Part shown: one piece after another, positions 1 through 64,000 of the stretch
Position numbering within the stretch: position 1 is the first letter of the stretch
Layout: each line of letters begins with the position of its first letter
NCBI RefSeq assembly: GCF_014174165.1
Contig: NZ_JABEQN010000001.1
Span: 186,001 to 250,000 of the forward strand
From: Gluconacetobacter dulcium
GTDB taxonomy: Bacteria > Pseudomonadota > Alphaproteobacteria > Acetobacterales > Acetobacteraceae
Direction of reading: 5' to 3'
DNA: 64,000 bases
Notes under the pieces: model-generated
Seen by the model: the letters and a program-made list of their open reading frames with translations, nothing else
The model's database searches: none
Told to the model about the DNA's origin: nothing
Program-made: the position numbers and the translations under genes

Positions 1-156
1 GAGCGGTTCCGGCGCGAGACAGACTTCATGATCACGCACTGGCGCGACGATCTGTTGAATGATCCGTATTACAATCCGAATTACACGCTGGAGAACCCGG
101 ACTGCACCCTAGCCTCCCCTCCCCGGCGCGAACGACGCTATCGCAAGCCCGGCTAA
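1..156 (+). CDS. glycosyltransferase family 2, C-terminal end only
   Basis: Frame 1 is open from the first base of the window to a TAA at 154-156. The 51 visible residues contain the DPYYNPN motif followed by a leucine, an alanine and PPR. That ending is typical of large bacterial GT2-type glycosyltransferases of O-antigen or surface glycan clusters. The catalytic part lies left of the window, so donor and acceptor cannot be told. The gene converges on the minus-strand glycan operon that ends at 190. A short GC-rich inverted repeat (GCCCGGC / GTCGGGC) spans the stop codon and might help end transcription, though no T-run follows. Confidence 0.75.
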   Translation, partial: ERFRRETDFMITHWRDDLLNDPYYNPNYTLENPDCTLASPPRRERRYRKPG

Positions 157-189
157 GTCGGGCGGCAGAGCGGCCGAATCCGGTACATG

Positions 190-2934
190 TCAATAGGATC
201 CCACGGCTTCCGCCAATGGAAGCGCCCTTGGCACCGGCACCCCCATTTTGATCAACGCGGCATGAAGCCCGTGCTGGGCGGCTTCATGAGAGAATTGCTG
301 CCGCGCCAGGGCAAGCGCACCGGCCGAAATCCTCTGCCATAGAACGTCGTCGGAGGTCAGCGCGCAGATCCTGTCGGCAAACATCTCGGGCGTATCCGCG
401 ATCAGGACATTCTCCCCGTCAACCAGATTCATGCCTTCCGCAGCAACGGCCGACAACACGCAGGGCAAACCGCTCGCCAGGCTGGATGCGACCTTGCCTT
501 TGGCACCGGCACCGACACGCAACGGCGCCACCGACGCGCGCAAGGTCTCGAACCATGCATGCAGGTCAACAACCGGCCCGAGATAGGTCACCCCCTCTTC
601 CGCTTTGGCAATACCGTCCGGAAGATTGGTGCCCACGATCGAAAAGGTCAGATCCGGGCATCTCCGACGGACAAGGGGCCAGATGTCGGTCAGGAACCAG
701 CGAACGGCATCCAGGTTCGGCTGATGAGCGAACCCTCCCACGAATCCGATTCCCTTGCGGGCCGAAAACGGCGCCGTCGGCGGGATGACATCGCGGACCA
801 GAGGCTGATGCAGGACCGGCGCGCGCGGAACGGATGCGGAGAGAATTTCCCGCTCGGTCTCCGACACGACGATTGTCAGATCGGCATGCCCGACCAGCCA
901 TTCCTCGCGGTCCCGCGTACGGTTCGCCGCTTCGATGGCTTCATCGCTTCCACTCAATCGCGCCACCCGCTGCTCGCGCAGAAAATGCAGGTCGACGGTA
1001 TTGAAGATGATCTTGGCGTCAGGACAATTATAACGAACAAGCTCGAACAGTACGCCCCCCCAGGTTACCCGCGTGAGGATGACCAGCGTGAAGATATCCC
1101 GATTATCCTCGATATATTTCCGGATATGGGCCAAGCCATTCTGCGGCAGCACCCTAACTCCCATGGCAACCAGCCCGTCGCGATACCGCCTATCCTGGAC
1201 CAGATCGCTCGCCACCGCATAGGCAACATCGAACCCCATCGAGATCAGGTTCCGTACCAGATTGACCGCATCCACCGAACCGGAATCCCGATCCGGCTCC
1301 GGCCACCGATCATCCACGATCAGAGCCACCGGCCCCCGCCGACCCGCCCATCTGGCCAGTTCCGCAGCTGGATCCTCGACGGGGGCCGGAAGCATTATCT
1401 GAGGTCCTACGGCCGCCAAACTGCGCCTTTGCCGGGCCTGCCGCCACTCCCGCCTGCGCCGAGGCAACTGCCCCGTCACCGTCCACCAACCGAGCTTCGT
1501 GCTCCGAACCATCAACTTGCGCAACGGCGCCGGGATCCGCCGGGCCAGCCGTATCAACACCGTGCAGGCCCGCCAGATATTGCTCGCCTGCAAGGCTTCA
1601 TTCTGCGCAATCAAATTGCTCCGCTGCTCTTGCAGGAGATGAACCTTGGCAATCAGAGCGCTATTTTCTTGCGAGATATGCAAGATCCGATTATCTGCCC
1701 GACTTTGCAACTCCTGAAGATCCGCGGCGCTCCGAGCGAGTTGCTCGGCCTGCTGCGCCTGCACGGCCTTCTCCGCGCCCAATTCCGTCCGAAGACGGTC
1801 GAGGGCCGCCTCGTGCAGTTCCCTCTGTTCGCGCAGGCGCGCCAGTTGTTCGCGCTCGCACGCCAGTTCCTCTTCATGCGTCATTTTTTTCACGTCGCGC
1901 TCGGCCTGCAAATGTTTAAACGCGGTTTCGTACGCCCTCACACTCCCGTCGAGCGGACGGAGCAGATACTGATCGATATGCGCATCGGTAAGCGCGAGGA
2001 TATTGGTGAAATAATCTTCGTCAAAAGCGCGATTCCTTTCCAGCGCATGCATCTCGCGGCCAATCCCCTGCGATGTCAGTTCGAACACGCGATATCCAAG
2101 CTCTTTCAGGAAGGCCATGAAATTATCCGGGGAAACGGAACTGACCCGTCTCAGCCAAGCGGGAAAGAATTCACTGACGATGATGGGCCGGTCACGCATG
2201 AGCAATGCGCGCCCTCCCCGCAGCACCAGCGCTTCGGCGCCTTCGACATCAATCTTGATCAGGTCGATCCGCCGATCCCACACCAGGCCATCGAGAACGA
2301 TGGCCGGAATATCCTCATCCAGACTGGCATCTTCAGGGACCGCGTCGGAGACCATGACAGCGTGGCCCGAATTGCGCTGGCGGCTGAACGTCGCCATGCT
2401 GACAGTGCCGGCATTGTCCGACAATGCCGCACAATGCAGGACACAGCGATCCTGAAAGCCGTTCGCTTCGACAGATGCACGCAGACGCTCGAAAATCGCA
2501 GGACGCGGCTCGAAAGCATAAACCCGACCGTCCGGTCCGACCTTATGGGCGCCCAATACCGTAAACCAGCCGATATGCGCGCCGATATCGACGAATGTTC
2601 CACCCTTATGCAGAATCGAGAGAATGAAACTGGTCTCCGCCGGCTCCCAGTTATCGGCAATAGCCCCAGCGGACACGCCTGCATCCATCAGGTCAACCCA
2701 GAGCCTGAGTCCGTCGCGGATCTCCGCACAGACCCATTGCGTGCTCCCCGCGGGGAACTCGCCCAGAAACGCTCTCCTGCGAAATTCCTGCGATGTTATC
2801 AGTCGAAGACCGAGCGCCTGCGGAGAGTCTTGCAACTCTTCATAGGCCCGCACCTCATGCGGAAGCGGCGCCCGGCCAAGCAGGGCTTGAAAAATCGTCT
2901 CAATCTGATTCATATCGGGCACGACAGCTATCAT
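190..2934 (-). CDS. FkbM-type methyltransferase / coiled coil / glycosyltransferase fusion
   Basis: The protein has 914 residues in three parts. Residues 1-60 resemble short glycan-enzyme N-terminal repeats (LLGR, then QEFRRR). Residues about 95-290 are an FkbM-family SAM methyltransferase, with the SAM-binding FVDIGAHIGWFT at 114-125 and the family's DVEGAE at 229-234. Residues 335-450 form a long, Glu/Arg/Gln-rich coiled coil. Residues 535-890 are a GT4-like glycosyltransferase domain with a late GAGAKGK-VASSLASGLP stretch. It is the last gene of the operon, 25 bp after the epimerase. By family analogy it would O-methylate a sugar and add or extend a glycan, the two activities being held apart by the coil. 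The substrate is unknown. A long open frame on the opposite strand (559-3075) is a shadow. Confidence 0.85.
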   Translation of the reverse strand: MIAVVPDMNQIETIFQALLGRAPLPHEVRAYEELQDSPQALGLRLITSQEFRRRAFLGEFPAGSTQWVCAEIRDGLRLWVDLMDAGVSAGAIADNWEPAETSFILSILHKGGTFVDIGAHIGWFTVLGAHKVGPDGRVYAFEPRPAIFERLRASVEANGFQDRCVLHCAALSDNAGTVSMATFSRQRNSGHAVMVSDAVPEDASLDEDIPAIVLDGLVWDRRIDLIKIDVEGAEALVLRGGRALLMRDRPIIVSEFFPAWLRRVSSVSPDNFMAFLKELGYRVFELTSQGIGREMHALERNRAFDEDYFTNILALTDAHIDQYLLRPLDGSVRAYETAFKHLQAERDVKKMTHEEELACEREQLARLREQRELHEAALDRLRTELGAEKAVQAQQAEQLARSAADLQELQSRADNRILHISQENSALIAKVHLLQEQRSNLIAQNEALQASNIWRACTVLIRLARRIPAPLRKLMVRSTKLGWWTVTGQLPRRRREWRQARQRRSLAAVGPQIMLPAPVEDPAAELARWAGRRGPVALIVDDRWPEPDRDSGSVDAVNLVRNLISMGFDVAYAVASDLVQDRRYRDGLVAMGVRVLPQNGLAHIRKYIEDNRDIFTLVILTRVTWGGVLFELVRYNCPDAKIIFNTVDLHFLREQRVARLSGSDEAIEAANRTRDREEWLVGHADLTIVVSETEREILSASVPRAPVLHQPLVRDVIPPTAPFSARKGIGFVGGFAHQPNLDAVRWFLTDIWPLVRRRCPDLTFSIVGTNLPDGIAKAEEGVTYLGPVVDLHAWFETLRASVAPLRVGAGAKGKVASSLASGLPCVLSAVAAEGMNLVDGENVLIADTPEMFADRICALTSDDVLWQRISAGALALARQQFSHEAAQHGLHAALIKMGVPVPRALPLAEAVGSY

Positions 2935-2959
2935 TCCTCAATGAACGACAAATCGACGG

Positions 2960-3907
2960 TCACACCGTCTGCGAGGTCTTCAGCCACTCGGCCGTACTAC
3001 GGAGCGACTCTGCCCAATCGGCCGTCGGCGCCCATGCCAGTTCCTGACGGGCAAGGGCGATATCCAGCACATTGACCGGCACGTCGCTCGGACGCCCCTG
3101 CCGATAGATCCTATGGGGCGCGTCCACACCGATCGCCTGCCCAACGGAGGCGACGATTTCGTTGACGCTTCGGCCGATCCCAGATCCGATATTGAAAATA
3201 CCAGTCGGCCCATCGTAATCCGCGGCGGCAATAAAGGCCGATATCACGTCGTCGATATAGATGAAATCGCGAATGACCGTTCCGTCGCCCCAGATCTCGA
3301 TCGGCCTGCCCGCGAAGATGCTCGCGATCGCAGCGGCGATAATCCCCTGTCGCCTGCCAGGGTCCTGATAGGGACCAAATGGATTGGCAATCCGCAGAGC
3401 AACGGACTCCAGGCCGTGAAGATATTTGTAAAGATAAAGAAATTTCTCGATGGTCAGCTTGGCGATGCCGTAAGCCGAGATCGGAAAGGTCTCCATGGTC
3501 TCGCCGATCGGAATGGATTTCGGAATACCATAGACGGTACCGCCCGAGGACGCGAACACCACCTTGCGAACACCCGACATCCGGCAGAGATCGAGCAGAT
3601 GGATCGTGCGATTGACGCTGCCCAGGATCTCGGCTTCGGGATTCCTGTTCGCGCTTTCAGGCAGGGTTCCGCCAATCAGGTGAAAGACATAATCGCAGCC
3701 ATCAACGGCACGGGCCAGGGCAAGATCGTCGGAAAAATCGTGCCCCCACCAGTCGAAGCGCGGATCGGGATCGCGTAAGCGTGGCCGCCGCCCGTACGCA
3801 CGGGCCAATGCCCCTTCCGCCACCAGCCTGTCGGAAAGCGCCTGACCGATGAATCCGCCGGCACCCAGAACCAGGCAACTCCGACCGGCCAACGTCACGG
3901 CCCTCAT
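2960..3907 (-). CDS. NAD-dependent sugar epimerase/dehydratase (extended SDR)
   Basis: This 315-residue protein has the Rossmann GAGGFIG motif at residues 15-21, a catalytic Ser in the SSGGTVYG stretch (120-127) and the catalytic pair Tyr146/Lys150 in YGIAK. It matches extended short-chain dehydrogenases that act on nucleotide sugars (UDP-glucose 4-epimerase-like). The start ATG overlaps the stop of the upstream glycosyltransferase by 4 bp, so the two are translationally coupled. It probably makes the nucleotide sugar used by the operon's glycosyltransferases. The exact reaction (4-epimerase, 4,6-dehydratase or reductase) cannot be assigned from motifs alone. Confidence 0.88.
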   Translation of the reverse strand: MRAVTLAGRSCLVLGAGGFIGQALSDRLVAEGALARAYGRRPRLRDPDPRFDWWGHDFSDDLALARAVDGCDYVFHLIGGTLPESANRNPEAEILGSVNRTIHLLDLCRMSGVRKVVFASSGGTVYGIPKSIPIGETMETFPISAYGIAKLTIEKFLYLYKYLHGLESVALRIANPFGPYQDPGRRQGIIAAAIASIFAGRPIEIWGDGTVIRDFIYIDDVISAFIAAADYDGPTGIFNIGSGIGRSVNEIVASVGQAIGVDAPHRIYRQGRPSDVPVNVLDIALARQELAWAPTADWAESLRSTAEWLKTSQTV

Positions 3908-5127
3908 CCCTGACTCTGCCTGATAAGATAATCTTCCATCTGGCCGACCATCCGTGCCACGGTGAATTGCGCCGCCACGTCCCTCCCCGCCCGAGATATC
4001 CGTTCGCGCAATTCGCCGTCATCCGCCAGCAATGTAATCTTGGCGGCCAGATCGCTGGCGTCTCCCGGCGCGAAAAGCAGTCCGGTCTCCTTATCCTCCA
4101 CGATCTCGACATTCCCCCCGACGGCGGACGCCACGATCGGAATCCCCGACGCCATGGCATGGATAAGCGTCAACGAGAACGGTTCGTAGAGCGAGGGAAA
4201 CACGTAGACATCATGCCGGTCGAACAGGTCGGGAAGCTCGGCCTCGGCAACCGGCGGCAGGAATACGACCCGTTCCGCCAGTCCCAGTTTCGCGATCAGG
4301 GAGGTCAATTGGGCAAGGTAAGCCTCATCCGTCGCGTCCCCGACGATGTTCAGGACAAAGGATCGCTGCCCGGAGACTGAACGCCGATCGAGTTCCGCCA
4401 GGGCTTCGATCGCGGTATGCACCCCCTTCAGCCGGACAAGGCGGCCGGCGAATAGCAACCGGATCGGATTGTCGCCACACTCCCGGCGGGGCTTGCGTTC
4501 ACGGGCGAGCGGCGCCGTCAGGTCGACGCCGTTATGAATGACTGTCGCGTCCCGAAAGCCAAGTCCGGCGGCGGTATAAAGATCCTGCATCGAGCGAGCG
4601 CCAAAAATCGCCGAAACCTTCAACTTGTGAACGGGCTCGACCGGAACCAGACCGCCACCCGGCCTGTCACCATAAACCTGACGCTGGAAATAGGTGCCTA
4701 TGAAATCCCGCGCCATCATCTCGGCAAGCCAGTTGTCGGTCAGCATGCAGACAACCGGCACACCGAGACGTTCGATCACATGGAAATACTCTCTATGAAG
4801 ACCGTAGAGATTCCAGGCAAACACAACATCGGGGCGCAGCCGTTCAACCATTTCCTGGGTCACGACCGCATTGTCGTCGGAGATAACCTGACGACGCAGA
4901 TCCCCTTTGGCAAAAGGGTGATAGATAGTGTCGCCACAGAGCAACCGCAGCCCCTGACTGACAGGCATTTCATCAGAGACGGGTAGCCTGCCGCCATAGC
5001 AGCTCGTCAGAATATGCACCTCGTGCCCAAGCCGCGCCATCAAACCGGCTACGCGGGCGCAGAGGACTTCGTAGCCCCCGATCTGGTTCGGGGGGAAAAG
5101 ATTACTGACAAAGAGAATTTTCATCAT
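3904..5127 (-). CDS. glycosyltransferase family 4 (GT-B fold)
   Basis: The 407-residue protein begins with the GT4 N-terminal pattern (MKILFVSNLFPPNQIGGYE), has an acceptor-side domain to about residue 190 and a donor-binding domain with RLVRLKG near 240. The usual E-x7-E motif appears as EPFSLTLIH: the first Glu (315) is present but the second is His323. That substitution occurs in some GT4 branches and may change donor handling. It overlaps both neighbours by 4 bp, so it is an internal gene of the operon. It likely adds a hexose to a lipid-linked or surface glycan; donor and acceptor are unknown. Confidence 0.9.
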   Translation of the reverse strand: MMKILFVSNLFPPNQIGGYEVLCARVAGLMARLGHEVHILTSCYGGRLPVSDEMPVSQGLRLLCGDTIYHPFAKGDLRRQVISDDNAVVTQEMVERLRPDVVFAWNLYGLHREYFHVIERLGVPVVCMLTDNWLAEMMARDFIGTYFQRQVYGDRPGGGLVPVEPVHKLKVSAIFGARSMQDLYTAAGLGFRDATVIHNGVDLTAPLARERKPRRECGDNPIRLLFAGRLVRLKGVHTAIEALAELDRRSVSGQRSFVLNIVGDATDEAYLAQLTSLIAKLGLAERVVFLPPVAEAELPDLFDRHDVYVFPSLYEPFSLTLIHAMASGIPIVASAVGGNVEIVEDKETGLLFAPGDASDLAAKITLLADDGELRERISRAGRDVAAQFTVARMVGQMEDYLIRQSQG

Positions 5128-6044
5128 ACCGCCAACAGCAGCTTCGATTTCGTGACCGAATCGGCAAGCAGGTCACTGGTGGCCAGCGAGGCGGAGGGAT
5201 GAGCATCGAAATAGCGAAGGCATTCACGCGCCGCCCTAGTCAGATCGTGCGTCTCCAGAATCTGCCAAGCCAGCTGGATTCGTTCAACATTCCGCGACCC
5301 GTTGCGCAACAGGCTCCAAAGAAAGAATGACGCCACCATAGCCCAGTCGACACGGACGCTGGCATGGTTTTCCTTGATCGTGTTGGTTTCATGCACCCGA
5401 TAGGCCATGAGCGCCCGGTCGATGAAACCGATCCGACGACCGTTAAGCGTCAGCCGCAGACCGAAATCCAGATCATGAGCGTATCTGAGGTCCGCGAAGC
5501 CGCCCAGTTCATCGAACACACGACGCCTGATGACGAAATTCGATGTCGTCATCAGAATATTGGCATCCATCAGCGCCAGACCAAGATCTCGGCGCTCGAT
5601 GAATCTATCCCGCACCTTTTCATACCAGGCGTTGCGAATCTCGACACTGTCATCATTGATGAACGAGAGGCCGCTGGCCGCAAGATCCAACCCCACATCC
5701 AGGTCCAGTGCCCTGACAAGGCGATCAAGCCGACCCGGTGCCCAGACATCATCCGAATTCAGAATGGCCACAAACTCGGCGCTTGCCATCTGCACCCCCC
5801 GGTTCAGGGTTACAGCGGCACCGGAATTGTTCTGGCTGGATATCCGGATCCGAGGGTTGCCGATCGCAAATTGCCGCGCGATGCGCAGCGAGTCATCTTT
5901 CGAGCCATCATCAATAACAATAACCTCTTTAACGATATTTCCTTGGTCAATCACGCTCTGAAGCGCACCCACAATGTATGAATCATGATTGTACAAGGGA
6001 ACAACGACAGAAACCCTCCCTTCATTTTCTCTTCCCGATGACAA
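5124..6044 (-). CDS. glycosyltransferase family 2 (GT-A fold), first gene of glycan operon
   Basis: This 306-residue enzyme has a single GT-A domain: VSVVVPLYNH at residues 11-20, IDDGS at 44-48 (nucleotide binding) and the metal-binding NSDD at 96-99. A C-terminal helical part follows. The start at 6044 is supported by a strong Shine-Dalgarno (GGGAGGGG about 9 nt upstream on the minus strand). It is the first gene of the operon GT2, GT4, epimerase, FkbM-GT, linked by 4-bp overlaps. An AT-rich stretch just upstream (about 6060-6125) probably carries the promoter. Role: transfer of a sugar from a nucleotide donor in surface polysaccharide or glycoconjugate synthesis. Confidence 0.9.
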   Translation of the reverse strand: MSSGRENEGRVSVVVPLYNHDSYIVGALQSVIDQGNIVKEVIVIDDGSKDDSLRIARQFAIGNPRIRISSQNNSGAAVTLNRGVQMASAEFVAILNSDDVWAPGRLDRLVRALDLDVGLDLAASGLSFINDDSVEIRNAWYEKVRDRFIERRDLGLALMDANILMTTSNFVIRRRVFDELGGFADLRYAHDLDFGLRLTLNGRRIGFIDRALMAYRVHETNTIKENHASVRVDWAMVASFFLWSLLRNGSRNVERIQLAWQILETHDLTRAARECLRYFDAHPSASLATSDLLADSVTKSKLLLAV

Positions 6045-6344
6045 ATTCCCCTCCCGGAAGATATATTATTGTCTTTTTATTTTCAAATACTTCTAAACCG
6101 CCACCAACAAGCATTCTCGTCCAGGTTCCGAGACACTGGCAGATCATTCCTCACTCCACGAAAGACCAATCATTTCCGCTCTGGGGATATGAAACGCTTA
6201 TGTGCCGCAGACGATCCACTTCATCACACATCTCATGAAAATTTTTACCGGGGCGATGCCCCCGTCCCCGTAATGCGCGCAGCGACCACGCCGCGCACGT
6301 ACATGGTGCCGGTCAGGTCCGGATGCGAGTCTGGATGCAAGAGG
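6045..6344. other. intergenic space, AT-rich promoter region of glycan operon
   Basis: These 300 bp separate the start of the glycan operon (6044) from the 3' end of the diguanylate cyclase gene (6345), both on the minus strand. The stretch 6060-6125 is clearly richer in A and T than its surroundings and lies directly upstream of the GT2 start, as expected for a promoter. No convincing gene, terminator hairpin or -35/-10 pair was identified. Short open frames on both strands show no family features. Confidence 0.45.
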
Positions 6345-7562
6345 TCAGGCTTGGCCGTTCGGAGCGGCAGCCACCGAATCCAGGTCCGCGGATAGGCTTT
6401 CCCCGGCTTCGATGGTCCTGCGACAAACCCGGACAGGCATGAAAACGGTGGAATTGCCCTCTGCAACCGCCTCTTCCACGCGATTACGCCCCTGCTGCTT
6501 GGCGCGATAGAGAGCGGCGTCCGCCAGCGCCATCTGTTCACCGAGCGACCGGTCGGGAATCGTGGCACAGGCATAGCCGACGCTGACCGTCGCCAGCAGG
6601 TCATCGGACAGGGGCGTCCTCTCGAAGGCCAAGCGTACCCGCTCGGCCAGCATGCCCAACTGATCCTCGGACAGGCCACTGACCGCCGCCGCGAACTCCT
6701 CGCCGCCGATCCGCCCGAAAACGGCCTCGCGATCCATGACCGCCGTCGCCACGGTGCCGAAATGCCTGATCACAGAATCACCTGTCGCATGACCGAACGT
6801 ATCGTTGATACGCTTGAAATGATCGATATCGAACAGCAGCATGCCCCGCTGCGGCACATGTTCCGCCATCTGCCAGAACCCCCGCCGGTTCAGCAAGCCG
6901 GTCATGTCATCCCGCAGGGCCGCCGCCCGCGCCTCGAGAACCGCCCGTTCAGCAACCAGGGTCAGCATCAGGCCGGGCCAAAGAACCACATAGGTCAGCA
7001 TCTCGAAAGGAATGGTCGCCATCATGAGGGGCACCCAAAGCGCCAGCGACGGCAACGCCACCAGAAGCCCCCGAGCAACACAGCTCAGAACATGCAACCC
7101 CGATACAATGATCAGCATCTGATGCGAGCGGGTTTCGCGCGGAAGCCGGATCAGTTGTCGGAGCGCCAGCACCACCAGCGTGATCGCCATCACCATAGCG
7201 ATTTCCACACGCACGCCAAGCGAATGCCGGAATTGCGGCAACGCGCAAAAAGTCAGCCAGATCAGAACCGGGGCAGCAAGTCCGCAGCGCGAGACAGACT
7301 TGCCATTAAGTTGCGCCACGGCCTGCCAGAACATGGCCAGGGCGAACATCAGGGCTCCGTTCCCGAACGAAATGGCGATAAAATCCGGAACCGCCGGACG
7401 CATCACCACCAGCGGAATGCCAACCCCCGCGGCGAACGTCCCCATCTCAACCAGAAGCAGCGCCGGGTCCCGCCGATAGTGACGGGCAACCTGGCAGAGA
7501 AACCCGATCAGCAGACAGACAAGCGCGATGGATGGACCGGTCGGAAGCGTGGAGACGGGCAT
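6345..7562 (-). CDS. membrane-bound diguanylate cyclase (GGDEF domain)
   Basis: The 405-residue protein starts with about six hydrophobic segments (residues 8-205) with no obvious periplasmic sensor domain, followed by a GGDEF domain. The DMTGLLNRRGF entry motif is near 223-233 and the active-site loop is GGEEF at 286-290. That is a catalytically competent variant, so it should make c-di-GMP from two GTP at the inner face of the membrane. The product-inhibition I-site (RxxD, ending five residues before GGEEF) is absent: the position reads DREA. The C-terminal tail of about 50 residues is low in structure. c-di-GMP usually shifts cells between motility and attachment, fitting its place beside glycan and flagellar genes, but no direct link is visible. 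Confidence 0.92.
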   Translation of the reverse strand: MPVSTLPTGPSIALVCLLIGFLCQVARHYRRDPALLLVEMGTFAAGVGIPLVVMRPAVPDFIAISFGNGALMFALAMFWQAVAQLNGKSVSRCGLAAPVLIWLTFCALPQFRHSLGVRVEIAMVMAITLVVLALRQLIRLPRETRSHQMLIIVSGLHVLSCVARGLLVALPSLALWVPLMMATIPFEMLTYVVLWPGLMLTLVAERAVLEARAAALRDDMTGLLNRRGFWQMAEHVPQRGMLLFDIDHFKRINDTFGHATGDSVIRHFGTVATAVMDREAVFGRIGGEEFAAAVSGLSEDQLGMLAERVRLAFERTPLSDDLLATVSVGYACATIPDRSLGEQMALADAALYRAKQQGRNRVEEAVAEGNSTVFMPVRVCRRTIEAGESLSADLDSVAAAPNGQA

Positions 7563-7655
7563 GAAGAACGGCTATCCTGATCCATTCGAAACGTCACCAT
7601 ACCCCGATCCGCCCGCTCCTTCTATATGATGTCCGATGGTCGGCGCCTTGCCGGC

Positions 7656-8978
7656 TCATCCCGCCGGATGGATATCGTCCAGCCGGTCCAGCCGCCGCAG
7701 GCCGGGGAATAGCCTCATCCACAGCAGCGTGACCGCAATCGTGCCGACACCGCCCAGCACCACGGCCTCCACCGGACCGATCAGGCTGGCCAGCATGCCG
7801 CTCTCGAACTCGCCCAACTGGTTCGACGACCCGATGAACAGCATGTTCACCGCCGAAACCCGGCCCCGCATTTCGTCAGGCGTGCGCAATTGCACCAGCG
7901 CGCCACGAACCACCACGCTGATCACGTCCGCCCCTCCCAGCACTGCCAGGGCCACCACCGACACCACCAGCGAACGGGACAGACCAAACACGATCGTCGC
8001 GACACCGAAAACGGCGACGGCAGCGAACATCGCCTCGCCTGCCCGGCGCTTCAACGGCCAGCGTGCAAAGATCAGGGCGACCAGCAGCGCCCCAAGCGCC
8101 GGCGCCATCCGCAGGATACCCAATCCGGTCGGCCCGGCGTGCAGAATGGAATCGGCGTAGAGCGGCAGCATCGCGGTCGCCCCACCCAGCAATACCGCGA
8201 ACAGGTCGAGCGAGATCGCCCCCATCATCTCAGGATGAGCCCGGATGAAATGAAGCCCTCCCAAGACCGTTTCCAGCGTCATGGGCCGCCGCACCCGCGT
8301 CGGTGCCTCCAGCCGCATACCAAGCGTCGCCACCGACGCCAGCCCGAACCCGACCACGCAGACGCTGTAGCAGATCCCTGCCCCAACACCGTACAACAGA
8401 CCGCCCACCGATGGCCCCATGATCGACGCCACCTGAAACAACGAAGACGACAGCGCGGCCGCGCGCGCAAACAGTGCCGGAGGCACCAGCGCCGGCAGGA
8501 ACGTCTGCTGGCTAGGCATCTCGAACGCCCGGGCGGTTCCGAACAGCGCGACCATGCCGTAGATCATGCCAGGCGTCAGCCAGCCGCCGAACGACCCGAT
8601 CGCCATGATGAACGCCCCGCAGGCTTCGAGCATCTGGCAGGTCGCGGTAATGAAGCGTCGGTCGAAATGGTCGGCAACATGCCCGGCAAGCAGAGTAAAG
8701 CAGAACATCGGCAAAAACTGCGCCAGACCGACCCACCCCAGCGCACTCGCGCTATGGGTCAACATGTAGATCTGCCATCCGACCGCCACGGCCTGAACCT
8801 GCGAAGAGAACGAGGACAGGGTCCGGGCCGTCAGAAAAACGGCGAAACCCCGATGGCTGAACAGGCGCGCCGGCGGTTGCATGGGGGCGGCGGATGGCGC
8901 CCGCGATTCGTCCGCCCGGTCCGAGTGATCTGGCATGGTGGACGAACAATAGCCCGATGACGGATTTTTGCCATCCAC
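7656..8978 (-). CDS. MFS transporter of the EntS/MFS_3 type
   Basis: This 440-residue protein has about 12 hydrophobic segments beginning near residue 45 (FSHRGFAVFLTARTLSSF). It carries the signature loops of EntS-like exporters (VGWQIYMLTHSASALGWVGLAQFLP, then GHVADHFDRR). Known relatives export siderophores or drugs; the substrate here is unknown. The start could be ATG 8978 or the internal ATG 8936 (residue 15); neither has a strong ribosome site, and 8978 is kept as the longer choice. It stands alone, 93 bp upstream of the diguanylate cyclase on the same strand and divergent from csaA. Confidence 0.85.
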   Translation of the reverse strand: MDGKNPSSGYCSSTMPDHSDRADESRAPSAAPMQPPARLFSHRGFAVFLTARTLSSFSSQVQAVAVGWQIYMLTHSASALGWVGLAQFLPMFCFTLLAGHVADHFDRRFITATCQMLEACGAFIMAIGSFGGWLTPGMIYGMVALFGTARAFEMPSQQTFLPALVPPALFARAAALSSSLFQVASIMGPSVGGLLYGVGAGICYSVCVVGFGLASVATLGMRLEAPTRVRRPMTLETVLGGLHFIRAHPEMMGAISLDLFAVLLGGATAMLPLYADSILHAGPTGLGILRMAPALGALLVALIFARWPLKRRAGEAMFAAVAVFGVATIVFGLSRSLVVSVVALAVLGGADVISVVVRGALVQLRTPDEMRGRVSAVNMLFIGSSNQLGEFESGMLASLIGPVEAVVLGGVGTIAVTLLWMRLFPGLRRLDRLDDIHPAG

Positions 8979-9070
8979 TGTCTCTCGTGCGTGCCATCAC
9001 ACCCCGATCATCAAACATCTACGGCCGCAGGTGGTTTGCAAATCCGCTGCCGCACGGGCAAAACCGTTCC

Positions 9071-9436
9071 ATGACAGAGACCGTCCCATCCGCGCCACTT
9101 CCCCCCACGGATTTCGAGACCTTCGCACGCCTCGACATCCGCGTGGGCACCATCGTGGAGGCCCGCCCCTTTCCCGCAGCCCGCAAGCCGGCCTATCAGT
9201 TATGGATCGATTTCGGGCCGCAGATCGGCGTGAAGCGCTCGTCGGCCCAGATCACCGTCCATTACACGCCCGATACATTGATCGGACGGCAGGTCTGCGC
9301 CGTGGTCAACTTCCCGGCGCGCCAGATCGGCCCGTTCCTGAGTGAAGTCCTGACCCTGGGCATGCCCGACACGAAGGGCGACGTCGTCCTGATCAGACCC
9401 GACCTGACCGTGCCAGATGGAGGAAAGCTGTTCTGA
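9071..9436 (+). CDS. csaA: CsaA-like tRNA-binding protein
   Basis: The 121-residue protein is a single tRNA-binding OB fold. FETFARLDIRVGTIVEA near the N-terminus and the NFPARQIGPFLSEVLTLG segment are hallmarks of CsaA, the stand-alone relative of the MetRS C-terminal domain. In Bacillus, CsaA has been described as an export-related chaperone that binds tRNA. The ATG at 9071 gives the normal family length; the open frame extends further upstream without a credible start. Its stop overlaps the next start (TGATG), so it is probably co-translated with gpt. Confidence 0.9.
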   Translation: MTETVPSAPLPPTDFETFARLDIRVGTIVEARPFPAARKPAYQLWIDFGPQIGVKRSSAQITVHYTPDTLIGRQVCAVVNFPARQIGPFLSEVLTLGMPDTKGDVVLIRPDLTVPDGGKLF

Positions 9437-9918
9437 TGGCCACCAACTATGCAACCGTAACGTGGGACCAGCTTCATCGCGATGCCCGCCAACTGGCCGA
9501 AATCCTCATCCCCCGCGGCCCTTTCAGAGGAATCGTGGCCGTCACCCGTGGCGGCCTGATCCCAGCCGCCATCATCGCGCGGGAAATCGACTGCCGGCTG
9601 ATCGAAACGATCTCGGTCGTGACCTACGACGAGGAAGAACAGGGCCTCCCCACGGTACTGAAGTCGCCCGTGGCCGCTGGTGACGGCGAAGGATTCCTGA
9701 TCATCGACGACCTGGTCGATTCCGGCGTCACCGCCCAGATCGTACGCCAGCTCCTGCCCAAGGCGCTGTTCGCGTGCTTGTACGCCAAGCCGTCCGGCAA
9801 GCCGCTGACCGATCTGTTCGTGGTCGAAGTACCGCAGGAGACCTGGGTCCTGTTCCCATGGGATACCGCGCCCCTGTTCATCCCCCCCCTGGCACGCAAG
9901 GGCAACACGACTGGCTGA
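9436..9918 (+). CDS. gpt: xanthine-guanine phosphoribosyltransferase
   Basis: This 160-residue purine-salvage enzyme converts xanthine, guanine or hypoxanthine plus PRPP to the nucleotide in the cytoplasm. The VTRGGLIPA loop (residues 36-44) and the PRPP motif LIIDDLVDSG (88-97) match enterobacterial Gpt, as does the length (about 152-165). It shares a 1-bp stop/start overlap with csaA. A run of eight Cs at 9882-9889 lies near the 3' end but causes no frame change. Confidence 0.93.
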   Translation: MATNYATVTWDQLHRDARQLAEILIPRGPFRGIVAVTRGGLIPAAIIAREIDCRLIETISVVTYDEEEQGLPTVLKSPVAAGDGEGFLIIDDLVDSGVTAQIVRQLLPKALFACLYAKPSGKPLTDLFVVEVPQETWVLFPWDTAPLFIPPLARKGNTTG

Positions 9919-9948
9919 TCCGCATGCGGCCATAGGAAAAATTTCGTG

Positions 9949-9966
9949 GGGCGCTTGTCAGCGCCC
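9949..9966. terminator. possible hairpin terminator after gpt
   Basis: A perfect 6-bp stem (GGGCGC / GCGCCC, loop TTGTCA) lies 31 bp after the gpt stop and just before tRNA-Pro. No T-run follows on the plus strand. On the minus strand a T-rich stretch follows at about 8 nt, so its role as a terminator is uncertain. Confidence 0.3.
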
Positions 9967-9994
9967 TCAAGGACTCATAGCTTCCCCCCAGGTT

Positions 9995-10071
9995 CGGGGC
10001 GTGGCGCAGCCTGGTAGCGCGCGTGTTTTGGGTACACGAGGCCCCCGGTTCGAGTCCGGGCGCCCCGACCA
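9995..10071 (+). tRNA. tRNA-Pro (anticodon TGG)
   Basis: A 77-nt cloverleaf: acceptor CGGGGCG pairs with CGCCCCG, D stem GCGC/GCGC, anticodon stem CGTGT/ACACG with loop TTTGGGT (anticodon TGG at 10029-10031), and a T arm with GGTTCGAGTCC. Discriminator A and the 3' CCA are encoded. It reads CCN proline codons. Confidence 0.97.
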
Positions 10072-10098
10072 GCAAAAAATTAAAGGGAGTTTCGTTCC

Positions 10099-10404
10099 AT
10101 GCGGGCCCGAATCTACAGGCAGGCAAAGACGGCCACCCAATCTGGCCAGGCGAATACCCACGACTGGATTCTGGAATACGGACAGACCCAACCCCGCCAG
10201 CAGGACTCGCTGATGGGCTGGACCGGCAGCCGCGACACCCGTTCGCAGTTGCGTCTGCAATTTCCCGACCGCGAAAGCGCCGTCGCCTATGCCGACCGAC
10301 ATGCGGTTCCCTACGATCTGGAACTGCCGGTGGCCCGGGTGCGCAAACCGAAACTCTACGCCGACAATTTCCGCTACGACCGGGTCCAGAACTGGACGCA
10401 CTGA
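10099..10404 (+). CDS. NDUFS4-like accessory protein of respiratory complex I
   Basis: The 101-residue protein matches the 'ETC complex I subunit conserved region' family: ARIYRQAKTATQSG at the start, W23 and LEYG, then GWTGSRDTRSQLRLQF (residues 38-53), FPDRESAVAYA and KPKLYADNF. The length is normal for alphaproteobacterial homologues of mitochondrial NDUFS4 (18-kDa subunit), which stabilise the NADH-binding arm of NADH:ubiquinone oxidoreductase. It sits alone between tRNA-Pro and tRNA-Arg, which is common for this gene in alphaproteobacteria, where it is not part of the nuo operon. Confidence 0.92.
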   Translation: MRARIYRQAKTATQSGQANTHDWILEYGQTQPRQQDSLMGWTGSRDTRSQLRLQFPDRESAVAYADRHAVPYDLELPVARVRKPKLYADNFRYDRVQNWTH

Positions 10405-10437
10405 CCGTGCTCTGGCAGAAGAAGCGCCACTGCGCAT

Positions 10438-10514
10438 GCGCCCTTAGCTCAGTTGGATAGAGCAACAGCCTTCTAAGCTGTGGGTCGCTGGTTCGAATCC
10501 AGCAGGGCGCGCCA
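10438..10514 (+). tRNA. tRNA-Arg (anticodon TCT)
   Basis: A 77-nt cloverleaf: acceptor GCGCCCT/AGGGCGC, D arm GCTCAGTTGGATAGAGC, anticodon stem ACAGC/GCTGT with loop CTTCTAA (anticodon TCT at 10472-10474), T arm GCTGG/CCAGC, discriminator G and encoded CCA. It decodes AGA/AGG arginine. Confidence 0.97.
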
Positions 10515-10671
10515 GTAGCAACGTTCTGGTACGAGGGCTGGTCCGCGTCGATCAGTCCGGCATCAGGGCGTCGTCAGGTCGCGAAACGCGACATGGCGGT
10601 TGACCGGAGAAAGCCGATATGTGGTATCCGTTCGCGGATACGATTGATGGCCCATACCGTTCAATCCCGCC

Positions 10672-10761
<90 letters not shown>

Positions 10762-10836
10762 ATACCCGCAGAAAACAGCCACTCCCTGAACATCGCCGCC
10801 GCCGCCGCCTCCGCAAAATGCGAAGACTGTTCCTGC

Positions 10837-11331
10837 TCAGGATTTCGACGCGGTTGCCTCGTTCACCGTAATGACAGCTTCATTGGCGAAGGAGATAATA
10901 TCCGCCGGCCGCTCCGTGTTCTCCTTCTGGGCCTGGGCAATACCGGCGGTGAAGGCCCGCACTTGCGCCAGTTCCTCGCGCACGTCGTTAAGGATTTCCA
11001 TCAGGGCTGTATGGTCCTCAATCGCACGCTGGTCGGTGCCGCGTGCGATGACCGCATTGCCGACCATCAACGCGGGGAGCGCGACAAGCTGGATGCAGTT
11101 GCTGATATAGAGCAATGGCCCCTGCCATGATGCATTGACCAGCGGCAACAGCGAGAAAACGGTAAACATATAGACACACCAGATGCTGCCGAACATGACC
11201 GTCATCTTGACGGCAAGGCGATCATTGAATGCGTCGATCCATCGCGGGGCGCTCGGCGGCTGGTCGGCCCGGTGGCGGTCCCGGTAAAACCAGTTGAGCG
11301 GCTTCCAGACATGGGGCGATTTCAAGGACAT
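10837..11331 (-). CDS. small two-helix membrane protein, DUF1003-like layout
   Basis: This 164-residue protein has a basic N-terminus, WIDAFNDRLAVK (residues 31-42), a first membrane helix at about 43-65, a second at about 70-92 and a cytoplasmic, Glu-rich helical tail. The pattern of a short FND-loop entry, two helices and a DxRAxEDH segment recalls DUF1003-type bacterial membrane proteins, whose function is unknown. It stands alone, convergent with tRNA-Ser and divergent from flgG. The ATG at 11331 has no strong ribosome site, so the start is moderately sure. Confidence 0.7.
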   Translation of the reverse strand: MSLKSPHVWKPLNWFYRDRHRADQPPSAPRWIDAFNDRLAVKMTVMFGSIWCVYMFTVFSLLPLVNASWQGPLLYISNCIQLVALPALMVGNAVIARGTDQRAIEDHTALMEILNDVREELAQVRAFTAGIAQAQKENTERPADIISFANEAVITVNEATASKS

Positions 11332-11847
11332 GATCCATCTTCCTCATCGGCGACCGATAACCGTGCCGATCGTTCCCGGCCACTGTCGCACAGTCAACTC
11401 CTTGACACGCGCCGGCTATCAGACGGCAGCGCACGGCTACATCCGGACCGGTGCGCTGGATTCCCGGCATGATGCGCCGCAGCGACAAAAGCCGTCGACA
11501 GAGCTTCCGCTTCGTTCTCCCCCCCCCCAATCCCCGTTCGCAGGGTAGATCCGCCCAGATATGACGCTCCCCGATCGCTTTGACCTGCATGAGCAACGGC
11601 ATATGCCGGGTCGTGAGAAACCTGCCAGATGCTGACTTCCATACAAGAAGTGTACGGGCATAGAAATTTAACGCCCCCCGATCAGGGAAAGACCTTGCCA
11701 TGCACGCAACATGATCGTAGCTGTGTCCATGGCAATGCAGGGATGGATACGATCCGTCGGACTATGGCATATGCGAATATTACGGCCCTACATTTGTTAT
11801 AGTGGGTAACCGCATAGCACGCGGCACACCCGGAGGACTCTCTTCCC
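11332..11847. other. intergenic space upstream of flgG
   Basis: These 516 bp lie between a minus-strand membrane protein and flgG. They contain a run of ten Cs (11519-11528), a TTAA half-site near 11672 and, close to flgG, a plausible -10 hexamer TATAGT at about 11798-11803 without a clear -35 box. Overlapping short frames on the minus strand have no family features and are not taken as genes. Confidence 0.4.
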
Positions 11848-12636
11848 ATGATGCGTTCGCTTGATATCGCCAATACGGGCATGCAGGCTCAGACGACGAA
11901 TGTCGAGACGATTTCCAATAACATTGCCAACATGACCACGACGGGCTACAAGCGTCGCCGCGCCGAATTCCAGGATTTGATTTACCAAGATCTGCGTCGG
12001 GCCGGGACCATGAGTTCCGATACCGGCGACCTTGTCCCGGCAGGTGCCCAGATCGGCCTTGGTGTACGCACCGCTGGCATCTACCGGATCAACGAACAGG
12101 GCACACTCGAACAGACGGGCAACTCACTTGATCTCGCGATCGAGGGACGCGGCTATTTCCGCGTAACGCTGCCTTCTGGTGAATATGCCTATACGCGCGA
12201 TGGAACGTTCTCGCTATCGGAAGACGGAACCATCGTGTCGGCGGACGGCTATCCTCTGTCTCCCAATATTTCCCTGCCGAACAACGCCGAGAACATCACC
12301 ATCGACCAATCCGGCCAGGTTCAGTACACCCTGTCCGGCCAGACGACGGCCCAGGTCGCAGGCCAGATTCAGCTCGCGACCTTCCAGAACGAAAACGGTC
12401 TGGCGGCGATGGGGCAGAACCTGTTCACCGAAACGACCTCATCAGGCACGGCAAATCTCAGCACGCCCCAAAGCGAAGGCTACGGATCGGTCCGGCAAGG
12501 CTTCGTGGAAGAGTCATCGGTCAACGTGGTCACTGAAATCACCGATCTGATCACGGCGCAGCGCGCCTATGAAATGAACAGCAAAGTCATCACTGCCTCC
12601 GACGAAATGCTGCAGACGCTGACGAACCTGAGATAA
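11848..12636 (+). CDS. flgG: flagellar distal rod protein FlgG
   Basis: The 262-residue protein has the N-terminal rod/hook motif (TGMQAQTTNVETISNNIANMTTTGYK split around residues 9-34) and the matching C-terminal helix ending in QTLTNLR. DLAIEGRGYFRV and YTRDGTFSLSEDG are FlgG landmarks, and the length equals the family norm (about 260). It forms the distal rod that passes through the P- and L-rings. It begins the operon flgG-flgA-flgH; the flgA start follows its stop by one base. Confidence 0.97.
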   Translation: MMRSLDIANTGMQAQTTNVETISNNIANMTTTGYKRRRAEFQDLIYQDLRRAGTMSSDTGDLVPAGAQIGLGVRTAGIYRINEQGTLEQTGNSLDLAIEGRGYFRVTLPSGEYAYTRDGTFSLSEDGTIVSADGYPLSPNISLPNNAENITIDQSGQVQYTLSGQTTAQVAGQIQLATFQNENGLAAMGQNLFTETTSSGTANLSTPQSEGYGSVRQGFVEESSVNVVTEITDLITAQRAYEMNSKVITASDEMLQTLTNLR

Positions 12637-12637
12637 C

Positions 12638-13660
12638 ATGCGGAAGCGCGGGGTCATTGGGGGCATATTCGCGGCGGGCCTGATAGCAACATCCGTTGCG
12701 CATTCCCAGGCGGCGACACTCCGGAATGCCTCGGTCATCACGTCCGGCACAGTCAGACTGTCCGACCTCTTTGCCGATCTGGATCCGGGGCAGGACCGCG
12801 CTCTCGGGCCGGGTCCGGCTCCTGGCGCGAGCATTCAGGTCGGTGGCGCGCAACTGCTCGCCATTGCGGACCAGTATGGTGTGGACTGGCTCGATCAATC
12901 ACCCAACGCCGTGGCGACCATTACCCGTGCGAGCCGCGTGCTTGATCAGGCTTATTTCGCTGACCTCATCAGGCAGAACCTGCCGGAACTCGGCAATGGC
13001 CCGGTTTCCATCGACCTCCGCGATTTTCATCCCATGATGGTCGCGCCTGATGACCCGAAGCCGGTCGTGCTGTCCGACGTCAAATGGGATCAGCGCAGCG
13101 GATGGTTTTCCGCGACTGTCTATCGCGGCCAGCCGAGCGGCGATATCACGCAGGATTCCTTCATGCTGACAGGCGTCATCCACGCGGCGCGCCGGCTGCT
13201 GGTTTATGCCCACGCTCTTCCCGCCGGCAGCGTGATCTCAGCCTCCGACGTCCAGATCGATGAATCCTATGCGGGACACATTTCCTCAAGGGCCTACACC
13301 GAAGAGGCCGATATTGATGGCATGACCGTGACTCATGGCGTCGTCGCCGGTTCGCCCGTCCTCGACCAGGATCTCCATCGCACCGTGCTGATGCACAAGG
13401 GCGACCCGGCGATGATCACATTCGCCGCTCCGGGCGTTCATCTGACCGCAACAGGCCGCGCACTGGAAGATGGCGGTGCGGGCCAATATATCCGTATCCT
13501 CAACGTATCGAGCGGCATGATCGTAACAGGCAGAGTGGTCAACGCATCGGAAATCGAGGTCGAGGCCGGGAGCAATCCGGTTCCCTCCGACGGGAATACA
13601 CTGCGACGCCTGACGGCGCCTGCGCGCAACGCTTCGCGCGCGGATCTGTCCCTTCGGTAG
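12638..13660 (+). CDS. flgA: P-ring assembly chaperone FlgA
   Basis: The 340-residue periplasmic protein starts with a signal peptide (MRKRGVIGGIFAAGLIATSVAHSQA). Its C-terminal half is a SAF/FlgA domain: RLLVYAHALPAGSVISASDVQ, then TVTHGVVAGSPVLDQDLH and a closing NVSSGMIVTGRVVNASEIEV. It is longer than the enterobacterial protein (about 220) because of an N-terminal domain, which is normal in alphaproteobacteria. FlgA helps FlgI assemble the P-ring in the periplasm. It is co-transcribed with flgG (1-bp gap) and flgH. Confidence 0.93.
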   Translation: MRKRGVIGGIFAAGLIATSVAHSQAATLRNASVITSGTVRLSDLFADLDPGQDRALGPGPAPGASIQVGGAQLLAIADQYGVDWLDQSPNAVATITRASRVLDQAYFADLIRQNLPELGNGPVSIDLRDFHPMMVAPDDPKPVVLSDVKWDQRSGWFSATVYRGQPSGDITQDSFMLTGVIHAARRLLVYAHALPAGSVISASDVQIDESYAGHISSRAYTEEADIDGMTVTHGVVAGSPVLDQDLHRTVLMHKGDPAMITFAAPGVHLTATGRALEDGGAGQYIRILNVSSGMIVTGRVVNASEIEVEAGSNPVPSDGNTLRRLTAPARNASRADLSLR

Positions 13661-13690
13661 CGGTCGCATATGCGCTGGAGCCTGCCTGTC

Positions 13691-14413
13691 ATGAAACATC
13701 CCCTGTCCGGGGCGGTCCTCGCTGGATTACTGTGCCTGTCCGGATGCACCGGGCTCGCTGATATGAGCGAGATCGGCCACCCTCCCCGCATGACGACAAC
13801 GTCAGATCCGACCCAGGCGCCCGATTACCGTCCGGTCACAATGCCTATGCCGCCACTCCAGCCCCCTCCGACAGAAGTCGGAAGCCTATGGCGACCGGGC
13901 AGCCGGGCCTTTTTCAAAGACCAGCGAGCCTCGCAGGTCGGCGACCTGATCACGATCGACGTCAATATCGCCGACAATGCAGCGGTGAGAAACAATACGA
14001 GCGCCGCAGGCAGCGGCTCACAGACATTCGGCATTCCGAGCTTCTTTGGCGCCCAGGGCAAGACCCTGTCCAGTTCCTCGGCCCTGGACACCAGCAGTGC
14101 CAGCGCCAATACCGGCACCGGCACGATCACGCGAAACGAAACGGTCACGCTCGCCCTTGCGGGCACGATTACCCAAGTCCTGCCCAACGGCAATTTCGTT
14201 GTCGTGGCTCGGCAGGAAGTCCGTGTGAATGGCGAACTGCGTCAGTTGATGGTCAGCGGTGTCGTCCGACCGCAAGACATCACCGAAGACAATATCGTCA
14301 CTCACGACAGAATTGCCGAAGCGCGAATTTCCTACGGTGGCCGCGGTCAGTTGAGCCGGATTCAGACACCGCGTTACGGACAGCAGATTATGGATAGCGT
14401 TCTGCCATTCTAG
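13691..14413 (+). CDS. flgH: flagellar L-ring lipoprotein FlgH
   Basis: From the ATG at 13691 the protein has 240 residues. It begins with a lipoprotein signal (MKHPLSGAVLAGLLCLSGC), so the mature form starts at Cys19. GSLWRPGSRAFFKDQRASQVGDLITIDVNI and the C-terminal GVVRPQDI-DDNIV-like segment are FlgH landmarks. The L-ring sits in the outer membrane around the rod. An in-frame ATG at 13670 would add seven residues ahead of the signal. The 13691 start is preferred because GGAG lies 10 nt upstream, inside the longer frame. Last gene of flgG-flgA-flgH. Confidence 0.95.
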   Translation: MKHPLSGAVLAGLLCLSGCTGLADMSEIGHPPRMTTTSDPTQAPDYRPVTMPMPPLQPPPTEVGSLWRPGSRAFFKDQRASQVGDLITIDVNIADNAAVRNNTSAAGSGSQTFGIPSFFGAQGKTLSSSSALDTSSASANTGTGTITRNETVTLALAGTITQVLPNGNFVVVARQEVRVNGELRQLMVSGVVRPQDITEDNIVTHDRIAEARISYGGRGQLSRIQTPRYGQQIMDSVLPF

Positions 14414-14565
14414 CGCATTTCCACCGGCCTGAGCGCACCCATTCAAACAAAATCTGCCCTAACCTGTCATCTCATAGCCTGTCTGAAGATGGACGCAGGC
14501 GGGCTGTCCTCATGCCCCTCCTTCCTCCTTGTGCCGCACCGGCCAAGCGCGCACCATAAGGAAGC

Positions 14566-15924
14566 ATGATCAGCCTCTTCGACCTCTTCAAGATCGGTAT
14601 CGGCCCATCCTCGTCCCACACGGTCGGACCGATGCGCGCAGCCCGGCGCTTCATCGCGCATCTCAACCCCACGTTTCCGGTGGCGCGACTGCGCGTCACG
14701 CTCTATGGCTCGCTGGCCTGGACCGCCAGCGGTCATGCGACCGACAAGGCCGTCATCCTCGGTTTGGCGGGAGAAGCACCGGAAAGCGTCAATCCCGATG
14801 CAGCCGATGATATCGTCCACCAGATTGGCATCGACCGCAGACTCTTCGTGCATGGTCACCCCGTGGCCTTCGACCCTACCTGCGATATCGTGCTGGATCG
14901 CGAGACGATTCCGCCCATCCACCCCAACACCTTGCAATTCGAGGCCCTGGCCAGCGACGGGACGGTACTGGATACCGCGCGCTTCTGTTCGGTTGGCGGT
15001 GGCTTCATCGTGCCAGAAGACGCAACGAAACAAGCCAGTTATGCCCAGCCGGACATGCCGCTCGACTTCACCAGCGGCACCGAACTGCTGGATCGAACGT
15101 GCCAAAGCGGCCTGACCGTCGCGGGCGTCGTCCTCGCCAACGAGAGCGCACTCCGTCCCCAAACCGAGATCGCAGCCTATCTGGACCTGATCATCGAGAC
15201 CATGATGGCCTGCGTCGAACGTGGATTGGTCCAGCATGGCACGCTACCCGGTCGGATCAAGGTCCGTCGCCGCGCGGCCGCACTACACGAACGCCTGATG
15301 GAACGCGCGCGCCTCAACCAACGTCCACCGCATGAGGCGATGGATTGGGTCAGCCTGTTCGCCATCGCCGTGAATGAGGAAAACGCCGCCGGCAGTCGCG
15401 TCGTCACCGCCCCAACCAATGGCGCCGCGGGGGTCATTCCGGCCGTATTGCGCTATTATCGTGATTTCTGTCCTGATGCCTCGCGCGCCGGTATGCATGA
15501 TTTCCTGCTGACGGCGGCGGCGGTCGGCGGATTGTTTAAGCTCAATGCATCGATCTCAGGCGCCGAGGTCGGCTGCCAGGGCGAAGTGGGAGTCGCCTCA
15601 TCCATGGCGGCGGCGGGCCTCGCGGCGGCACTTGGCGCAACGCCGCTCCAGATCGAAAACGCCGCCGAGATCGGCATGGAACATCATCTGGGCATGACCT
15701 GCGACCCGGTCGCCGGCCTGGTGCAGATCCCCTGCATCGAACGCAACGCCTTCGGTGCGGTAAAGGCGATCAACGCCGCGTCGCTGGCCATGCATGGCGA
15801 CGGCGCACATCATGTCTCGCTGGATCAGGTTATCCGCACGATGGCTGAAACCGGCCGGGACATGAACCACCGCTACAAGGAAACAGCGCTGGGTGGCCTG
15901 GCCGTCAATTTCCCGGAATGCTGA
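14566..15924 (+). CDS. sdaA: L-serine ammonia-lyase (iron-sulfur dependent)
   Basis: This 452-residue single-chain enzyme deaminates L-serine to pyruvate and ammonia in the cytoplasm. It opens with [21 protein letters not shown], the beta-domain signature, and carries the alpha-domain stretches [19 protein letters not shown] and [20 protein letters not shown], whose cysteines bind the 4Fe-4S cluster. Length and order match SdaA/SdaB. AAGGA lies just upstream of the ATG. It is a metabolic gene set between flagellar blocks and shows no operon link to flgH (152-bp gap). Confidence 0.96.
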
Positions 15925-15968
15925 CCAATCCTTCCGTCTCAATGCCCCCATGACCAGCCGTATCCATG

Positions 15969-15974
15969 TATAAT
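15969..15974 (+). promoter_or_regulatory. candidate -10 box for lipid kinase gene
   Basis: A perfect TATAAT lies 36 bp upstream of the ATG at 16010, directly preceded by ATG (near-extended -10). No good TTGACA-like -35 is present at 16-18 bp. In this GC-rich sequence the hexamer stands out. Confidence 0.4.
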
Positions 15975-16009
15975 GATCGCGAAAATTTTCCAGAAGATGA
16001 ATATTTTCG

Positions 16010-16903
16010 ATGAAACACGTCATTATTATTACAAATCCAACGGCCGGGCATCATAGTCGTTCAAGAATTTCCCGCTTCATACGCCACCTGGAACAGGCCG
16101 GCCTGCGCACGACGATCGTACGCACGCACTATCCAGGCCACGCGACCCTCCTGGCCCGCAACGCCGCCGAGAGCGGAACCTATTCCCACATCGTCGCGGC
16201 GGGTGGAGACGGCACGATCGCAGAAGTATCGGCGGGCATGATCGGCACATCCGCCATCCTGGGCATCCTCCCCCTCGGCTCAGCCAACGTGCTGGCACAG
16301 GAATTGAGGATCCCCTTCAAGGAGTTCAGGAACGCTACCCTGATCCACTCCGGGCATTTCACGACCATCTGGCCGGGCTATCTCCACACAAACGCCGGAA
16401 GCCAGCTTTTCGTGCAGATGGCAAGCATCGGGTTCGACGCCCACATCGTACACGGCACATCGACGCGGCTGAAGAGCTGGGTTGGGCGTGCCGCTTATGC
16501 CGCCAGCACGCTCTCATCCCTCTTCCGGTATGAACTGACGGAATTCACCGCCCTCATTGATGATATTCCCTATCAGGCCACGACCATCATCGTGTCAAAA
16601 GGATCGCTCTACGCCGGAAAGTATAAGTTGACGCACCACTCCGCGCACGAGCAGAAAGCATTCTCGGTCATCCTGTTCCAAACATCCGGCAGGCTGGCCT
16701 TGGCAAGAACAATTCTCTCCCTGTTCCTCGGCCGGATCGGAAAGCAGAAGGGAGCGCGGACCCTGACCGCCACGACCGTCGAGGTGCCATCCCATGCCGC
16801 AATCCCTATCCAGAGCGACGGCGACAGAAAAGGGTTTTCCCCGGTTCATCTCGATATCGCCGCCTGCCCGCTTCGTGTGGCCACAGACCCAGTTCCCTCG
16901 TGA
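16010..16903 (+). CDS. diacylglycerol/lipid kinase family protein
   Basis: The 297-residue protein carries the DAGK catalytic domain: ITNPTAG at residues 7-13, the nucleotide-binding AAGGDGTIAEV at 63-73 and LGILPLGSANVLAQEL (83-98). The C-terminal half is the beta-rich domain of YegS/DgkB-type enzymes. It probably phosphorylates a lipid alcohol such as diacylglycerol or a sphingoid-type lipid using ATP at the inner membrane. The exact lipid cannot be read from the sequence. It stands alone with its own -10-like box. Confidence 0.88.
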   Translation: MKHVIIITNPTAGHHSRSRISRFIRHLEQAGLRTTIVRTHYPGHATLLARNAAESGTYSHIVAAGGDGTIAEVSAGMIGTSAILGILPLGSANVLAQELRIPFKEFRNATLIHSGHFTTIWPGYLHTNAGSQLFVQMASIGFDAHIVHGTSTRLKSWVGRAAYAASTLSSLFRYELTEFTALIDDIPYQATTIIVSKGSLYAGKYKLTHHSAHEQKAFSVILFQTSGRLALARTILSLFLGRIGKQKGARTLTATTVEVPSHAAIPIQSDGDRKGFSPVHLDIAACPLRVATDPVPS

Positions 16904-16954
16904 CGAAACGGCGCCGCGCCCCATCAATCCGTCAGCAGGACGAAGCGCTTGCTC

Positions 16955-17110
16955 CTTCAGCCGCCCACAGGCAACGTGCAGTTTATCGCCGTTCGGATCG
17001 CGTACATAGGCACCGAAATAATCGGACCCACAACCCATCATGGGGACGTGAACCGGAGACCCTCTCGTCGCCGCCGCCACAGGCCATGGCGGCGCCAACG
17101 CCAATAGTCG
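16955..17110 (-). pseudogene. C-terminal remnant of a VOC/glyoxalase-family gene, frameshifted
   Basis: On the minus strand the frame starting near 17113 reads SDYFGAYVRDPNGDKLHV, the very characteristic C-terminus of glyoxalase/bleomycin-resistance (VOC) proteins. Just upstream, the neighbouring frame reads AAMACGGGDERVSGSRPH, the segment that precedes it in intact family members. One extra base around 17035-17042 separates the two halves. The first 80-90 residues are missing and the frame runs on into the antisense of the lipid kinase without a normal stop. It is therefore a decayed fragment and not a working gene. Confidence 0.7.
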
Positions 17111-17146
17111 CATGACCGAACATCCATCACGTTCCGGCTGCCATGA

Positions 17147-17806
17147 TCACGTCTCGGCCGGCACATTTTCAAGATCGATGCACCAAGCCGCCTGCGAAAC
17201 GGTGAAGATCTGTCGGCGTGGCCATATGCCGGGGTCGTCCAGCGTGCCAGCCGGAACGATCATCAGTTGCCCGTTCCGCGTGGCATGCGGAACGGGCGTG
17301 CCATAGGTCCGGCAAATCGCGGTGGCGAGGCTGGCAGCCGTCGGCAGATCCCAACGCATGACAGCCTCCGGGTCACCGGAAAGCCAGATGACAAGAATGG
17401 AGAAGCCATCTGGCCCCACCGCGCCACCCGCAGGATGATAGATGGCCCGCACACCCTGTCGAGGCCGCATGTTGCAGGCATGTCGCTGGTCGCCGACAGC
17501 ATAGTTGGAATAGTATGCCCCCGGTTCGACCGTCACCGTGCCGTGCGCCGACATATCCTGCACCCGCGCCGTGACCTGGCCGACGACCGAACAGTCCGGA
17601 TTCAGCATGAACCATGTATTCACAATGCCGGGCTGACCGGTCGCCACCGTGAACTCCCGTACAAAATGGGCATCGGTGACCGATCCCATCGAAATATCGA
17701 AACGGGCAATGATCCCGTCGGACCGCCGTTCAACGCAGCCGGCAAGCATGAGGGGCGCAACGAACCGAAGAGGAATAACGGCTCTCGTCGGAAACGTTCT
17801 CCGCAG
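17147..17806 (-). CDS. putative lipoprotein of unknown function, possibly CTG-started
   Basis: The only ATG in frame (17749) gives a protein that begins MLAGC, too short for a signal peptide. Upstream in the same frame, codons from a CTG at 17806 add a basic stretch and a hydrophobic run leading to LAGC, a textbook lipoprotein signal. The first upstream stop is a few codons further, and no ATG, GTG or TTG lies between. Either CTG is used, or the gene has lost its start, or a sequence error hides one. The mature part (about 195 residues) is beta-rich with four to five Cys residues and no recognised domain. It lies 97 bp upstream of nothing related; the next gene (rlmB type) ends at 17904 on the same strand. 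Confidence 0.6.
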   Translation of the reverse strand: MRRTFPTRAVIPLRFVAPLMLAGCVERRSDGIIARFDISMGSVTDAHFVREFTVATGQPGIVNTWFMLNPDCSVVGQVTARVQDMSAHGTVTVEPGAYYSNYAVGDQRHACNMRPRQGVRAIYHPAGGAVGPDGFSILVIWLSGDPEAVMRWDLPTAASLATAICRTYGTPVPHATRNGQLMIVPAGTLDDPGIWPRRQIFTVSQAAWCIDLENVPAET

Positions 17807-17903
17807 GACAGGCCCAGAATGTCAGATCTCAGCGGTTCCGTCAGCAGAACGCCCGGCCTTCCACGGGTCATGATGGCAATTTTAGAATCCCCCTCCCGCA
17901 CTG

Positions 17904-18794
17904 TCAGCGTCGACGGGTCACCTCATACAGCGCGACCGCCGCGGCATTCGAAACATTCAGGCTTTCCATGTCACCCGGCATCGCCAATCCGGCGATCTCG
18001 TCGCAATGTTCGCGGGTCAGGCGCCGCAATCCGTCCCCCTCGGCCCCGAGGACGAGGGCGGCACGCCGCTGTCCGAACGTACCTCCATCCAGCACGCCCC
18101 CACCAGCATCCAGCCCCACGACCCAGAAATTCCGCGCCTTCAGCAGATCCAGGGTACGGGCCAGATTCACCACGCGGACCAGCGGCACGACATCCAGCGC
18201 ACCGGAAGCCGCCTTGGCCAAAGCCCCCGTCTCGTCGGGCGCATTGCGATCCATCACCACCACTGCGGCGGCGCCGAACGCCGCAGCCGAACGCAGGATC
18301 GCCCCGACATTGCGCGGATCGGTCACCTGGTCCAGCAGCAGCAGCGGGCCGGGGCGCTCCACGGCATCCTCGATCGCCAGTGGCGGCAGGATGTCGGTCA
18401 GGATCGCAACCCCCTGATGTACCGCGTCACGACCGCACAGAGCCTCGAACCGCGCCCGGTCAGCCCGCTGGGGCTGCATCGGCAGGGACGCTTCCAGCCG
18501 CTGACGCAGAGCGGCCTCCCCCTCTTCCGTCGTCAGGATCTGACGGATTCGCCGCTCCGGGTTCGCCAGCGCCGCGAGGGCCGGATGCAGGCCATACAGC
18601 CAATACGTACCGCGCGGCGTGGTTCCCCCGCTCCGCCGGGAAGGTCGGGAGGGCTCACGGGCAGCAGTCTCCGCCCGATTATCGGTCGAATGAGGGGCGA
18701 TTCGGGCGTCCGGACGACGCGGGGAGCGGTTACGCATCTCCTTGATATAGGGCGAACTGCCTCGCCCGTCACGACGTGACACACGAGAACGCAT
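17904..18794 (-). CDS. rlmB: SpoU/TrmH-family 23S rRNA 2'-O-methyltransferase (RlmB type)
   Basis: From the ATG at 18794 the protein has 296 residues. After a basic, disordered start comes a substrate-binding domain (YWLYGLHPALAALANPERRI). The SPOUT methyltransferase domain follows: LLLLDQVTDPRNVGAILRSA (motif 1), LVLGAEGDGLRRLT (motif 2) and MPGDMESLNVSNAAAVALYE (motif 3, the SAM-binding knot). RlmB methylates the 2'-OH of G2251 in 23S rRNA. The open frame continues upstream to 18944 only because it crosses tRNA-Tyr in antisense; those residues are not real. ATG 18737 is a possible shorter start. Confidence 0.9.
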   Translation of the reverse strand: MRSRVSRRDGRGSSPYIKEMRNRSPRRPDARIAPHSTDNRAETAAREPSRPSRRSGGTTPRGTYWLYGLHPALAALANPERRIRQILTTEEGEAALRQRLEASLPMQPQRADRARFEALCGRDAVHQGVAILTDILPPLAIEDAVERPGPLLLLDQVTDPRNVGAILRSAAAFGAAAVVVMDRNAPDETGALAKAASGALDVVPLVRVVNLARTLDLLKARNFWVVGLDAGGGVLDGGTFGQRRAALVLGAEGDGLRRLTREHCDEIAGLAMPGDMESLNVSNAAAVALYEVTRRR

Positions 18795-18846
18795 GACAAG
18801 CCCATTGACAGGTCCCGCCGATAGCCTTAACCACCCTTCCCAACAC

Positions 18847-18932
18847 GGAAGGGTGCCCGAGTGGCTAAAGGGGGCGGACTGTAAATCCGCTGGCGTACGC
18901 CTACGTTGGTTCGAATCCAACCCCTTCCACCA
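18847..18932 (+). tRNA. tRNA-Tyr (anticodon GTA)
   Basis: An 86-nt class II tRNA: acceptor GGAAGGG/CCCTTCC, anticodon stem GCGGA/TCCGC with loop CTGTAAA (anticodon GTA at 18881-18883), long variable arm, T arm GTTGG/CCAAC, discriminator A and encoded CCA. Confidence 0.97.
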
Positions 18933-19495
18933 TTCTTTTTTCAAAAAACGGCGGCAAAATTGTTACAATAATTGTAACAATACAATGACAGAATGCGCTC
19001 TTCCCCCAAATAGCCGACCATTAGCCATCCGGTAAATCCAGGTCAGTTCTTTCCGCTACGTCACCCTGACCCAGCACGCCCGGGTCCCTGTATGGAACCG
19101 CCTGCCGGCTTTGAAGCCCCGCAAACCGGAAATACGTCCCGACATCGCCCCTTGCCTTTCCTCCGGCCGCGCTCTACTCCGCCCTGAGAAAACAAGCTGC
19201 CAAGCCATGGCCCGACTTGACAGAGGCCGTCATTCCCAGCATTTTTATTGCGCGGCAACAGAAACATGCGATTTCGGTTTCCGAATTACCGCGTCCGTTG
19301 CATTCAATGCCTACGGAGACTCCGTAACTTGCAGAAAAGCAAGCCAGTCACAGATTCCGCCAAAACTCATTATGGACAAAGCGCGAAAACCCGTAACGAG
19401 TTGCCCGCGTAAGTCCATTTTATCGCCTGTATTCCCGAGTTGGTCCAACACCATGTCACGTCTTCGACACGAATCCGAAAGCCGATCAGGTTAAG
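18933..19495. other. intergenic space between tRNA-Tyr and motE
   Basis: The 563 bp hold the 23-bp palindrome described separately and otherwise little. An open frame at 19111-19494 (+) has no family features, irregular composition and no ribosome site, so it is not taken as a gene. The motE promoter should lie in the last 150 bp, but no clear -35/-10 pair is visible. Confidence 0.4.
18959..18981. promoter_or_regulatory. perfect 23-bp palindrome, operator-like
   Basis: ATTGTTACAAT and ATTGTAACAAT form perfect 11-bp arms around a single A (18970). The element lies 27 bp after tRNA-Tyr in an AT-rich island. No T-run follows, so a terminator is unlikely. A dimeric regulator site is the simplest reading, but the regulator and the controlled gene are unknown. 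Confidence 0.55.
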
Positions 19496-20404
19496 ATGCT
19501 GATACCTCGCCTGTCATTCGGGAAGCTCGTGCATGTGTCGTCGATTCTGATGACTCTGCTGCTGGCGATGAACATGCATGCGCTCGCCGGCCACCTGAAA
19601 GATGACACCATAGAGGCCGACGACACGACGACGCAGACCCCAGCCCCGCAGAAAGACCAAGGCAGACCTGCGGAAACCACAGAACGCACCTTGAACACCG
19701 CGAAGAATGCCACCGAAGGGTGGACCTCGGTTCTCTATTCGGACGAACATGACGTGGCAAAGCGTGCCACAGGCTCGGCCATGCCGACCGCCGCAGCCGC
19801 CACCCACTCCTCCGAACTCTGCCTGGACGAAGATTGCCCTCCTGTAGCGGCGAATGCAGCGAAGCCGAGTCAGAGCGCCGATCCCGAAGTCGCCAAAGCG
19901 GAAGCAGATCTGGTCCAGAACATTCTGACGAGACAATCCACCTTCGACGACGAACAGAAAAACCTCGAAGAACAGAAACATATCCTTGATGCCGCCCAGG
20001 CCGCCATCAATGAAAAGATGCGGAACCTGGACAGTTCAATGGCGGCCCTTGCCGAACGGCAGGCCGCGCATCGCGAAACGATGTCAGCCGAAACAGACAG
20101 GCTGGTCAGGATCTACGAGGAAATGCCTCCCAAGGAAGCTGCGGCGGTGTTCAACATCATGGACATCCATGTGCTGGTTTCCATCGCCAACAAAATGAGC
20201 CCCCGGAAAATATCGGCCGTCATGGGGTATATGATGCCCGAGCGGGTCAATATCGTTTCGCAATACATGGCAGGGGTCAGAACATTCCGCCCTCTCCACA
20301 CGTCTCTTGATGGCATGACCGGACAGCCTGGAGATTCGGCAGCACTGACCTGGTTACCCAAATCGAGGGCCGACCAGAACGCCCTAAAACTGTCGCGCCA
20401 GTGA
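19496..20404 (+). CDS. motE: MotE-like flagellar motor/stator chaperone
   Basis: The 302-residue protein starts with a hydrophobic signal/anchor (residues 13-34, LVHVSSILMTLLLAMNMHALA), then a low-complexity linker with a Cys pair (LCLDEDC). A coiled coil (about 135-200) follows, then the MgtE-N-like segment IYEEMPPKEAAAVFNIMDIHVLVSIANKMSPRKISAVMGYM split over residues 207-247. That order is typical of alphaproteobacterial MotE, a periplasmic protein that helps the MotC/stator function in Rhizobium. It precedes a lipoprotein gene and the fliF operon. No motC is seen here, so its partner in this organism is open. Confidence 0.82.
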   Translation: MLIPRLSFGKLVHVSSILMTLLLAMNMHALAGHLKDDTIEADDTTTQTPAPQKDQGRPAETTERTLNTAKNATEGWTSVLYSDEHDVAKRATGSAMPTAAAATHSSELCLDEDCPPVAANAAKPSQSADPEVAKAEADLVQNILTRQSTFDDEQKNLEEQKHILDAAQAAINEKMRNLDSSMAALAERQAAHRETMSAETDRLVRIYEEMPPKEAAAVFNIMDIHVLVSIANKMSPRKISAVMGYMMPERVNIVSQYMAGVRTFRPLHTSLDGMTGQPGDSAALTWLPKSRADQNALKLSRQ

Positions 20405-20669
20405 TCCTCCACCCCATGACGGAACCGTTTCACGACCATTCGTCCGATTCGAAAATAATCACATCCAACATTGTAGTTTTTTACTTTTGAACCCACCACG
20501 AAAGTGGATTGATTTCTTTCCGAATGTTGCACACGGAAAAACCGACACCACCGGTTGTGAAGGTGGGCGCGCGCAGGCATATTCGGCATCATTTCCGTAC
20601 GGCATTCTGGAACACCCAGACATCATGCGATCGGAAGGCAGTCTTACTGAGGGGCAGGAACGGGCAGTC

Positions 20670-21005
20670 ATGACAGTCAGGCGCGGAGCGATGGTACTGA
20701 TGACCACACTTCTCGCGGGCTGCTCCGCCGACACGGTCGCCCGGCACCTCACGGGCCGTGAATGCAATGCCGGCTACATCCAGAAAGGCGAGGATTGGTG
20801 CGCGCCGCCGGAAAGACCACCCGTTCCACAGCCTTATTGCACCCAGAGCTGGAACGGTGTGGATTGCTGGGGCCGTCCGGACCAGATGCCGAACGTCGCA
20901 CGGCAAGTGGCCCAGGGTCCGACCGGCCTGACTCAGGACCAGAACGCGGACCGACTGAACATGAACGTCAAACAGGCGCCGCCGACCAACGATTACATCC
21001 CTTGA
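20670..21005 (+). CDS. small lipoprotein of the flagellar locus, unknown function
   Basis: From the ATG at 20670 (AGGAA 10 nt upstream) the protein has 111 residues. It opens with a lipoprotein signal (MTVRRGAMVLMTTLLAGC), so the mature chain starts at Cys18. The rest is rich in Pro, Gln, Trp and Cys (CNAGYIQKGEDWC, YCTQSW, CWGRP), suggesting two disulfides in a small secreted domain with a flexible Asn/Gln-rich tail. The frame is open further upstream but lacks a start with a signal. It lies between motE and fliF. No known family is recognised. Confidence 0.75.
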   Translation: MTVRRGAMVLMTTLLAGCSADTVARHLTGRECNAGYIQKGEDWCAPPERPPVPQPYCTQSWNGVDCWGRPDQMPNVARQVAQGPTGLTQDQNADRLNMNVKQAPPTNDYIP

Positions 21006-21291
21006 ACCCGTGGGACAGGACGCAGGGTCCAGAACAGGAACAGCGGAGGCAATCCGTCTTCCAATTGCCACATGACCGAATCCGGTTTTTTGCGGGTTTT
21101 CGTCATGAATTGGCGTTTCGCTCTTCCTGAGAAGACCGGCTGCGCTATGATGGCGGCACAGTGCTTCCGGATCGCGTTGATGCGCCTGACAGCGCGGTGG
21201 CAATGCGAACGGCAGAGATTTCGAATGATCAAACTCCCTGGGGATAACACAAGTTCCCGGCCCGGCACTGTATCAACGTAGCGGTTTTCTT

Positions 21292-22947
21292 ATGCAAAAT
21301 TTTTTGGCTGGCCTTAAGGGGCTCGGGCGTACGCGATTGATGGTGATGGGGGCTGCCGCGGCAGTCCTCCTTACGGCAATCGGCCTTTTCGCCTTCCGGG
21401 GCAGCGGCCAGTCGATGGCCCTCCTGTATGGTGGTGTCGACCTCAATGAGGCCGCCCATATGGTCGAGGACCTGACCAAGGCGCATATTCCCAACCGTAC
21501 GAACAGCGACGGCACCAGCATCTACGTCCCACAGAATCAGGTCGCTAGCGCGCGCCTCCTACTCGCCAAGGACGGCCTGCCAAGCGGCGGAAGCGTCGGA
21601 TACGAACTGTTCGACAAGAGCGCGACGCTCACCAGCACGCAGTTCGAGCAGACGATCAACGAAACCCGGGCCATGGAAGGCGAACTGGAACGGTCCATTC
21701 GCCTCCTGCAGGGGGTGCGCAACGTCCGGGTTCATCTCGTCCTGCCCCACCGCGACCTGTTCTCGACCCAGACCAGCCCCTCCCAGGCCAGCGTGGTGCT
21801 CGATATCGGCCGCGGCGGGCGTATCGCGCCAGACGGCATCCAGGCCATCCAGAACCTGGTGGCGGCAGCCGTACCCGGCCTGCGCCCGCAGAACATCTCG
21901 ATCGTCGATACGCGCGGCGACGTGCTGGCCAAGCCAGGCGATCCCGACAGCCCGGATGGCCAGGCCAACTCGCTTGAGAAATTCCGCCACGCCGAAGAAC
22001 AGCGCCTGGCCCAGGCCGCCGAAGAGATCCTGATCCCCACGCTGGGCAGCGGCCATGTCCGGGCGCGCGCGGCCGTCACCATCAATACCGACGAAATTCA
22101 CGAAACCGAGGAAAATTACGACCCTAATCAGCAGGTCCTGAGGTCGCAGCAGACGACGTCCGACAAGAGCGTCAACACCGAAGCGACGCCCAACACCACG
22201 GTCGCGAACAATCTGCCGAATGCCAATGCGAACCAGAACAATCGCACCGGCTCCAATGACGACCGCGAGGAAGAGACCGACAATTACGAGATCGGCAAGC
22301 GGGTCCGGATCATAAGCCAGACCCGCCCCCGGGTCTCCAGAATCAGTCTGGCCGTTCTGGTCGACGGCACATACAGCAAGGACAAGGCGGGCAACGACGT
22401 CTGGAAGCCGCTGGACACCGCCGAGGTCGAGAGGCTGACGGCCCTGGTCAGAACCGCCGTCGGCTATGACAAGAGCCGTGGCGACGAGGTCAATGTCGTC
22501 TCCATGCGCTTCATGGCAGAGCCCGAAGGCGCTTTCGGCGCGGAGAGTTCCAGCCTGTTCACACGTGATACCCTGATTTACGTCGCCGAATGGGTCGTTC
22601 CCATTCTCCTGGCGGTCGGGGCCATCTTCCTGGCGATTCGTCCCATTCTGCGGCGCGGCAAGAATCTGCCCGAACTCCTTGCAACGACGCCTCTGGAGAC
22701 GCTGCCGGGAGCCCCCCCCGGCGCCGCCGCCGTCGGCCAGATCCCAGGGCAGCCAGGCCCGGCTCTGGCCGCGGTCGAAGGCAATGTCGACGACACGGTT
22801 TCCATCGAGGGAATCGAAGGAAAACTCCGGATGGCAGCCCTTACGAAAGTATCGGATCGTATAGAGCAAAGCCCCCGCGAGACCATCTTCATCATCCGCA
22901 ACTGGCTCGCCGCGCCGGACATCAAGAAAGGACGAGACCGTGAGTGA
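21292..22947 (+). CDS. fliF: flagellar MS-ring protein FliF
   Basis: The 551-residue protein has two membrane helices, at about 17-37 and 424-445, flanking a large periplasmic part. LYGGVDLNEAAHMVEDL, the SVGYELFDKS segment and TQFEQTINETRAMEGELERSI are diagnostic. FliF forms the inner-membrane ring that nucleates the basal body. The C-terminus (KLRMAALTKVSDRIEQSP...IIRNWL) is the FliG-binding tail. It overlaps fliG by 8 bp and heads the operon fliF-fliG-fliH-fliN-fliO-fliP. An 8-C run (22712-22719) encodes prolines. Confidence 0.97.
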   Translation: MQNFLAGLKGLGRTRLMVMGAAAAVLLTAIGLFAFRGSGQSMALLYGGVDLNEAAHMVEDLTKAHIPNRTNSDGTSIYVPQNQVASARLLLAKDGLPSGGSVGYELFDKSATLTSTQFEQTINETRAMEGELERSIRLLQGVRNVRVHLVLPHRDLFSTQTSPSQASVVLDIGRGGRIAPDGIQAIQNLVAAAVPGLRPQNISIVDTRGDVLAKPGDPDSPDGQANSLEKFRHAEEQRLAQAAEEILIPTLGSGHVRARAAVTINTDEIHETEENYDPNQQVLRSQQTTSDKSVNTEATPNTTVANNLPNANANQNNRTGSNDDREEETDNYEIGKRVRIISQTRPRVSRISLAVLVDGTYSKDKAGNDVWKPLDTAEVERLTALVRTAVGYDKSRGDEVNVVSMRFMAEPEGAFGAESSSLFTRDTLIYVAEWVVPILLAVGAIFLAIRPILRRGKNLPELLATTPLETLPGAPPGAAAVGQIPGQPGPALAAVEGNVDDTVSIEGIEGKLRMAALTKVSDRIEQSPRETIFIIRNWLAAPDIKKGRDRE

Positions 22948-23995
22948 CAGCGCCATGGAAGCCGCATCGGGATTCATGGCGCCGTCGCCGCCCCAGGTGC
23001 TCCACCTGACCGGCAAACAGAAGGCCGCCATCCTTATGCTGGCAGTCGGACGCGACAAGGCGGCCAAACTGCTGAAATTACTGCATGAGGACGAAATCCG
23101 CGATATATCCATCGCGATGGCCAGCCTCGGCATCGTCAGGGCCGAAGCGGTCGAGAGCGTCTGCCACGAGTTCACAAAGAACTTCGAGTCGCCAGACGGC
23201 CTGGTCGGCACATATGAAACCACCGAGGAATTCCTGCGCCGGGCTCTCCCATCCGACCAGGTCGAAAAGATCATGGACGAAATCCGTGGTCCCGCCGGCC
23301 GGACGATGTGGGACAAGCTGGGCAACGTGCAGGAAACCGTACTGGCCAACTACCTGCGCAGCGAATACCCGCAGACCGCCGCCGTCATTCTCACCCGCCT
23401 GCAGCCCGCCCATGCCGCGCGCGTCCTCTCCTTGCTGCCGGAGGACTACGCGACCGATGTCATGATGCGCATCCTGCATATGGAAACGGTCCAGCGCGAC
23501 GTTCTGGACAGTGTCGAAGCGACCCTGCGTTCCGAATTCATCTCCACCCTCGGCCGGTCGACCCGGCGAGACAGCTTTGAACTGCTTGCCGAAGTCTTCA
23601 ATAACTTCGACCGCAAGACCGAAGCGCGCCTCATGGAGTCGATGGACAAACGCAATCACGACGACATGGAAAAAGTGAAGGCGTTGATGTTCACGTTCGA
23701 GGACATCAAACGGCTGCCGCGTGAATCGCTCATGCGAATCGTCAATGAGATCGATCGTGAAAAATTGCCGCTAGCCCTGAAGGGCGCGTCCGACACGATC
23801 CGCAAGCTGTTCCTGCAATGCATGTCCAAGCGCGCTGGCAGCATGCTGCTCGAAGAAGTCGCCTCGCTGGGGCCTGTCCGCGTCAAAGATGTCGAAACGG
23901 CACAGACTGAAATCGTCCTGACGATCAAGAATCTGGCGAATGCCGGCGAAATCGACCTGACCGAAAGCGCCGGCAATGATGAAATCATTCCGTGA
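22940..23995 (+). CDS. fliG: flagellar C-ring switch protein FliG
   Basis: This 351-residue protein starts at GTG inside the end of fliF (8-bp overlap). It has the N-terminal FliF-binding domain (TGKQKAAILMLAVGRDKAAKLLKLL), the middle domain with EYPQTAAVILTRLQPAHAA (an EHPQ-like motif) and the torque helix with charged residues (NEIDREKLPLALKGAS). FliG couples stator ion flow to rotation. Its stop overlaps the fliH GTG (GTGA). Confidence 0.97.
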   Translation: MSDSAMEAASGFMAPSPPQVLHLTGKQKAAILMLAVGRDKAAKLLKLLHEDEIRDISIAMASLGIVRAEAVESVCHEFTKNFESPDGLVGTYETTEEFLRRALPSDQVEKIMDEIRGPAGRTMWDKLGNVQETVLANYLRSEYPQTAAVILTRLQPAHAARVLSLLPEDYATDVMMRILHMETVQRDVLDSVEATLRSEFISTLGRSTRRDSFELLAEVFNNFDRKTEARLMESMDKRNHDDMEKVKALMFTFEDIKRLPRESLMRIVNEIDREKLPLALKGASDTIRKLFLQCMSKRAGSMLLEEVASLGPVRVKDVETAQTEIVLTIKNLANAGEIDLTESAGNDEIIP

Positions 23996-24750
23996 CGCCC
24001 CCTCCCGCCAACCGGCCGGGCGTGCCTGACATGGCGGGAACAGAGACCCGGCCGAAAGGCGCGCGCGCGGTCAACAATACGCGCATCTTGCGACCGCTGC
24101 TCGATCTGGAAGATTTCGGCGCGGCGCCGGGACTGGATGCCGAAAGCATAACGGCGGATGACGCCGCCACTGCCGAGCCCGCACCGGACCCGAATCTCGT
24201 CACGATGCATCGCGACGAAATCGCAGCCCTACGCGACGCGGCGTTCCGCGAAGGTCAGGAACAAGGCGCGAAAGAGAAGGAAGAGGCGCTCCGTCACGAA
24301 TTTGCCTCCCAGTTGGCCTCTCTTGCCGCCTCATTCGAGGCCGAGAGCACCCGGCGGCATCAGGTTGTCGCGGAAGCCACTCAATCCTTCGTCGCCGCCG
24401 TCGTGGAGATTGTCAGGAGCCTGACGGCCCTGGATCACACGGTACTGGGCGGGCTGGAACGCGATCTTGTGGCAGATGCCGCATGCTTCGCCACGGAGTG
24501 CGAAGGCGCCGTCACGATCCGCTGCCGAGAGACTGACGCGGGCTTCCTGCAATCGGTCATCGGGGCGGAGGGACGTATCCAGATAGAAACTGTCCCTGAT
24601 ACCGAACCCGCCATCATCAGCATCGTCTCGGCGGCGAATAGCATTGTCATCGATCCGCAAGAGTGGCGAAAATCCGTTGCGGAAAAGATTGTCACCGCTG
24701 TCACGGCCCTGGCCGGACAGCGCGCGGATCAACGAACATCGAAGGCATAG
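23992..24750 (+). CDS. fliH: flagellar export ATPase regulator FliH
   Basis: The 252-residue protein begins at a GTG overlapping the fliG stop by 4 bp. It has an acidic N-terminal region, a central helix (EIAALRDAAFREGQEQGAKEKEEAL, residues about 74-98, with the spaced Gly/Ala pattern of FliH) and a C-terminal V-ATPase E-subunit-like domain. It binds FliI and FliN and tethers the ATPase to the C-ring. Sequence conservation is low in this family, so the call also rests on its place between fliG and fliN. Confidence 0.85.
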   Translation: MTPPPANRPGVPDMAGTETRPKGARAVNNTRILRPLLDLEDFGAAPGLDAESITADDAATAEPAPDPNLVTMHRDEIAALRDAAFREGQEQGAKEKEEALRHEFASQLASLAASFEAESTRRHQVVAEATQSFVAAVVEIVRSLTALDHTVLGGLERDLVADAACFATECEGAVTIRCRETDAGFLQSVIGAEGRIQIETVPDTEPAIISIVSAANSIVIDPQEWRKSVAEKIVTAVTALAGQRADQRTSKA

Positions 24751-24767
24751 ACCAGGCGGAGAGAATC

Positions 24768-25136
24768 ATGAATTCGGATACTGGACACATGGGACTGGAA
24801 GATTTCGCCACCAGCGCGGCGGCAACACCGGCCGCTGCCGCGACGGAACCTGCCGACAAGGATGCAACGACCGTTGGCGCCAGCCAGATGGAAGCGGTCT
24901 ACGACATCCCGGTCAAGATCACGGCCGTCATCGGCACGGCGACCATGCCCGTCAGCCAACTGCTGCGACTGGGGCGCGGCGCGGTCGTGGAACTGAACAA
25001 GAAGCTGGGCGAAGCGGTGGATATCTACGCGAACAACCGACTGATCGCACGCGGTGAAGTCGTGGTTGTCGACGACAACCATATCGGCGTGACGATGACG
25101 GAAATCCTGTCCTCCTCGCCCACTCAGCAGGGCTGA
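24768..25136 (+). CDS. fliN: flagellar C-ring protein FliN
   Basis: From the ATG at 24768 (GGCGGAGAGA upstream) the protein has 122 residues. The last 80 are a SpoA/FliN domain: YDIPVKITAVIGTATMPVSQLLRLGRGAVVELNK, then IYANNRLIARGEVVVVDDNHIGVTMTEI. FliN forms the base of the C-ring and docks FliH. The open frame reaches 24663, but that part overlaps fliH and is not coding. Confidence 0.96.
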   Translation: MNSDTGHMGLEDFATSAAATPAAAATEPADKDATTVGASQMEAVYDIPVKITAVIGTATMPVSQLLRLGRGAVVELNKKLGEAVDIYANNRLIARGEVVVVDDNHIGVTMTEILSSSPTQQG

Positions 25137-25146
25137 AAGAGGCGGA

Positions 25147-25512
25147 ATGTCGGCAACAGGCCTCCTTACGCCCCAGGCGGGATCACTGGCGCACGGGACC
25201 GGCAGTTTCGCCTCCGCATGGCTTGCCTATCTTGCGTCGTTCGTGATCGTCATCGCGCTGATTCTCCTCAGCCGCCACGGTCTGAAATATCTGGAGCCCT
25301 ACCTGCTTAAAGGGCGTCGGACCCGTAGTCTGGCGATCGTCGAAAGCCTGGCCATCGACCAGCGTCGACGGCTCAGTATCATACGATACAACAGCAGAAC
25401 GGGACTGATCCTGACCGGCGGCGGAAATGACCTGTTCCTGGGATGGATGGACGAGCAGGGCACTTCACAGCCGCCCTCGCCCATCCTGCCGGCGGACCTC
25501 CATGCCGGCTGA
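25147..25512 (+). CDS. fliO: flagellar export gate assembly protein FliO
   Basis: This 121-residue protein has one membrane helix at about 27-43 (WLAYLASFVIVIALILLSR), followed by a small cytoplasmic domain (LAIVESLAIDQRRRLSIIRYNSRTGLILTGGGNDLFLGW) that matches FliO. FliO helps assemble the FliP ring. It lies between fliN (10-bp gap) and fliP, the usual order fliN-fliO-fliP. Confidence 0.85.
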   Translation: MSATGLLTPQAGSLAHGTGSFASAWLAYLASFVIVIALILLSRHGLKYLEPYLLKGRRTRSLAIVESLAIDQRRRLSIIRYNSRTGLILTGGGNDLFLGWMDEQGTSQPPSPILPADLHAG

Positions 25513-25645
25513 AGGCGCACCTCCCCCGAAGCATGCGCGAGCCTGCCCGACCGCCATGAGAGCGTTTAATGAAACCGCACCGAATTTCACACAATGCGGA
25601 TTCGGACCATCCTCGGGATCAAGAGGAACAGGGGAGCGTGATGCG

Positions 25646-26425
25646 TTGACGACCCGACTGCCCACGAACCGTCCTGCCGGTTTCGGGGCCATCATCACAG
25701 GCATTCTTGCCTTTGCGGTGCTGGCTGTCATGCCCGACCTGGTCCATGCACAGGCACTGACCCTGGATCTCGGCAAGGGGCTCGGAGACACAGGCACGAC
25801 AAGCCGCCTCATTCAGTTGACGGCGCTCATCACCCTGCTGTCCTTTGCTCCCAGCCTGCTGGTAATGGTCACCGCGTTCACACGCATCATCATTGTCCTC
25901 TCTCTGCTGCGCGGCGCCATCGGCGCGCAGGGAACGCCGCCGAACACGGTGGTGATCGGTCTGGCGATGTTCCTGACCTTTTTCGTGATGCAGCCGGTCC
26001 TCGAACAGTCCTGGAACCATGGCATCGCCCCCATGATGGAAGGACAGGTCAGCGAAATCGATGGCCTGAAGGCAGCAGCCGAGCCCTTCCGCACCTTCAT
26101 GCTTGCCAACGCACGACCGGCCGACATCGCGACTTTTCAGCATCTGGCCAACCTTCCGCCGCCGAAGACGACTGCCGAAACGCCCTGGCGGGTCATCATG
26201 CCAGCCTTCATGATCGGTGAACTCAGCCGCGGCTTCGAAATGGGTTTCCTGCTTTATCTTCCATTCCTCGTCATTGATATCGTCACGGCGAGCGTACTGA
26301 TGAGCCTGGGCATGATGATGCTGCCCCCAGCGACGATCTCGCTGCCTTTCAAGCTGATCTTCTTCGTCATGGTGGATGGCTGGCAGATGGTGGCAGGCGG
26401 CCTCGTCCGAAGCTTCGGCGGATGA
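25646..26425 (+). CDS. fliP: flagellar export gate protein FliP
   Basis: With a TTG start at 25646 the protein has 259 residues. It opens with a signal-like hydrophobic stretch ending HAQA, then the FliP core: LITLLSFAPSLLVMVTAFTRIIIVLSLLR, VIGLAMFLTFFVMQPV, a periplasmic loop, and FMIGELSRGFEMGFLLYLPFLVIDIV with VLMSLGMMMLPP. FliP forms the core of the export gate with FliQ and FliR. The TTG is chosen because GGGGAG lies 9 nt upstream and it gives the normal length. The next ATG upstream (25556) lies in a region without FliP-like features. Confidence 0.95.
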   Translation: MTTRLPTNRPAGFGAIITGILAFAVLAVMPDLVHAQALTLDLGKGLGDTGTTSRLIQLTALITLLSFAPSLLVMVTAFTRIIIVLSLLRGAIGAQGTPPNTVVIGLAMFLTFFVMQPVLEQSWNHGIAPMMEGQVSEIDGLKAAAEPFRTFMLANARPADIATFQHLANLPPPKTTAETPWRVIMPAFMIGELSRGFEMGFLLYLPFLVIDIVTASVLMSLGMMMLPPATISLPFKLIFFVMVDGWQMVAGGLVRSFGG

Positions 26426-26994
26426 GCCATCCTCACCTGGCAACAGGACAATGCATGCGCGCCGCATCGTTCCCGCTTTTTGACAGGTGACAGAATCCGT
26501 CCGCCACGACGAAAAGCCGCCCTCCGAAGCGGTATCGATGGCACCCGATCTGCAATAAGATTTAACGACTTATTAATTGATTTACGTCATGTCCAATAGC
26601 GATATCCCGGGGTATGGGAGACCTTCTTCCGACCATCCCTTCGGGACATGCCCGTTCCGGCGGCGGTAGACAAAGCGAGAATGGCCAACAGGCAATGCAA
26701 GCGTTCGAAGTTGGCGAGCAATACCGTATGCAAGGACCACTTCCTGCCTTCCGGCTCCGCGCCGGCTGGCTGGCCATCCCTCCTTCGTCCCTGACACACA
26801 TTCGGATAGAATCACCCGTTTACAAGGTTCCCACAGGGCCTTGGAGAACAGGCATCAGCCCATTATCCTCGGCGCAAGCCAAGAGGCAGCCGTGAAAAGC
26901 CATCGGGATCCGGCATTCCGCCCGAAGCGAGACCGTATGCGCGCGGCTCCACATGACGGCGCCCCGCCAGATGCGTAAGGAAAGTTAGGTCAGC
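26426..26994. other. intergenic space between fliP and the chemotaxis operon
   Basis: These 569 bp contain a CtrA-type site at 26562-26576, in a small AT-rich island around 26555-26595, and a weak hairpin (ATGCG/CGCAT near 26455). The reverse-strand frames around 26560-26815 show no family features. The promoter of the chemotaxis operon should be here; AAGGAAAG before the ATG at 26995 is its ribosome site. Confidence 0.45.
26562..26576. promoter_or_regulatory. candidate CtrA-binding site TTAA-N7-TTAA
   Basis: The full consensus TTAA-CGACTTA-TTAA is present, with exact 7-bp spacing. CtrA is the alphaproteobacterial response regulator that controls flagellar and chemotaxis genes in many orders. 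The site lies 419 bp before the mcp start in a GC-rich background where TTAA is rare. It is the only full match noticed in the intergenic spaces. Confidence 0.55.
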
Positions 26995-28497
26995 ATGTTG
27001 AATTGGCTGTATCGGGACGCACCGTTCCGAGGCAAGATCAGAACGGTGATGCTGGGTCTGGAAGCATATCTCCTGCTTCAGATCGTTATCGAGGTCGTTG
27101 GATATTTGGTCCATGAGCCGATCCAGCACATGTTCGTCGTGAATATGTGCGCCCTCGCTTTCGGCGCGATCGTCGTCCAGATCATCTGGTTCATGCTGAC
27201 CCGCGTGGTCACCGAGCCGCTTGAAACCCTCACCGACCTGGGTGAGCAGCTCGGCCGCGGAGATATTCGCGGGAGTATTCCCTTTCTCGAGAACAAGGAC
27301 TGCACCGGCCGCATGGCCCGCGTGATGGTCGAGTTTGCGCGCAGCCTGCAGGAACAGCAGCAGGCGCAGACCCGCCAGTCCGCCATGGCCGAGGAAATCA
27401 AGCAGTCCCTCGAACATAGCCAGGCCCGCGACAAACAGACCCACGAAGTGATCGACGCACTTGGATCCGCCCTGGCGGACATGGCCCGCGGCGACCTCCG
27501 GAGCCGGATCACCTCCAATATCTTCGACGGCGAGTTCGCTCCCCTGCGCGATGCGTTCAACAATTCGGCGGCGCACCTGAACGACGCACTGCGCGCCCTG
27601 GCAAGCAATTCCGAATTGATCGCGACGGGCGCCACGGAAATCTCGACCGCGTCCGACGATCTGGCGAAACGCACGGAGAAGCAGGCCGCCAATCTCGGTC
27701 AGGCCGCTGCTTCGGTCCGCACCATTACCGATGGCGTCCAGCGCACCGCCAAAGCCAGCACCGAGGCCAGTGCGGAAGCAAAACAGTCTCTGGACAAGGT
27801 GAAATCCGCCACTGCCGTCATGACCGAAACGACGCAGGCGATGGATGGCATCAAGAAATCATCCGATGCGATCGGCGAGATCATTTCTGTCATCGACGGC
27901 ATCGCTTTCCAGACCAACGTGCTGGCCCTGAATGCGGGTGTCGAAGCGGCACGGGCCGGTGATGCAGGCCGCGGCTTCGCCGTGGTCGCGCAGGAAGTCA
28001 GGTCCCTTGCCGAAAAATCGGCCAAATCCGCCAGTGAGATCAAGCGCCTGATTTCAGTTTCGGCCGATCAGGTCGACAAGGGTGTCGATCTGGTCCAGCA
28101 GACCGGCCGTTACCTGAACGAATTTGCCGGCAGCACGCAGAATATTTCGACGCGGGTCGAAGAAATTTCCGTCTCCACTCGCGATCAAGCCCAGCGCCTG
28201 TCCGAAGTCACGGCGGCGATCGGCGACATGGACCAGGTGACGCAGCAGAACGCCGCGATGGTCGAGGAAACGACGGCTGCCAGCCATAACCTGACGGCGG
28301 AAACCAGAACGCTGACCCAGACCATCAGCCGGTTCAAAGTCGGTAATGACCGTCGGGAAAACATGTTCGACGAAAGCACCGTCACGATTCCGTCGGCGCG
28401 CGCCCCCGCGCCCAAGCCCTCCCGGTCGTCCACAGTCAGCCCGTCGGCAACGGCGCTCCTGACCACGTCCTCCGATCAGGGATGGGAAGATTTCTGA
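26995..28497 (+). CDS. methyl-accepting chemotaxis protein with minimal sensor region
   Basis: The 500-residue protein has two membrane helices close together (about 22-43 and 50-70), so there is almost no periplasmic sensor domain. A HAMP-like region (residues 71-125 and a second near 150-200) leads to the signalling domain. Its hairpin tip reads [34 protein letters not shown], the CheA/CheW contact. The C-terminus ends GWEDF, resembling the NWETF pentapeptide that tethers CheR and CheB in enteric receptors. It heads the chemotaxis operon. The ligand is unknown; with so little periplasm it may sense redox, membrane or cytoplasmic state. Confidence 0.93.
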
Positions 28498-28796
28498 TGA
28501 CCGCTGACGTCGAGACGCCCGCCGTGCCCTCCACCGCGCCGGTGCCATTGCCGGAACGCCTGGACACCGCGACGGTCGGGGTGCTCAAGGGTCTTGTGCA
28601 GCAGGCCGAGGCGACGGAATCCGCTCTGGATGCCTCAGGCGTTGCCTATGTCGGCGGGCTGTGTCTTCAGGTTCTTCTGGCAAGCGGTCGCCCCCTGGTC
28701 GCGCCGTCGGAGAAAGTCAGGGAAGCGTTCGCCCTTTTTGGGGTCAGTGAATTCCTGTCAGAACCGTCCACTCCCTCTAGCGAGCTTTCAGCATGA
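28497..28796 (+). CDS. small STAS-domain protein of the chemotaxis operon
   Basis: The 99-residue protein is a lone STAS-type domain: LPERLDTATVGVLKGLV, a central ALDASGVAYVGGLCLQVLLASG (the phosphorylatable-Ser loop of anti-anti-sigma factors lies at ASG) and EKVREAFALFGVSEFL. The ATG overlaps the mcp stop by 1 bp (TGATG), and its own stop overlaps cheY, so it is tightly coupled. Such proteins are common first partners in alphaproteobacterial che operons; their role is not well defined, possibly adapting receptor-kinase output. Confidence 0.85.
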   Translation: MTADVETPAVPSTAPVPLPERLDTATVGVLKGLVQQAEATESALDASGVAYVGGLCLQVLLASGRPLVAPSEKVREAFALFGVSEFLSEPSTPSSELSA

Positions 28797-29176
28797 CGGA
28801 AAAAAAAATTTTGCGTGTCCTGACGATAGATGACTCCCGAACCATGCAAGGCATGCTGCGCAAGGCGTTGGAAGAAGCCGGCTACGATGTCATTCAGGGG
28901 GGGGACGGTGTCGAAGGCATCGAAGTTCTGGAAAGCGCCGATCCCCCGCCCAATGTGATTATTACGGATATCAACATGCCGCGCATGGATGGCTTCGGCG
29001 TGATTGAGGCCGTTCGCAAGATGCCCGCCTTCAAGCATCTGCCGGTTATCGTTCTGACCACCGAAAGCGATCCGGAAAAGAAGGCCCGCGCCAGAGCAGC
29101 CGGCGCGACAGGATGGATCATCAAACCCTTCAGCTCCGACAGCCTGGTTGCGGCGATCCGTCGGGTAACAGCCTGA
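28793..29176 (+). CDS. cheY: chemotaxis response regulator CheY
   Basis: A single receiver domain of 127 residues: acidic pair D13-D14, phospho-acceptor D59 (IITDINMPRMDG), conserved Thr in VLTTES and Lys in IIKPFS. It should carry the phosphate from CheA to FliM. It overlaps the STAS gene by 4 bp and precedes cheA. It contains an A9 tract (28800-28808) at its very start and a G8 tract (28897-28904), both potential slippage points. Confidence 0.93.
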   Translation: MTEKKILRVLTIDDSRTMQGMLRKALEEAGYDVIQGGDGVEGIEVLESADPPPNVIITDINMPRMDGFGVIEAVRKMPAFKHLPVIVLTTESDPEKKARARAAGATGWIIKPFSSDSLVAAIRRVTA

Positions 29177-29192
29177 AGAAAGGGGGAACGGC

Positions 29193-31490
29193 ATGAGTTC
29201 CGATATGGATGATATCCTCCAGATCTTCTTCCAGGAATGTGACGAGCAGTTACAGGAGCTCGAACGCGGGCTTTCCGCATTGTCGGATGGCGAGTCCGAA
29301 CATGAGACCGTCAATGCCGTCTTTCGTGCCGTTCATTCGATCAAGGGCGGCGCTGCGTCTTTCGGACTGGATAATCTTGTCCGGTTCGCCCACGTCTTCG
29401 AAAATTCCCTCGATGGCCTGCGTTCGGGGCGTTTTGCGCCGACTCATGATGTCGTCAAGGTTTTCCTCAAAGCCATGGATGTCCTGAGCGATCTGGTCAA
29501 CGAGGCCCGTGGCGGGGCCACGGTCGACTCGGCGCGCGTCGCCGAAAGCCATGCCGAACTGGCCGACATCAGCGGCACCGGCGGCAACCAGAACGCCTCG
29601 CAGGCCGCGACGACCGAAGACGTCATTCCAGCGGATTTCTCGCCCGTCCCCATGGATTTCGAGCCCGTTCCCACGGATTTCGAACCGGTCCCCTTTGATT
29701 TTGACTTTGGCGAAGAAGAAGCCACCCCGGCTGCCGCATCGCTGCTCGTGACTTTTCGGCCTCACGACGCACTGTATGAGCGCGGAGATGACGCAAGGAA
29801 CATCCTGATCGGCCTGACCGATCTCGCTCGTGAATGTGACGGAGAGATCCAGACCACCTGCGATCGATCGGCCCTGCCTCCTCTCACCGATCTGCTGCCT
29901 GACAAATCATACCTCTCCTGGCAGGTCGTTCTGCCGCCCGCAGTTTCCGAGGACAGCGCCAATGCGGTCTTCGACTGGGTCAGCGAAGATTGCGATTTTT
30001 CGATCGTCCGTGAAGGAGCCGAGGCCGCTGCGCCCCAGGAACCCCCGGCAGAACAGCCGGAACCAGCCGAGGTGGTCGCCGTCATGCCGCCCGTGGAAGA
30101 CCACGAGGCGCCGCCCCCTGCTCCGGCGCCTTCAGTAGCGCACCCGATCCAGATACTCTCCCCCCTGCCTGCTCCGGCAACGCCAGATGCGCATCCCGGC
30201 CCCTCCCCAGCCGGCAGCGCAGCGTCGTCAACGGCCAATGGTGCCGCCCAGACTGCCGCCCGCAAGCCCGAACAAGCCTCGATCCGCGTCGACCTGCACC
30301 GGATTGACGATCTGATGGACCTGGTCGGCGAACTGGTGATTGCGCAGGCGGCAATCGAATCCCTCTCCCGCCGGACCGATGCGGCCGGACAGCACGAACT
30401 GGTCCAGAGCATCAGCAGCATGCAGTCGCTGACGCGCGATATCCAGGACGCCGTCATGGCGGTCAGGGCCCAGCCCGTCCGCGCCGTCTTCCAGCGCATG
30501 CAGCGCGTGGTGCGCGAAGCGTCCTCCATGACTCACAAGGACATCGTCCTGACGCTTGAGGGCGAGGATACGGAAGTCGACCGGACACTGGTCGAAAAGC
30601 TGACCGATCCGCTGACCCACATGCTGCGGAACGCGGTGGATCACGGCATTGAAAGCCCGGAAGCCCGCATCGCCGCCGGCAAGCCGGCAGAAGGCCACAT
30701 CGTGCTGTCCGCCGAACATCGTTCCGGCCGGATCCTGATCACCATCAAGGACGACGGCGCAGGCATCAACCGTCAGCGCGTCTTCGAAACGGCTGTCAAA
30801 CGGGGCGTTATCCCGGCAGATGCGGTCCTGTCGGATGAAGAGATCAATAACCTGATCTTCATGCCCGGTTTCTCGACGGCCGCGCAGGTTTCCAACCTCT
30901 CCGGCCGCGGCGTGGGCATGGATGTCGTCAAGCAGGCCATTCAAAGCCTGGGCGGCAGGATCTCGATCAGCAGCGTGCCCGGCAAGGGAACCACATTCGG
31001 TTTCAGCCTGCCCCTGACATTGGCCATTCTCGACGGCATGCTGATCTCTGCCAGCGGATCGACCATGGTCATTCCGATCTCGTCGGTCATCGAAACCATG
31101 ATCGTCAATCAGAGCGATGTCTACGCCCTGCCCGACGGCAGCAACGTGATTTCCATCCGTGGCGACTGCATGCCGCTGATTCCCCTGGCGACAGTCCTGA
31201 AACTGTCCAACTCCTCGACTCCGGATAGCCTCGATGCCTCGGTCATCCTCGTCGTCGAGAACGAATCCGGCGCCCGGGCTGCCCTCATCGTTGACGAAAT
31301 CCGTGACCAGACGCAGGTCGTCATCAAGAGCATCGAGAGCAATTACCGGCAGATATTCGGCGTGTCGGCGGCAACCATCCTCGGTGACGGCAGCGTTTCC
31401 CTGATCCTCGACGTCTCGGCACTGGTGGCCTCGGCCATTGGACATATCGACATCAAGCCATCAAACATCCGCGCCGAACTGGCAGCCTAG
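29193..31490 (+). CDS. cheA: chemotaxis histidine kinase CheA
   Basis: The 765-residue kinase has the P1 Hpt domain with phospho-acceptor His48 (FRAVHSIKGGAASFG). A Pro/Phe-rich linker (FSPVPMDFEPVPTDFEPVPFDF, three imperfect repeats near 148-170) follows, then a P2-like domain (about 185-275) and a long Pro/Ala linker. P3 starts near residue 365 (IRVDLHRIDDLMDLVGELVI). The P4 ATPase has HMLRNAVDHGIE (N box), DDGAGINRQRV (G1) and GRGVGMDVVKQAI (G2). The CheW-like P5 is at the end. Receptor-bound CheA autophosphorylates and passes phosphate to CheY and CheB. Confidence 0.97.
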   Translation: MSSDMDDILQIFFQECDEQLQELERGLSALSDGESEHETVNAVFRAVHSIKGGAASFGLDNLVRFAHVFENSLDGLRSGRFAPTHDVVKVFLKAMDVLSDLVNEARGGATVDSARVAESHAELADISGTGGNQNASQAATTEDVIPADFSPVPMDFEPVPTDFEPVPFDFDFGEEEATPAAASLLVTFRPHDALYERGDDARNILIGLTDLARECDGEIQTTCDRSALPPLTDLLPDKSYLSWQVVLPPAVSEDSANAVFDWVSEDCDFSIVREGAEAAAPQEPPAEQPEPAEVVAVMPPVEDHEAPPPAPAPSVAHPIQILSPLPAPATPDAHPGPSPAGSAASSTANGAAQTAARKPEQASIRVDLHRIDDLMDLVGELVIAQAAIESLSRRTDAAGQHELVQSISSMQSLTRDIQDAVMAVRAQPVRAVFQRMQRVVREASSMTHKDIVLTLEGEDTEVDRTLVEKLTDPLTHMLRNAVDHGIESPEARIAAGKPAEGHIVLSAEHRSGRILITIKDDGAGINRQRVFETAVKRGVIPADAVLSDEEINNLIFMPGFSTAAQVSNLSGRGVGMDVVKQAIQSLGGRISISSVPGKGTTFGFSLPLTLAILDGMLISASGSTMVIPISSVIETMIVNQSDVYALPDGSNVISIRGDCMPLIPLATVLKLSNSSTPDSLDASVILVVENESGARAALIVDEIRDQTQVVIKSIESNYRQIFGVSAATILGDGSVSLILDVSALVASAIGHIDIKPSNIRAELAA

Positions 31491-31532
31491 CAAGACCATA
31501 CTGGCGTTCGACATTTAAGCAGGGAACCGACC

Positions 31533-32003
31533 ATGACGGAACAGACAGAGCTCAAAGAAGCCACGGACACCAAGATCGTTAAGATGATCGTGTTTGCCAT
31601 CGGCGTGCAGGAATATTGCATTCCGATCCTCAGCGTTCGCGAGATCCGTGGGTTCGAGAAGACGACGACGTTGCCGTTTGCCCCTCCTTATGTCTGCGGA
31701 GCCATCAACCTGCGCGGGATCATCCTGACGGTGGTCGATCTCGCGGTCTATCTGAATGTGCCGCCGCAGACCGACAACCCGCGCCGCGTCGTGGTCATTG
31801 TCGAATCGAAGAATGGCGTCGTCTGCGGGCTCCTTGTGGATCGCGTTATCGACATGGCGGATATCAATCTGAACGATGTCCAGGCCGTGTCCGAAGACGG
31901 GAGTTGTCTGGGCGGCCTGGTCCTGGTCGACAATCGGATGATCGGTCTCCTCCGGCTGGAGACCGTCGTCGGACAACTGGTCACGGACACCATTTCCGAA
32001 TGA
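31533..32003 (+). CDS. cheW: chemotaxis coupling protein CheW
   Basis: The 156-residue protein is one CheW domain: IVFAIGVQEYCIPILSVREIRGFEKTTTLPFAPPYVCGAINLRGIILTVVDLAVYL, in two blocks over residues 17-73, then GLLVDRVIDMADI and a closing LLRLETVVG. It links receptors to CheA at the membrane. The cheR ATG overlaps its stop (ATGA). Confidence 0.96.
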   Translation: MTEQTELKEATDTKIVKMIVFAIGVQEYCIPILSVREIRGFEKTTTLPFAPPYVCGAINLRGIILTVVDLAVYLNVPPQTDNPRRVVVIVESKNGVVCGLLVDRVIDMADINLNDVQAVSEDGSCLGGLVLVDNRMIGLLRLETVVGQLVTDTISE

Positions 32004-32842
32004 AAGACCAGTTTCCGGTAAGCGAGTCCGAATATACCGATGCCGATTTCCAGAGAGTCCGGCAGATCGCGCGTGAACAGGCCGGCATCCATCTTCCCGC
32101 CACCAAAAAGGCTCTCGTCTATTCCCGGGTTTCCCGCAGGGTGCGCGAACTGAACCAGAGTTCGTTCCAGGCCTATCTGAATTTCGTAACGACGGCCGCC
32201 GGCCAGAACGAGATGCAGAACCTGATCTGCGCCCTGACCACCAACGTCACGAGTTTCTTCCGGGAACGGAGCCACTTCGATCATCTCGAATCCGTCGTGA
32301 TTCCGCAGATGGCCATGAAGGTCCGGGCCGGAAAACGCGGGCGGCTATGGTCGGCCGCCTGTTCCACGGGCCAGGAGCCCTGGAGCATCGCCATGTCGGT
32401 CATGACGGCGTTTCCCGACGCGGCCTCGCACGATTTTCGCATCCTTGCGACCGACATCAATGCCAATGTCGTCGCCCAGGCCACCGAGGGTACCTACAAC
32501 GCCGAAGAAATCGAAGGCATTCCCCCGGCCAGGAAATCTCAGTTCATGGAGCCTACCGGCAACGGCGATTACCGGTTTGACGGCCCGATCCGTCGCCTGC
32601 CCGCGTTCCGTGTCCTCAACCTCAATGCGTCCTGGCCGATCCAAGGGTCCTTTTCAGCCATTTTCTGCCGGAACGTCGTCATCTATTTCGATGACGCCAC
32701 CCGAGAACATCTTTGGCAGCGTCTGGCGGACAAGCTCGAACCCAATGGCTTTCTGTATGTCGGCCATTCCGAACGCGTATCCTGCGCAAGCCAATGCGGC
32801 CTGACACAGGTCGCTCCGACTATTTACCGAAAGGACCAGTAA
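32000..32842 (+). CDS. cheR: chemotaxis receptor methyltransferase CheR
   Basis: The 280-residue enzyme transfers methyl groups from SAM to receptor glutamates. The N-terminal helical domain (residues 10-75) carries KALVYSRVSRRVRELN and the TTNVTSFFRE motif. The SAM-binding domain shows LWSAACSTGQEPWSIAM, ILATDIN and AIFCRNVVIYFDD. The ATG at 32000 overlaps the cheW stop by 4 bp; the longer open frame upstream lies inside cheW in another frame and is not coding. Confidence 0.96.
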   Translation: MKDQFPVSESEYTDADFQRVRQIAREQAGIHLPATKKALVYSRVSRRVRELNQSSFQAYLNFVTTAAGQNEMQNLICALTTNVTSFFRERSHFDHLESVVIPQMAMKVRAGKRGRLWSAACSTGQEPWSIAMSVMTAFPDAASHDFRILATDINANVVAQATEGTYNAEEIEGIPPARKSQFMEPTGNGDYRFDGPIRRLPAFRVLNLNASWPIQGSFSAIFCRNVVIYFDDATREHLWQRLADKLEPNGFLYVGHSERVSCASQCGLTQVAPTIYRKDQ

Positions 32843-32845
32843 AGC

Positions 32846-33880
32846 GTGGAGAAGCCGATAAAGGTTCTCGTGGTTGACGACTCACGAACAGCAAGGGCAT
32901 TGATTCGGCGCTCTTTCGAGCAGCACCCCGACATCGTCATCTGCGGCGAGGCCGCGAACCCGATCGAAGCCCGGGATCTGATCATCAAGGATCAGCCAGA
33001 CGTCATCACGCTCGATGTCGAGATGCCGAGCATGAATGGCCTGCAGTTTCTCGACAAGATCATGAGGCTGCGCCCGATTCCCGTCGTCATGGTATCCGGT
33101 CTCACGGCCAGGGGCGCGGATATCGCGATCACGGCGCTCCAGATGGGCGCGTTCGACTGCTTTCCGAAACCCTCTTCCGTCATGCCGGGAGGCGATGCGT
33201 TTGCCGGCCTGGCTCGTCTCGTCCGACAGGCCGCCCATTCCCCGGTCGCGAAGTTTCAGCGCACCGAGCAGGGCGCCGCCCAGCACCAGAAATCATGGAC
33301 CCATGATTTCAAGCTGGTCGCGATCGGCGCATCGACGGGCGGCGTGGAAGCCCTGGAACAGGTCCTGTCGGGCTTTCCGCGCCAGAGCCCACCCATCGTC
33401 ATCTGCCAGCACATGCCAGCCCTGTTCACGGCGAGTTTCGCCAACAGACTGAACCAGAAGATCGAGGCTCTTTCCATCGGCGAAGCCAGGAATGGTGAGG
33501 TCCTCCTGCCCGGCACAGTCCGGATTGCCCCGGGAGGCGATCGCCATACAGCCGTGGAGCGACGCGACGGCCACTATGTCACACGCCTGCTGAAAGCCGC
33601 TCCGGTCAATGGACATTGCCCGTCCGTCGATGTCCTGTTTGACTCCGTCGCCGAGTCTGCGGGCAACCATGCCCTGGGCATCATCCTGACCGGAATGGGG
33701 CAGGATGGCGCCGAAGGCCTGCTTGCAATGCACCGGGCCGGAGCCTGGACAATTGCACAAGACAAGGCGTCTTCCGTCGTCTATGGAATGCCGCGGGTTG
33801 CAGCCGAGCTTGGTGCGACCTCCCAGATCGTCCCCCTTGGTCAGATCAGTGCTGCCGCCATGAACGCCCAAATACGCTGA
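32846..33880 (+). CDS. cheB: chemotaxis methylesterase CheB
   Basis: The 344-residue protein starts at GTG, three bases after cheR. The receiver domain has D11-D12 and phospho-acceptor D57 (LDVEMPSMNG). The methylesterase domain carries the catalytic Ser (IGASTGGVEAL), His (CQHMPALFT) and Asp (LTGMGQDGAEG). It removes methyl groups from, and deamidates, receptors. Normal length and domain order. Confidence 0.97.
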   Translation: MEKPIKVLVVDDSRTARALIRRSFEQHPDIVICGEAANPIEARDLIIKDQPDVITLDVEMPSMNGLQFLDKIMRLRPIPVVMVSGLTARGADIAITALQMGAFDCFPKPSSVMPGGDAFAGLARLVRQAAHSPVAKFQRTEQGAAQHQKSWTHDFKLVAIGASTGGVEALEQVLSGFPRQSPPIVICQHMPALFTASFANRLNQKIEALSIGEARNGEVLLPGTVRIAPGGDRHTAVERRDGHYVTRLLKAAPVNGHCPSVDVLFDSVAESAGNHALGIILTGMGQDGAEGLLAMHRAGAWTIAQDKASSVVYGMPRVAAELGATSQIVPLGQISAAAMNAQIR

Positions 33881-33981
33881 TACAAGCCGAACGACAGCGC
33901 GATCGTGCATCACAGCCACGCGCGCACAGCGAGTGATACCGGCGCCCCAGCCAGACTTAAAAAGGGAAAGAGGAGGAAAAA

Positions 33982-34371
33982 TTGCCCGCGGCTTCACAGA
34001 TCAGGGTCCTCATCGTCGATGACCAGTCTTCCATTCGCCAGATCCTGGCCAACAGCCTGTTGCAACTGGGTTTCGCCCATATCGCCCAGAGAAAGGACGG
34101 CAAGGAAGCCATTGAGTATCTTGCCCAGAACCCGACGCACCTCGTCATTTCCGACTTCAACATGCCTGTCATGGACGGTCTGGAACTGCTTCGTGGCGTT
34201 CGCGGCAATCCCAAGACTCAGAAGGTCGCCTTCATCATCCTGACCGGCGAAGCCAGCCGCGACCTCGTTCAGGAGGCCGTCAAGGCGGGGGTGAACAATT
34301 TTCTCGCCAAGCCCTACACGGTCGCGAAACTGCGGGAAGTGCTCGAGAAGGTATTCGGACCCATAACGTGA
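33982..34371 (+). CDS. second CheY-like response regulator
   Basis: A single receiver domain of 129 residues with D13-D14, phospho-acceptor D58 (VISDFNMPVMDG), Thr in ILTGEAS and Lys in LAKPYT. It begins at TTG with a strong AGGAGG eight bases upstream. Alphaproteobacteria often carry two or more CheY proteins, one acting on the motor and one as a phosphate sink; which is which cannot be told here. Its stop overlaps the cheD GTG by 4 bp. Confidence 0.92.
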   Translation: MPAASQIRVLIVDDQSSIRQILANSLLQLGFAHIAQRKDGKEAIEYLAQNPTHLVISDFNMPVMDGLELLRGVRGNPKTQKVAFIILTGEASRDLVQEAVKAGVNNFLAKPYTVAKLREVLEKVFGPIT

Positions 34372-34928
34372 CCCACGCATTGGCACCCACGACAGTTGTA
34401 CAGGGCGAAGTCGTCGTTTCGGACAATCCGTCTGCTCTTCTCACGACCCTTCTGGGGTCCTGCATTTCGGTGTGCATGTTCGATCCGGTGACGCAGGTCG
34501 GTGGTATGAACCATTTTCTCTTGCCCGGCGGGGGCGAGAGCCATGATGGCACGGCCATGCGTTTCGGTGTCAATGCCATGGAAAAGCTCATCAACGGCAT
34601 TCTCAAGGCGGGCGGCAAACGCGACCGCCTGCGCTGCAAGGCGTTCGGAGGGGCTGCGATCGTCCCGTCCCTCGGCCGCATCGGGCATGAAAACAGCGTT
34701 TTTGTCCGGCAATATCTGGCGGACGAAGGCATCCCCTGCATCGCCCAGAGCCTCGGAGGCACGCAGGCCAGGCGCGTGCGATTCTGGCCGACATCGGGGA
34801 AAGCCCAGCAGAACCTGATACAGGATGGCCAGGCCATCGTTCGTCAGGAAGAGGCCTATAACCGGCAGGAAGCCGAAGCCGAACGCAGATGGGCGCGCGA
34901 GGCCAGTTCCAGCATTGAACTGTTCTGA
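34368..34928 (+). CDS. cheD: chemoreceptor glutamine deamidase CheD
   Basis: The 186-residue protein begins at a GTG that overlaps the upstream stop. It has the CheD active-site pattern: LLGSCISVCMFDP with Cys32, GGMNHFLLPGG with His49, and the RFGVNAMEKLINGILKAGGKR segment. CheD deamidates receptor glutamines and, in many species, also interacts with a CheC/CheX phosphatase. The C-terminal 30 residues are a charged helix. Confidence 0.95.
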   Translation: MTHALAPTTVVQGEVVVSDNPSALLTTLLGSCISVCMFDPVTQVGGMNHFLLPGGGESHDGTAMRFGVNAMEKLINGILKAGGKRDRLRCKAFGGAAIVPSLGRIGHENSVFVRQYLADEGIPCIAQSLGGTQARRVRFWPTSGKAQQNLIQDGQAIVRQEEAYNRQEAEAERRWAREASSSIELF

Positions 34929-34956
34929 TCACCTGAGCGTGGAAAGAGAGACAGCG

Positions 34957-35343
34957 ATGACCATGCATTCCACCGTCACACAAGGGGCACCCCCTGTGAA
35001 AATCACGGTGCATGATACTGTCTTCAAGGTTCTGCGCCTTCTGGACATGGCCGGTGAAGAACTCACGAACGCCCAGCAGGCAGTCGCGGAATGCATGCGC
35101 GACACGTCCATGACCAGTTCGGAAATATGCCGCCTGCAAAAGCTGGACCTGGCAACGCAGACAGTCGCCTCCGCAGCGACAGTACTCAAGAACCTGATGT
35201 CTCTTGCCCCGACCGGCATCAAGGACACTGTCAGCGTGGCCCGCCTGTACGAGGGGATCACACTCGGCGACGTCGTGCAGGTGCTGAAGGGTGAAGACAC
35301 ACCGGGTCACACCACGACGCCCGGTGAAATGGACCTCTTTTAG
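34957..35343 (+). CDS. short CheZ-like protein, last gene of chemotaxis operon
   Basis: This 128-residue, mostly helical protein is not a clear member of any family by eye. In its main helix hairpin it carries D64-x3-Q68 (QKLDLATQTV), matching the spacing of the catalytic Asp/Gln pair of CheZ. It ends after a flexible Thr/Pro/Gly linker in GEMDLF, like the acidic-aromatic CheY-binding tail of CheZ. Together with its place after cheD this suggests a minimal CheY-P phosphatase. Enteric CheZ is about 214 residues, so this would be a short form. The stop codon TAG straddles the edge of a MITE-like element, so the original C-terminus may have been different. Confidence 0.55.
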   Translation: MTMHSTVTQGAPPVKITVHDTVFKVLRLLDMAGEELTNAQQAVAECMRDTSMTSSEICRLQKLDLATQTVASAATVLKNLMSLAPTGIKDTVSVARLYEGITLGDVVQVLKGEDTPGHTTTPGEMDLF

Positions 35344-35464
35344 GAGACTGCCTGAAAAAATCCTCTGGTGAGAGCGTGATGCCTGCTTCCAGCACCATCT
35401 GACTCACGCCCCGGCATTGCAGCCCGCCATGCTACCGCCAGCAGCGATTTTTGCAGACAGGCTC
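35343..35464. mobile_element. MITE-like element with terminal inverted repeats
   Basis: The left end GAGACTGCCTGAAAAAATC and the reverse complement of the right end, GAGCCTGTCTGCAAAAATC, agree at 16 of 19 positions. The element is flanked on both sides by TTA (35340-35342 and 35465-35467), fitting the 3-bp TNA target duplication of IS5-group elements. At about 122 bp it is far too small for a transposase, so it is a MITE or a deletion derivative. The left duplication plus the first base of the element makes the TAG stop of the preceding gene. Confidence 0.6.
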
Positions 35465-35542
35465 TTATTCCAAATCGACGCGCCCTACCAAATCGGCTTG
35501 GGATTTATCTCCTGCCAGAAACAGACATGTCCACTCTGGTGA

Positions 35543-35935
35543 TCAGGCCAAGGCAGAGGAACCCTGCTCTTTCCCTCCCGGAGCCATTTCCAGGCCGGCG
35601 AGAACATTTTCCGCAATCTCGATCAGGGGAACAAGAGACATTTCCGGATCCAGAATGGCTTGGATGCCATATTTCTGCGCCTGATCGGCCAGCCTGACAA
35701 AAAGCCTCCGATCCTCCTCCACCGTCAGACCATTATCGAGGATATTGGCCTTCATGATCATCGACCATAGACGCTGATGCCGCTCCAGTGCGCGGCTGCG
35801 AACCTGCGAATCGGCGCTCTGGTTAGCGGCTTCCAGTTCATCGATAAGCATTCTGAAACAAACCGCTTCGGCCTCCCTCCCCGTCAGGGAAGTTTCCGTC
35901 ACGGTCTGGTAAGCCCGAAGTGCTGGATGAATCAT
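35543..35935 (-). CDS. flaF: flagellin synthesis regulator FlaF
   Basis: The 130-residue helical protein matches FlaF: AYQTVTETSLTGREAEAVCFRMLIDELEAA near the start, ERHQRLWSMIMKANILDNGL in the middle and SLVPLIEIAENVLAGL near the end. In Caulobacter and other alphaproteobacteria FlaF promotes, and FlbT limits, flagellin translation or secretion. It is divergent from the flagellin gene across a 230-bp promoter region. No flbT is visible in the window. Confidence 0.93.
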   Translation of the reverse strand: MIHPALRAYQTVTETSLTGREAEAVCFRMLIDELEAANQSADSQVRSRALERHQRLWSMIMKANILDNGLTVEEDRRLFVRLADQAQKYGIQAILDPEMSLVPLIEIAENVLAGLEMAPGGKEQGSSALA

Positions 35936-36165
35936 CGTCGTACCGTCTGCAATTTGTCATAATGGACACCCATTGTCTTAGCCTACTCCGCGCGCAAAGA
36001 CCATCCCGCCCGCCCCTCGGCACAGAGCATTTCCTCTATCCCGGCCTGGCGCATTCCACAGGAAAAATGCTCATCGCGCCTCTCTGGTAACCTTCTCTTA
36101 GCCATTTCCCGATTTTGTGGCCTGGACCTGGTCTACCCCAGGATAGTCCGCATGGAGAAAATGCC

Positions 36166-37164
36166 GTGAGCCTTTCCATCAACAACAACGCCTCTTCGAA
36201 AGTCGCCATCGAGACGCTGAATGCCGTCCAGACCGACCTGAGCAGCACGCAGAACGTCGTCTCGACCGGCCTGAAGGTTTCCACCGCCGCCGACAACGCC
36301 GCTGCCTTCGGCATCGCGCAGCAGATGCAGGGCAACGTCTCCGGCCAGAGCGCCGTGAATGACGGCCTGTCCTTCGCCGCCCAGACGGTCAGCTCGACGG
36401 CCAGCGCCGCCAACCAGATCATCAGCGTGCTGCAGCAAGTGCAGCAGGCCGTCACCTCGCTGGGCAACAGCTTCGGCGTCGATGCCTCCGAATCCCAGAT
36501 CGGCACTCAGATCAACGGCTATCTCGCCCAGATCGATACGATCGCACGCAATGCAACCTTCAATGGCGTCAACCTGCTGGCACCGGATTACAACAACGCA
36601 GCAGTCGGAACCAAGCTGGGCATCAGCACCAGCAAGCTGAGCTATGTCGCTGGCCTTCAGGGCGATGTCACGACGGTCACCGGCTTCGCCGCCTCGTCCG
36701 GCAACGGCTCGATCGGCAAGTACCTGACGTCTTCGGGTGGGTCTCTTGGCGCCTCGAGCACGAGCACTCTGACCGACCTTCTCGGCCTTTCCACCGGCGG
36801 CGTCGCCGGCAAGAACCCGACGGCCAACGTGTTCGTGACGACCGACGGCGCATTCGGCTCCAGCTACGTCGGCTCCGGCGTCGCGTCCGTTGCGAAAATG
36901 ATCAAGCAGGTTCAGGCCGCGATCAAGGCGATGACCTACGTCACGTCGGACCTGGGTTCGAACACCAACGTGATCAAGAGCATGAGCACCTACGGCTCGA
37001 CGATCTCCGACAACCTGACCAACGGCATTGGCGCCCTGACCGACGCCGATATGGCTGCTGCCAGCGCGAAGCTGACCTCGCTGCAGACCAAGCAGCAGCT
37101 GGCCATCAAGTCGCTGACGATTGCCAACTCGCAGTCGCAGAACATCCTGTCGATGTTCCAGTAA
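36166..37164 (+). CDS. flagellin
   Basis: The 332-residue protein has conserved N- and C-terminal helices: NNNASSKVAIETLNAVQTDL, STGLKVSTAADNAAAFGIAQ and the C-terminal QQLAIKSLTIANSQSQNIL. The variable middle (about 165-240) is Gly/Ser/Thr-rich and is the likely surface-exposed and modified part. The GTG start at 36166 is chosen because GGAG lies 8 nt upstream; the upstream extension has no start with a site. The start of the mature chain (SLSINNNAS) fits flagellins. Codon use is strongly biased (CTG, AAC, ATC), as expected for high expression. A strong terminator follows 34 bp later, so it is monocistronic. Confidence 0.97.
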   Translation: MSLSINNNASSKVAIETLNAVQTDLSSTQNVVSTGLKVSTAADNAAAFGIAQQMQGNVSGQSAVNDGLSFAAQTVSSTASAANQIISVLQQVQQAVTSLGNSFGVDASESQIGTQINGYLAQIDTIARNATFNGVNLLAPDYNNAAVGTKLGISTSKLSYVAGLQGDVTTVTGFAASSGNGSIGKYLTSSGGSLGASSTSTLTDLLGLSTGGVAGKNPTANVFVTTDGAFGSSYVGSGVASVAKMIKQVQAAIKAMTYVTSDLGSNTNVIKSMSTYGSTISDNLTNGIGALTDADMAAASAKLTSLQTKQQLAIKSLTIANSQSQNILSMFQ

Positions 37165-37197
37165 TCCATTCCCGCGCTCACAGCGTAGTATGGATGA

Positions 37198-37227
37198 TGC
37201 CCCCGGCAATTGCCGGGGGCATTTTTT
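37198..37227 (+). terminator. intrinsic terminator of the flagellin gene
   Basis: TGCCCCCGGCAA and TTGCCGGGGGCA make a perfect 12-bp inverted repeat (37198-37221) followed directly by TTTTTT. It ends 63 bp after the flagellin stop and is the clearest intrinsic terminator in the window. Confidence 0.95.
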
Positions 37228-37340
37228 ATGCCCCTTGTCGAACCCGGTTGAAAAATAACCGGCTACAGCAGGGCAGCCATTCCCCGAAGCCGCATACGCA
37301 TCATGCGTCCCAGCGGTCTTTCCCCCGCCGGATCAGATCG

Positions 37341-37991
37341 TCATTCCACAGGACCGTTCAGAATCCTGACGGCCAGAACGATCGGATTCCCCGAAGAATC
37401 CGCTCCTGCCTGAAAGCTCTGCCACTTTCCCGGCGAGAACACCCATGTCCCGGCAAAGCTCGCGACGAATCCATGCGGCCTGCATGTGCCGTTACCAGCA
37501 CCATCCTGCTGCTGACCATCGTCCTGCAAGCTACATTGCGCCATATCCGCCGCGGCTAGCGGAACATAGACCGTTGCATCCATCTGCGCGGTGCGGCCGC
37601 GTATTTGCAGCGTTCCATCGACGCCCGTCTTCTGCCCCACCGAACCGCCCGCCGCCCCGCCATCAGGCGTACCGCGCGTCACGACATCGGTGAATTTGGT
37701 GGCATCCGTCGCGCAGATCTCAATCGAAGCCTCACCGAGCGGCAGATTCGGATCTCCGGCATTATTCTGTCGTGTGATCGCCTGGATTTCAGCGATATGC
37801 ACCGGCCCCGCCGGGCAGTGGAGGCCGTCATCTCCGATATGCGCGGTCGTGTTCGTACCGCCATTGCTGCTGCCCCTGGCCACGGCAGTTCCGCAGCCAC
37901 CCCCCACGGCCAACAAGGCAACCAGCGCCGTCGCGTAGGCCAATCGTCTCCTGCCGGCTTCGGCACGGGCAGCATTCACCGAACGTCGCAT
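37341..37991 (-). CDS. putative secreted protein of unknown function
   Basis: From the ATG at 37991 the protein has 216 residues with a basic start, a hydrophobic signal (LAYATALVALLAVGGG, residues about 18-33) and GGGC, which may be a lipobox-like cleavage site. The mature part is Gly/Asp/Gln-rich with several Cys (LHCPAGP, IEICATD, AQCSLQD, GTCRPHG), suggesting disulfides, and ends in a beta-rich segment (ASFAGTWVFSPGKWQSFQAG). No family is recognised. The frame stays open to 38174, but that part lacks signal features. It is convergent with flagellin and divergent from fliE. Confidence 0.65.
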   Translation of the reverse strand: MRRSVNAARAEAGRRRLAYATALVALLAVGGGCGTAVARGSSNGGTNTTAHIGDDGLHCPAGPVHIAEIQAITRQNNAGDPNLPLGEASIEICATDATKFTDVVTRGTPDGGAAGGSVGQKTGVDGTLQIRGRTAQMDATVYVPLAAADMAQCSLQDDGQQQDGAGNGTCRPHGFVASFAGTWVFSPGKWQSFQAGADSSGNPIVLAVRILNGPVE

Positions 37992-38355
37992 ATTGACTCT
38001 GTAAGACCTATCAACGCCGTACTCCACGTACATGCGACCGGGCGATCTTCTGTCGCCATGCCACGACGGCTCAGACGCCCCATGACGGCTGAAGCGCGCG
38101 AACACACCCTCTATCATGATCCCTACCCGCCGCACAGCGTCCGACAGAGACGAATTTATCCACCGACCACCCAACGCCTTGATCGCCAGCCCAAACGATT
38201 CTGCCCGCTCAAAAGCGTTCCCGATCAGTCATGCTGTTTCGATTAAAGGTAAAAAACGGTGGCCTTGCCGTTATGGCAAGACTAGGTTAGGCACTGAATC
38301 CTGGTACTCTGTCGGGGATCTCCGACCAGGCAGCAAGGGGCGCAGCACGCACACG
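37992..38355. other. divergent space between secreted-protein gene and fliE
   Basis: The 364 bp should hold promoters in both directions. Visible are a small hairpin (CTTGCC/GGCAAG with loop GTTAT, 38264-38280) and a TTAA half-site at 38242-38245 followed by an A-rich run. A TAAA...GCCGTTAT arrangement resembles a sigma-28 promoter, but the spacer is two bases short. No gene is supported. Confidence 0.35.
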
Positions 38356-38688
38356 ATGATCAGCGACATCACCACCCGCAGCTTCGATGCGCTCAACGCT
38401 TATGGGCAGACACAGAAGGCGTTGCAGCCTTCGACCGACGACACCCAGAACGACGCCTCGTCCGATAGCGTATCCAGCTTCGGCAATGTTCTGGACGGCG
38501 CGCTCAAGAACGCGGTTCAGACGGGCAAGAGTGCCGAGACGCTGACGGCCCAGGGCCTGTCCGGAAAAGGCAACCTGACCGACATCGCAACGTCCGTGGA
38601 AGAAGCGAAGCTGACCCTTCAGACCGTCACCACGGTCCGGGACCGGATCGTTCAGGCCTATCAGGACGTCATGAAGATGTCGATCTAA
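38356..38688 (+). CDS. fliE: flagellar MS-ring/rod junction protein FliE
   Basis: The 110-residue protein has the FliE pattern: a disordered first half, SFGNVLDGALKNAVQTGKSAETLTAQGLSGKGNLTDIATSVEEAKLTLQTVTTVRDRIVQAYQDVMKMSI over residues 41-110 in conserved blocks, ending in the QEIMRMPI-like tail. It joins the MS-ring to the rod and is needed for the export switch. In most alphaproteobacteria it follows flgB and flgC; here those two are missing from the locus. First gene of fliE-fliQ-fliR-flhB. Confidence 0.93.
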   Translation: MISDITTRSFDALNAYGQTQKALQPSTDDTQNDASSDSVSSFGNVLDGALKNAVQTGKSAETLTAQGLSGKGNLTDIATSVEEAKLTLQTVTTVRDRIVQAYQDVMKMSI

Positions 38689-38698
38689 GCCGTCACGC

Positions 38699-38974
38699 AT
38701 GCAGCATACGGTCGATATCCACGAAATCCTGCGCCAGACCCTGCTTGTGGCGGTCAAAATGGGGGCTCCGTCCCTTTTGTCGTCCCTCTGCGCGGGCATT
38801 CTGGTTTCGTTGTTCCAGGCCGTAACCCAGGTAAACGAGGCGACCCTGTCCTTCGTGCCGAAATTCATAGCCGCGACAGCCGCTCTCATGCTGACGGGCT
38901 CGTTCATGTATTCCACACTTCATACCTACGCCCACACCATTTTCGACCAGATGATCATGGTGGGCGGTTCGTGA
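38699..38974 (+). CDS. fliQ: flagellar export gate protein FliQ
   Basis: The 91-residue protein has two membrane helices (about 17-40 and 50-75) and the FliQ signature SLLSSLCAGILVSLFQAVTQVNEATLSFVPKF in blocks. It packs around FliP in the export gate. Length is standard (89-90). It lies 10 bp after fliE. Confidence 0.96.
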   Translation: MQHTVDIHEILRQTLLVAVKMGAPSLLSSLCAGILVSLFQAVTQVNEATLSFVPKFIAATAALMLTGSFMYSTLHTYAHTIFDQMIMVGGS

Positions 38975-39008
38975 AAGCAGGCCGCATGCCGGCGGCGCCC
39001 CTTCCGGA

Positions 39009-39821
39009 ATGACCGGGGACCTGTTCTTTCCCGGCGGCTCCATCCCCGTGCTGGCTGCCATGTTTCTGCTGACCCTGTGCCGGGTCAGCGCCATGGTCAT
39101 GACGGCCCCCGGCTTTGGCGAAACCACCTCCCCCATGGTGGTCCGGGCCGGAATCGCGCTGGTTGTCACCATTACCATCCTGCCGGTGGTGCAGGACCAC
39201 CTCGCGGCCGTATCCGGGCCGGCACTGCATCATCCGTTCATGGTGCTGGCCATCATCGTGGGCGAACTTCTATGCGGCGCATTCATCGGACTCCTGGCCC
39301 GGCTCATTTCCATGGCGCTGATTATTGCGATGCAGTTCATCGCCGTCCTTGCCGGCCTGGCCAGCATCCTGCAGCCGGACCCGGAACTCGGGGCATCCAG
39401 CACGGCTATCAGCCATATGGCCTCCGCTCTAACGCCGGTCATCTTTCTATCTACCGGACTGTATGTCTTCCCTCTGGCCGCGGTGACAGGCTCTTACCAC
39501 CTGTTTCCGCCCGGCCACATGCCGATGCTCGGCGACATGACGAAGAGCATCGTCGCTGCCACGGCGCAGTCATTCGTCCTGGCGCTGCAATTAGCCGCCC
39601 CTTTTGTCCTGATCGGAACCTTGTGGCCGACCATGCTGGGCGTACTGAACCGCCTGATGCCGTCCATCCAGGTCTACGGTATTGCCATGCCGGCCCAATT
39701 ACTGGGCGGTATCCTTCTGCTGGCCATGCTGATCCAGGTCATGACCGGCGTCTGGCAGGAAAGAATGAACGATCTGCTCGTCGCGCTGCCCGGCGTAGGC
39801 GCAACGCCGCCACCACATTGA
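39009..39821 (+). CDS. fliR: flagellar export gate protein FliR
   Basis: The 270-residue membrane protein has about six hydrophobic segments. Landmarks are LTLCRVSAMVMTAPGFGE, GELLCGAFIGLLARL and PVIFLSTGLYVFPLAAVTGSYHLFPPG. FliR completes the FliP5Q4R1 gate and contacts FlhB. It follows fliQ at 34 bp and precedes flhB by 131 bp. Confidence 0.95.
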   Translation: MTGDLFFPGGSIPVLAAMFLLTLCRVSAMVMTAPGFGETTSPMVVRAGIALVVTITILPVVQDHLAAVSGPALHHPFMVLAIIVGELLCGAFIGLLARLISMALIIAMQFIAVLAGLASILQPDPELGASSTAISHMASALTPVIFLSTGLYVFPLAAVTGSYHLFPPGHMPMLGDMTKSIVAATAQSFVLALQLAAPFVLIGTLWPTMLGVLNRLMPSIQVYGIAMPAQLLGGILLLAMLIQVMTGVWQERMNDLLVALPGVGATPPPH

Positions 39822-39952
39822 CATACCGTGGCCCGGCCGCCATCCACACGGCGCACTATGCCGGGACCTCGGACATGCCGATAGCGCGGCGCTCCCTTTT
39901 TCGGCGGGGTGCGCCCGTCCGGCATGTCGGCACCATAAGAGGATAGGCCCAC

Positions 39953-41038
39953 GTGGCGGAAGAAGGATCAGCCAGCGACGACAAGTCGCAGGCCCCGACC
40001 GGAAAGCGGCTACAGAAGGCACGCGAGGAAGGCAATGTCGCCCACTCCCGCGAAACGCAGATGTTCCTGATCCTGAGCGCGTTTCTGGCCGTCTTCACGA
40101 TGACGACCGCCGTCTCGGGCAGCACGTTTCTCCGCCACATGCGGGGTTTGATGGAGCATTTCGACACAGTCTCGCCCGATGGCGGCGCACTTTATCTCGC
40201 CCTCCAGCAGTCCATCCGCGAAGGCATCCTTCTGGCAGCGCCCCTGGCACTCGTTTGCGCAGTGGTCGTCGTCGTGTCCGGCCTGCTTCAGACGGGCCTG
40301 CTGTTCCGCCCCCAGGCGCTCATTCCCGATATCGGGCGCCTGTCCCCCCTATCGGGGATCAAGCGCGTATTCAGCATGAACAACGTAATTGAAATGCTGA
40401 AGAGCCTGACCAAGTTCGTCGTTTTCGGCGCGGTGCTCTACGGCGTGGCAAAAGGCACCCTGCGCGTGGCGCCCGAGGCCGAACGCTGGACCCTCCACCA
40501 TCTGACGTCGGAGCTCATCTCCTGGTTCGTGTATGCCACGATGATCATTCTGATGATCCAGGCCGCGATCGCCGTCCTCGACGAGGTATGGACACGCTAT
40601 CACCGGTTGCAGAAGCTGCGCATGAGCCATCAGGATATCAAGGAGGAAATACGCCAGGAAGACGGCGACCCCAAGGTCAAGGCCAAGCAGAAACAGATCC
40701 GCATGCGGCGCGCCCGACAGATGATGATCCGGGCCGTCAAAAAGGCCACGGTCATCGTCACCAACCCGACCCATTATGCCGTGGCGCTTTCCTATGACAA
40801 CGGCACGGATGCGGCGCCGAAAATCGTCGCCAAAGGCGCGGACGAAGTGGCCGCCCGAATCCGCGAGGCGGCTGAAGACTCAAAAGTCCCGATCGTCTCA
40901 AATCCGCCCGTGGCCCGCGCGCTCTACGCCCTGCCTGTGGATTCCGAAATACCGCCGGAATATTTCCAGCCCGTCGCCGCGATCATCGCCTACGTCATGA
41001 AACTCAAGACACCCGGCTCGCGCGCGCCCAGGCAATAA
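39953..41038 (+). CDS. flhB: flagellar export switch protein FlhB
   Basis: The 361-residue protein starts at GTG with the cytoplasmic KSQAPTGKRLQKAREEGNVAHSRE segment. Four membrane helices span about 37-210, and a cytoplasmic domain carries the autocleavage site Asn271-Pro-Thr-His274 (VTNPTHYAVAL). Cleavage there switches export from rod/hook to filament proteins, controlled by FliK, which is also encoded in the window. Last gene of fliE-fliQ-fliR-flhB. Confidence 0.97.
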   Translation: MAEEGSASDDKSQAPTGKRLQKAREEGNVAHSRETQMFLILSAFLAVFTMTTAVSGSTFLRHMRGLMEHFDTVSPDGGALYLALQQSIREGILLAAPLALVCAVVVVVSGLLQTGLLFRPQALIPDIGRLSPLSGIKRVFSMNNVIEMLKSLTKFVVFGAVLYGVAKGTLRVAPEAERWTLHHLTSELISWFVYATMIILMIQAAIAVLDEVWTRYHRLQKLRMSHQDIKEEIRQEDGDPKVKAKQKQIRMRRARQMMIRAVKKATVIVTNPTHYAVALSYDNGTDAAPKIVAKGADEVAARIREAAEDSKVPIVSNPPVARALYALPVDSEIPPEYFQPVAAIIAYVMKLKTPGSRAPRQ

Positions 41039-41407
41039 AAGACCGTTCGATGCCTCCGGTCAGTCCAACATCAGGGCCGCTTGTCGCATCGATGCATTCA
41101 TGCCCGCATTCATAAAACATACCCCTTTATCGCCGCCAGGAAACAATTCCGTAACACTTTCTCCCTATCGCTACCCCTAAAAACGATACAGGAAATCCTT
41201 GTATTTCGCGCTACGCATGCTACTCAGATGCTCAGAAAGGCACAGGTGCAGCGCGGGGAATGTTTCAGCCACCATTCCATGTCCGTAAGATCACCGATCC
41301 GAACATTCCATCATGCCAGAAGATGGTCTGTGTCATGATCGGATCATGATTTTCCTGCCTGACGGTAGGCGGAACAGTTAACTGCGCGCACAAGGCAGGG
41401 ACGGCAT
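41039..41407. other. intergenic space upstream of flgE
   Basis: The 369 bp contain a perfect TCATGATC-G-GATCATGA palindrome (41333-41349), listed separately, and a GTTAAC near 41377. GGCAGGGA just before 41408 is the flgE ribosome site. No terminator for flhB and no gene are seen. Confidence 0.45.
41333..41349. promoter_or_regulatory. 17-bp palindrome upstream of flgE, operator-like
   Basis: TCATGATC and GATCATGA are perfect 8-bp arms around one G. The centre is 67 bp upstream of the flgE ATG, a usual distance for a regulator site. No T-run follows, so it is unlikely to be the flhB terminator. Confidence 0.45.
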
Positions 41408-43138
41408 ATGTCAGTTTTCAACGCCCTCACCACGGCAGTCAGCGGGATCAACGCCCAGTCGACCGCGTTCACGAACCTGAGTAACAACATCGCCAACAGC
41501 CAGACGGTCGGCTACAAAGCCACCACGACGGCATTCCAGGATTTCGTGGCCGGCTCACTGGGCCAGAATGCGTCTTCAGCCGATATCTCGGATTCAGTAG
41601 CCGCCGTCACTGTCCAGCATGTGGACAATCAAGGCACCGCAGCCACGAGCACGGACAGCCTTGCCACTGCCATTTCAGGGAGTGGCCTGTTCGTCGTTTC
41701 CAAAGAAAGCGGCGCATCGACATCCCAAAACACGCAATTTCAGTCCCAGAACTACTACACCCGGAATGGAGAAGTTTACAAAAACAACTCCGGATACCTG
41801 GTCAACACCAGTGGCTATTACCTCGACGGCTATATGGTGGACCCCACCACAGGCTCGCTGAACGCATCGCTGACGCAGCTCAATGTCGCCAATGTGGCCT
41901 TCCGCCCGACGCAGACCACGACGCTGACCTTGTCGGCGACGGTGGGAACGATGCCGTCCAGCAATGCCAGCTATACGGCAGCGGATGCTCAATCTTATAC
42001 GACGGCTCCCGTCACCACCTATGACGCGTCGGCGACACCACACAAGATCGCTTTGTCCTGGACGCAGAGCGGCACCAACCCTCTGGTCTGGAACGTCAGC
42101 GCGTATGACGCAGACGGTACCGGCACCATAGCCAACAACTCTTATCAGGTGACGTTCGACAGCAACGGTTCTCTGGCATCGGTTGCCAACGCTACTACTG
42201 GCCAGACGATCGGATCGACCCTGACAGGGGCAAGTGCTTCGATCCCCATTACGGCCAATTACAATGGCGTCGCGCAAAACATCACGCTCGATCTGGGAAC
42301 GATCGGCGGCACCAGCGGTACCGTTATGGCAGCATCCACAGGTACGGCGAGCACCAACCAAGCCAATGCTCTGACCGCGTCGGGCACGACGCTTACCATG
42401 AGCAAATCCGATGTGATCGGCACCACGACCGGCAGTAATCAAACGTCGATGACATCGCCTACCGATGCCAACGGTACTCCGGTTGCAGCCAAATGGACTC
42501 AGACGGCCGCTTCACCGCCGACATGGTCACTGTCCCTGGTCGATCCTTACGATACATCATCGTCGTCGCCCGTTAGCAGCGACACCTATAAGGTCGTATT
42601 CAACACAGATGGCAGCGTCCAGTCGGTTACGGACAGTACCACAGGTGTGACGACATCTTTAAGTGCACTCAGCGCCACAATTGGCGGCACGTCATATACA
42701 GTCAACCTCAGCCAGACGACGCTTTCAACGGCCAGCAGTCTGCCAACGGATACGACGGCCCTGCAATCCGACAGCATCGCCAGCGGCACCTACCAGGGCG
42801 TGGAAATCGAAAGCGACGGGTCGCTCATGGCCAAGTTCGATACCGGAACCCAGTTGATCGGCAAGATCGCACTGGCGAATTTTGCCAACGTAGACGGTCT
42901 GAATGCGGTCGACGGACAAGCATATACCGCCACGGCGTCTTCTGGCGACGCCAAGATCGGTCTGGCCGGGGCAAATGGCACTGGCACGTTGTCGGTAGGA
43001 TCTGTGGAATCGTCCACGACTGACCTCACCAGTGACCTGTCGGCCCTGATCGTCGCGCAGGAGGCTTACTCCGCCAACACCAAGATCGTCACGACTGCGG
43101 ACCAACTGCTGCAAACAACAATCGCCATGAAGCAGTAA
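41408..43138 (+). CDS. flgE: flagellar hook protein FlgE
   Basis: The 576-residue protein has the hook/rod N-terminus (FNALTTAVSGINAQSTAFTNLSNNIANSQT in blocks, then GYKATTTAFQDFV) and the C-terminal helix (LIVAQEAYSANTKIVTTADQLLQTTIAMKQ in blocks). It is longer than the enterobacterial protein (about 400). The extra length comes from two tandem outer modules. Module A (about residues 196-315) starts YTTAPVTTYDA and has SAYDADGTGTI; module B (about 335-470) has NQTSMTSP and LVDPYD. Both modules reappear in the DUF1217 protein at 54260. FlgE builds the hook. A strong hairpin follows the stop. Confidence 0.96.
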   Translation: MSVFNALTTAVSGINAQSTAFTNLSNNIANSQTVGYKATTTAFQDFVAGSLGQNASSADISDSVAAVTVQHVDNQGTAATSTDSLATAISGSGLFVVSKESGASTSQNTQFQSQNYYTRNGEVYKNNSGYLVNTSGYYLDGYMVDPTTGSLNASLTQLNVANVAFRPTQTTTLTLSATVGTMPSSNASYTAADAQSYTTAPVTTYDASATPHKIALSWTQSGTNPLVWNVSAYDADGTGTIANNSYQVTFDSNGSLASVANATTGQTIGSTLTGASASIPITANYNGVAQNITLDLGTIGGTSGTVMAASTGTASTNQANALTASGTTLTMSKSDVIGTTTGSNQTSMTSPTDANGTPVAAKWTQTAASPPTWSLSLVDPYDTSSSSPVSSDTYKVVFNTDGSVQSVTDSTTGVTTSLSALSATIGGTSYTVNLSQTTLSTASSLPTDTTALQSDSIASGTYQGVEIESDGSLMAKFDTGTQLIGKIALANFANVDGLNAVDGQAYTATASSGDAKIGLAGANGTGTLSVGSVESSTTDLTSDLSALIVAQEAYSANTKIVTTADQLLQTTIAMKQ

Positions 43139-43147
43139 AAACCAACC

Positions 43148-43176
43148 GGCTGGCCGTGTCTTCGACATAGCCAGCC
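43148..43176 (+). terminator. strong hairpin after flgE
   Basis: GGCTGGC pairs with GCCAGCC, then after one mismatch GTGTC with GACAT (one G-T pair) around a TTC loop. It starts 9 bp after the flgE stop. The following bases (AATAATTG) lack a T-run, so it may be a weak or Rho-assisted terminator or an mRNA-stabilising stem. Confidence 0.5.
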
Positions 43177-43230
43177 AATAATTGACAGACACGTCTCCAT
43201 AAGATGCTCTTGTGAGACTGTCAGGCGCGA

Positions 43231-43317
43231 AAAACAAGTAATCTTCTACATGTGGCCGGACCTGAAGATGCAGGACCTACCCACCTGGGTCCACATACGT
43301 CGGAGATTACTTTGTTC
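43231..43317. repeat. long imperfect inverted repeat between flgE and fliL
   Basis: The left arm (about 43231-43255, containing AACAAGTAATCT and ATGTGG) and the right arm (about 43291-43317, containing CCACAT and AGATTACTTTGTT) are reverse complements over roughly 25 bp, with two small gaps and a few mismatches. Inside, GGACC near 43258 can pair with GGTCC near 43288. The whole could fold as one stem-loop of about 87 nt. Confidence 0.55.
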
Positions 43318-43547
43318 TCATTCTGGTTTTTCAAGGCAGGTCGAATACACCTGTTCCCCTCGTTGAATCCAGGCATCGACGGACCAATGCCGCTTGCCAT
43401 ACCCTCCTAGAGTGCAGGAATTTCCGCTTTTACGACGGTGATATCCGTCTATTGTCGCCCCCCCCGCACCCATCCCATTGAGCATGCTCCCGCCAGTAGC
43501 TACACTGTCAATAAATCGTTTATCCACCCTCCGGGAGCCACCTGCAT

Positions 43548-44084
43548 ATGAGCGAGACTGTAACCGGCGGCGGTGCACCGGAGCCCTCTGCCGGGGATGA
43601 GAAGCGGCAATCCATCGCTGCGGAAGCGAAGCCCCGCCGTTCCAGGAAGATGTTTCTCTTCATCGGCCTGGCAGCTCTCGTTCTCACTGTGGGCGGCGGC
43701 GGTGCCGTATTCCTCGAAAAGGGTCGTCTGCTCCATTCGGTTCAAAGCGGAATGGCAGACCGCGCCAGCCAGATGCTGCATCCGCCGATCATTCTCGGTA
43801 TCCCGTCGATCGTATCCAATCTCGACAATGGCGATGGCCGCCCGGTCTATGTAAAATTGACGGCCAAGGTCGAAATTTCAGGCGCACGAGACGAAGCCTC
43901 GCTCCAGAATATGATTCCCCGGGTGCAGGACATATTTCAGACCTACCTCCATGAGACACGCCCGCAGGATATCCGGGGTGATGGCATATACCGGCTGCGC
44001 GAGGCGATGATCCGTCGTCTCAGGGCGGAATTGACGCCCTTGCAGGTGACGAATCTGTATCTGGTTGAATTCCTAATTCAGTAA
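43548..44084 (+). CDS. fliL: flagellar basal-body-associated protein FliL
   Basis: The 178-residue protein has a cytoplasmic N-terminus, one membrane helix at about 38-58 (FLFIGLAALVLTVGGGGAVFL) and a periplasmic domain ending RRLRAELTPLQVTNLYLVEFLIQ, the FliL C-terminal pattern. FliL surrounds the stator units and supports torque. It is followed by fliM after 58 bp, as in many bacteria. Confidence 0.92.
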   Translation: MSETVTGGGAPEPSAGDEKRQSIAAEAKPRRSRKMFLFIGLAALVLTVGGGGAVFLEKGRLLHSVQSGMADRASQMLHPPIILGIPSIVSNLDNGDGRPVYVKLTAKVEISGARDEASLQNMIPRVQDIFQTYLHETRPQDIRGDGIYRLREAMIRRLRAELTPLQVTNLYLVEFLIQ

Positions 44085-44142
44085 TCGGAACGTTTTACTT
44101 GATGTTCATACAGAGTACAGATCAAACCGTGGCGAAGACAAT

Positions 44143-45294
44143 ATGCAGGACGTAAACGACACGCCGGACGCCGTCGAGCCCGATGAGGCCAGCGCCGACG
44201 CGCCGCACGAAACGCCGGGCCACGGGTCGGATGCGGGCCATACCACGCGAGAAGATGCGTCTACGGGCTTCGAAAACAGCATGATCAGCAGCCATGTGCT
44301 GGATCAGTCTGAAATCGACAGTCTGCTTGGCAATACATTCGCCGGACTCCCCGACCGGGAAGAGACCGGCATGGAACGGGTCATCAAGGCCGGCTTCGTG
44401 GCGTACGAACGCCTCCCGATGCTGGAAATCGTGCTGGACCGGCTCGTCAGGCTCCTGTCGTCAACGCTTCGCAGCTTCACGAACGACAACGTCGAAATCA
44501 CCATGGAGAGCACGCGCTCGATGTGTTTCGGCGACTACATGAACACTGTGCCGTCATCCTCGCTGTTCGCGGTTTTCAAGGCCGTCCAGTGGGAGAATTA
44601 CGGGCTCGTCGTCGTCGACTCCGCACTGTCCTATTCCATTATCGATATTCTGATGGGCGGTCCGCGCGGCGTGGGTCACGCCGGGACCGAGGGCCGCCCG
44701 CACACGGCGATCGAACGGTCCCTGATCGAAAAACTGATCACGTTGACCCTCAACGATCTCTCGGCGGCGTTCAATCCCGTCTGCACCATCGACCTCACCT
44801 TCGAACGACTCGAGGTCAGCTCCCGTTTCGCTGCCATCGCCCGCGCCTCCAATGCCGTAGTGATGACAAAGCTGCATATCGACATGGAAGACAAGAGCGG
44901 AAATCTGGATCTCATCATTCCCTATGCGACCCTGGAACCGGTGCGCGATCGCCTGTCCCAGCAGTTCATGGGCGAACGGTTTGGTCGCGATTCAATCTGG
45001 GAAAACCATCTGATCTCCGAGATTCTCGAAACCGACGTTGAAGTGTCGGCCGTATTCGAGGAAAAGCTCGTCTCCCTTTCCGAAGTCCTCAACCTGCGCC
45101 CCGGTGCCCAGATCGCGTTTCCCTACAGGAAAGACGCCGATATCCATGTCACGCTGCAGTGCGGACAAACCTCTCTCTTCGTGGGAAGGCTCGGCCAATT
45201 GCACGGCAAGGCAGCAGTGAAAATCGAACGACGGCTGGTACCGCCCGACAGCCCCCATACCCACACCACCCCACCGCCTGCGTCAGGCGAATAA
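44143..45294 (+). CDS. fliM: flagellar switch protein FliM
   Basis: The 383-residue protein has the CheY-P-binding motif LDQSEIDSLL (residues 53-62) after an unusually long acidic extension of about 50 residues. The CheC-like middle domain shows LVRLLSSTLRSFTNDNVEI, ILMGGPRG and ERSLIEKLITLTLNDLSAAF, and the C-terminal SpoA domain lies at about 300-370. FliM binds CheY-P and reverses the motor. In most species the EIDxLL motif sits at the extreme N-terminus, so the extension is notable; an internal Met47 (MISSHVLDQSEID) would give the usual arrangement and could be the true start. Confidence 0.95.
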   Translation: MQDVNDTPDAVEPDEASADAPHETPGHGSDAGHTTREDASTGFENSMISSHVLDQSEIDSLLGNTFAGLPDREETGMERVIKAGFVAYERLPMLEIVLDRLVRLLSSTLRSFTNDNVEITMESTRSMCFGDYMNTVPSSSLFAVFKAVQWENYGLVVVDSALSYSIIDILMGGPRGVGHAGTEGRPHTAIERSLIEKLITLTLNDLSAAFNPVCTIDLTFERLEVSSRFAAIARASNAVVMTKLHIDMEDKSGNLDLIIPYATLEPVRDRLSQQFMGERFGRDSIWENHLISEILETDVEVSAVFEEKLVSLSEVLNLRPGAQIAFPYRKDADIHVTLQCGQTSLFVGRLGQLHGKAAVKIERRLVPPDSPHTHTTPPPASGE

Positions 45295-45374
45295 GCAAAC
45301 AGGACAACCCCGATTCCTTCTCTCACGACCCGCCCGTCGCTTCCCAACCGGGCCAGACTGGAGACATCTGGCAG

Positions 45375-46124
45375 ATGCTGACTCAGATCCAGCTGATCAT
45401 CGAAATCGTTTTATCGTTCTTCCTGCTTCTGGGAATTATCTACAGCTTTTATCTCAGTCGGGTTCTTTCCAACCTGAAGCACGACCGCGAAAGCCTGATG
45501 GGCCTGGTCGAAAAGCTCGAAGCCAGCGTAAAAAGCGCGGAAGAAGGCGTGGAGAAACTGCGCATAGCCGGGGAAGTCAGCGGCCGCCCACTCAGCCGCA
45601 TGATCGAATTGGCCAAGGTAACAGGCACCGAACTCGACACCATGGTCGAGAAGGCCGACGCGACGGCCGGACGTCTGGAGATGGCGACGATCAAGGCTTC
45701 TCCGCACGAAAGGAAGCTTGAACAACTGCTCGAAAAAGCATCCGAAATCGAGCTAAAGCTGCATGCCGAAGTCCAAAACCAACCTGTATCCGAAGACACG
45801 GAGCACACCATTGCCGCCGCGGTTCCGGCAGAGATACAGGAGAACCGTCACGAACCCGCGCGGTCACAGCAATCCGCGAAGCAGGACGAGCCTGTCCCCC
45901 CTCGGAACACAACACCGCCAATCGCCCAACCTGCGGCTGATAACGTCACACTCAGGGCGACACGCGATGAAAGTCCGGCCCTTCGCCCGAGTCCCCCTCC
46001 GGCAGCGGAAAGGGAAAATGACGGGCCGAAGAATGCCAGAAGCCGAGCATCGACCTCAAATCGTCAGAAAAATCATCAGATGAAAAGGCTCGAGAACACT
46101 TTTCTCGGCCGGCCCGCTCGGTAA
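45375..46124 (+). CDS. membrane-anchored coiled-coil protein (DUF6468-like)
   Basis: From the ATG at 45375 the protein has 249 residues: one membrane helix (about 6-28), then a coiled-coil/helical part (about 30-135) with LKHDRESLMGLVEKLEASVKSAEEGVEKLR and HERKLEQLLEKASEIELKL, and a disordered Pro/Glu-rich basic C-terminus. It resembles the DUF6468 proteins found beside fliM/fliL in Acetobacteraceae and Rhodospirillales. The function is unknown; a motor- or export-associated scaffold is possible. The frame is open further upstream (from 45159), but that part overlaps fliM. Confidence 0.7.
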   Translation: MLTQIQLIIEIVLSFFLLLGIIYSFYLSRVLSNLKHDRESLMGLVEKLEASVKSAEEGVEKLRIAGEVSGRPLSRMIELAKVTGTELDTMVEKADATAGRLEMATIKASPHERKLEQLLEKASEIELKLHAEVQNQPVSEDTEHTIAAAVPAEIQENRHEPARSQQSAKQDEPVPPRNTTPPIAQPAADNVTLRATRDESPALRPSPPPAAERENDGPKNARSRASTSNRQKNHQMKRLENTFLGRPAR

Positions 46125-46136
46125 AGCCCCCCTGTT

Positions 46137-46628
46137 CTACCAGTAGCCACCGATGACATGTCGGGGCTGGCTGGGTCCGGGATCAGCGTTGGGCGACCAT
46201 GCGCTCCAGTCCCACGACGCGGTATCGCGCCGGTTTTCGGCCGCCATCGCAGGGATTGCCGAGGGGGCGGGGACAGCTTTCTTCCCTGCGGAAACCGACG
46301 ATACATAATAGCTGTAGGCTGTCGCCGACCCCATATACACACAGCCACAGCCGATCGGATCGGCATAGAGATACACCGGCCCGACCGTGGACGGCCGATA
46401 CGTGACCTCGCCGGGCGGAAGCGTATTCATCATGGCGTAGCGTGCGGTCGTGTCCGCCTTGTGCGCCACAAAGCCGGCGTCTGCCAGACGGCGTCCCATA
46501 TCCAGATATGGCTTGGCCGGCGACAGGCAGCCCGCAAGCCCGGCCGACGCCAGGGTCACCGCACCCACCCGCATCGCATGCCGCCGGATATCAGGCAGCA
46601 AAGCCGCGAAATGACATCGTAGATTCAT
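46137..46628 (-). CDS. putative lipoprotein in flagellar locus, unknown function
   Basis: From the ATG at 46628 (AAAAGAGA upstream) the protein has 163 residues. The signal ends in a lipobox LAGC; a shorter start at Met19 (46574, MRVGAVTLASAGLAGC) would give a more typical signal length. The mature part has GRRLADAGFVAHKADTTARYA and a Tyr/Gly/Cys-rich segment (YLYADPIGCGCVYMG), suggesting a small beta-rich outer-membrane-attached domain. It may be the last gene of the minus-strand flgI operon (145-bp gap). No family is recognised. Confidence 0.7.
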   Translation of the reverse strand: MNLRCHFAALLPDIRRHAMRVGAVTLASAGLAGCLSPAKPYLDMGRRLADAGFVAHKADTTARYAMMNTLPPGEVTYRPSTVGPVYLYADPIGCGCVYMGSATAYSYYVSSVSAGKKAVPAPSAIPAMAAENRRDTASWDWSAWSPNADPGPSQPRHVIGGYW

Positions 46629-46773
46629 GAATTCTCTTTTCCGGATACCGAGAAGCCGAACATTCGAACCCCTTCCATCCAGACGTGCCCAGCCCAAAGA
46701 GGTCTCTTCAGTCTATACCGCATGCCGTCCAGGCACATTCCGACGGCAGAAGGAAACGAACGAACAGACGGCG

Positions 46774-47205
46774 TCAGACATCGCTGCGCAATGTCAGTGC
46801 TGCCTGCGCGCAGGGATTGGGCATATATTGACCCGAAGCACCATAACCGACGCCTGCATCCTGCGTCGCATCCACGACGATCAGCCGAATCAGGATATTC
46901 TGCGCGTCGATCGCATTTTTCAGCAATGTTCGATTGGCGTGCACCAATGCACCGAAGCGGCCAGCCACATCTTCGATTTCCGACGTCTTCAGACCATGAA
47001 TCTGGTCGGCCGATAACGAATCGGCACGACTCACTGCCAGGATGCGCTCCAGAGCGTCCATTTCTCTTTGCTTTGCCGGAAGCATATCCACGACCTCCCG
47101 CAGCCTGCCGGCTTTCAGAAGATCGTTCTCAGTCTCAAGCACGGAGCAGACCGTCTGGAAGCTGGTCAGAAGGGAAGCCGCCATTCCGGCCGACGCGCGG
47201 CTCAT
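46774..47205 (-). CDS. FlgN-like export chaperone candidate
   Basis: The 143-residue, almost wholly helical protein overlaps the flgJ stop by 4 bp. FQTVCSVLETENDLLKAGRLREVVDMLPAKQREMDALERIL in two helices is the FlgN/FliT-like layout of small flagellar chaperones, which protect hook-associated proteins before export. Its substrates FlgK and FlgL are not encoded here. Similarity is by layout and position more than by strict motifs. Confidence 0.7.
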   Translation of the reverse strand: MSRASAGMAASLLTSFQTVCSVLETENDLLKAGRLREVVDMLPAKQREMDALERILAVSRADSLSADQIHGLKTSEIEDVAGRFGALVHANRTLLKNAIDAQNILIRLIVVDATQDAGVGYGASGQYMPNPCAQAALTLRSDV

Positions 47206-47549
47206 GACTGGCTCTGCTCCTGCTGCGCCTGTTCCTGCATGGCCAGAATCTGGCGATAGACGCTGTCGGCAATGCCGATACCACCGTTATTGGCGATCTG
47301 CTTGCCAATTTCCAGAACCTGAAGCGATCGGAACTGCTTCTCGGCCGCACCGCCCCCGAACATGCCTTTGGACGTGTCCACCGTATCGAACATGGGCTGC
47401 AACAATTCGCCGATGGTCACGCTTTCAAACGAGACGGCCGCCTTGCGGGCCTCTTCCGTACGGGCCGAATCCTGGTTCGCCTGCCCGGTCGCAACCTGCT
47501 GCCGGCTCATCGTGGACAACGAGGACGCGACATCACCTATACCACTCAT
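47202..47549 (-). CDS. flgJ: flagellar rod-binding protein FlgJ, N-terminal domain only
   Basis: The 115-residue protein is the rod-scaffold half of FlgJ: AAVSFESVTIGELLQPMFDT (residues about 37-56) and FGGGAAEKQFRSLQVLEIGKQIANNGGIGIADSVYRQIL. The muramidase half found in enterobacterial FlgJ (about 313 residues) is absent. A separate lytic transglycosylase gene 1.5 kb away (49071) probably does that job. It follows flgI by 6 bp and overlaps the FlgN-like gene. Confidence 0.93.
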   Translation of the reverse strand: MSGIGDVASSLSTMSRQQVATGQANQDSARTEEARKAAVSFESVTIGELLQPMFDTVDTSKGMFGGGAAEKQFRSLQVLEIGKQIANNGGIGIADSVYRQILAMQEQAQQEQSQS

Positions 47550-47555
47550 GCGTCG

Positions 47556-48686
47556 CTACCTTACCTCAAGATCGGCCTGGAGCGCCCCATCGGCCTTGAT
47601 GGCCTGAAGGATACCGATCATATCCCGCGGCCCCATGCCCAGAGCGTTCATACCTGCAACCAAACTGGCAAGAGTCGGCCCCTCGCGCAATATCCCCAGC
47701 CGATTAGAACTCCCCGTGTTCGCCTCAATCTGCGTTCGTGGCAGAATAGCGGTCGTTCCATTGGAAAACGGGCCAGGCTGGGACGCCACAGGCAGTTCCG
47801 TAACCTGGATGGTCAGATTTCCCTGTGCGATGGCAACGGTGCTGATGCGCACATTGTCGCCCATGACGATCGTTCCGCTGGCCTCATCGACAATCACCTT
47901 GGCCATCGTATCGGGCTCGATGCTCAGGTCGCCGATCCGATACAGGGTTGTCGCCGCATTGCGCCCGGAGAGGTCGATGGCAATGGTACGCGGATCGTCA
48001 ACCCGTGCCATGCCGCGCCCGATAGAGCGGTTGATCACATCGACAATTCTGTTCGCAGTTGTAAAATTGGCATTACGCAGGGAAAGATGAATAATCCCGC
48101 CTGCCCCCAGATTGACCGGCACTTCGCGTTCGACCACCGCCCCATTGGCAATATGGCCGCTGGTCGGAATATTCTGCGTCATGCCGCCGCCGGCTCCGCT
48201 GGCCGCGAATGCGTTGGTCACCAGCGATCCCTGGGCGACGGCATAAACTTCGCCATCCGCGGCCTGAAGCGGCGTCACCAGCAACGTCCCGCCGGCGAGG
48301 TCCCGCGCATCACCGACGGCGGAAACCGTCACATCAATCCGTCCGCCCCCGTGCGAAAAAGGCGGCAGGGTCGCGGTCACCATCACGGCGGCCACGTCAT
48401 GGGTCTGAAGCTGCACTTCGCGGTCGCGAATATTCACCCCGAGGCGGTTCAGCATGCTGATCAGCGTTTCGCGCGTGAAAATGGTATTGGTCAGTCGATC
48501 GCCCGTACCCCGGAGTCCGACGACAAGGCCATAGCCGACCAACTGGTTGTCGCGCACGCCTTCATAATCGACGATATCCTTCACCCGAACCATCGCGGCA
48601 CTGGCCGACGGAAACGGGAGCAGCCCGATCAGGAGAAACGCGGTCGAAACCAGCGCCACAATCCGCCGGAAACAAGGCACCTGCAT
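47556..48686 (-). CDS. flgI: flagellar P-ring protein FlgI
   Basis: From the ATG at 48686 the protein has 376 residues, starting with a signal peptide (RRIVALVSTAFLLIGLLPFPSASA). RVKDIVDYEGVRDNQLVGYGLVVGLRGTGD, FAASGAGGGMTQNIPTSGHIANGA and the C-terminal SLVAGMNALGMGPRDMIGILQAIKADGALQADLEV are family landmarks. FlgI polymerises in the periplasm around the rod with help from FlgA. The frame extends to 48782, but the extra residues precede the signal peptide and are unlikely. First gene of flgI-flgJ-FlgN-like. Confidence 0.97.
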   Translation of the reverse strand: MQVPCFRRIVALVSTAFLLIGLLPFPSASAAMVRVKDIVDYEGVRDNQLVGYGLVVGLRGTGDRLTNTIFTRETLISMLNRLGVNIRDREVQLQTHDVAAVMVTATLPPFSHGGGRIDVTVSAVGDARDLAGGTLLVTPLQAADGEVYAVAQGSLVTNAFAASGAGGGMTQNIPTSGHIANGAVVEREVPVNLGAGGIIHLSLRNANFTTANRIVDVINRSIGRGMARVDDPRTIAIDLSGRNAATTLYRIGDLSIEPDTMAKVIVDEASGTIVMGDNVRISTVAIAQGNLTIQVTELPVASQPGPFSNGTTAILPRTQIEANTGSSNRLGILREGPTLASLVAGMNALGMGPRDMIGILQAIKADGALQADLEVR

Positions 48687-49070
48687 GCTTTTCCGACTGA
48701 AAGACGCGGCATCCGTTCCATCGCCGCGACCGAAATGGTTGCGATAGAGGCTGGCCGCCCTGAGGCAAGTCCTCATAGACACTGGTCACCTTTTGCACTT
48801 CGGCCCATGGCATTCCGCGAAGTGACCATGGCAGATTTTGAGAATACGCCGCGGGACCACCACATTCAATGGCCCAACGACGTGAAATGAGAAGGATAGT
48901 CCGCCTTGTCTCTTCGGCTTCCGTCCGGTTGTGGACCATCGAGGAAATGAGGTAAAGCCGGTCGACTGCCCATACCTCAAAGTTCGATAGACCCGTTTCA
49001 GAACGCATGCGCGACGACCTCGCCGTTCCATGCGCCGCCGAACGGCCTACGATACAGGGAGAGACGGCCT
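48687..49070. other. divergent space between flgI and the lytic transglycosylase gene
   Basis: These 384 bp should hold promoters for both directions. No palindrome, CtrA-type site or clear -35/-10 pair was found, and no gene is supported in any frame. AGGGAGAG at 49056-49063 is the ribosome site of the plus-strand gene. Confidence 0.4.
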
Positions 49071-49952
49071 GTGATAGGTCCAGCCCCGATACCGGCCATG
49101 CGCTGCCACGCTCCACGACACCACGCATGTCGGACGACACTGGCCGTCCTCATCCTGCTCCTGCCGGCCCGCACCGCATTCGCCCGCCCCCCGGAAGCGT
49201 CGCTCTGCATCGCGGCGACAGCGCAAGCGGAACGGGCTCTCCATGTCCCGGATGGTTTTCTCAATGCCATGAGCCGGGTCGAAAGCGGCAAGCCAGGCCC
49301 GGACGGCACCATTTCCGCATGGCCGTGGACGATCACGGCGTCGGGAATCGGCCATTATTATTCAACGCGCGCCGAAGCCGTCGCGGCCGTGGAAGCCTTT
49401 CGTCAGCAAGGGATCCAGTCGATCGACGTCGGTTGCATGCAGGTCAACCTGCAACAGCATCCGGACGCCTTCGCCTCGCTCGACCAGGCATTCGACCCGG
49501 TCGCCAATACGCTGTACGCCGGCCGGTTCCTGCTCCAGATGTATGACAAGACGGGAAGCTGGCCGCGCGCCGCAGCCGCATACCACTCCCAGACACCCGG
49601 CATCGGCACCCCCTACCAGTGGAAGGTCCTGGAAGCCTGGGCGATCCCGCAGGATGGACGGGATACACACGCGCCGGCGCGCCAGAACGTCCGCATGGCA
49701 TCCTCCATCACGCCAGCGTCCATGCATCCGTCCACGCCCAAAACGATACAGCAACCAACCCTCACGGCCGACGCACAACCCGATACCGACGGCAGCGCTC
49801 CCCCGGCGCCGGCCAAGGTCTTTCACCCGTTCCAGGGATTTGCGCATTTCACCCAGCCCACGATCCACCGCCCGACCACGGGCGGCATGCGGGGGCGCAC
49901 GCTGGCATCCTACCGTGCCAACCCCGTCATGCTGGCCCGCCCGACGGGCTGA
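49071..49952 (+). CDS. secreted lytic transglycosylase, probable flagellar muramidase (SltF-like)
   Basis: The 293-residue protein starts at GTG (AGGGAGAG 7 nt upstream); the internal ATG 49098 lacks a site. A signal peptide (LAVLILLLPARTAFA) is followed by an SLT domain with catalytic Glu71 in AMSRVESG, then VGCMQVNLQQHP, FDPVANTLYAGRFL and AAAYHSQTPGIG, the goose-lysozyme-type core. The C-terminal 90 residues are disordered and Pro/Thr-rich. It should open the peptidoglycan for rod passage, replacing the missing half of FlgJ, as SltF does in Rhodobacter. Confidence 0.85.
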   Translation: MIGPAPIPAMRCHAPRHHACRTTLAVLILLLPARTAFARPPEASLCIAATAQAERALHVPDGFLNAMSRVESGKPGPDGTISAWPWTITASGIGHYYSTRAEAVAAVEAFRQQGIQSIDVGCMQVNLQQHPDAFASLDQAFDPVANTLYAGRFLLQMYDKTGSWPRAAAAYHSQTPGIGTPYQWKVLEAWAIPQDGRDTHAPARQNVRMASSITPASMHPSTPKTIQQPTLTADAQPDTDGSAPPAPAKVFHPFQGFAHFTQPTIHRPTTGGMRGRTLASYRANPVMLARPTG

Positions 49953-50010
49953 TGCCCGGCGTGCCGAACCGTTCCACGCGAAACATCGCCCCGCCCGAAC
50001 CAGCCCAGCG

Positions 50011-51606
50011 TTAGAGCCAGTTGCGCAAAGCCCGCCCGACTTCCTGCAATACAGGTGCGAACGATCGCTCCCTCGCCCGGAACACGCGCATGTTCGGATA
50101 CCAGGGCGTGCCACTTCCTTCATCGCCCCATCGCCAGCAGGCATCCCAACGGCTGACCAGCCACACGGGGCAGCCGAGGGCGCCGGCAAGATGCAGCGGT
50201 GCCGTATCGACAGAAATGACCAGATCAAGATTTTTCATGATCGCCGCGGTATCGGCCATGTCACGTACATCGCCCATCGGGTCGAAGAGCGGTTGACCAT
50301 TCCATGCCTCGATTTCCGCGCGCGGCCCACCGAACTGTAGATTGACCAGCGTGGCCTCCACCGGGGTAAGGGCCGCTCCCATCTCGGCCAACGTGGTCGA
50401 ACGACGCTTGTCCGCCAGATCATACTCGGATTGCGCCCGCCGTTCGCCCGCCCAGACCAGCCCGACACGCGGCCGCCTGTCGGGCAAAAGGGCGGCAAAC
50501 CGTGCGACATCCCCCTCCTCGGCACGCAGATAGGGAATGGCAGCCGGAATATCCCGCACCGACATCACACCGCTGATATAAGGAAGATCCGGAATCGGGG
50601 CAGCATAGCTGTAGCCGTCCTCCCGGCCAAAGCTCCACTTGTCGCGAACGCACACGCCAGGGAAAGACTGAGACAAAAGACGAACGAGCATCGGAGGCAC
50701 GACGACAGTCACCTCCGCCCCCCTTTCCAGCAGATAAGGGAGGCAGCGGATGAATTGAATAGTATCGCCGAACCCCTGCTCGTCGAACAGCAGAACCTTC
50801 CGCCCCGATACGTCATCATCAGGCCCCAGGCGCGGTAATTCCAGGTACCATGCCGACTTGTCCTTAACAATCAGGTCCCGCTTAGAATAAATCTGCCAAC
50901 CATCCGCCAGCCTCCCGGCCTTCAGCAGCGTGCAGGCATAACCGAAGCTGGCGTCGGGCGACGGCTCAAGTGCCAGCGCCCTTTCATACCAGGGAAGGGC
51001 TTCGGACGACCGATTGAGACGCCCCAGGGCGCATCCGATATTGTTCAGAAGAGCCGCAGTCACGTCTCCGTTCATGAGATGAGACTGCAGGATCTTCAGC
51101 GCCTCCACCGGGTATCCGGCTTCAAGAAGCGACATCGATATGAATTCACATATATTCGCACGCTTCTCTGGATAACGCTCCATCATGCCGGAGAACAGGG
51201 CGCACCCTCCGGCGACATCGCCGCTAACAACGCGAACATGCGCCAGAAACGCCTGTGCCGACACATCGTCCGGATCGACCCGCAGCGTATTGCGCGCCAA
51301 TGTTTCGACAATATCATAACGGGAACTGTACCGCAGGATCACCGTCGCACCGGCCAGGCTCAACTGCCCGTCGTCCAGATGCAGTGACGTTACCTCCAGT
51401 ACCAGCCGGGTAACCTCGATGAGGTGCGCTTTCGCCGCCAACTTATCGCACGCCTCGATCAGATGGGCTGGCGTCGGCGATTGCAGCAGGCTTTCCTTCA
51501 GAAGCGCGACATCCACGAACTGCGCGGCATCGCCCATTTCGGACCCCAGGCCCCTCTTCGTTTCAATATCCGTCACAAATCCTGCCTCGCCTCGTCCGGG
51601 AGCCAT
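50011..51606 (-). CDS. TPR protein with glycosyltransferase (GT9/GT41-like) domain
   Basis: The protein (531 residues from the first ATG) has an N-terminal tetratricopeptide region (about 60-250, with NNIGCALGRLNRSSEALPWYERALALEPSPDASFGYACTLLKAGR in TPR blocks). A C-terminal GT-B half follows: SGRKVLLFDEQGFGDTIQFIRCLPYL, VGLVWAGERR and DLVISVDTAPLHLAGALGCPVWLVSRWDACWRW. Such TPR-glycosyltransferases often modify proteins. Placed within the flagellar locus, glycosylation of flagellin or another axial protein is a reasonable guess. Starts at 51606 (ATG), 51576 (GTG, with a better upstream purine stretch) and 51537 (ATG) are all possible. Confidence 0.82.
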   Translation of the reverse strand: MAPGRGEAGFVTDIETKRGLGSEMGDAAQFVDVALLKESLLQSPTPAHLIEACDKLAAKAHLIEVTRLVLEVTSLHLDDGQLSLAGATVILRYSSRYDIVETLARNTLRVDPDDVSAQAFLAHVRVVSGDVAGGCALFSGMMERYPEKRANICEFISMSLLEAGYPVEALKILQSHLMNGDVTAALLNNIGCALGRLNRSSEALPWYERALALEPSPDASFGYACTLLKAGRLADGWQIYSKRDLIVKDKSAWYLELPRLGPDDDVSGRKVLLFDEQGFGDTIQFIRCLPYLLERGAEVTVVVPPMLVRLLSQSFPGVCVRDKWSFGREDGYSYAAPIPDLPYISGVMSVRDIPAAIPYLRAEEGDVARFAALLPDRRPRVGLVWAGERRAQSEYDLADKRRSTTLAEMGAALTPVEATLVNLQFGGPRAEIEAWNGQPLFDPMGDVRDMADTAAIMKNLDLVISVDTAPLHLAGALGCPVWLVSRWDACWRWGDEGSGTPWYPNMRVFRARERSFAPVLQEVGRALRNWL

Positions 51607-51866
51607 GCCCAGCGCTCTGCCTCACAACGGGGGGCGGTTCTCGAACCACCCGAAGATCAACCCGTCACCTCCCCGCCGGCAGATCGGCCGGAAGGGTCCA
51701 TATTCCACGCAGGCGCCCTTTTTCGCGCCTTGCTCAAAACCGACTATAACGGTACTTATCGCCCCCAGAAACCGGTCCTGTACGGTATATCTCGCAGCAT
51801 ATGGCCGCAGATCATCGCCAGATATCGTTATGACCATGACCGGCACGCGAAAGGGAATGTGGCATC

Positions 51867-54059
51867 TTGGACCCCGCCAATGGCAGCACAATCGCCGGGC
51901 CCGGCGATGGCAAGCTGACTGACGGAACCGCCGCGCGCGGCAAGTTCCCATCCCTTTCGCGCGGCATGGCCTCTGCAACCAGTCTGCTGCGCGGCGGCAA
52001 CCTGAATGCCGTTTCCTGGCGTTCCCTCATCCCCGGCACGGATATCGGCCTGGCGGTCGGCGTTCTGCTGCTCCTGTCCATTCTCATCGTCCCGCTACCG
52101 ACCTTCATCCTCGATATGGGGCTGTCGCTGTCGATCACCGCCTCGGCCCTGGTTCTCATGGTGTCGCTGTTTCTGGCGAAACCGGTCGAGTTCACCTCGT
52201 TTCCCACACTCCTCCTGCTGACCACACTCCTCCGGTTGGCACTCGAAATCGCGACCACACGCCTGATCCTCAGCCACGGCAACGAAGGCGCTTATGCCGC
52301 CGGCCATGTGGTGGCCGCATTCGGCGGCTTCCTGATGGGCGGGGATGTCGTCATCGGCGGGATCGTGTTCTGCATCCTGCTGGTGGTGAATTTCATGGTC
52401 ATCACCAAGGGCTCGGGCCGCATAGCCGAAGTCGCGGCGCGCTTCTTCCTCGACGCCATGCCGGGCAAGCAGATGGCGATCGACGCCGAACTGGCCTCGG
52501 GCGCGATCAACGACCGGACAGCACGCCTGAAGCGCAAGGAACTGGAAGAGGAAAGCTCATTCTACGGCGCCATGGACGGCGCCGCCAAATTCGTGCGCGG
52601 CGATGCGATCGCCGCAATCATCATCACGGGCATCAATATCGTCGGCGGCCTGGCCATCGGCGTGCTGCGTCACGGCATGCCCGTGAACGAAGCCGCGAAC
52701 ACCTTCACGACCCTGACCGTGGGCGATGGCCTCGTCTCGCAGATTCCCGCCCTTCTGGTTTCCACCGCCGCCGGCATCGTCGTCACGAAGGGCGGAACAG
52801 ACGGGTCCGCCGACGTCACGCTGGTCCGTCAGTTGGGCGGCAATCCCAAGCCGATGGCCATGGCCGCAGTCCTGTCGGCCTGCTTCGCGCTGCTGCCCGG
52901 CCTGCCCGCTTTTCCCTTCCTCACCATTGCCGCCCTGGCCGGTGCGGGCGCCTGGTTTCGCCACAAGACCCCCACCACGGACAGCGACGGCGACATTACC
53001 GAAACCGCCCCCACCCCGGCGACGACACCGATTTCCGACGTCCTCAAGCTCGACCTGCTCCGCCTCGAACTCGGCTTCGGCCTGCTGCCGCTGACAAGCG
53101 GCGATAACTCCCAGTTGACCGAGCAGATCAAGGCGCTGCGCAGGGCGATCGCAACCGAAATGGGCTTCGTGACACCGCCCATCCGGATTCAGGACAACAT
53201 CCTGCTTCCGTCCGAGAAGTACGTCATCAAGCTCAAGGAGATCGAGATCGGATCAGGCGAGGCGAAGCCCGGCAAGCTCATGGCCATGAGCCCGTCGGGC
53301 GGCACCCCGCCCCTGGCTGGAGACAAGGCGATCGAACCCGCATTCGGCCTGCCGGCAGTATGGATCGATCCGTCCCTGAAAACCAAGGCCATCGCCCTGA
53401 AATGCACCGTGGTCGACCCCGCCAGCGTCATCGTGACGCATCTCAGCGAACTGGTCAGGCAGAACCTGCCAGACCTCCTGACCTATGTCGCCACCCAGTC
53501 GCTGCTCGACGATCTGCCTCGCGAGCAGCAGAAGCTCGTCAACGACCTGATCCCGTCCCAGGTGACACTGAGCACCGTGCAGCGCGTCCTGCAGTCGCTG
53601 CTGGCCGAACGCATTTCGATCCGCGACCTTCCGACCATCCTGGAGAGCATCCAGGAAGGCAGCGGCCTCGGCCTGCGCGGCATACAGAACCTGACCAGCC
53701 ATGTGCGCGTCCGTCTGTCCCGACAGATCTGCAGCACGCTGGAAGGGCCAGGCGGCTATATTCCGATGGTCACGCTGTCCCCGGAATGGGAGGCGGAATT
53801 CATCAACCACATCACCGGACAAGGCGAGGAGCGGCGCCTCGCCATGCCGCCTTCGCTGCTGAATCGTTTCGTCACGCGACTGCGCGATGTCTTCAACACC
53901 CTCTCGTCCAGCGGCGAGGTACCCGTCATCGTCGTCTCGACGCCGGTCCGCGACTCCATGCGCTCGATCGTGGAGCGCGTCCGACCGAACGTGTCGGTCC
54001 TCTCACAATCTGAAATATACCCACGCGCCCGCATCAAGACGATCGCAACGATTACCTGA
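51867..54059 (+). CDS. flhA: flagellar export gate protein FlhA
   Basis: The 730-residue protein begins at TTG (AAGGGA about 10 nt upstream). A hydrophilic start of 45 residues is followed by about eight membrane helices, the conserved cytoplasmic loop (GRIAEVAARFFLDAMPGKQMAIDAEL, residues about 189-214, FHIPEP-like region) and the large C-terminal docking domain (LLPLTSGDNSQL to the end). SEIYPRARIKTIATI is the typical end. FlhA forms the nonameric ring that docks chaperones and late export substrates. Confidence 0.97.
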   Translation: MDPANGSTIAGPGDGKLTDGTAARGKFPSLSRGMASATSLLRGGNLNAVSWRSLIPGTDIGLAVGVLLLLSILIVPLPTFILDMGLSLSITASALVLMVSLFLAKPVEFTSFPTLLLLTTLLRLALEIATTRLILSHGNEGAYAAGHVVAAFGGFLMGGDVVIGGIVFCILLVVNFMVITKGSGRIAEVAARFFLDAMPGKQMAIDAELASGAINDRTARLKRKELEEESSFYGAMDGAAKFVRGDAIAAIIITGINIVGGLAIGVLRHGMPVNEAANTFTTLTVGDGLVSQIPALLVSTAAGIVVTKGGTDGSADVTLVRQLGGNPKPMAMAAVLSACFALLPGLPAFPFLTIAALAGAGAWFRHKTPTTDSDGDITETAPTPATTPISDVLKLDLLRLELGFGLLPLTSGDNSQLTEQIKALRRAIATEMGFVTPPIRIQDNILLPSEKYVIKLKEIEIGSGEAKPGKLMAMSPSGGTPPLAGDKAIEPAFGLPAVWIDPSLKTKAIALKCTVVDPASVIVTHLSELVRQNLPDLLTYVATQSLLDDLPREQQKLVNDLIPSQVTLSTVQRVLQSLLAERISIRDLPTILESIQEGSGLGLRGIQNLTSHVRVRLSRQICSTLEGPGGYIPMVTLSPEWEAEFINHITGQGEERRLAMPPSLLNRFVTRLRDVFNTLSSSGEVPVIVVSTPVRDSMRSIVERVRPNVSVLSQSEIYPRARIKTIATIT

Positions 54060-54085
54060 AATGCAGAAGAATAGACCATAATACA

Positions 54086-54103
54086 CCTCCATCTCCATGG
54101 AGG
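54086..54103. other. small hairpin after flhA
   Basis: CCTCCAT pairs with ATGGAGG around a CTCC loop, 26 bp after the flhA stop. No T-run follows, so it is noted only as a possible transcript-end or stability element. Confidence 0.3.
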
Positions 54104-54259
54104 CGCAGGTAAAGAGGTGGTCCACCCGACCAGATCCACCATCTTTCACGCTACCGAAAGAATGACCCTATGGTCACGACCAACAGAAGGTTCTATACCA
54201 ACCGGATAGAATTTTGGTCGCGTCTTCCGCGTCATGGCAGGATATGAAGGATCGGGCTG

Positions 54260-56005
54260 ATGTCCATCTCGAGCGTCTCTCCGATTGCGACATATGTTTC
54301 CGCCATCAAGAACGAAACGACGGCTGCGGAAACCTACGCAAAGGTCGACAGCACGACCAAGCTCGAAGTCGCGGCCTTCGAGAACAGCGCCGCGTCCATT
54401 ACATCGGCTGACGGGCTGCTGAAAAATTATTCGGTCCTGCAGGTGGTGCTCGGCGCTTACGGTCTCAGTTCCCTTGCCGGCCAGACGGCCGTGATCAAAG
54501 ACCTGCTGACGCAGGACCCGACATCCTCCACGTCCCTCGCCAAATCATCAGGCAATGCAGCATGGCTGGCCTTTGCCGATGCCTTCAAGACCTGGGGTCA
54601 GAACAAGGGCTCATCAACGGTATCGCCCTTCCTGACCGACGCGACTTCCGACGTCCTCAGCACGACCTATACGGCAACAAAGACCCTTTCGGTCAGTTCC
54701 ATCCTTCCTTCCGCCAGCGCAACAGGCCAGACGTACACCACGGCGCCCGTCACAACCTACGATGCGAATTCGGACGCTCACCAGGTGGCCCTCAAATGGA
54801 CCCAGGATTCCAGCAATCCCCTGTCGTGGACCGTCAGCGCCTATGATGCCGACGGCAATGCAACGATCGATACGAATGCCTATCAGGTCCTCTTCAATCA
54901 AGACGGCACCCTGGCATCAGCCACCGACATGTCCACCGGCAAGGCGGTGGCAGCGGACACCGCGGGCACCGTCGCACTGCCGATCAGCCTGAACATCATG
55001 CAGTCCGATGGAAGCAGCATCCAGCAATCCATCAACCTGAATCTTGGAACACCGGGCGGAACGAGCGGCGTCACCATGGCTCCGAAGAGCTCCGGCACCA
55101 GCACCGCCAGCCCAAGCCAGATCGTCAGCCTGACGTCCTCGGCCGACTCCAGCACCACCCTGACCCTTCCGTCCATTACCCTCGGCACCACATCGGGAAC
55201 GAACCAGACATACGTCACGGCCCCGTTCGACCCGAACGAGGCCACGGACGACGCAAACGGCACCAGTGCCGCCAACCGGACCACCCTGTCCGTCAAATGG
55301 GTGCAGGACACGTCCTCGCCCTCCACCTGGCAGGCTTATATCATCGACCCCTACGGCACGCAGGTCACCAGCACGACTTTTTCGACCACGTTCGACAACA
55401 CGGGGAATGTGATGCAGGTCAACGGCCAGTATTCACACGACATTCCCGCCCTGCAAGCGCAGGTCAACGGGGTTACATACACTGTCAATGTCCAACCCCC
55501 GAATCTCTCGACGTCGCCGCTGACCCAGAATTCGACCCTGACAAGCGACAGCACGGTCGCCAGCACGGTAACCGGGGTCAATATCAACACTGCCGTCTCG
55601 CAATTCGAGCTGAGTCAGTACGAGAACAGCACCGACATGCAGGATAACGGTGTCGGCAACGCGCTCTACTTCACGCGCAAGATGAGCGGCGTCACCACCC
55701 TGGCGCAGTTGATGTCCGACCCTACATTGCTGAAAGTCGCGGAAACGGTCGCAGGCTACGATCCCTCGGTATTCGGAACCCTGGATTACGACCAACAGGT
55801 TCGGATGCTGACGAACAAGGTAGATTTCAGCAAGCTCTCGACCCCGCAGCAGATCCAGCAATATGCCGAGCGTTACCTGGCCATGCTCCAGGTCAACCCG
55901 CAGACGCCCGACAAGCCGGCAACCATGCTGGATCTGTACGGTGGCGGTTCAAGTGCCGAGGGCATCGCCGCACTGTTTGGCGTCAACACGTCATCCTCGA
56001 GCTGA
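54260..56005 (+). CDS. DUF1217 flagellar protein with inserted hook-like modules
   Basis: The 581-residue protein starts with a DUF1217 half (residues 1-157: SPIATYVSAIKNETTAAETYAK, then VLQVVLGAYGLSSL and WLAFADAFKTWGQ) and ends with the second half (about 440-581: FELSQYENSTDMQDNGVGNALYFTRKM, then TLDYDQQVRML and IQQYAERYLAMLQV). Between them are two modules that match FlgE of this genome: module A (158-275) shares YTTAPVTTYDA, SAYDADG and GGTSG; module B (about 310-430) shares NQT, DANGT and IDPYG. Usual DUF1217 proteins lack this insert. The role of DUF1217 proteins is not established; they occur in alphaproteobacterial flagellar loci. Ser/Thr-rich, no Cys, no signal, as expected for a type III exported axial protein. 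Confidence 0.85.
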   Translation: MSISSVSPIATYVSAIKNETTAAETYAKVDSTTKLEVAAFENSAASITSADGLLKNYSVLQVVLGAYGLSSLAGQTAVIKDLLTQDPTSSTSLAKSSGNAAWLAFADAFKTWGQNKGSSTVSPFLTDATSDVLSTTYTATKTLSVSSILPSASATGQTYTTAPVTTYDANSDAHQVALKWTQDSSNPLSWTVSAYDADGNATIDTNAYQVLFNQDGTLASATDMSTGKAVAADTAGTVALPISLNIMQSDGSSIQQSINLNLGTPGGTSGVTMAPKSSGTSTASPSQIVSLTSSADSSTTLTLPSITLGTTSGTNQTYVTAPFDPNEATDDANGTSAANRTTLSVKWVQDTSSPSTWQAYIIDPYGTQVTSTTFSTTFDNTGNVMQVNGQYSHDIPALQAQVNGVTYTVNVQPPNLSTSPLTQNSTLTSDSTVASTVTGVNINTAVSQFELSQYENSTDMQDNGVGNALYFTRKMSGVTTLAQLMSDPTLLKVAETVAGYDPSVFGTLDYDQQVRMLTNKVDFSKLSTPQQIQQYAERYLAMLQVNPQTPDKPATMLDLYGGGSSAEGIAALFGVNTSSSS

Positions 56006-56073
56006 AATCCTGATTCCAGCCTGTTTTAAAGGGGTGGTTGCAGGCGCAACCTGCCTGACTGGGTGAGCACGGC

Positions 56074-57531
56074 ATGCAGCCTGCCGAAACGAACAGCGAA
56101 ACCGAGCGAGCATCGCAGGACGATGCGCTTGCCAGCGGTATGGCCCACACCCTGCATGCGCTCCGTCAGGCCGTAGCCGGCCCCTTCCACGATGTTCCCG
56201 TAGGCGTGCTGGAAGGGCGTGTGACGGGACTGACCGGCCTGTCCGTCTCCCTCAGCGGCATGCGCGACTTCACCGGTGTGGGAGACCGGGTCAGCATTAT
56301 CGGACTGGACGGGCGCGAGACAGAGGCGGAAATCGTAGCGTTCCGGGGAGACACGGCCATCGCCATGCCGTTCGGAGCCCTGGCGGGCATAGGCTCCGGC
56401 TGCCGCGCAATGTTCCGGCTTTATGATCAGGAACAGAGGCGGCGCCGGGCGGGCGGCACGCTGGTCGTCAGTCCGTTGTGGCAAGGACGTGTCATCGACC
56501 CGATGGGGCGCCCCGTTGACGGCAAAGGGCCGCTTCCCCCAGGCGGGGAACCCTGTCGGCTGCACGCCCCCCCTCCCGAAGCTGGCCTGCGGGCACGCCT
56601 GGGACCACGCATCGACCTCGGCGTCCGGGTGCTCAACCTGTTCACGACCTGCCGCGAAGGCCAGAGACTCGGCCTGTTCGCCGGCTCCGGCGTGGGAAAA
56701 TCCACGCTGATGGGGATGCTGGCGCGCAATACCGACTGCGACGTGGCAGTCATCGCGCTTGTCGGCGAACGCGGCCGGGAAGTCCGGGAATTCGTGGAAG
56801 ACGATCTGGGGCCGGAAGGGCTGGCCAAATCGGTCGTCGTGGTCGCCACCTCCGACACGTCCCCCCTCATGCGACGGGAAGCCGCCTATTCGGCCATGGC
56901 GGTAGCGGAATATTTCAGGGATCAAGGCAAATCAGTGCTGCTGCTCATGGACAGCGTCACCCGCTTTTGCCAGGCCCTGCGTGAAATCGGGCTGTCTTCC
57001 GGCGAACCTCCCGCGACCCGGGGCTATCCGCCCAGCGTCTTCGCGGAGTTGCCGCGTCTGCTGGAGCGCGCAGGCCCGGGCCTCGCCGGGCCGGACGGCA
57101 AGGCCGGCCAGATCACGGCCATGTTCTCGGTACTGGTCGAAGGCGACGACCACAACGAGCCGGTCGCCGATGCGGTGCGCGGCATTCTCGATGGGCATGT
57201 CGTGCTGGAACGGCGGATCGCCGAGGCCGGGCGCTATCCGGCCGTCAACGTCCTCCGCTCTCTCTCGCGCACCGTTCCCGGATGCAACAGCGTGGAGGAA
57301 AACGCCCTGACCCAGGAAGCACGAACCGATCTTGCGACCTGGGAAGATATCCAGGACATGGTTCGCCTGGGCGCCTATCGGGCAGGAAACGATCCGCTCA
57401 CCGACAAGGCCATTCAGGTCGCGCCCGTCATCGAAGGCATCCTGAAGCAGTCACGCCAGGAAAAGGCGACGATCGCCGCAAGCTTCGACGCCCTGCGCGG
57501 CGCGCTCTCGGCTTCCCGCACATCGCGATGA
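56074..57531 (+). CDS. fliI: flagellar export ATPase FliI
   Basis: The 485-residue protein has an N-terminal beta-barrel, Walker A GSGVGKST (residues 204-211), VIALVGERGREVREF (227-241) and Walker B VLLLMDSVTRF with Asp293. C-terminal helical domain ends KATIAASFDAL. It hydrolyses ATP to release chaperone-substrate complexes at the export gate. Its stop overlaps the fliJ ATG by 4 bp. Confidence 0.97.
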   Translation: MQPAETNSETERASQDDALASGMAHTLHALRQAVAGPFHDVPVGVLEGRVTGLTGLSVSLSGMRDFTGVGDRVSIIGLDGRETEAEIVAFRGDTAIAMPFGALAGIGSGCRAMFRLYDQEQRRRRAGGTLVVSPLWQGRVIDPMGRPVDGKGPLPPGGEPCRLHAPPPEAGLRARLGPRIDLGVRVLNLFTTCREGQRLGLFAGSGVGKSTLMGMLARNTDCDVAVIALVGERGREVREFVEDDLGPEGLAKSVVVVATSDTSPLMRREAAYSAMAVAEYFRDQGKSVLLLMDSVTRFCQALREIGLSSGEPPATRGYPPSVFAELPRLLERAGPGLAGPDGKAGQITAMFSVLVEGDDHNEPVADAVRGILDGHVVLERRIAEAGRYPAVNVLRSLSRTVPGCNSVEENALTQEARTDLATWEDIQDMVRLGAYRAGNDPLTDKAIQVAPVIEGILKQSRQEKATIAASFDALRGALSASRTSR

Positions 57532-57953
57532 ATGCCCGCACACGCGCGTTACGCTCCCTGATCCGCCTCCACAAAACGAAGGTCGACCAGGCAAAGGCCG
57601 CCATGGCCGAGGCACTGGCCAGCGAACATACCGCACGCCTCCAACTGGAAAGCTGTCAGGCGACGATCGAAAGCGAACGTCAGGCCGCCATGGCCGAGCA
57701 CGTCTCGATGGACGATTTCCGTCGCTGGCTACCCTTCGGACAGGAGGCCGTCGAACGTGCCGAGAACACGCTGCACAGCGCCAGCCAGGCAGCGGACCAT
57801 GCGCGCGAAGCCCTCATGCAGGCCAATGCTGCTCTGAAGGCGGCAACCTCGATCCTCGATCGGCGGATGAAAGAGGAAAAAGAGATCCGCACGAGGCGGG
57901 AACTGGCCGAAATCGACGACCTGTCACGACGGGTACGCATGACGCCAGGATGA
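57528..57953 (+). CDS. fliJ: flagellar export chaperone FliJ
   Basis: The 141-residue protein is a continuous antiparallel coiled coil (ALRSLIRLHKTKVDQAKAAMAEAL ... ALKAATSILDRRMKEEKEIRTRRELAEIDDL). Family conservation is low, but length, fold and the 4-bp overlap with fliI identify it. FliJ sits in the FliI hexamer and links it to FlhA. Confidence 0.9.
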   Translation: MNARTRALRSLIRLHKTKVDQAKAAMAEALASEHTARLQLESCQATIESERQAAMAEHVSMDDFRRWLPFGQEAVERAENTLHSASQAADHAREALMQANAALKAATSILDRRMKEEKEIRTRRELAEIDDLSRRVRMTPG

Positions 57954-57980
57954 CTTCCAATGTTCACGTATCATTCCGAC

Positions 57981-58000
57981 AAGACGATCGTCGTTTTTAT
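57981..58000 (+). terminator. weak terminator after fliJ
   Basis: AAGACGA pairs with TCGTTTT (one G-T pair) around a TCG loop, with the T-run partly inside the stem. It lies 28 bp after the fliJ stop. The stem is AT-rich and weak, so the call is tentative. Confidence 0.3.
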
Positions 58001-58118
58001 CCTGTTTCGTCCTTGAGTAAGTGCAATGCCCCGGCTATCGCTATTATCGGGGTCGGCGCGTAACCGTGCCTGATATCGATCCGATCATCCCCATGGACGT
58101 GAGCGACCAGGAAAGCGC

Positions 58119-58883
58119 ATGGAACAGACAGAACAACAGACCGCAAAATTATTCATTGCGACGCCTTGTTTCGGCGGTCTGGTAACGCAGGAATACATGG
58201 AATCCATTATCGCCTGCACCGGCGTGATGCGGACTCCGATGACTCTTTCCCTGCTCGGCGACGACGCGATGATCAGCAGGGCGCGCAATACCCTGGTCCA
58301 TCAGTTCTTCACACGGTCCGACGCCACGCATCTCCTTTTCATCGACGCCGATATCGGCTTCCCCGCGGAAGCGCCGGCGCGCCTTCTCGCGGCCGACAAG
58401 GACCTGATCGCGGGCATGTATCCGATCAAGGACCGGTTCTGGGATAAAGGCACCCAGGAAAACATCCTGCGCGGCGAACCCCAGGAATCGGCCTCCCTGC
58501 GCTATGTCGGCGAGACCGACGCCATGCACGAGACCTGGGAAAAAGGTCCGCTCATGCGGACACATTACGCCGGCACGGGGTTCATGATGATCAGCCGGAA
58601 GGCGATCGCCCGCATGATCAAGCATTATCCCGAAACCGCCTATCGCCGGATCGATACCGCGGGCAGCGGAGATGCCGGCCTGTATCACGCCCTGTTCGAC
58701 GCCAGCATCGACCCGGAAACCGGCACCTATCTGAGCGAGGATTTCACGTTCTGCCGGCGCTGGCGCGAACTCGGTGGCGAAGTCTGGCTCGATACCTCCA
58801 TTGTCCTGACCCATGCCGGGCGGGCGGCCTATCGCGGAGATCCGTCCTGCCGCGTCGGCATGGTCCATCACAAGGCCCTGTAA
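58119..58883 (+). CDS. GT-A type glycosyltransferase in flagellar locus
   Basis: The 254-residue protein opens with KLFIATPCFGGLVTQEYMESI and has a DAD metal/nucleotide-sugar motif at residues 76-78 (LLFIDADIGFPAE). Further conserved-looking blocks are DLIAGMYPIK, HYAGTGFMMISRKAI and YLSEDFTFCRRWRELGGEVW. It resembles small GT-A proteins found in bacteria and phages. It has a good ribosome site (AGGAAAGCGC) and lies between fliJ and motB, so it may glycosylate a flagellar component. Donor and acceptor are unknown. Confidence 0.82.
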   Translation: MEQTEQQTAKLFIATPCFGGLVTQEYMESIIACTGVMRTPMTLSLLGDDAMISRARNTLVHQFFTRSDATHLLFIDADIGFPAEAPARLLAADKDLIAGMYPIKDRFWDKGTQENILRGEPQESASLRYVGETDAMHETWEKGPLMRTHYAGTGFMMISRKAIARMIKHYPETAYRRIDTAGSGDAGLYHALFDASIDPETGTYLSEDFTFCRRWRELGGEVWLDTSIVLTHAGRAAYRGDPSCRVGMVHHKAL

Positions 58884-58900
58884 GGTCACGGTAGTTCCAC

Positions 58901-59995
58901 ATGGCCAGAAACAACAAACCTCCCGTCATCATCAGGCGCAGCGGCGAGTCTTCCGACGAGCCGGGCCATCATGGCGGGGCGTGGAAAATCGCTTATGCCG
59001 ACTTCATGACGGCGATGATGGCGTTCTTTCTGGTCATGTGGCTCCTCAACGCGACAACGGACGAGCAACGCCGGGGCATCGCGCAATTCTTCAATCCCAT
59101 GGCGGACAACAAGACTCTTGTACCGCCGACGGATGGCGTGCTCGACGCCTCCCCATCCCCGCTCACGGCGGGGAAATCGTTGCAGATGATCAAGAACGAT
59201 ACGAGTTCGAACGCGCCACAATCCAGAAAGCTCGGCGCAGGACGCGGCCCTATCACGTCCATAGAAGGTGGCGCTCCTGACGACATCACCTACGGGATCA
59301 GGACAGCATTCGTCCCACGCCCCCCCAGTGTCGTCCCGATTGGCGGACCGGACAGCGGCGGCGCCCAGCATACGGCCTATGTCGGCGCCGACGACGCAGC
59401 CGCCGAACAGGGCAAGATCGAACAGATGGCGTCCGATCTTCAGCAGGCAATCCAGAAAAGCCCGACCCTTCACGACGCCAGCTCCAACGTGGCGGTCAGT
59501 TTCGGCCGGAACGACATCCGGATCGAGCTTCGGGATGCCAACAATACACCGATGTTCGATTCGGGATCGCCGGCCCCCAACAGCAAGGGCCGGCAGATGC
59601 TGGCCGAAATCGCCAAATGGCTCGCTCCGATGCCGGAACGCATTTCCATCATCGGCTATACCGATTCCGACATGTACCGCCCCGGCAAGAACTGGAGCAT
59701 GTCCAACTGGACCCTTTCCGCGCTGCGGGCGGATTACGCCCGTGAGGCGTTGGTCAAGGCCGGCTATCCCGACACCAATATCCTCGATGTCTCGGGAAGA
59801 GCCGATCGCTCCCTGGCCGTTCCCGCAACCCCTTCGGCCGCAGCCAACAGGCGGGTCGTGATTGTCATGCACAAGATGTATGGGGATGCTGCCCCGCCCG
59901 TCCTTCCCTTGTCGGACAATCCCGCTCCGGTATCACCCGGACCCGAAGGAACGGACGTGAAACAGCAGGCATCCGAAGCGGCAAAGCCGAAATAA
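58901..59995 (+). CDS. motB: flagellar stator protein MotB
   Basis: The 364-residue protein has one membrane helix (about 30-52: AYADFMTAMMAFFLVMWLLNATT) with the proton-carrying Asp34. A plug/linker region (55-180) is followed by a C-terminal OmpA-like peptidoglycan-binding domain (ISIIGYTDSD, LSALRADYAREALVKAGYP, ANRRVVIVMHK). It anchors the stator to the wall. It comes before motA, the reverse of the enterobacterial order. Confidence 0.96.
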   Translation: MARNNKPPVIIRRSGESSDEPGHHGGAWKIAYADFMTAMMAFFLVMWLLNATTDEQRRGIAQFFNPMADNKTLVPPTDGVLDASPSPLTAGKSLQMIKNDTSSNAPQSRKLGAGRGPITSIEGGAPDDITYGIRTAFVPRPPSVVPIGGPDSGGAQHTAYVGADDAAAEQGKIEQMASDLQQAIQKSPTLHDASSNVAVSFGRNDIRIELRDANNTPMFDSGSPAPNSKGRQMLAEIAKWLAPMPERISIIGYTDSDMYRPGKNWSMSNWTLSALRADYAREALVKAGYPDTNILDVSGRADRSLAVPATPSAAANRRVVIVMHKMYGDAAPPVLPLSDNPAPVSPGPEGTDVKQQASEAAKPK

Positions 59996-60121
59996 CGCCC
60001 CTCCGCAGCCACGAAGCGGGCACCAAAGACGTCGGTCCGACAGCCTGGGATCGAGAACACTGCATATCACTGCGACCGGCGGGTGCCGGCCGGCATATCT
60101 GGGTGAAACGGAGACAACTCA

Positions 60122-61003
60122 ATGCTCTTCATCGGGGGCCTCGTCTTTGCGCTGCTCTGCGTCTTCGGCTCGTTCGTGGCCTCCGGGGGTGTCCTGGCCC
60201 CTCTGCTCGCCTCGATGCCTTTCGAGATGCTGACCATCATGGGTTCGGCGGCCGGCATCTTCGTGATGTCGAATTCCGCCGGAGCACTCAAAAAACTGCT
60301 TCCCGACCTGAAATCGACGTTGAAAGGCCCCCGTTACGACAAGGCGGCCTATACCGAACTCCTGCTCACGCTGTTCCGGTTCACGCGCCTGGCCCATGCG
60401 AAGGGAAACATGGCGCTTGAAGAACATGTCGAAAACCCGGCCGAAAGCAGCATTTTCGCGCAATCGCCCGCCATCCGCGACGATCTCGAAACCCGCAACC
60501 TGATCTGTGACTATCTGCGGCTGATCAGCCTCAATATGGACGATGCCTACCAGCTTGACGAAGTCATGGCCCGCGAGCTGAAAAAGAACCTGACGGCGAA
60601 GCTGCATACCGCCGAATGCCTGACGAGCATCGCGGATGCCCTGCCGGCACTGGGCATCGTGGCCGCGGTCCTGGGCGTCATCAAGACGATGTCCTCGATC
60701 AGCAAGCCGCCAGCCGTTCTGGGTGAAATGATCGCCGGCGCCCTGGTCGGCACCTTTCTCGGCGTGCTGCTGTCTTATGGCGTCGTAGCACCTCTCGCTG
60801 CCCGGATGCGCGATGTGATAACCCAGGATGGTCGTTATCAGGACATCATCCGGATTGTCTTCGTGGCGCATCTTCAAGGCAACCCGCCTCAGGTCAGTGC
60901 CGAAATCGGACGCAAGGACATTCCGCCCGCTTTTATGCCTTCGTTTACAGAGCTCGATACGGCATTATCCGTGTCGCAGCCCACCATGGCTGCCGCGGCC
61001 TGA
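60122..61003 (+). CDS. motA: flagellar stator protein MotA
   Basis: The 293-residue protein has four membrane segments (about 1-25, 33-52, 170-192, 200-222), a cytoplasmic loop with the torque residues and ALPALGIVAAVLGVIKTM, the signature containing the conserved prolines. With MotB it forms the proton channel that drives rotation. CGGAGA lies just upstream of the ATG. fliK follows after 9 bp. Confidence 0.96.
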   Translation: MLFIGGLVFALLCVFGSFVASGGVLAPLLASMPFEMLTIMGSAAGIFVMSNSAGALKKLLPDLKSTLKGPRYDKAAYTELLLTLFRFTRLAHAKGNMALEEHVENPAESSIFAQSPAIRDDLETRNLICDYLRLISLNMDDAYQLDEVMARELKKNLTAKLHTAECLTSIADALPALGIVAAVLGVIKTMSSISKPPAVLGEMIAGALVGTFLGVLLSYGVVAPLAARMRDVITQDGRYQDIIRIVFVAHLQGNPPQVSAEIGRKDIPPAFMPSFTELDTALSVSQPTMAAAA

Positions 61004-61012
61004 CGGAGCGGA

Positions 61013-63571
61013 ATGACGACAGGGAATACGGTACGTCCGATGGGCATTACGATGTCAAAAGTTTCGACGAAAACGGATCAGGCGCTTGCCTCTTCGTCAT
61101 CCGGTTCGCCGCTCCCTGTCTCTTCTGGCTCCGCCACCTCCGGGGCGACGACGTCCAGGTCCCGGACGACACGGCGCCCCTCCAACGGGCAGGCGTCCTT
61201 CAGTGCCCACCTCAAGAACGCACAAGACGAACACGCTGGCGGATCGCAGGACCATGCGGGCACCCATGAAACGGCTGCCCACGCCCCCCAGACGACATCG
61301 AAGGGCCCGGCCGACAATCGGGCCGGGCAAAACACGGCACAGACCATCGACCTGCCGGCAGCCACGGTTACGACCGCGCTGTCCTCACAAATTGTCAAGA
61401 CAACGGATACCGCGACCGATCAATCCACGGCCAGTCAGGCGAAAAAGGTCAAATCCGATCCGGACACAGCGACCGACACCGCCACGGAATCCGATCTGAC
61501 ATCTCAGAACCAGAACCTGCTGACAGACATCCTGTCTCAGACCCTCGGACTGCAGCAGAACCTTCCTCCTTTGTCATCACAGCCACAGAGGCCGGCCAGC
61601 CAGACAGACGCCGCCATCTCGGCAAACCCGTCGTCTCAGTCGCCCTCCACCTCCGCTCCCGCACAGGTGGCCGCAAGCCAGCAGACCCCGGTATCCATGT
61701 CCGAGCCGCAAGTCGCACTCGCGACTCCGTCCGACACTGCAATGACCGATCCGAACTCCTTCGCCGCTATCCTGGCCCAGATTCCGGACAACCAGCAGGT
61801 CACGACCACTGCCTCGCAGTCGCCAGCGACTTCCTCTGCGGCAACCGACCAGAGCAATCCAACAACCGCGCCGACGCAGAGCGTGGCACGCGCGGCTGGC
61901 CAAGCCGCCTCCACGCAGTTACCCGCCAGCACACAGATCCTGGTCTCCACCTCATCGCAAACAATGGTGTCAACCGCTCAGAACAGCACCACGACCACAC
62001 CAGCCCAGACGCCGAACGGCAAGCCGCAAATCCTGGCCAGCACCACACCCCAGCCCGCCACAACCACGCCGGCAACCACAACCCAGAACAGCACCACGGC
62101 CAAGCCGACGCAGACGCCCGACAACCCGCAGACCCTGGCCAACGCCGCGCCTCACTCCGCTACAGCCACACCGGCAACCGCACCCCAGAACAGCACCACG
62201 GCCAAGCCGACGCAGACGCCCGACAACCCGCAAACCCTGGCCAACGCCGCGCCTCAGTCCGCTACAGTCACGCCGGCAACCGCAACCCAGAACAGCACCA
62301 CGGCCAAGCCGACACAGACGCCCGACAACCCGCAGACCCTGGCCAACGCCGCGCCCCACTCCGCTACAGTCACGCCGGCAACCGCAACCCAGAACAGCAC
62401 CACGGCCAAGCCGACGCAGACGCCCGACAACCCGCAGACCCTGGCCAACGCCGCGCCTCAGTCCGCTACAATCACGCCGGCAACCGCAACCCAGAACAGC
62501 ACCACGCCAACGCCGGACAGCCCGCAGATCCTGACCGCTACCACCTCTCCCGCAGGGCAATCGGCGCTCCCGGCCTCTGCCACTACGGCAAACGACCGCA
62601 GCCATGCATCGCATGACACGTCTTCCATCCAGAAAGATAGTGCGACCGTCACCACGGCATCCGCGACCAGTGGATCGTCCCCTCCGCTTCCGCTCCGGCA
62701 ATCCGCCTCAGCGAATCAGAACAGTCAGCACCGCAGCCCTGCATCGGCCGCGCTGTCACTCTCGCCTGACGATGCGACAACTCCTGTCTCCAGTCTCACG
62801 CCTCTTCCCGACGGCTCGGACGGCTCTGCCATACAATCAGGCGGACATAGCGGCACGCACGGAGAATCCGCTTCCGCCGACGACAATGGCGACGAAGCGA
62901 ACGCCCAGACTGCCTCGCGGACATCCACCGGCCTCAATCTGCCCCTTAGCCTCACGCCGTCAGGTGCCTTTGTAACCGCGCTGAACGACACGGGGTCGGC
63001 ACCCCAGGGGGACTTCACCTCGAAAGAGACTGGTACGTCGCGTGAAACGGACGGCAAGACGATAACTTCCCCGCTCACGGTACAAGCCGATGACGGATCG
63101 ACATCTCTTTCCATGACCATCATGACCGACGATTCCACTCCAGTGCATGTGCGTCTCGAAGGTACGGATGGCCTGACAACCGGGGTCTTTCTTCAAAGCG
63201 AAGACGTGGGCACCGCACGCCACATGGCCGACAACAGACATGAACTCGTCGCGGCACTCAGCGCCGCCGGTGTGGATGTGAGCAATCTGAAAATTGACGT
63301 TGTCACCGCCAGCAGCAACAATGGCGATAATTTTCAGGACCAGAACCAAAACCAGAATGCCGACGGCACCGCATATAATGGCGGTTTTTCCGGCAACATG
63401 TCTGGCGGCAGCTCTGGGCACAACGGTCAGCAATCGTACGGCAGCAGCGCCGGGAGCACCAATAGCATCGCGTCCGACCAGGGCGCAGGTAATCCCGAGA
63501 CGCAAAGCGGCTCGCATTCCACAAGACCGTCCGGCCCCTATGCCGGGAGCGGCGTCAACATTACCGCATGA
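61013..63571 (+). CDS. fliK: flagellar hook-length control protein FliK with tandem repeats
   Basis: The 852-residue protein is disordered and Thr/Ser/Pro/Gln-rich for most of its length, as FliK rulers are, but about twice the usual size (about 400). Residues 359-494 are four near-identical 34-residue repeats (NSTTAKPTQTPDNPQTLANA...), preceded by a worn copy. The C-terminal FliK domain (about 700-765) has TPVHVRLEGTDGLTTGVFLQSEDVGTARHMADNRHELVAALSAAGVDVSNLKIDVV in conserved blocks. FliK measures hook length and triggers the FlhB switch. A start at 61013 has GGAGCGG upstream. Position before flgD agrees. Confidence 0.9.
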   Translation: MTTGNTVRPMGITMSKVSTKTDQALASSSSGSPLPVSSGSATSGATTSRSRTTRRPSNGQASFSAHLKNAQDEHAGGSQDHAGTHETAAHAPQTTSKGPADNRAGQNTAQTIDLPAATVTTALSSQIVKTTDTATDQSTASQAKKVKSDPDTATDTATESDLTSQNQNLLTDILSQTLGLQQNLPPLSSQPQRPASQTDAAISANPSSQSPSTSAPAQVAASQQTPVSMSEPQVALATPSDTAMTDPNSFAAILAQIPDNQQVTTTASQSPATSSAATDQSNPTTAPTQSVARAAGQAASTQLPASTQILVSTSSQTMVSTAQNSTTTTPAQTPNGKPQILASTTPQPATTTPATTTQNSTTAKPTQTPDNPQTLANAAPHSATATPATAPQNSTTAKPTQTPDNPQTLANAAPQSATVTPATATQNSTTAKPTQTPDNPQTLANAAPHSATVTPATATQNSTTAKPTQTPDNPQTLANAAPQSATITPATATQNSTTPTPDSPQILTATTSPAGQSALPASATTANDRSHASHDTSSIQKDSATVTTASATSGSSPPLPLRQSASANQNSQHRSPASAALSLSPDDATTPVSSLTPLPDGSDGSAIQSGGHSGTHGESASADDNGDEANAQTASRTSTGLNLPLSLTPSGAFVTALNDTGSAPQGDFTSKETGTSRETDGKTITSPLTVQADDGSTSLSMTIMTDDSTPVHVRLEGTDGLTTGVFLQSEDVGTARHMADNRHELVAALSAAGVDVSNLKIDVVTASSNNGDNFQDQNQNQNADGTAYNGGFSGNMSGGSSGHNGQQSYGSSAGSTNSIASDQGAGNPETQSGSHSTRPSGPYAGSGVNITA
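62087..62494 (+). repeat. four tandem 102-bp repeats inside fliK
   Basis: Units start at 62087, 62189, 62291 and 62393, each 102 bp (34 codons), differing at only a few positions (for example His/Gln at one codon, Ala/Val/Ile at another). A diverged unit precedes (about 61982) and a truncated one follows (62495). The length is a multiple of three, so changes in copy number keep the frame. Confidence 0.95.
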
Positions 63572-63608
63572 CCCCAATGGCCGTCGCGGGGAGAAAGGGA
63601 ACAGGCAA

Positions 63609-64000
63609 ATGACGACGACATCGCGTGTCAGCAACGAGACCCAGCTTATTCAGGCAGCGGAAGCAGCCGCCAAGAGTGCTGCGAACACATCCGCTTCCAG
63701 CAGTTCGAGTTCAAGCAGCAGCGGCAGCACGACTTCGGCCCTGTCTTCTCTGGCGAATAACTACACCACCTTTCTGTCGCTCCTGACCACGCAGTTGAAG
63801 CATCAGGACCCGAGCAGCCCGATGAATACCGACACCTTCACGTCGGAACTCGCGCAGTTTGCCGGGGTAGAGCAGCAGGTCGAGACGAATTCAAAACTCT
63901 CCTCGCTGATCTCGCTGAATGAAAGCAGCCAGATGACCGACAGCACCGCCCTGGTCGGCCAGAAAGCAACCGCAAGCACGACGACGTTGCCGCTTCAGAA
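63609..64000 (+). CDS. flgD: hook-cap assembly protein FlgD, N-terminal part
   Basis: The frame runs off the window after 130 residues. After a Ser-rich start (a run of about nine Ser near residue 33) comes the FlgD N-terminal domain: NNYTTFLSLLTTQLKHQDPSSPMNTDTFTSELAQFAGVEQQ in blocks (residues about 54-95), then ALVGQKATA. FlgD caps the growing hook. GGGGAGAAAGGGAA lies upstream. It follows fliK, the usual order, and flgE-like or other genes may continue beyond the edge. Confidence 0.93.
   Translation, partial: MTTTSRVSNETQLIQAAEAAAKSAANTSASSSSSSSSSGSTTSALSSLANNYTTFLSLLTTQLKHQDPSSPMNTDTFTSELAQFAGVEQQVETNSKLSSLISLNESSQMTDSTALVGQKATASTTTLPLQ

What the first reader, a model, noticed from the sequence alone, without database searches (positions are those of the whole stretch)
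54260..56005. DUF1217 protein carries two tandem modules homologous to the hook protein
Read side by side, the middle of the DUF1217 protein (residues 158-430, about 54731-55550) and the outer part of FlgE (about residues 196-470, 41993-42817) share the same two modules in the same order: YTTAPVTTYDA, KWTQ/SWTQ, SAYDADG, GGTSG in A; NQT, DANGT, DPY in B. The DUF1217 halves lie on either side, so this looks like an insertion. Third-codon positions differ, so it is not a recent copy or an assembly artefact. The protein could be a second hook-like or hook-capping axial component, or a ruler or adaptor decorated like the hook surface.
Basis: partly seen in the sequence, partly recalled or inferred. 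Interest (0 to 1): 0.78.

Follow-up and report, generated by a model that had tools for sequence, protein, structure and literature searches.

The report
Flagellar protein carrying borrowed hook domains
In some acetic acid bacteria a poorly understood flagellar protein has picked up two outer domains of the hook protein, and the evidence hints that this protein helps to build the flagellar filament where the usual filament-cap protein is missing.

Summary
Residues 136-442 of the DUF1217 protein align with FlgE at 41% identity over 324 columns (E 7e-53). Pfam finds DUF1217 split around a FlgE_D2 match. The model of module A matches FlgE structures first. Trees fit one copying of the two-module block from a two-module FlgE, in an ancestor of Gluconacetobacter species and genus g85. 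It is old at silent sites and under purifying selection.

The host protein matters more than the insert. It is the genome's only DUF1217 gene. The family is Cys-poor and sits in flagellar clusters. It rarely shares a genome with FliD: 0 of 158 DUF1217 genomes in this bacterial family, 3 of 35 in a class sample. In Cereibacter sphaeroides it follows flagellin-flaF-flbT on the 124-kb plasmid, the place that PMC12363192 gives to "CP1". A Phaeobacter inhibens CP1 mutant exports flagellin but shows no flagella. I therefore read DUF1217 as an exported filament-assembly factor, perhaps cap-like, of FliD-less alphaproteobacterial flagella, here with a hook-derived head. The insert is shown; the role is inferred.

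The parts
54260..56005 (+). DUF1217 (PF06748) flagellar protein, 581 aa, with a two-module FlgE_D2 insert; the only DUF1217 gene found in this genome
54260..54673 (+). N-terminal DUF1217 half (residues 1-138)
   Evidence: in-house DUF1217 profile positions 22-159, E 5.7e-52
54695..55165 (+). insert module A (residues 146-302), FlgE_D2 type
55172..55591 (+). insert module B (residues 305-444), FlgE_D2 type, diverged
55592..56002 (+). C-terminal DUF1217 half (residues 445-581)
   Evidence: PF06748 best stretch 435-531; in-house profile positions 140-290, E 7.1e-63 from residue 431
41408..43138 (+). FlgE hook protein with two D2 modules, relative of the donor
   Evidence: NCBIfam and Pfam matches
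41933..42412 (+). FlgE D2 module A (residues 176-335)
42407..42814 (+). FlgE D2 module B (residues 334-469)
51867..54059 (+). flhA, upstream neighbour (named from the sequence; not scanned by Pfam here)
   Evidence: ORF; used as the FlhA query
56074..57531 (+). fliI, downstream neighbour (named from the sequence; not scanned by Pfam here)
   Evidence: ORF; used as the FliI query

Best explanation
Shown: the protein is a DUF1217 protein whose middle loop holds a block of two tandem FlgE D2 modules; the trees fit a single copying in an ancestor of several Gluconacetobacter species and genus g85, and the modules are kept by selection. Inferred: DUF1217 proteins are exported through the flagellar type III pathway and act late, after the hook, in making or capping the flagellin filament in flagella that have no FliD. 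The N- and C-terminal helical halves would do the conserved job. The inserted D2 modules would form a beta-rich head on the outside, as D2 does on the hook, changing surface or stability rather than the core function. Which late step (cap, junction or assembly factor) is not settled.
For: Insert. Single copy in the genome. Flagellar linkage: of 77 family genomes with both matches on one contig, 75 have DUF1217 within 25 kb of FlgE. Export-like composition: 82 of 90 DUF1217 rows have no Cys, 8 Cys in 36,173 residues; in the own cluster 10 of 11 rod, hook, filament and FliK-type proteins have none (FliE has 1), against 2-11 in FliG, FliM, FliI, CheA, CheR and CheB; the N-terminus is less hydrophobic than those of FlgH and FlgA (1.25 against 2.31 and 2.38). 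FliD: own genome none; 0 of 158 DUF1217 genomes in the family; 3 of 35 in the class sample, each with FliD on a contig with FlgE_D2 and DUF1217 on another. Rhizobiaceae and P. inhibens are reported to lack FliD (PMC6913195 passages; PMC12363192). Operons: flagellin-flaF-flbT-DUF1217 in Salipiger, Loktanella and Cereibacter; flagellin-flaF-flbT-flaG-DUF1217 in Azospirillum. CP1 by position is DUF1217, and its mutant exports flagellin but shows no flagellum. C. sphaeroides uses fliD with its foreign flagellum, while the flagellin, flaF and flbT of its other flagellum lie on plasmid A, where DUF1217 follows them. Of the long DUF1217 proteins examined elsewhere in the class, 4 share a C-terminal extension that in 1 of the 4 (L158) matches Flagellin_N above the cut-off.
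Against: None of CP1-4 was found in the P. inhibens exoproteome, and that paper calls CP1-4 exclusive to fla1-type clusters of Rhodobacterales and suggests chaperones among possible roles. P. inhibens CP1 itself was not examined; its identity rests on gene order and replicon size. 68 of 153 FlgE_D2 genomes of the class sample have neither DUF1217 nor FliD, so DUF1217 is not a general stand-in. The exclusion is not corrected for phylogeny, and the 5 FliD genomes of the family may carry a different flagellum. A Brucella review lists a FliD gene in a genus that has DUF1217. MotB, FliL, FliF and FlgA also lack Cys; two other DUF1217 N-termini reach hydropathy 1.57 and 1.75. Export without filament also follows loss of FlgK and FlgL in Salmonella (PMC12221982 passage). 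No fold likeness of DUF1217 to FliD was tested; the solved relative 2o8s (found with the insert-less relative L007) could not be compared here.
Confidence: 0.5

Rival explanations
1. A cytoplasmic assembly factor or export chaperone for flagellin or hook proteins. The D2 modules would bind or mimic the hook inside the cell.
For: CP1 not seen in the exoproteome, and chaperone roles suggested by the authors. The gene lies between flhA and fliI here and follows flbT elsewhere.
Against: Cys depletion in 82 of 90 rows against 2-11 Cys in six cytoplasmic proteins of the same cluster. Repeated gain of large extra domains, among them hook D2 and a flagellin-like one.
Confidence: 0.2
2. A hook-filament junction or adaptor protein next to FlgK and FlgL rather than the tip.
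For: The flagellin-exported, no-flagellum phenotype fits a junction defect too. Hook D2 modules would suit a hook-side position.
Against: FlgK and a FlgL-like protein are encoded in the same cluster. The rarity of FliD in DUF1217 genomes is not predicted by it.
Confidence: 0.15
3. A second hook subunit, hook cap or hook ruler.
For: Two hook D2 modules.
Against: No Flg_bb_rod or Flg_bbr_C ends. FlgD and a FliK-like gene are present. Most DUF1217 matches listed in the family are in one piece, without an insert. The likely orthologue's mutant still exports hook and filament proteins.
Confidence: 0.1
4. Chance likeness of two Ser/Thr-rich secreted proteins.
For: Both are rich in Ser and Thr (seen).
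Against: E 7e-53 with composition adjustment; no shuffle of 300 per pair reached the observed score; matching fold for module A; nested trees.
Confidence: 0.01

Closest known systems
Flagellar hook protein FlgE, D2 domain (PF07559)
   Same: Both insert modules, in the same order as in two-module FlgE; module A matches FlgE D2 structures best (6ndx_B, Foldseek E 1.8e-7)
   Different: Here the modules sit in a DUF1217 protein; FlgE's N- and C-terminal axial families are absent
DUF1217 family (PF06748), solved example 2o8s (AGR_C_984p; sequence match of the insert-less relative L007)
   Same: Both halves of the host protein
   Different: Most matches listed in the family are in one piece, without an insert
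CP1 of Phaeobacter inhibens (PMC12363192)
   Same: By gene order and replicon a DUF1217 protein: fliC-flaF-flbT-CP1 in the paper, flagellin-flaF-flbT-DUF1217 in NZ_CP030273.1
   Different: No hook insert in the C. sphaeroides protein (262 aa); the P. inhibens protein itself was not examined; the authors call CP1-4 specific to Rhodobacterales fla1
FliD filament cap
   Same: Proposed late role; mostly reciprocal occurrence
   Different: No FliD_N or FliD_C match in the own genome; fold likeness not tested

Membership tests
DUF1217 (PF06748) | profile match above the gathering score | tested here: met
   122 bits, cut-off 22.9, two stretches
FlgE_D2 domain (PF07559) | profile match above the gathering score | tested here: met
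   27.8 bits, cut-off 22.7, best stretch 157-288; the genome-wide search did not list it
FlgE_D2 domain (PF07559) | D2 fold, module A | tested here: met
   7 Foldseek hits with E <= 0.001, all FlgE (6ndt, 6ndv, 6ndw, 6ndx); block pLDDT 61-86 for residues 141-270, lower after
FlgE_D2 domain (PF07559) | D2 fold, module B | tested here: inconclusive
   block pLDDT under 55; sequence relation clear
Hook protein FlgE as a whole | Flg_bb_rod and Flg_bbr_C ends | tested here: not met
   absent from the P0001 table at E up to 10, present in FlgE
FliD | FliD_N or FliD_C profile | tested here: not met
   no match in P0001 nor in G000
FliD | sits at the filament tip and is needed for filament growth | not testable with these tools
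   needs a knockout and microscopy; CP1 mutant data are from PMC12363192
Exported axial flagellar protein | no Sec signal, Cys depletion | tested here: inconclusive
   both seen but not specific: FliF, FliL, MotB and FlgA also lack Cys; no signal-peptide predictor was run
FlgD hook cap / FliK ruler | their Pfam profiles | tested here: not met
   separate FlgD and FliK-like (under the cut-off) genes exist

The most novel reading that the evidence does not exclude
DUF1217 is the missing filament cap (or cap-equivalent) of FliD-less alphaproteobacterial flagella. Its middle loop is a docking site for borrowed surface heads, and in Gluconacetobacter and genus g85 that head was taken from the hook.
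Probability: 0.33. Interest if true: 0.85.

Novelty: new variant of a known kind. Interest (0 to 1): 0.62.

Why it matters
Rhizobiaceae and Phaeobacter are reported to make flagella without FliD, and how their filaments grow is open. A family of unknown function that is rarely found with FliD, follows the flagellin operon in several named records, and by position includes a motility-essential protein with a no-flagellum mutant makes that question testable. The insert shows that a hook surface domain can be moved whole into another flagellar protein, and that one loop of DUF1217 has taken up different domains in several lineages.

Tried and rejected
Chance or low-complexity likeness: rejected. 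Recent duplication or assembly artefact: rejected. Co-evolution of insert and own hook surface: not seen (G174, G042, G123, G060). Several independent D2 insertions: not needed; the 10 insert rows are one side of a branch, support 96/95 and 92/89 after a stricter cut. Origin of the other two insert types from known flagellar domains: my first guess of a flagellin-IN origin for type 3 found no support (only weak or odd hits such as LPD30 0.00077 and ig-h3 0.0019). PDB sequence search with the insert alone: best E 0.078, no FlgE. FlgE model from one sequence: too poor to use, mean pLDDT 37. PHROGs: nothing. Neighbour search on short loci: 68 of 90 loci showed none of the eight queries, because flanks were short or the order differs. 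Literature: DUF1217 occurs in 2 papers of the library; the passages seen give no function; no paper holds 2O8S or AGR_C_984. Claims that something is not in print rest in the open-licence library only.

Full report
What is there. The window is a Gluconacetobacter flagellar cluster; the nearest listed relative of the protein is that of G. liquefaciens, 94% identical (records very near the window may be left out there). Between the ORFs that I name flhA and fliI lies a 581-aa ORF, 54260-56005. Pfam places DUF1217 at both ends and FlgE_D2 in the middle. BLASTP against FlgE of the same window gives 41% over 324 columns, E 7e-53. Each module matches its namesake in FlgE far above 300 shuffles, and A and B are distant repeats of one another in both proteins. 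The AlphaFold model from 7 sequences is poor overall (mean pLDDT 49) but fair in residues 141-270 of module A. Its Foldseek matches with E up to 0.001 are 7, all FlgE (6ndt, 6ndv, 6ndw, 6ndx). Module B and the helical halves were not modelled well enough to judge. Two searches did less well: the genome-wide FlgE_D2 search did not list this insert, and a PDB sequence search with the insert found no FlgE.

How the insert arose. In the module tree of 55 rows the first-type modules of the DUF1217 proteins form one group (13 rows, 86/94) beside the first modules of two-module FlgE proteins (11 rows, 98/94). The second modules of the DUF1217 proteins form one group (10 rows, 100/100) inside the group of FlgE second modules (21 rows, 100/99), where the inner order is unresolved. 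So both modules most likely came together from a two-module hook protein. In the tree of the DUF1217 core the 10 insert-bearing rows are one side of a branch (96/95; 92/89 after a stricter cut). Relatives without the insert lie outside: G123 (same genus by the tool's grouping), G060 and Acetobacter orientalis. G042 has five modules. Four-fold sites agree in 23 of 89 cases. dN/dS of the modules is 0.09-0.41 and of the core 0.07-0.22 in six species pairs. The insert is old and kept.

One loop, several guests. In the family survey 158 of 200 genomes have DUF1217. At least 15 of these carry a large middle insert: 6 with FlgE_D2 (G000, G042, G174, G085, G149, G192), 6 with a second type (G056, G132, G181, G071, G128, G086) and 3 with a third (G107, G162, G143). 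The count is a lower bound because some rows were not listed and G093 is split between contigs. In 17 insert-bearing rows the second half starts at profile positions 125-142; the first half ends at 133-161 in 15 rows and at 185 and 188 in the other two. Types two and three matched no family convincingly. The third type recurs in G473, outside the family. Elsewhere in the class, four examined DUF1217 proteins of over 800 aa have mutually homologous C-terminal extensions; one of the four matches Flagellin_N above the cut-off. Some proteins repeat DUF1217 stretches: G477, R. etli p42f near flgE, G061.

What DUF1217 is. The gene is flagellar: of 137 family genomes whose DUF1217 and FlgE matches both had listed coordinates, 77 have them on one contig, 58 within 10 kb and 75 within 25 kb. 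It is Cys-poor: 82 of 90 rows have none (the 90 include at least five genes fetched twice, and rows under 200 residues were dropped). In the own cluster 10 of 11 rod, hook, filament and FliK-type proteins have none and FliE has 1, while FliG, FliM, FliI, CheA, CheR and CheB have 2-11; FliF, FliL, MotB and FlgA also have none. Of these names FliM, FliI, FliL, FlhA, FlhB and FliR are read from the sequence and were not scanned. The N-terminus is less hydrophobic than those of FlgH and FlgA. This suits export by the flagellar pathway but does not prove it. That axial flagellar proteins generally lack Cys is recalled.

FliD. The genome has FlgD, FlgK and a FlgL-like protein but no FliD_C or FliD_N match. 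In the family, FliD_N marks 5 of 200 genomes and FliD_C the same 5 plus one under the cut-off; none of these six has DUF1217. Of 154 FlgE_D2 genomes in the family, 9 lack DUF1217 and 5 of those are the FliD genomes. In the class sample of 289, DUF1217 marks 35, FliD_C 72 (69 over the cut-off) and FlgE_D2 153; both DUF1217 and FliD occur in 3. Among FlgE_D2 genomes the table is 3, 26, 56, 68 (both, DUF1217 only, FliD only, neither), Fisher p 0.0005, and over all 289 it is 3, 32, 69, 185, p 0.02; neither is corrected for phylogeny. In the 3 with both, FliD lies on a contig with FlgE_D2 and DUF1217 on another. PMC6913195 says that Rhizobiaceae lack FliD (passages). A review of Brucella, a genus with DUF1217 (PMC7410920, passage), lists a FliD gene (PMC8781033, passages), which does not fit and was not checked.

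Link to a known mutant. PMC12363192 (abstract and sections 7, 8 and 9 read, passages elsewhere) reports that P. inhibens lacks FliD, that conserved proteins CP1-4 are needed for motility, that C. sphaeroides has fliC-flaF-flbT-CP1 on a 124-kb plasmid, and that the CP1 mutant exports most flagellar proteins including FliC yet shows no flagella, with an undefined polar structure in some cells. The 124,316-bp plasmid pA of C. sphaeroides 2.4.1 (NZ_CP030273.1) reads flagellin, flaF, flbT, DUF1217, and Pfam confirms DUF1217 (1.5e-38). So CP1 is, by position, a DUF1217 protein. I did not see the P. inhibens sequence. The paper calls CP1-4 exclusive to fla1-type clusters of Rhodobacterales; DUF1217 is wider, with the same order in Salipiger and Loktanella and with flaG between in Azospirillum. 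In Sulfitobacter the gene before flaF is annotated only as hypothetical. PMC7277832 (passages) says that C. sphaeroides Fla1 uses fliC and fliD and that the Fla2 flagellin, flaF and flbT are on plasmid A; the two papers number the flagella differently. That would put DUF1217 with the flagellum that is not the FliD one. Azospirillum brasilense has a FliD cluster with a minor polar flagellin (PMC12826043, passages) besides its DUF1217 cluster (another strain).

Reading. I take DUF1217 to be an exported factor for filament assembly in alphaproteobacterial flagella without FliD, most boldly their cap. The hook modules would be a head on its outer side. Against it: CP1 was not found outside the cell; loss of FlgK and FlgL in Salmonella also leaves flagellin in the medium (PMC12221982, passage); 68 of 153 genomes have neither protein; fold likeness to FliD was not tested. 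The insert and its source I hold as shown; the role is a hypothesis at about one half, the cap version at about one third.

Noticed in passing
L108 (G042 FlgE) and L109 (G174 FlgE): Two Gluconacetobacter species have one-module FlgE whose D2 groups with more distant genera (87/76, weak) while their FlgE cores group with their own relatives (100/100): the hook outer domain may have been swapped or reverted.
   Followed up: partly
L097 (G061), L160 (G477), L181:4513-6696 (Rhizobium etli p42f): DUF1217 proteins with duplicated or multiple DUF1217 stretches; the R. etli one (4 stretches) lies near flgE on a plasmid.
   Followed up: no
A2 (L094-L096, L098, L102, L106) and A3 (L103-L105, L161): Two further insert types of unknown family at the same DUF1217 loop; the third is a repeat of about 95 aa, once in g17 and three times in G143, also present outside the family.
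   Followed up: partly
window 50011-51606 (-) and L173:10852-12288: TPR proteins with a glycosyltransferase-9-like match under the cut-off beside the flagellar genes, possibly for flagellin glycosylation.
   Followed up: no
L173:3110-5716: 868-aa ORF between FlgD and FlgB without any Pfam match at E 0.01; may be a spurious or an unknown gene.
   Followed up: no
end of the ORF, about window 56002: The window protein and that of G. liquefaciens end about 10 residues earlier than four of the five other aligned proteins, which end in a tail with LYSxMF.
   Followed up: no
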